From: Coleophoma eucalyptorum
Taxonomy: Eukaryota; Ascomycota; Leotiomycetes; Helotiales; Dermateaceae
Direction of reading: 5' to 3'
Length of the DNA: 12,536 nucleotides
NCBI GenBank assembly: GCA_026120035.1
Contig: JALRME010000099.1
Coordinates: 1-12,536, forward strand
A model generated the notes under the pieces. It did not search any database, was not told the DNA's origin, and saw only the letters and a program-made list of their open reading frames with translations. This document shows, one piece after another, positions 1 to 12,536 of this stretch. The first letter of the stretch is position 1. Every line of letters begins with the position of its first letter. Made by a program: the position numbers and the translations under genes.

Positions 1-15
1 ACTTTTATACCTAAT

Positions 16-369
16 TGTAACGGTCGAAGTATTAACCTCGTTAGAAGCTCGTACTCAGAGGGTTGGGGTGGGTTGTAGAGGTAGGTGTATCACAGGTAGC
101 AGGTAGGTTGAGTGTGAACCGCGTTACTAACAGTCAAAAGTTGTTATTTGAGTTGAGCACGAAGCTCCTAAACTTTAAGGAAATGCTATTACTTATATAG
201 ACCGTCGTGCCCCGTGGATCAGTTGGCTCACCCGGATCACTCACTGATCCTACTGATCCCACTGATCCAATCACGTGATATCTTACAATCCCGTGATCTC
301 CACTAATGGTTCTCTGGGCGAGCCTCCTTCGCCGAGCCTCAGGCCATCAGCTGTCATATGTTCGTAACA
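16..369 (-). repeat. 3' LTR of a Ty3/gypsy retrotransposon
   Basis: A 354-bp block begins TGTAACG and ends CGTAACA on the plus strand, so it has the TGT...ACA ends of a retroviral-type LTR. Read on the minus strand it begins TGTTACG, and a purine-rich tract lies immediately upstream, as expected for a 3' LTR. A TATA box (TATATAAG on the minus strand, plus positions 192-199) would separate U3 (about 200-369) from R/U5. U3 carries ACTGATCC three times at an exact 9-bp period (243, 252, 261) and once inverted (216-223). The pol end on the same strand confirms the orientation. The 5-bp duplication beside it (CTAAT, 11-15) cannot be verified because the partner end is not in the window. Confidence 0.8.
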
Positions 370-382
370 CTACCTCCTTTCT
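370..382 (-). promoter_or_regulatory. polypurine tract (plus-strand primer) of the retrotransposon
   Basis: On the minus strand this reads AGAAAGGAGGTAG, directly abutting the TGTTACG start of the LTR. This is the position and composition of the polypurine tract that primes second-strand synthesis in LTR retroelements. It fixes the LTR boundary and the orientation of the element. Confidence 0.75.
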
Positions 383-457
383 AGCTTAGCGTGTCCCCAA
401 GCTTAAGTAGCGTCATGGAACTTCTACATCAACCCTAAGCCTTCCGTCCCTCTTACC

Positions 458-1071
458 ATGCCTCCTGAGCGTTCCAAGAAAACCATCCATGGCCTTGAGC
501 TCTCAAACTTGATTTCTTCCACAGGCATAACCATGCCTACTTATTCACGCTGTAGTCGTACTGGCGCGAAGTGTTGGCAGGATCGTCTCGCTGCTCCGAA
601 TGCGTCCGAGTTGGTAACAAACGCGACGTCCACGGTCCTTCAAAGAGTGATTTGGACCGTTTGGCTCGTGAGGAAAGGAAATTAGCAAATGAGTGGGAGC
701 GTGCTCAAGAGGAGCAGGCTGCATTATTCCGTCGTCTCAACGAACAGCAGGCGAAGATTCTTCGTCTGAACAAACAACGCGAAGCTTTCCGTGCTCGTGC
801 TGCTGAAATGGTTCATCGTGGTCTTAATACTTTGGACGAGCTGGACGAGGCCGAGGAGGCCGAGCGCCGCGAGCAGGTTGCGAACGAGCCCGTGGTTTTC
901 GAGGCGACTCCTCCCGTTCGTCCTCCTTGTTTCGAGGACCCCGAGCTGCTGTTGGATCCCGAAGTTGATCCAATTTTGGCTCGTGCCTTAACTTCCTACG
1001 ATCCCTTGGATCCTTTCTGGGCAAGTCTGGGTGTTGACGGTGGAACTCGTCTAGCAACTGGCGACACCTGA
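458..1071 (+). pseudogene. small Cys-motif/coiled-coil protein antisense to gypsy 3' end (frameshifted)
   Basis: The ATG at 458 opens frame 2 and reaches a Cys pair (SRCSRTGAKC) near 570. A second Cys pair (SRCSECVR) and the rest continue in frame 1 to the TGA at 1069-1071, so about one base has been lost around 571-580. The body (about 650-860) is a charged Leu/Glu/Arg-rich coiled coil, followed by an acidic, Pro-rich tail ending in a motif like FWASLGVDGGT. I recognise the pattern as a repetitive fungal hypothetical protein with a paired Cys motif and a coiled coil, often found with retroelements, but know no function. Its 3' part overlaps the end of the minus-strand integrase frame (824-1071). 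Codon use is GC-rich and ordinary, so this strand looks genuinely coding. Decay is mild: one frameshift, and one expected Cys replaced by Arg (NKRDV). Confidence 0.55.
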
Positions 1072-1827
1072 GGTTACTCTTGGGTTCCCATGTATTTTCT
1101 GAGTGTGGGTATCCCATCCATTTGATCAGGTACTTGATTTGTTTTCTAACGTATTTGCAGTCAAGTATTCCTTCTACCTCGTATTCTGCGTTTGGGTTTA
1201 CAGGTTCAATTTCTGTAACTGGTGTAGGCGGTACGCCTGGTGGTGCTGGTTCCAGGAGGGAAACGTGAAAGACCGGGTGGATGTTCATTGTTTTAGGTAG
1301 CTTCAGCCTGTAATTGACTGGCCCTACTACTTTGTCAATAATCAACGGTCCTAGTTTTCTGTGATCTAACTTGTCGCTAGGTCTTTTTGTTTTAATGTTT
1401 CTGCGGAGTAAGTAGACTTTACCCCCCTCTTTTAGCGTTGGTCCTATACTACGCTTGTTATTGTAGTACATTGCTGATTTCTACGCGATAAACTGGATAT
1501 CCGCGGCGAGTTCCTCATGCAATGCCTTGAGCCGATCGATTTGAACGATCGCCTCTTGTGCTTGGATGTTATCCACTATAGGGTCGTTGTACGCCGTTGG
1601 GTTAAACCCATAGTTCGCAAAGAACGGCGACATTCCTATAGTTTCCGTATCCGCGCTGTTGTACGCAAACTCTGCTAGGGGTAGTAATTATACCCAATTG
1701 TTCTATTGGTAGTTGACATAGCATCTTAAGTAGGTTTCCATGGTTTGATTAATTCTTTCCGTCTGACCGTCCGTCTGCGGGTGGAAGGCTGTGGATAGCT
1801 TATGCTTGACTCCTAACACTATTATTC
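824..1827 (-). pseudogene. pol: Ty3/gypsy chromovirus integrase C-terminal part with chromodomain (truncated)
   Basis: This is the end of a retrotransposon polyprotein. Read from about 1827 leftwards, it shows the integrase core signature ([17 protein letters not shown]), the downstream [10 protein letters not shown] block, the GPY/F-type module (KLDHRKLGPLIIDKVVGPVNY, from about 1372, then IHPVFHVSLLEPAPP) and a chromodomain (VEGILDCK..., IKWMGYPHSENTWEP) ending near 1075. Reverse transcriptase, RNase H, protease and gag would lie to the right but are absent, because the frame is cut at about 1828 by element 1. The frame is otherwise unbroken by indels and carries three stops (plus positions 1481-1483, 1688-1690, 1703-1705). 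Each falls where family members usually have Gln, as expected for C-to-T change at CpA. The Arg/Pro-rich run from about 1070 to 824 is probably only an extension over the antisense gene. Chromodomains guide such integrases to histone-marked chromatin. Confidence 0.85.
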
Positions 1828-1918
1828 CCCATTTACAGTGTAAATGGGTTTTTTCCCCATACAAAAAATGTCTGTGCGTAGTCTTGGCGTACAATCTCAT
1901 TTACAGTGTAAATGGGTT
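1828..1918. repeat. duplicated palindrome at probable left end of element 1
   Basis: CCCATTTACA (1828-1837) and its exact reverse complement (1839-1848) flank a single G, making a perfect 21-bp interrupted palindrome. A 21-bp direct copy covering most of it recurs 68 bp downstream (1830-1850 and 1898-1918), with 8-bp arms in the second copy. The first copy starts exactly where recognisable integrase sequence ends, and the next block is the leader of the C2H2-YR-helicase gene. Inverted arms around a short centre, present in two copies at one end, resemble a recombinase or zinc-finger binding site. That role is inference. No matching copy was found at the right side of element 1. Confidence 0.6.
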
Positions 1919-1969
1919 CTAGGGTTAACTTTTATTTCCTTAATTCTACTACTATTCGTACGAAGAAAT

Positions 1970-2551
1970 ATGTCAAATCATTCAGAGAATCAGGCTCAAC
2001 CTATTCCCCAAATTTGGAGTCATTTACTCTACTTAAATGTGGATTTTCAAGTACTGGTCTGTTTGGGCGACCACTGCCAATGTGTTGTGCGCCCGAAGGC
2101 AATTGTACGACACCTCCAAATCTACCATCAGACTCCAATTGAACTACGCCAGCAGATTCAACAGTATATTCAGTTATTTCCCTATTCGTACGACCACTCG
2201 ACAGTCCAGCTACCAAAGGATGGGTTATTCCCCCAACCGTATGTCCAGGTGGTAGATGGATTCCAATGTCACCAGTGCCCCTTTAAAACCCAGAACCGCG
2301 CTGTTGTCCGACAGCATGTAAATAAGGACCATAGGAAGCAGAGGGTCAAAGATCAAGATATCTTTACTTCCGTACGAATGCAATCATGGTTCAAAGGTAA
2401 GAAGCAGAGGTTTTGGGTGGTAGATGAAAATGCTATACCATCTACTATAGCTGCTACCCAGCCCGGCCCAGAATCCAAGGGCAGTCAAGCCCAAGGAATA
2501 TCAGGTTTGATTTCCCCAGCCGGGCGGGTTAAATCAGCTACTAATCAATAA
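1970..2551 (+). CDS. N-terminal zinc-finger segment (C2H2, OrsD/DUF3505-like)
   Basis: This open segment gives a 193-residue product if the TAA at 2549 is read. After a short leader (MSNHSENQ), it has a first degenerate finger (VCLGDHCQC...VRHLQIYH) and a classical C2H2 finger, C-x2-C-x12-H-x4-H (FQCHQCPF...QHVNKDH, from about 2261). These are followed by a conserved-looking block ending MQSWFKGKKQRFWVVDE. That arrangement matches the fungal OrsD (DUF3505) C2H2 region often fused to RecQ-like helicases; family membership is pattern recognition only. It probably binds DNA, plausibly the element's own repeats. It is in frame with the helicase segment and is better read as the N-terminus of that protein than as a separate gene. 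A CGTACG site sits 13 bp before the ATG. Confidence 0.6.
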   Translation: MSNHSENQAQPIPQIWSHLLYLNVDFQVLVCLGDHCQCVVRPKAIVRHLQIYHQTPIELRQQIQQYIQLFPYSYDHSTVQLPKDGLFPQPYVQVVDGFQCHQCPFKTQNRAVVRQHVNKDHRKQRVKDQDIFTSVRMQSWFKGKKQRFWVVDENAIPSTIAATQPGPESKGSQAQGISGLISPAGRVKSATNQ

Positions 2552-2558
2552 ACACCAG
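2505..2558 (+). other. candidate 54-nt intron that would remove the first in-frame stop
   Basis: The donor is GTTTGA (2505). A TACTAAT-like branch site lies at 2539-2545 and a CAG acceptor at 2556-2558, about 14 nt after the branch A. The length is 54 nt, typical of filamentous fungi and a multiple of three. Splicing removes the TAA at 2549-2551 and joins ...QGIS to A-SYDKMEREIQ in the same frame. It falls in the unconserved linker between the zinc fingers and the next helical region. The alternative is that TAA is a mutated CAA. There is no transcript evidence. Confidence 0.5.
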
Positions 2559-2572
2559 CTTCGTACGACAAG

Positions 2573-2857
2573 ATGGAACGGGAGATCCAGCAGTGGATGA
2601 GCCAGGCTCAAGAGCGCCGGCTGACCCTGCTCGCCCAACCAGCCGCTGTAGAGCTGGATCCATGGCTGCGATATACCAAGTGGTATACCGTCCTCAACCA
2701 GTCTAAGCATGACCTCCTCCAAACCTCTACATACCTCCGGCTTCCAGACCCTATGGAATCCGGCTTACACCGGGTCGTACGGGCCTGGAAGCGTATCTTC
2801 GACCGGTGCTTGGATACACTAGAAGCTACCGACCATAAGGACACTTTAAAATGGTAG
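2573..2857 (+). CDS. linker segment between zinc fingers and recombinase (part of the fusion gene)
   Basis: This 94-residue open segment, in frame with its neighbours, ends at the TAG at 2855. It contains a helical, charged start (EREIQQWMSQAQERR), then DPWLRYTKW and a second helical block (RVVRAWKRIFDRCLDTLEA). The element 2 gene has the counterparts LWLYRVGW (about 8020-8050) and KAFDWMI (about 8140), followed like here by a block ending in an RYxxxW and a Y-x-x-R motif. Family sequence resumes directly after the stop (SQRPFELPQSS, ARYSVLWEQCLCYLLR), so this is an interrupted middle part and not a separate gene. Confidence 0.5.
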   Translation: MEREIQQWMSQAQERRLTLLAQPAAVELDPWLRYTKWYTVLNQSKHDLLQTSTYLRLPDPMESGLHRVVRAWKRIFDRCLDTLEATDHKDTLKW

Positions 2858-2986
2858 GGTTCGCCCCGGATTGAGGTTGCGAGCCAGCGGCCATTCGAGC
2901 TACCCCAGAGTTCCCGGACGCTAGCCCGGTACAGCGTCCTCTGGGAGCAATGCCTCTGTTACCTACTCCGTACGAGCCCCCCTGAA

Positions 2987-5833
2987 TTGGATGGTGAGAC
3001 AGAGACGGGGGTAAAGTTTACCCAGGAGCAGTGGGAATCCACTCAGAAAATCCAAGAACATCTGAAAATCCAGCCCCAGAATGATCCGTACAATGAGGAG
3101 GCGGACCAGGACCCCGAGCTTACAATAGAAGTTATGAATCTATGTCAATTGATTTTAGTACAAGACTGTAGTAGGATCCCCTTGTACGAATCACCGTTAA
3201 TACACTACCTAGCTGTCCAAGGAATTGACCCTAACGCTAAGGCATTTCGGACTTCCTTCTCCTATACCCCAATTCTAGCTAGCATCTTATGGGTGGCTCG
3301 GCTCGTCTTGCTTGAGGTCGCCGTACCAGCTCAAGCATGGACTCGAATAGGGCTCCGAGGCAAAGCAGACATCCCCTCTATCCCCGTACGAATCCATAAG
3401 ATCCGGTCGAGGCACCTATGCGAGGGCTCGTTTGGTCCTACATCTAGTGTTCTTAGCCAGCTGGCGATAGGAAAGAAGGCTAATTCCATACATGAAAGAC
3501 CATCCAATATCCACTGGTCTACCGACTCTAAGACCATCTACTTTGGAGGGATGCCAGTACCACTAAACAAGATCCGTACGATGGGCTTAGCTCTTACAAG
3601 TGAATGTCAGGAGCTACTCCAGGGACTAGCATTCGGCCAGGAGCTTCCTACCATCCAGCTGGACCAAGTGGTAGATAGTATGGCATGGAGTAGTGAATTC
3701 CGACAGTCTGACTATAGCTTCATCAGTAGTTCTAAGAACAGCCCACAGCTTCGGGTCGGGCACTTCTACTTGCTCAAGCTCGCCCAAAAAGGCCATGGTC
3801 AGATGATTGACCATTCGTACGAAGACGCAAGGTGGATTGAAGGTAAAAAGCAGGCGTATCTCACCCAAGAAAGCCAGTTTTTAAAGAAGCTGATGGTACA
3901 ACTTCATATTACCGGGGGCCAGCCGGCCCGAGGTCCAGAGCTAGGGTCGGTGAAAGTCAGTAACAGTGTCTACTCAGCTCGGAACCTCTATGTCATCAAC
4001 GGACGGATGTGCTTCTTAACAATGTACGACAAGTCACGAAAGCGTCGAGGGAATTCCGAGTATATCGTACGGTGCTTGCCCGACCCAGTTAGTCAGATCT
4101 TGGCCCAATACCTTGTCTTCGTCCGGCCATTTGCTCGAGTCCTAGAAGAAAGGGGAAGCGAGTTCTTATTTGCATACAAGCAAGGACCATGGGCTGGCGA
4201 GCAATTGAGCCGCGAGCTAGCTAAAGCTACCAATAAGCACCTCGGTGTTCGTCTGACGATAGCAGGGTGGAGGCACGTCGCTATTGGGATTTCCGTACAA
4301 TGCTTGATGCAGTATAGTAAGGTGTGGGAAAAGGAGACCAAGTCGGAAGACCAAGGGGAGGACGAGGCCGAGGACGAGGACGACGAAGAAGCAGAGGCTA
4401 AGATGAAGGACCATGTGCTCGTACGGCAGGCTGGGCATGGCCAGAGAGTCGCACAGGCCCACTATGCCATTGATGGGAATTTCCTCCATCGGCTTGGACC
4501 CCAGCTGATCTCAGCTTTTGAGCATGCATCTCTGGCATGGCACCAGCTCTTCAGGTGGGATGCTACGGGTGAGATTGACCGTACGAAGCCTCAGCATCGC
4601 CGGCAAGCTAGCCAACCACTAGAATCCCCTCAGGTAAAGAAGGAGCGGATTGGACCAGCCCCAACCAGCCAGCATCTTGCCCGTTCCAGGCGCGGGCCCG
4701 ACTTGGGATCCGCGAAGGCCCGGCTAGGGCTCGTACGGATCTTGGGTGCATCTGCCCAGCCTCGGTCGGAGGCACAGGCCCGGGCCCTCGAGCTGGTCCA
4801 TCACCCTCCTCGGACGTCCCTGATTGTCCTCCCGACCAGCAGTGGCAAATCCATCCTCTTCTTCTCGGTCGCCGCGATGGTTGACCAACAGACGGTGGTT
4901 GTTGTAGTCCCCTTTCGAGCCTTGATTGACGATCTTGTCGTACGAGGACAAGAGCTTGGTCTCCATTGTCACGAGTGGCGGCCGGGTTCCACCTATAGCC
5001 TAGCTCAGTTGGTATTGGTTAGTGCCGACCAGGCAGTCCAGCCCGAGTTCTTACACTGGGCCAAAGGACTCGAACTTTATAGTGAACTCGCCTACCTCTT
5101 CTTTGATGAAGGGCACGTAGCCTTGACCGACCGATCCTATCGTACGAACCTACGGGAACTTTGGAAACTACGTTATCTGAACTGTCCATTTACCGTGCTT
5201 ACTGCTACGCTTATGGTTGATTTGGAGGAGAAGCTCTTAGAGGAGCTATTGATTCCTAATGCAAAAATCTTTCGCCGACCAACCGTACGGCCCAAGGTCA
5301 AGTACCAGGTTGTCGATAGTCAAGGACAGATGCCATCAACCAAAGCTATCGAATATATCCAGCGGATTGGACGATTACTAGATCATAAGCGAGGGGTGGT
5401 GTACGTACGAAGCTATAGCATAGGGGAGATGATCAGTGAGGAACTCGACTGTCCCTTCTATAAGGCTACTGCTCAAGACAAGAGCCAGGTCTTAGATACA
5501 TGGGCACATGGGCCGGGAGGCTGGATTGTTGCCACCGGGGCATTAGGAACCGGGATCAATATCCCCGGAATCATCTATATTCTCTATGTCGACCGACCGT
5601 ACGGACTCACCAGTTTTGTACAGCAGTCCGGACGAGGCGGACGGGATGGCGAGGTAAGCGAATTCGTAATCTTTGTTAACGTTACAAGCACCCAGCCATA
5701 CTACCGACCGAGTCTGATGAGTGTATACTCGACCGAGAAGGCCGATGAGCAGGCCTTGACCGAGTTCATACAGACACTAGGTTGTCGGCGCCAGGTCCTC
5801 GGACGACATATGGATGGGCCTCAGGATAGCTAG
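2987..5833 (+). CDS. tyrosine-recombinase-like plus RecQ-like SF2 helicase (948-residue open segment)
   Basis: This is the largest open frame, and the same frame is open upstream to 2858. Residues about 40-290 are helical, like a YR core-binding domain. The catalytic-type set is R315 (GGQPARGPEL), K349 (MYDKS), R429 (GWRHVAIG, with Ala where box II His usually sits), H484 (QAGHG) and Y493 (AHYAID). H484 to Y493 is nine residues, and R315 to R429 is 114, close to the spacing in Cre, lambda Int and XerD. An acidic run (residues about 453-470) lengthens the R429-H484 loop. The helicase has Walker A PTSSGKS (K621), motif Ia VVPFRALIDD, DEGH box (707-710), TAT (739-741), motif V GALGTGINIPG, and motif VI QQSGRGGRDG (879-888). 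CRR (933-935) opens a RecQ-like zinc motif that the stop at 5831 cuts. A truncated enzyme could still be made. Function as a DNA recombinase with ATP-dependent unwinding is inferred from motifs; nuclear location is expected. Confidence 0.8.
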   Translation: MDGETETGVKFTQEQWESTQKIQEHLKIQPQNDPYNEEADQDPELTIEVMNLCQLILVQDCSRIPLYESPLIHYLAVQGIDPNAKAFRTSFSYTPILASILWVARLVLLEVAVPAQAWTRIGLRGKADIPSIPVRIHKIRSRHLCEGSFGPTSSVLSQLAIGKKANSIHERPSNIHWSTDSKTIYFGGMPVPLNKIRTMGLALTSECQELLQGLAFGQELPTIQLDQVVDSMAWSSEFRQSDYSFISSSKNSPQLRVGHFYLLKLAQKGHGQMIDHSYEDARWIEGKKQAYLTQESQFLKKLMVQLHITGGQPARGPELGSVKVSNSVYSARNLYVINGRMCFLTMYDKSRKRRGNSEYIVRCLPDPVSQILAQYLVFVRPFARVLEERGSEFLFAYKQGPWAGEQLSRELAKATNKHLGVRLTIAGWRHVAIGISVQCLMQYSKVWEKETKSEDQGEDEAEDEDDEEAEAKMKDHVLVRQAGHGQRVAQAHYAIDGNFLHRLGPQLISAFEHASLAWHQLFRWDATGEIDRTKPQHRRQASQPLESPQVKKERIGPAPTSQHLARSRRGPDLGSAKARLGLVRILGASAQPRSEAQARALELVHHPPRTSLIVLPTSSGKSILFFSVAAMVDQQTVVVVVPFRALIDDLVVRGQELGLHCHEWRPGSTYSLAQLVLVSADQAVQPEFLHWAKGLELYSELAYLFFDEGHVALTDRSYRTNLRELWKLRYLNCPFTVLTATLMVDLEEKLLEELLIPNAKIFRRPTVRPKVKYQVVDSQGQMPSTKAIEYIQRIGRLLDHKRGVVYVRSYSIGEMISEELDCPFYKATAQDKSQVLDTWAHGPGGWIVATGALGTGINIPGIIYILYVDRPYGLTSFVQQSGRGGRDGEVSEFVIFVNVTSTQPYYRPSLMSVYSTEKADEQALTEFIQTLGCRRQVLGRHMDGPQDS

Positions 5834-6502
5834 GTTAGCTGCCGAGCTCAAGACTGGGTGTTGTGTGACTTCTGCCGGCGGCAGTGGTATCAAGAGCGGC
5901 ACCTCGCCAAGCTCGAGGCAGCATCGTCCGAAGACCTCCCGGCCCCGGCCTCGACGCCCGACCCGAACGAGGAGAGAAATAGTGTCCAGCTCATCTAGGA
6001 GACATCGTACGAAGCCGAGCACCAAGCCGAGCAGATGGTCCGGGTTCTTCAACATCTTACCAAGTCCTGCTTCTTCTGTCAGCTCCTCCTTCACCCCCTA
6101 GACTCGGTATCTGGAGAGGATCAGCCTAGCCATTCGTACGATGAATGTCGTGAAGCCATACAGTATGGTTGTAGCCGTCAAGAATTCTTCCAGTGGGCTA
6201 AGGAGCTCAAGCTAAAGGCGGGGCATGACTGCTACAAATGTGGGTTGTCGCAGAACGTCTGCCGGTGGGTGGAGGATGGCATCCCATGTGAGTATCCCTT
6301 GGTAGGTCTTCAGGGGATCTTCATCCTACACCAGCTTGGCTTTCTTGAGCGGATTGCTTTAGGGTTGGGATTCTCTGGATCGTACGAACAAGACATTTGG
6401 CCATGGATGCAGAGAATGTCCGAGGGGAGAAGAAGCTGCTACGAGAGTAACTGGACGATGGTATGGCAGACAGCTTGCTTAGAGCTCTATATTAAATCAT
6501 AA
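5834..6502 (+). pseudogene. Cys-rich C-terminal module of the element 1 protein
   Basis: The same frame continues after the TAG at 5831. It gives Cys at codons 5840, 5864 and 5873 (VSC...LCDFC), completing the RecQ-like zinc motif begun at Cys 5783 (C-x18-C-x7-C-x2-C). An acidic, Pro-rich linker follows up to the TAG at 5996-5998. The rest, open with an ATG at 6035 (155 residues), has CFFC, CYKCGLSQNVC and GIPCEYP, then a helical end (IWPWMQRM). The element 2 gene has matching CCWTCEVPQK and GIPCQYD motifs followed by a similar EWM block, so this module belongs to the family. Its role is unknown; it is probably zinc-binding. The frame closes with TAA at 6500-6502. Confidence 0.65.
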
Positions 6503-6512
6503 GGAATAATAA

Positions 6513-6531
6513 GGAGGGGGGGGAGGAGGGG
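6513..6531 (+). other. G-rich tract directly after the stop codon
   Basis: Runs of 2, 8, 2 and 4 G separated by single A residues lie 10 bases after the TAA at 6500-6502. A G-quadruplex is possible on the plus strand, although only two of the runs exceed two G, so it would need the 8-G run to be split. It stands out against the AT-rich surroundings. A role in transcript end formation or as a helicase substrate is speculative. Confidence 0.4.
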
Positions 6532-6540
6532 TTATTCTAG

Positions 6541-6620
6541 TAGAGAATCTTTAATTGATTATTTTAACCTATTAAATAAATAGATTATCTTTAATATACT
6601 CTTTTAACCTATAGATAAAT
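6541..6620. repeat. two-copy 40-bp tandem repeat in the 3' flank of element 1
   Basis: Positions 6541-6572 and 6581-6612 align without gaps at a 40-bp offset, with 26 of 32 bases identical. They share ATCTTTAAT and TTTTAACCTAT. The first unit contains an AATAAA (6575-6580) about 70 bp after the stop, which could serve as a poly(A) signal. No wider role is evident. Confidence 0.55.
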
Positions 6621-6826
6621 AATACTTACTACTGTCCTAACTACCTATAAGGTAGTTCACCTAATATTCTACTAGGTAGTTGACTGACAACCCAATATGA
6701 CCCTGGGGTCCTCGTACGACCCCCCAAATTAAGCGAGAAGGGTCTCGATCGAATCCTTATTATCTAAGGTACCAATATCGGTACGAGCGCTCCTCTTTAT
6801 TTCCGGCATATTGTATTTAGTACTTG

Positions 6827-6887
6827 GTATAGGAGACGTATATAATAGAAGCTTATATACTTAAAGTATCTATTGATTCTCCTATAC
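6827..6887. repeat. nested hairpin in the inter-element boundary
   Basis: An outer stem GTATAGGAGA (6827-6836) pairs perfectly with TCTCCTATAC (6878-6887). Inside it, GTATATAA (6838-6845) pairs with TTATATAC (6853-6860) around a 7-base loop. The 61-bp structure lies between the last CGTACG-like site and the first direct repeat of the element 2 side. It may mark an element end or act as a transcription or fold-back barrier. A structural call only. Confidence 0.5.
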
Positions 6888-6933
6888 TTATAATTAGGTG
6901 AGACCCTATCCATTATTGTTGAACCATTATAGG

Positions 6934-7014
6934 GTCAAATTGATTTAACCACCATATAAAATTCGCCCCACTTTATAGGCGAGATAGTCAAATTGATTTA
7001 GTCAAATTGATTTA
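6934..7014. repeat. three copies of GTCAAATTGATTTA
   Basis: Exact 14-bp copies lie at 6934-6947, 6987-7000 and 7001-7014, the last two being adjacent. The first overlaps the right arm of an 8-bp inverted repeat (6902-6909/6929-6936). The layout, repeats a few tens of bp apart ahead of the helicase-type gene, resembles the duplicated palindrome at the left of element 1, although the words differ. It may be a protein-binding or terminal site of element 2. Confidence 0.6.
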
Positions 7015-7043
7015 TTAGGGTTATAGCTTAATAGGCCCAAGAG

Positions 7044-7228
7044 AAGCCCAAATTTGACGTCAAGATAAGTAAGTATTCAGCGATAAACCCCCAACTAATT
7101 ATAAGACTAGAAACCTAATATTCATTAGTTATTTCGGTTTTTGTATCGTCGTCGAAGTTTTGATGGGGTAAACAGGAGTGTATAGACTAGGTAAGCCAAA
7201 TTCGACGTCGAAGCATAAGGTAAGTATT
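7044..7228. repeat. diverged 34-36-bp direct repeat with GACGTC palindromes
   Basis: 7044-7077 and 7193-7228 share the order AAGCC, AAATT, GACGTC, ATAAG and TAAGTATT with three one- or two-base gaps. Their centres are palindromes: TTGACGTCAA (7054-7063) and TTCGACGTCGAA (7201-7212). They lie upstream of the element 2 gene and may be cis sites. The function is unknown. Confidence 0.45.
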
Positions 7229-7374
7229 AAAGTATAAGGGTATGTATAAAGGCGGGTTATGAACCTAGGAAAAAGTAAGGGAAGCACTGGGATTTAGAAC
7301 GCGTTACATAGAAAGACGCGTAAAGAGGTTTATATATAAGGTAAAGAGTAAATAGTTAGAGGATAATCAATTAA

Positions 7375-7548
7375 GCAACCCTATTCAAATCCAAAATACA
7401 TCCATTTGTGTATTTACTCGAGTATAGGTTAATCGTTTGTTTAGAATGCAAGTACGTCGTATTACCTAGTTATGTTAATACCTATTTAAGGGATATCAAT
7501 ATACATAAGGCTACCAAGGAAGTCCAAGAACGGATCGATCAAGAAGTA
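7375..7548 (+). pseudogene. N-terminal finger remnant of the element 2 gene (frame 1)
   Basis: Frame 1 reads through IHPFVYLLEYRLIVCLECKY, then VNTYLRDINIH and KATKEVQERIDQEV before a TAG. The C-x2-C at 7438-7449 and a Y/H pair downstream match the first finger of element 1 (VLVCLGDHC...HLQIYH) in position. The next block of the gene is in frame 3, so an indel or an intron lies between about 7548 and 7640, where a short GA repeat (7572-7581) and in-frame stops also occur. No start codon can be assigned with confidence. Confidence 0.45.
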
Positions 7549-9350
7549 TAGTATATTCGCGGATTAAAAAGAGAGAGAGAGTATAGTTAAATAGGTTAGT
7601 TTTCCTATCCCTATCTAACCCACCCACCCAAGTATTGCAAGAGCCTAGAACGGACGGAATGAAATATCAAGAATATAACAGTCAAGGGTTACTATGTTAA
7701 TATATCGTATGTCAATTAGCCAATATCTAGAAACATTACCGGGAAGAGCATATATAGGTTAATAGTCGAAAGAAGGGTAGATAGATCAAAAGGAAAGAGT
7801 TAGTAGTCCTATAGAGAACCGAAGTCTACTACTAGTATTTTTCCGTTCGTGGGCCCGGAGTATAGTATTTTGAGGTAAGTAGTCGAGCCAATCCTCGAGT
7901 AGGAATTATACCATCCGGAGATAGTAGATTTATAGTAGCAAAGCAAGAATTATTAGTAGCGTTAAAGAAGGCCGAAGACGAAGAGCGAAAGTAGATCTTA
8001 GAACCCGACGAAAGTCGTAAGCCAAATCTATAGTTATACCGGGTTGGGTAGGCATCCTACTTGATAGGGTTAGATCGCGACGAGGTAAGGGAGTTAGTTA
8101 AGCTAGTTAAGGAGGATGGATCAGAATTATAGGTATTATATAAAGCATTTGATTGGATGATTTAAGGCGTATAATTTAATATAGTTAAGAAGGTAGTCGG
8201 AATCTATATATTGTTTAAGGCTAATAAGAAAGAGATAGACTAGAAGCCGACTATACTATTTAATAGTTAGATGAGTGTAACTATAGTAAAGAGATATACC
8301 AAGGTTTGGAAGACATTATTATATTATATATTCCGAGCCGAGGATAACGACGAGGATAAAAGGCTATTATACCGGTTGATAGAGAATCAATAGGACTAAC
8401 TAGAGGTATTACGAGATAAGATTTTAGAGTTTCGGAGGTAGAAGGAGCAACAGCCTATAAAAGAAGACCCTAAAGACGAGAGAGAGTCAGATAAGGAGAT
8501 TAAGTAGATAAAGTAGATTTAACGATAGGTTTTATAGTTTTGTATCACTTTATTAAACTAGCTATTATAAGACTACGAGTATAAGAGTGCTATTATTAGT
8601 AGATTGGTAGTTTTGAGGATACAAGAGGATAAAGAGTGGTTAGATACTAAGGATTATATACCGAAATACTCGGTCGTGATTAAGTTGGCCCGATTGATGG
8701 TGTTACAAGAGGTATATAAGAGACGGTAGGCCGAAATCATTAGATATAGTATACGTGGATTACCCCCGAAGGATGCGAAGAGGGCAGCCACAAGTTATTA
8801 TCGGTTAACCCGTAGTTTGGTCCAAGAATTCATAACTATAGCTTATAACGAGAAGGATCCCGTACTAATGTAGTAGTTATATGATAGTCGATTATATAGG
8901 TTCAAGATCTAGTATACTAGTATAGCGGGAGGCAAGATCTAGTGGATTAAAGATACTATAATATATCCTAATATTAAGTTTAGTATGAATTAAGTATATA
9001 CGATAGTTAACGAGTTGTTAGAGGAGGCTAGAGAGGAGTTATTTAAGGAATTAATTATAATAGGATTGGATGAGAAGGGAGAGGTAGATGCCAAAGTGCC
9101 CCTAATCAAATAGGAGTCTATAATTGACCAGCCGTCCGAGAGCCGAGTTGGATGGTTATTTTTAGAAGACGAGAGGAATGAATGGGTAGTATATAAAGAG
9201 TGGTAGATATTCTAGAGGATGTATAAGGAGCCAGAAGTCCGAGGAAGGTTATTAGATCCAGCCGGGAATTTATAGATAGAAGTATTTACCGTATATTAGC
9301 GTTATATTACCTAATTCAAAGAGTTATTATTGATTTTGATATAGTTATAC

Positions 9351-10109
9351 GGAGGTCAGTCTAGTAGAGCGCCCGAGTTGTTAGGGTTACGGTAGAAGAA
9401 TATAGAGTATAGGGGGGTTAGGAATATATTTATTAAGGAAGGGTTGGTTGTATTTATAGTTATATATCATAAGGGGTATAGGAGTAGCGAAAATATTAAA
9501 ATCATCTACCGATATTTACCCTAAGAGGTCGGCGAATTATTAATATATTATTTATAGTTGGTATTACTATTTTGGGAGAAGTTGTAATTTAAGGTAATAG
9601 GAAAGCCTAGCGCTAGCCTATTTTTATAGGAGGACGGAGAAAAGAAGGAGTATCGATAGTAGATAGGACCAAAGCGACTAAGGCAAGGAGACAAGTAGAG
9701 GATATACCCCGAGGATCAAGAGAAGCCGATAGGCTAAGATCCAATAGACGATAACAGTTTAGAGTAGGACGGGAAGGCTATAGGCGAAGGTATATTTCAC
9801 CTATCGGGCGAACGAAATCAAAAGCAGTTGATTACCTAGAGACAAGACCGTGGATGGCCATTCGAGCGAGTCCAAAAGATTATATAGGAGAGTAGTAAGC
9901 GGTAGATAGGGGTTAGGGTGAATATTAGTATATAAAGGTAGATTGCTATTACTATTTCCCGTAAGTATTACCGTAATAACCGATTTAAGGAAGAGAAGTC
10001 TAAGTTAGAAGACAGGGATTAGGACGAGGATAATCTAGATAGGGATAACCTATAGGATTTACAATCCGGGTATAGAACCTATATTATAGGTATAATATAT
10101 ACTAGGGAA
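9351..10109 (+). other. tyrosine-recombinase-like domain remnant in element 2
   Basis: Frame 3 shows GGQSSRAPELLGLR with the first Arg at 9366-9368, a K in YHKGYR at 9471-9473, the second-Arg block (NISI, stop, R at 9936-9938, stop, IAITISRKY), and the end block LQSGYRTYIIGIIYTRE. The residue at 10071 (TAT, Tyr) sits where element 1 has the active-site type His, consistent with CAT to TAT. The putative nucleophile Tyr at 10098 is exactly nine codons later, as in element 1. An acidic stretch (DRD...DEDNLDRDNL) occupies the same loop as the acidic run of element 1. Two independent, diverged copies keeping this pattern support the recombinase assignment. Confidence 0.65.
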
Positions 10110-10340
10110 TTAATAGAGGGGGACAATAGTATTATTGGCCGTAGGGAGAAATTCCGATGGGTCAGCCATATATGGTATTGTTAGTTAAATTTCCCGTCCG
10201 TATACGAAGGGGTGGGTATAAGCGGACGAAACAAGAGAAAGAGAGAGTTATACGAAGAGGAGATATAAGACGATCAATTGAGGAGGTAGAAGCGATTGAG
10301 AGGGGTCAATATCCACGAGGAATTAGAAGGTATGTTTGGT

Positions 10341-11320
10341 GATAGAGCCGAATTCCGTAGGTTATAGGAACTAGTATTAAGGGCTATTATAAAAGACAAG
10401 AGTCCCATTTTGGTTATTATAGGAACTAGGATAGGAAAGAGTTTATTGTTTATATTATCAGCCAAGTATGTTAGTAACGAAACTACTATTGTTATTACGT
10501 CATTAGTTTCATTATAGTACGATTTAGTCGACCGGTATTAGAAGACCGGGATTTCATGTATGATATAGGATTCGCGTAAGGCCAAAACCTAGGTACATTC
10601 GCCCACCCGGGTGGTTATAGTTACGCCCGAGTTAGCGGTTAGTAAGACATTCAGTACGTTTTTAACCCGATTACAAGGGATGCACTAGTTAGACCGGATT
10701 GTAGTTAACGAGTGTTATACCGTATTAGATAGTACGCTTAAGTTCCGGCCCAAGATGATATAGTTAGGGGATTTGGTTAGAAGAGAGGTCCAAATGGTTT
10801 ATTTAATAGTTATATTACTATCGTATACCGAACCGGAAATTATAGAGATTATAAAGGTGAAGGCCGAGGAGGTCTATATATTCCGGACGGTCACTAGTTG
10901 ACCTAACATTCAATATTCGGTATAGGAGTACGAGGGAGAGGAAGAGGTAGCTATATACTAGTTGGTTAAGGACAAGTTAGATGAATTCCTAGCGTTAGCC
11001 AAAATCATTATATACAGTAGTAGTATTACTAGCACTAAGGTATTAAGTAAGGTATTATAGTACTACGTATATTACCGAGAAATTAGTAGTACATAGAAGA
11101 AGGAAGAGATTCGGAAAGAGTGATAGAGTACCAATAGTCGAGTGATTATTACTACTAATGCATTTGGGTTAGGTATTAACTAGCCCGATGTCCGATATAT
11201 AATTCACGTAAGGCTAATTTACTAGATTCGAAGTTATAAGCAAGAGAGTGATAAGGCCGGCCGGGACGGAGAGAGATACTAGGCCATTATTATTATACCC
11301 AAAAGGAAGTAAGAGGCATT
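10341..11320 (+). other. RecQ-like helicase domain remnant in element 2
   Basis: Frame 3 reads AIIKDKSPILVIIGTRIGKS (Walker A at 10422-10442), TTIVITSLVSL (motif Ia), RIVVNECYTVLD (motif II at 10707-10718), NAFGLGIN (motif V, about 11158) and QESDKAGRDG (motif VI, 11241-11270). Compared with the usual RecQ motifs, DECH has become NECY and the motif VI GR has become DK. Every one of these is a G-to-A or C-to-T change. The product would be inactive even without stops. It is closer to canonical RecQ motifs than element 1, which has PTSSGKS and DEGH. Confidence 0.75.
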
Positions 11321-11879
11321 ATAGAAGGTATAGCGGTATCCCCGTAATCAGACGATAGATCGAATTATAGGTAAAGTAGTCAGCGAGACATAAAGGAGAA
11401 AGATAGAGATACAAAAGGTCAACCGATTGATTAATAGAGTACGATATCGAAGGATATATTTAGACGAAGAGTTAGACGGAAGGATAGATCGATTAAGGTA
11501 TAAAGAGGGAGAAGAGGTATATGATATATACTAGGAGGATGATACCGTATTGGCTAGGATGGAGTAGCAGAAGGAGGTATATAATCAAGCCTAGATGATA
11601 GATAGTAGGATTGATATACCTAGTAGCGACCAAGTGCCCACTAGCGTTCGATAGAGCGACCCACAGACACCCACTCGGAGGGTCTAGTTCCTACCGCTAT
11701 TACGTAGGTAGATGCCAGATACGCCGGCGTTCCCTAGTAGTACCATTAGCGTAGCCGATCGGGACGAGTTTCAGGCGCAACAAAGACAGAGACAGTAGTA
11801 GCGGGTCAAGGTCGAGGAGTAGACCATAACGGAGTGCTAGGAGGTTTGGAGGTTAGAGAAGCAATTAGATCAATAGGTT

Positions 11880-12380
11880 CGAAAGTGTCCGATTTGCCAT
11901 ATACAAGAGTGTAGTGGTCAGATATATAACGTATATTACGAATTGGATGATTGTCCCGATCCTAGGCAAAGGTATATGGTTGAGCAGGTGGAGATATTAT
12001 AAGGGATGGAATTCGAGGTATACGCGTGTTGTTGGACGTGTGAGGTACCGCAGAAAATATATACGTATTGGGAGGAGGTTATAGACGGAGAGAGGCATTT
12101 CTATAAGGTCGAAGGGATACCGTGTCAATACGATAGGATCGTTCGGCCAGCAGTAGTAGCGATATTGATTATAGGGGAAGGATGTAGAGACAAGGTTATA
12201 GAATGGATGGGGGAGGACGAGGTTTTAGGCAATATAGAGGGGGCAAGCGGAGACAAGGTTAAGGAAATCAGGAAGGTTATATTAATATAGTTACAGTAGA
12301 AGGTAATTTAGGGAGGGTTAGAAGCCAGTATTTTTATTAAGGTGTTTTATCATTTAGTGTAGTATATAGACCGGATATAA
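11880..12380 (+). other. Cys-rich C-terminal module remnant in element 2
   Basis: Frame 3 contains CPICHIQEC (from 11886), then ELDDCPDPRQ, and after a TAA near 11999 an open 94-codon stretch (12006-12290) with ACCWTCEVPQK, GIPCQYDRIV and VIEWMGEDE. These match CYKCGLSQNVC, GIPCEYP and WPWMQRM of element 1 in order. Reading through a TAG at 12288 and others gives GGLEASIFIKVFYHL, which looks like the natural end. The spaced Cys pairs suggest zinc binding. The ATG at 12006 is not a real start. Confidence 0.6.
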
Positions 12381-12443
12381 TCAAATTAAAGGATTCAGTT
12401 ATATATAAGAAGAGGAATATAGTATAGTTACAAAGCTAGAGGG

Positions 12444-12517
12444 CCAAGGTCAGGGTTAGAGTGATATAGAATAGAGAGGGTTAGGGTTATAAAGTATAAA
12501 GAAGGTTAGGGTTATAG
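12444..12517 (+). repeat. TTAGGG-like words at the right edge
   Basis: GGGTTAGGGTTA (12478-12489), GGTTAGGGTTA (12504-12514) and AGGGTTAG (12452-12459) occur within 75 bp after the end of element 2. TTAGGG is the usual telomere repeat of filamentous ascomycetes. The words are interspersed rather than a clean array, so this could be degenerate internal telomeric sequence or simply purine-rich AT-biased sequence. TTAGGGTTATAG also occurs at 7015-7026, directly after the 14-bp repeats on the left side of element 2. Confidence 0.35.
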
Positions 12518-12536
12518 TAGGGATTATATAGGGAGA

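Follow-up and report, generated by a model that had tools for sequence, protein, structure and literature searches.

An evenly spaced YCGTACGR array shared by unrelated transposons of Coleophoma eucalyptorum

Three kinds of transposon in the Coleophoma eucalyptorum genome, belonging to the YR/RecQ, Ty1/Copia and Fot1/pogo groups, share an array of the palindromic word YCGTACGR at similar density, whereas the other families of the same superfamilies that we examined are without it. Selection acts on the DNA word itself across these unrelated elements. The window, the whole stretch of 12,536 nucleotides that was analysed, holds one such array: CGTACG occurs 22 times within 1957-6718 (first copy at 1957, last at 6713) and is absent from 1-1811 and 6743-12536, so that the array stays within the element carrying it.

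The array and its carrier in the window

The carrier, its parts and the sites found by word search (no strand assigned) are listed below.

1812..6742, plus strand: mobile element with the array, delimited by sister-copy ends; sister copies abut telomeres
1828..1918, no strand: repeat-bearing 5′ end (repeat search)
1844..6502, plus strand: single reading frame, translation probably starting at 1970 (the longest homologues, ~1500 aa, are each one protein)
2027..2332, plus strand: OrsD domain (Pfam PF12013, E 2e-12) with weak C2H2 finger matches
3593..4552, plus strand: tyrosine recombinase (YR) domain, invariant R 3929, K 4031, R 4271, H 4436, Y 4463
4769..5650, plus strand: RecQ-type helicase core
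1956..1963: YCGTACGR site 1, likely 5′ untranslated
2186..2193: YCGTACGR site 2
2370..2377: YCGTACGR site 3
2561..2568: YCGTACGR site 4
2775..2782: YCGTACGR site 5
2968..2975: YCGTACGR site 6
3087..3092: one-mismatch CGTACA, exact CGTACG in seven sister copies
3384..3391: YCGTACGR site 7
3574..3581: YCGTACGR site 8
3815..3822: YCGTACGR site 9
4065..4072: YCGTACGR site 10
4419..4426: YCGTACGR site 11
4579..4586: YCGTACGR site 12
4731..4738: YCGTACGR site 13, absent in the C87, C54 and C3 copies (copy comparison)
4938..4945: YCGTACGR site 14
5140..5147: YCGTACGR site 15
5283..5290: YCGTACGR site 16
5403..5410: site 17, ACGTACGA, the sole site without a preceding pyrimidine
5597..5604: YCGTACGR site 18
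6005..6012: YCGTACGR site 19
6134..6141: YCGTACGR site 20
6380..6387: YCGTACGR site 21
6712..6719: YCGTACGR site 22, downstream of the reading frame

At the left edge the C87 copy (97% identical) starts at 1812 and the C3 copy at 1811; at the right end the C54 copy aligns to 6647-6742. Copies on C3, C56, C86 and C90 pass straight into TTAGGG repeats, and on C54 such repeats lie at the contig end, ~1 kb past the aligned element. The 5′ end contains a 21-nt repeat twice (1830-1850, 1898-1918) and an inverted repeat (1828-1859/1885-1916). The reading frame has four in-frame stops, at 2549, 2855, 5831 and 5996. Its PF12013 match is above the Pfam cut-off, the C2H2 finger matches are below theirs, and the helicase core combines DEAD and Helicase_C domains with a RecQ fold. 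The encoded recombinase has the YR catalytic fold; R113, K147, R227, H282 and Y291 of the domain are invariant among 38 sequences, and we take the invariant R, K, R/H and Y to have the catalytic roles. These domain matches agree with an earlier sequence-only reading of the window, which had spoken of a zinc-finger/YR protein with a C2H2 region.

Our recount also reproduced the number and confinement of the sites given in that reading, as well as their flanks, a pyrimidine before 21/22 copies (the exception, at 5404, has A) and a purine after 22/22. The Markov-2 expectation for CGTACG is 1.17 (z 19, the highest of all hexamers). Protein coding had been thought unable to explain the array, and this holds: the frame 1844-6502 contains 21 CGTACG against a mean of 2.55 and a maximum of 9 in 5000 synonymous-codon shuffles, and the 20 sites at 1970-6500 are distributed over the codon phases 4/7/9. 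Lying in all codon phases and in both non-coding ends, and unexplained by codons, the array is a DNA-level feature. Nor is the host generally rich in the word, which would have spoken against a special role, since YCGTACGR occurs 2103 times in the 45.26 Mb genome, fewer than its reversed control (3048). Rfam returned nothing for the window at gathering thresholds, and a viral fold library nothing at E 0.001.

Intervals between sites average 226 bp (minimum 120, maximum 416; CV 0.37), an evenness reached by 0/20000 random placements. The search for a phase-locked period gave a best wavelength of 200 bp with P = 0.46 (interval shuffles) and 0.18 (random placement), so that 'evenly spaced' describes the array better than 'periodic'; exact periodicity or phasing found no support. 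Of the proposed nucleosome-scale spacing, the numbers fit but the phasing is missing. The one-mismatch sites said to fill gaps, at 3183 and 4294, do exist, but others occur at 1888, 2104, 3087, 3322, 4023 and 5400, and 11 more lie in the window outside the element. The pair pattern CGTACG-N180-210-CGTACG showed no excess in the genome over its reversed control (96 vs 98) and hence was not used as evidence.

The array in other transposons and its conservation

The Copia element (L061) has 28 sites in 5853 bp, or 29 in a 6.5-kb stretch where 2.75 are expected. The 21 sites in its pol frame occupy the codon phases 7/7/7, and the spacing (mean 202 bp, CV 0.44) was matched in evenness by 0/20000 random placements. 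Its LTR, at about 649-1101 and repeated at C10:135314-135764, and its Copia-type polyprotein identify it as Ty1/Copia; the best matches are 52-61% identical, RVT_2 being present on 3 of the first 4, and the read-through of the element gave no match in Pfam. In the pogo element (L070) all 13 sites are YCGTACGR and lie within an intact 554-codon frame, for which synonymous-codon shuffles gave a mean of 0.74 and a maximum of 5. It has 54-bp terminal inverted repeats (366-418/2178-2231), a DDE_1 match above the cut-off (E 4e-34) and Tc5 and Psq HTH matches just below theirs, as a Fot1/pogo transposon should. The terminal repeats contain no site; the first, at 491, follows the repeat at 366-418.

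Taken over five element loci, 75 sites fall in 15.8 kb inside and 1 in 13.7 kb of flanks. Average YCGTACGR spacing across carriers is 134-226 bp, with looser flanks in some copies (pyrimidine before 5/8 sites in pogo L066 and 25/28 in Copia). The array-poor loci examined (gypsy, a second Copia, other pogo and sister RecQ) have 0-3 sites: RIP-marked gypsy loci 0-1, sister RecQ loci 0-2 in 16/17. A census of triple sites, with gaps fitted to the window's own intervals, found 34 places against 2 in the reversed control; classed by hand from coordinates and letters, and with some elements counted twice, these were 15 YR/RecQ, 12 pogo, 4 Copia and 3 other.

Diverged copies retain the sites much better than they retain control words. 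Among 11 diverged copies of the window element (69-76% identity), interrelated and so not independent, 86/100 covered sites were exact, compared with 378/2257 RIP-immune CpG-containing hexamers and 1493/6239 of all RIP-immune hexamers; L032 and L035, 95-97% identical, were left out. A two-way comparison of three pogo copies gave 32/47 sites kept vs 192/975 controls. RIP is active in this genome (58/69 changes from L070 to L069 are CpA/TpG to TpA), and many copies that bear the array are no longer functional and show RIP mutations, so any shield must be leaky. Two comparisons placed RIP-mutated positions slightly farther from sites than unmutated ones (P 0.04 and 0.02, without correction), but the pogo comparison did not; local RIP protection near sites was set aside as weak and inconsistent among comparisons.

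Relatives from other sources, in which arrays were inferred from protein words (a measure by which the window's own ORF ranks only 60th of 2080), carry YCGTACGR-forced words in all three transposon types, partly at other places than here (20 in P0003, off the window's sites), and similar relatives are without them. In relatives, sites are retained or acquired although residues elsewhere differ, so they do not merely follow conserved amino acids, the other outcome named beforehand as telling against a DNA signal. With a best-25 limit chosen after the ranks had been seen, CGTACG was in the best 25 of 2080 hexamers in 7/118 YR/RecQ homologues and in 15/120 Copia homologues (the best 120 of 274). 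For pogo, 22/108 homologues surpassed the reversed control by at least 6, the 108 being those of 500-580 aa among the best 120 of 1680. Total YR/RecQ counts, word vs reversed, were 525 vs 455 (P0001-P0076) and 292 vs 344 (P0077-P0118); just a minority of the listed YR/RecQ homologues bear forced words. Word-positive pogo homologues share 53-97% identity with L070, and identity to any locus examined reaches no more than 64% for the YR/RecQ positives and 59% for the Copia positives; some homologues could be copies of these very elements carried by fungi closely related to C. eucalyptorum. A hexamer scan over protein words found no convincing alternative word in other transposon clades; ACTGCC/GTGGCA, high in one RecQ clade, was about equal in reversed proteins and looks like composition. 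No viral contig with relatives of the YR/RecQ, pogo or Copia proteins was confirmed.

Possible readers of the word

That one word is selected in unrelated elements speaks against self-recognition by a single element's protein and in favour of a reader common to all of them, likely supplied by the host. We tentatively favour the reading that the sites serve as docking points for one DNA-binding protein common to the carriers, predicted to be a dimer and likely a host product, which would hold transposon chromatin open or shield it from host defences. The reader would act in trans; the palindrome suggests a dimer, and occurrence in three unrelated elements suggests that the protein is shared and probably the host's. 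One dimer might bind in each stretch of about nucleosome size along the full element and not at promoters alone, in which case the benefit would extend to the element as a whole, most likely through resistance to heterochromatin or interference with RIP. Whole-body placement would be unusual for a plain transcription factor.

A doubtful extension of the docking-site reading is that the elements converged on a common address code, the docked protein cutting the element into pieces near or below the RIP homology length and the element proteins having been rewritten as a shield against homology sensing or heterochromatin. In Neurospora 155 bp of homology triggers RIP and 220 bp promotes substantial RIP (PMC4858203).

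Somewhat less doubtful than this extension, though still unlikely, is a reader encoded by a transposon, such as the Psq/Tc5 HTH of the pogo transposase or the YR/RecQ protein, and exploited in trans by the others. All array carriers coexist in one genome, the intact pogo copy has likely DNA-binding domains, and the VANDAL protein VANC is a precedent for reading dispersed motifs (PMC5735166); but the site-free L070 terminal repeats weigh against it, and domains of these kinds are also present in pogo homologues and YR/RecQ families that have no array. Even spacing along whole elements, non-coding ends included, would suit a replication- or partition-like mark that helps element DNA to be copied, integrated or maintained in the nucleus. 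This is improbable, because a shared mobility role is hard to reconcile with three carriers of three expected chemistries (YR, reverse transcription/integrase, DDE). CENP-B-like proteins repress and cluster Tf2 in fission yeast, and the sites could similarly mark transposons for silencing by a host surveillance protein. Silencing and clustering do limit Tf2 mobility there (PMC4981269), yet elements marked in this way should lose their sites, whereas relatives retain or gain them and the intact pogo has a full array; this reading is slightly more improbable than a maintenance role.

Recognition of the element's own DNA by its own zinc-finger/YR protein, the suggestion of the sequence-only reading, has in its favour the OrsD/C2H2 part and the YR of the encoded protein. 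It is very unlikely, because the same array is found in the Copia retrotransposon and the Fot1/pogo transposon, members of superfamilies not known to encode such a protein, and related RecQ families of this genome are without the array. That chance, codon usage or RIP made the words is hardly credible: RIP is active here and spares CGTACG, which contains neither CpA nor TpG, but RIP or codon bias as the cause is contradicted by the codon shuffles of the element and pogo frames, by the RIP-marked gypsy loci and nearly all sister RecQ loci, with hardly any sites, and by the 13 sites of the intact pogo frame. The interpretation offered by the sequence-only reading is thus partly supported.

One selective pressure would be common to unrelated mobile elements and strong enough to bend their proteins. 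Through the reader of the word, transposon activity in these fungi could be addressed at one shared point, and the reader would expose either a host factor exploited by every one of these elements or a defence that each of them evades. The question of how active transposons persist in genomes with RIP and heterochromatin silencing thereby comes within reach of experiment. Hidden DNA codes of this kind could also be sought with the protein-word test in protein databases alone.

Comparison with known systems

No earlier description of such arrays was found in the portions of the open-access literature covered by our search. Bacterial genome words (Chi, KOPS, DNA uptake sequences) are likewise short and dense within coding sequence; they mark a whole bacterial genome or replichore, whereas YCGTACGR singles out certain transposon families rather than the host.

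The telomere-linked helicases of Fusarium oxysporum are similar in being helicase genes, complete or truncated, located at chromosome ends, and the accessible text on them mentions no dispersed palindrome array (PMC12857005). The element described here has a YR domain and an OrsD part; the Fusarium RecQ-type homologues in our comparison, none of them a named TLH, are only 25-30% identical to it.

In the Pseudocercospora fijiensis cyp51 promoter a 16-20-bp unit containing TCGTACGA is repeated; six-copy isolates had cyp51 expression 3.3-5.6-fold above one control isolate, and three copies made no significant difference, according to the accessible part of the report (PMC6637983). The association of the TCGTACGA repeat with a rise in cyp51 suggests that an activator reading the word may exist in ascomycetes. 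That repeat is a tandem promoter insertion, unlike an array through transposon bodies, and the accessible text names no reader (PMC6637983). FgSR of Sordariomycetes and Leotiomycetes, as described in the text at hand, is a host homodimer recruiting SWI/SNF (PMC6420630), and TTCGTACGAA resembles its target in including TTCG/CGAA. The FgSR element consists of two CGAA repeats in 16 bp (PMC6420630), whereas the invariant core here is CGTACG; FgSR was rejected as the reader for this misfit, many sites being without CGAA.

The VANDAL/VANC system of Arabidopsis is alike in its dispersed short motifs and, if the reader proposed here exists, in a sequence-specific protein that acts element-wide; the VANC21 motif, YAGTATTAY, lies in non-coding parts, with targets differing among related families, as far as the available text goes (PMC5735166). 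The YCGTACGR array shares with VANC-type motifs their dispersal above chance. It differs in not being confined to non-coding sequence or to one related transposon group: it lies mostly in coding sequence and is common to three superfamilies.

An even palindromic array in the window

All 22 copies of CGTACG in the window lie between 1957 and 6718, inside an element encoding OrsD/C2H2, tyrosine recombinase (YR) and RecQ parts. The element and its neighbours are:

824-1811, minus strand: pol relic of a chromodomain gypsy element (Tf2-1-like), apparently interrupted by the carrier element at about 1811
1812-6742: carrier YR/RecQ element
1828-1918: 5′ end of the element, with two copies of the 21-nt, near-palindromic CATTTACAGTGTAAATGGGTT; short pieces of this end are found again at many places in the genome
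1844-6502: single reading frame, interrupted by four in-frame stops at 2549, 2855, 5831 and 5996; start codon likely at 1970
6743-12536: relic from a second family of RecQ helicases, RIP-marked, with many in-frame TAG and strong G-over-C bias
about 12450-12530: degenerate TTAGGG-like repeats where this relic ends

The recount agreed with the sequence-only reading in number, confinement and flanks: a pyrimidine precedes 21 of the 22 sites and a purine follows all of them, the remaining flanking positions carrying at most 0.36 bits each. CGTACG is by far the top hexamer (z 19), a second-order Markov model expecting 1.17 copies. That protein coding does not explain the word, as that reading had also claimed, is upheld by synonymous-codon shuffles, which preserve protein and codon usage: frame 1844-6502 holds 21 copies, against a mean of 2.55 and at most 9 in 5000 shuffles. 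The 20 sites between 1970 and 6500 occupy the codon phases 4/7/9. Nor is the host generally rich in the word, YCGTACGR being rarer in the genome than its reversed form (2103 versus 3048; 45.26 Mb, 101 contigs). Of the proposed periodicity only the evenness survived. Site intervals (mean 226 bp, minimum 120) have a CV of 0.37, where the null gives 0.96, and 20000 random placements included no arrangement as even, but in the spectral test no period was phase-locked (best wavelength 200 bp; P 0.46 versus shuffled intervals). The array is therefore even, not periodic.

Conservation and carriers of the array

RIP alone would leave CGTACG intact, since the word lacks both CpA and TpG; the controls were therefore window hexamers equally beyond RIP's reach, free of CA and TG both internally and at their edges. 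In 11 diverged copies of the YR/RecQ element (69-76% identity; related, hence not independent; near-identical L032 and L035 excluded from the sums) 86 of 100 covered sites were exact, compared with 378/2257 CpG-containing and 1493/6239 of all RIP-immune hexamers. At 3087, where the window reads CGTACA, seven sister copies have the exact word. Three pogo copies, compared in both directions, kept 32 of 47 sites versus 192 of 975 controls; in the weakest of these comparisons 5 of 10 sites were exact. The array is real and conserved as DNA.

Four other YR/RecQ copies (L034, L036, L039, L044) are cut directly by telomere repeats at differing points, as if chromosome ends had healed inside the element. 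Copy L033 on contig C54 has four further sites (6303-6709) beyond its aligned 3′ end, thus the 3′ part of its subfamily may be longer.

Both orientations of the genome were searched for triplets of CGTACG separated by gaps of 215-245 and 170-200; as these gaps copy the window's intervals, the search is biased towards its element. This triple occurs at 34 places, versus 2 for the reversed control. Sorted by coordinates and printed letters, with some elements counted twice, these are 15 YR/RecQ, 12 Fot1/pogo, 4 Ty1/Copia and 3 others. A simpler pair pattern, showing no excess over its reversed control (96 versus 98), was not used. Across five loci, the 15.8 kb within elements held 75 sites and the 13.7 kb outside them a single one. 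In several cases (L062, L035, L037, L013) arrays adjoining YR/RecQ copies were in fact additional pogo copies.

The Copia copy L061 (C10:127500-134000; LTR at about 649-1101, a second one downstream) carries 28 sites in 5853 bp, with a mean spacing of 202 bp and a CV of 0.44 (0/20000 placements as even); 21 lie in the pol frame, in codon phases 7/7/7. Its flanks are looser (Y before in 25/28, R after in 26/28). Its best protein matches (52-61% identity) are polyproteins of the Copia type, with RVT_2 marked on three of the first four; the degraded read-through itself had no Pfam match. The Fot1/pogo element L070 (C87:1700-4300) is intact, with 554 codons, no stop, 54-bp inverted repeats, a DDE_1 domain and two HTH matches slightly below cut-off. 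All its 13 sites are YCGTACGR (mean spacing 134 bp, codon phases 6/4/3), versus a mean of 0.74 and at most 5 CGTACG in codon shuffles. In the same genome many copies are RIP-marked. Flanks are looser in pogo copy L066 (Y before in 5/8, R after in 7/8).

Related elements served as controls. Four gypsy loci (4-5 kb) had 0, 1, 0 and 0 sites, an open-framed Copia of a different family 3 in 4.5 kb (Y before only one), and another pogo 1 in 1.8 kb. Of the 17 sister RecQ loci (some overlap), all but L013 had 0-2 sites; L013 had 5, three of them belonging to a pogo copy. The window's right-hand RecQ relic, itself RIP-marked, had no CGTACG. Carriage thus belongs to particular families, not to superfamily, RIP or genome. 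The array-less Copia locus L071 (C10:312000-316500) has a polyprotein frame that stays open for 1096 codons within the fetched stretch. Three array-like Copia homologues (P0126, P0141, P0142) are closer to L071 than to L061, which hints at repeated gain.

Traces of the word in homologous proteins

Depending on phase, YCGTACGR forces R-T-(residue of a codon starting with R), [S/P]-Y-[D/E/G] or x-V-R. These protein words were counted in database homologues against the same words reversed. The YR/RecQ homologues P0001-P0003 had 25, 30 and 31 words versus 10, 7 and 10 reversed; P0005-P0010, with nearly equal similarity to the window, had 6-12 versus 4-8. The listed YR/RecQ homologues showed little total excess (P0001-P0076, 525 versus 455; remainder, 292 versus 344). 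Pooled Copia homologues (best 120 of 274) had 1262 versus 839, the strongest including 40 versus 11, 37 versus 7 and 31 versus 4, and pooled pogo homologues (best 120 of 1680) 581 versus 437.

In a scan of all 2080 hexamers CGTACG ranked in the best 25, a limit chosen after the ranks were seen, for 7 of 118 listed YR/RecQ and 15 of 120 Copia homologues (best 120 of 274), about 1.4 being expected for Copia from rank alone. The window's own ORF ranked only 60th, so the test is insensitive. CGTACG was 368th or worse in named YR/RecQ and Copia proteins of Penicillium, Fusarium, Colletotrichum, Pyrenophora, Blumeria, Botrytis and Pseudogymnoascus; the sole named near-positive was a Coleophoma Copia protein (16 versus 7 words, rank 11). 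In P0015-P0044 (YR/RecQ) strong ACTGCC/GTGGCA words, present also in the reversed proteins, probably reflect composition.

Among the pogo homologues of 500-580 aa (108 of the best 120), 22 exceeded the reversed count by at least 6. Selecting groups by word count guarantees their enrichment, which leaves the association with columns as the only informative part: in the columns of the L070 sites, words occurred in 1-20 of these 22 carriers versus 0-6 of the other 86 (elsewhere, 4.8 versus 2.5 words). At site 2562 of the YR/RecQ alignment SYD or SYE stood in 4 of the 6 carriers having residues there, and other residues in listed non-carriers. Identity of carriers to any fetched locus was at most 64% (YR/RecQ), at most 59% (Copia) and 53-97% (pogo).

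P0003 has 20 words off the window's sites, which suggests that sites turn over while density stays; most listed YR/RecQ homologues lack an excess. Three transposon superfamilies of this genome share the array and, by protein words, so would relatives from other sources.

A putative shared reader and known systems

The octamer is palindromic, its core strict and its edges Y/R, and it recurs on average once per 134-226 bp over elements that use three unrelated chemistries of transposition. Its best reading is as the site of a shared dimeric protein, which would dock at YCGTACGR and act usefully along the whole element. We infer both reader and effect: the reader, likely host-encoded, would hold element chromatin open or shielded. 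A lead comes from Pseudocercospora fijiensis, in which strains with raised cyp51 expression carry repeats of a 19-bp promoter unit that includes TCGTACGA; six units gave 3.3-5.6-fold over one control isolate and less over another, three no significant change (PMC6637983).

In a bolder form of this reading, bound proteins would split the element into stretches below RIP's homology length, a numerically suggestive idea given the 155-220 bp needed in Neurospora (PMC4858203). Against it, a short interruption reduces RIP only in part, according to that paper, and array-bearing copies have undergone RIP mutation. RIP-mutated positions were only marginally more distant from sites (uncorrected P 0.04 and 0.02; pogo, 0.67).

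In the open PMC literature searched we found no description of such a shared palindrome array. Nearest in kind to it is the VANC/VANDAL system, from which it differs: as far as the available text describes them, VANDAL motifs are non-coding and confined to particular groups of related transposons, and the protein that reads them is encoded by the element itself (PMC5735166).
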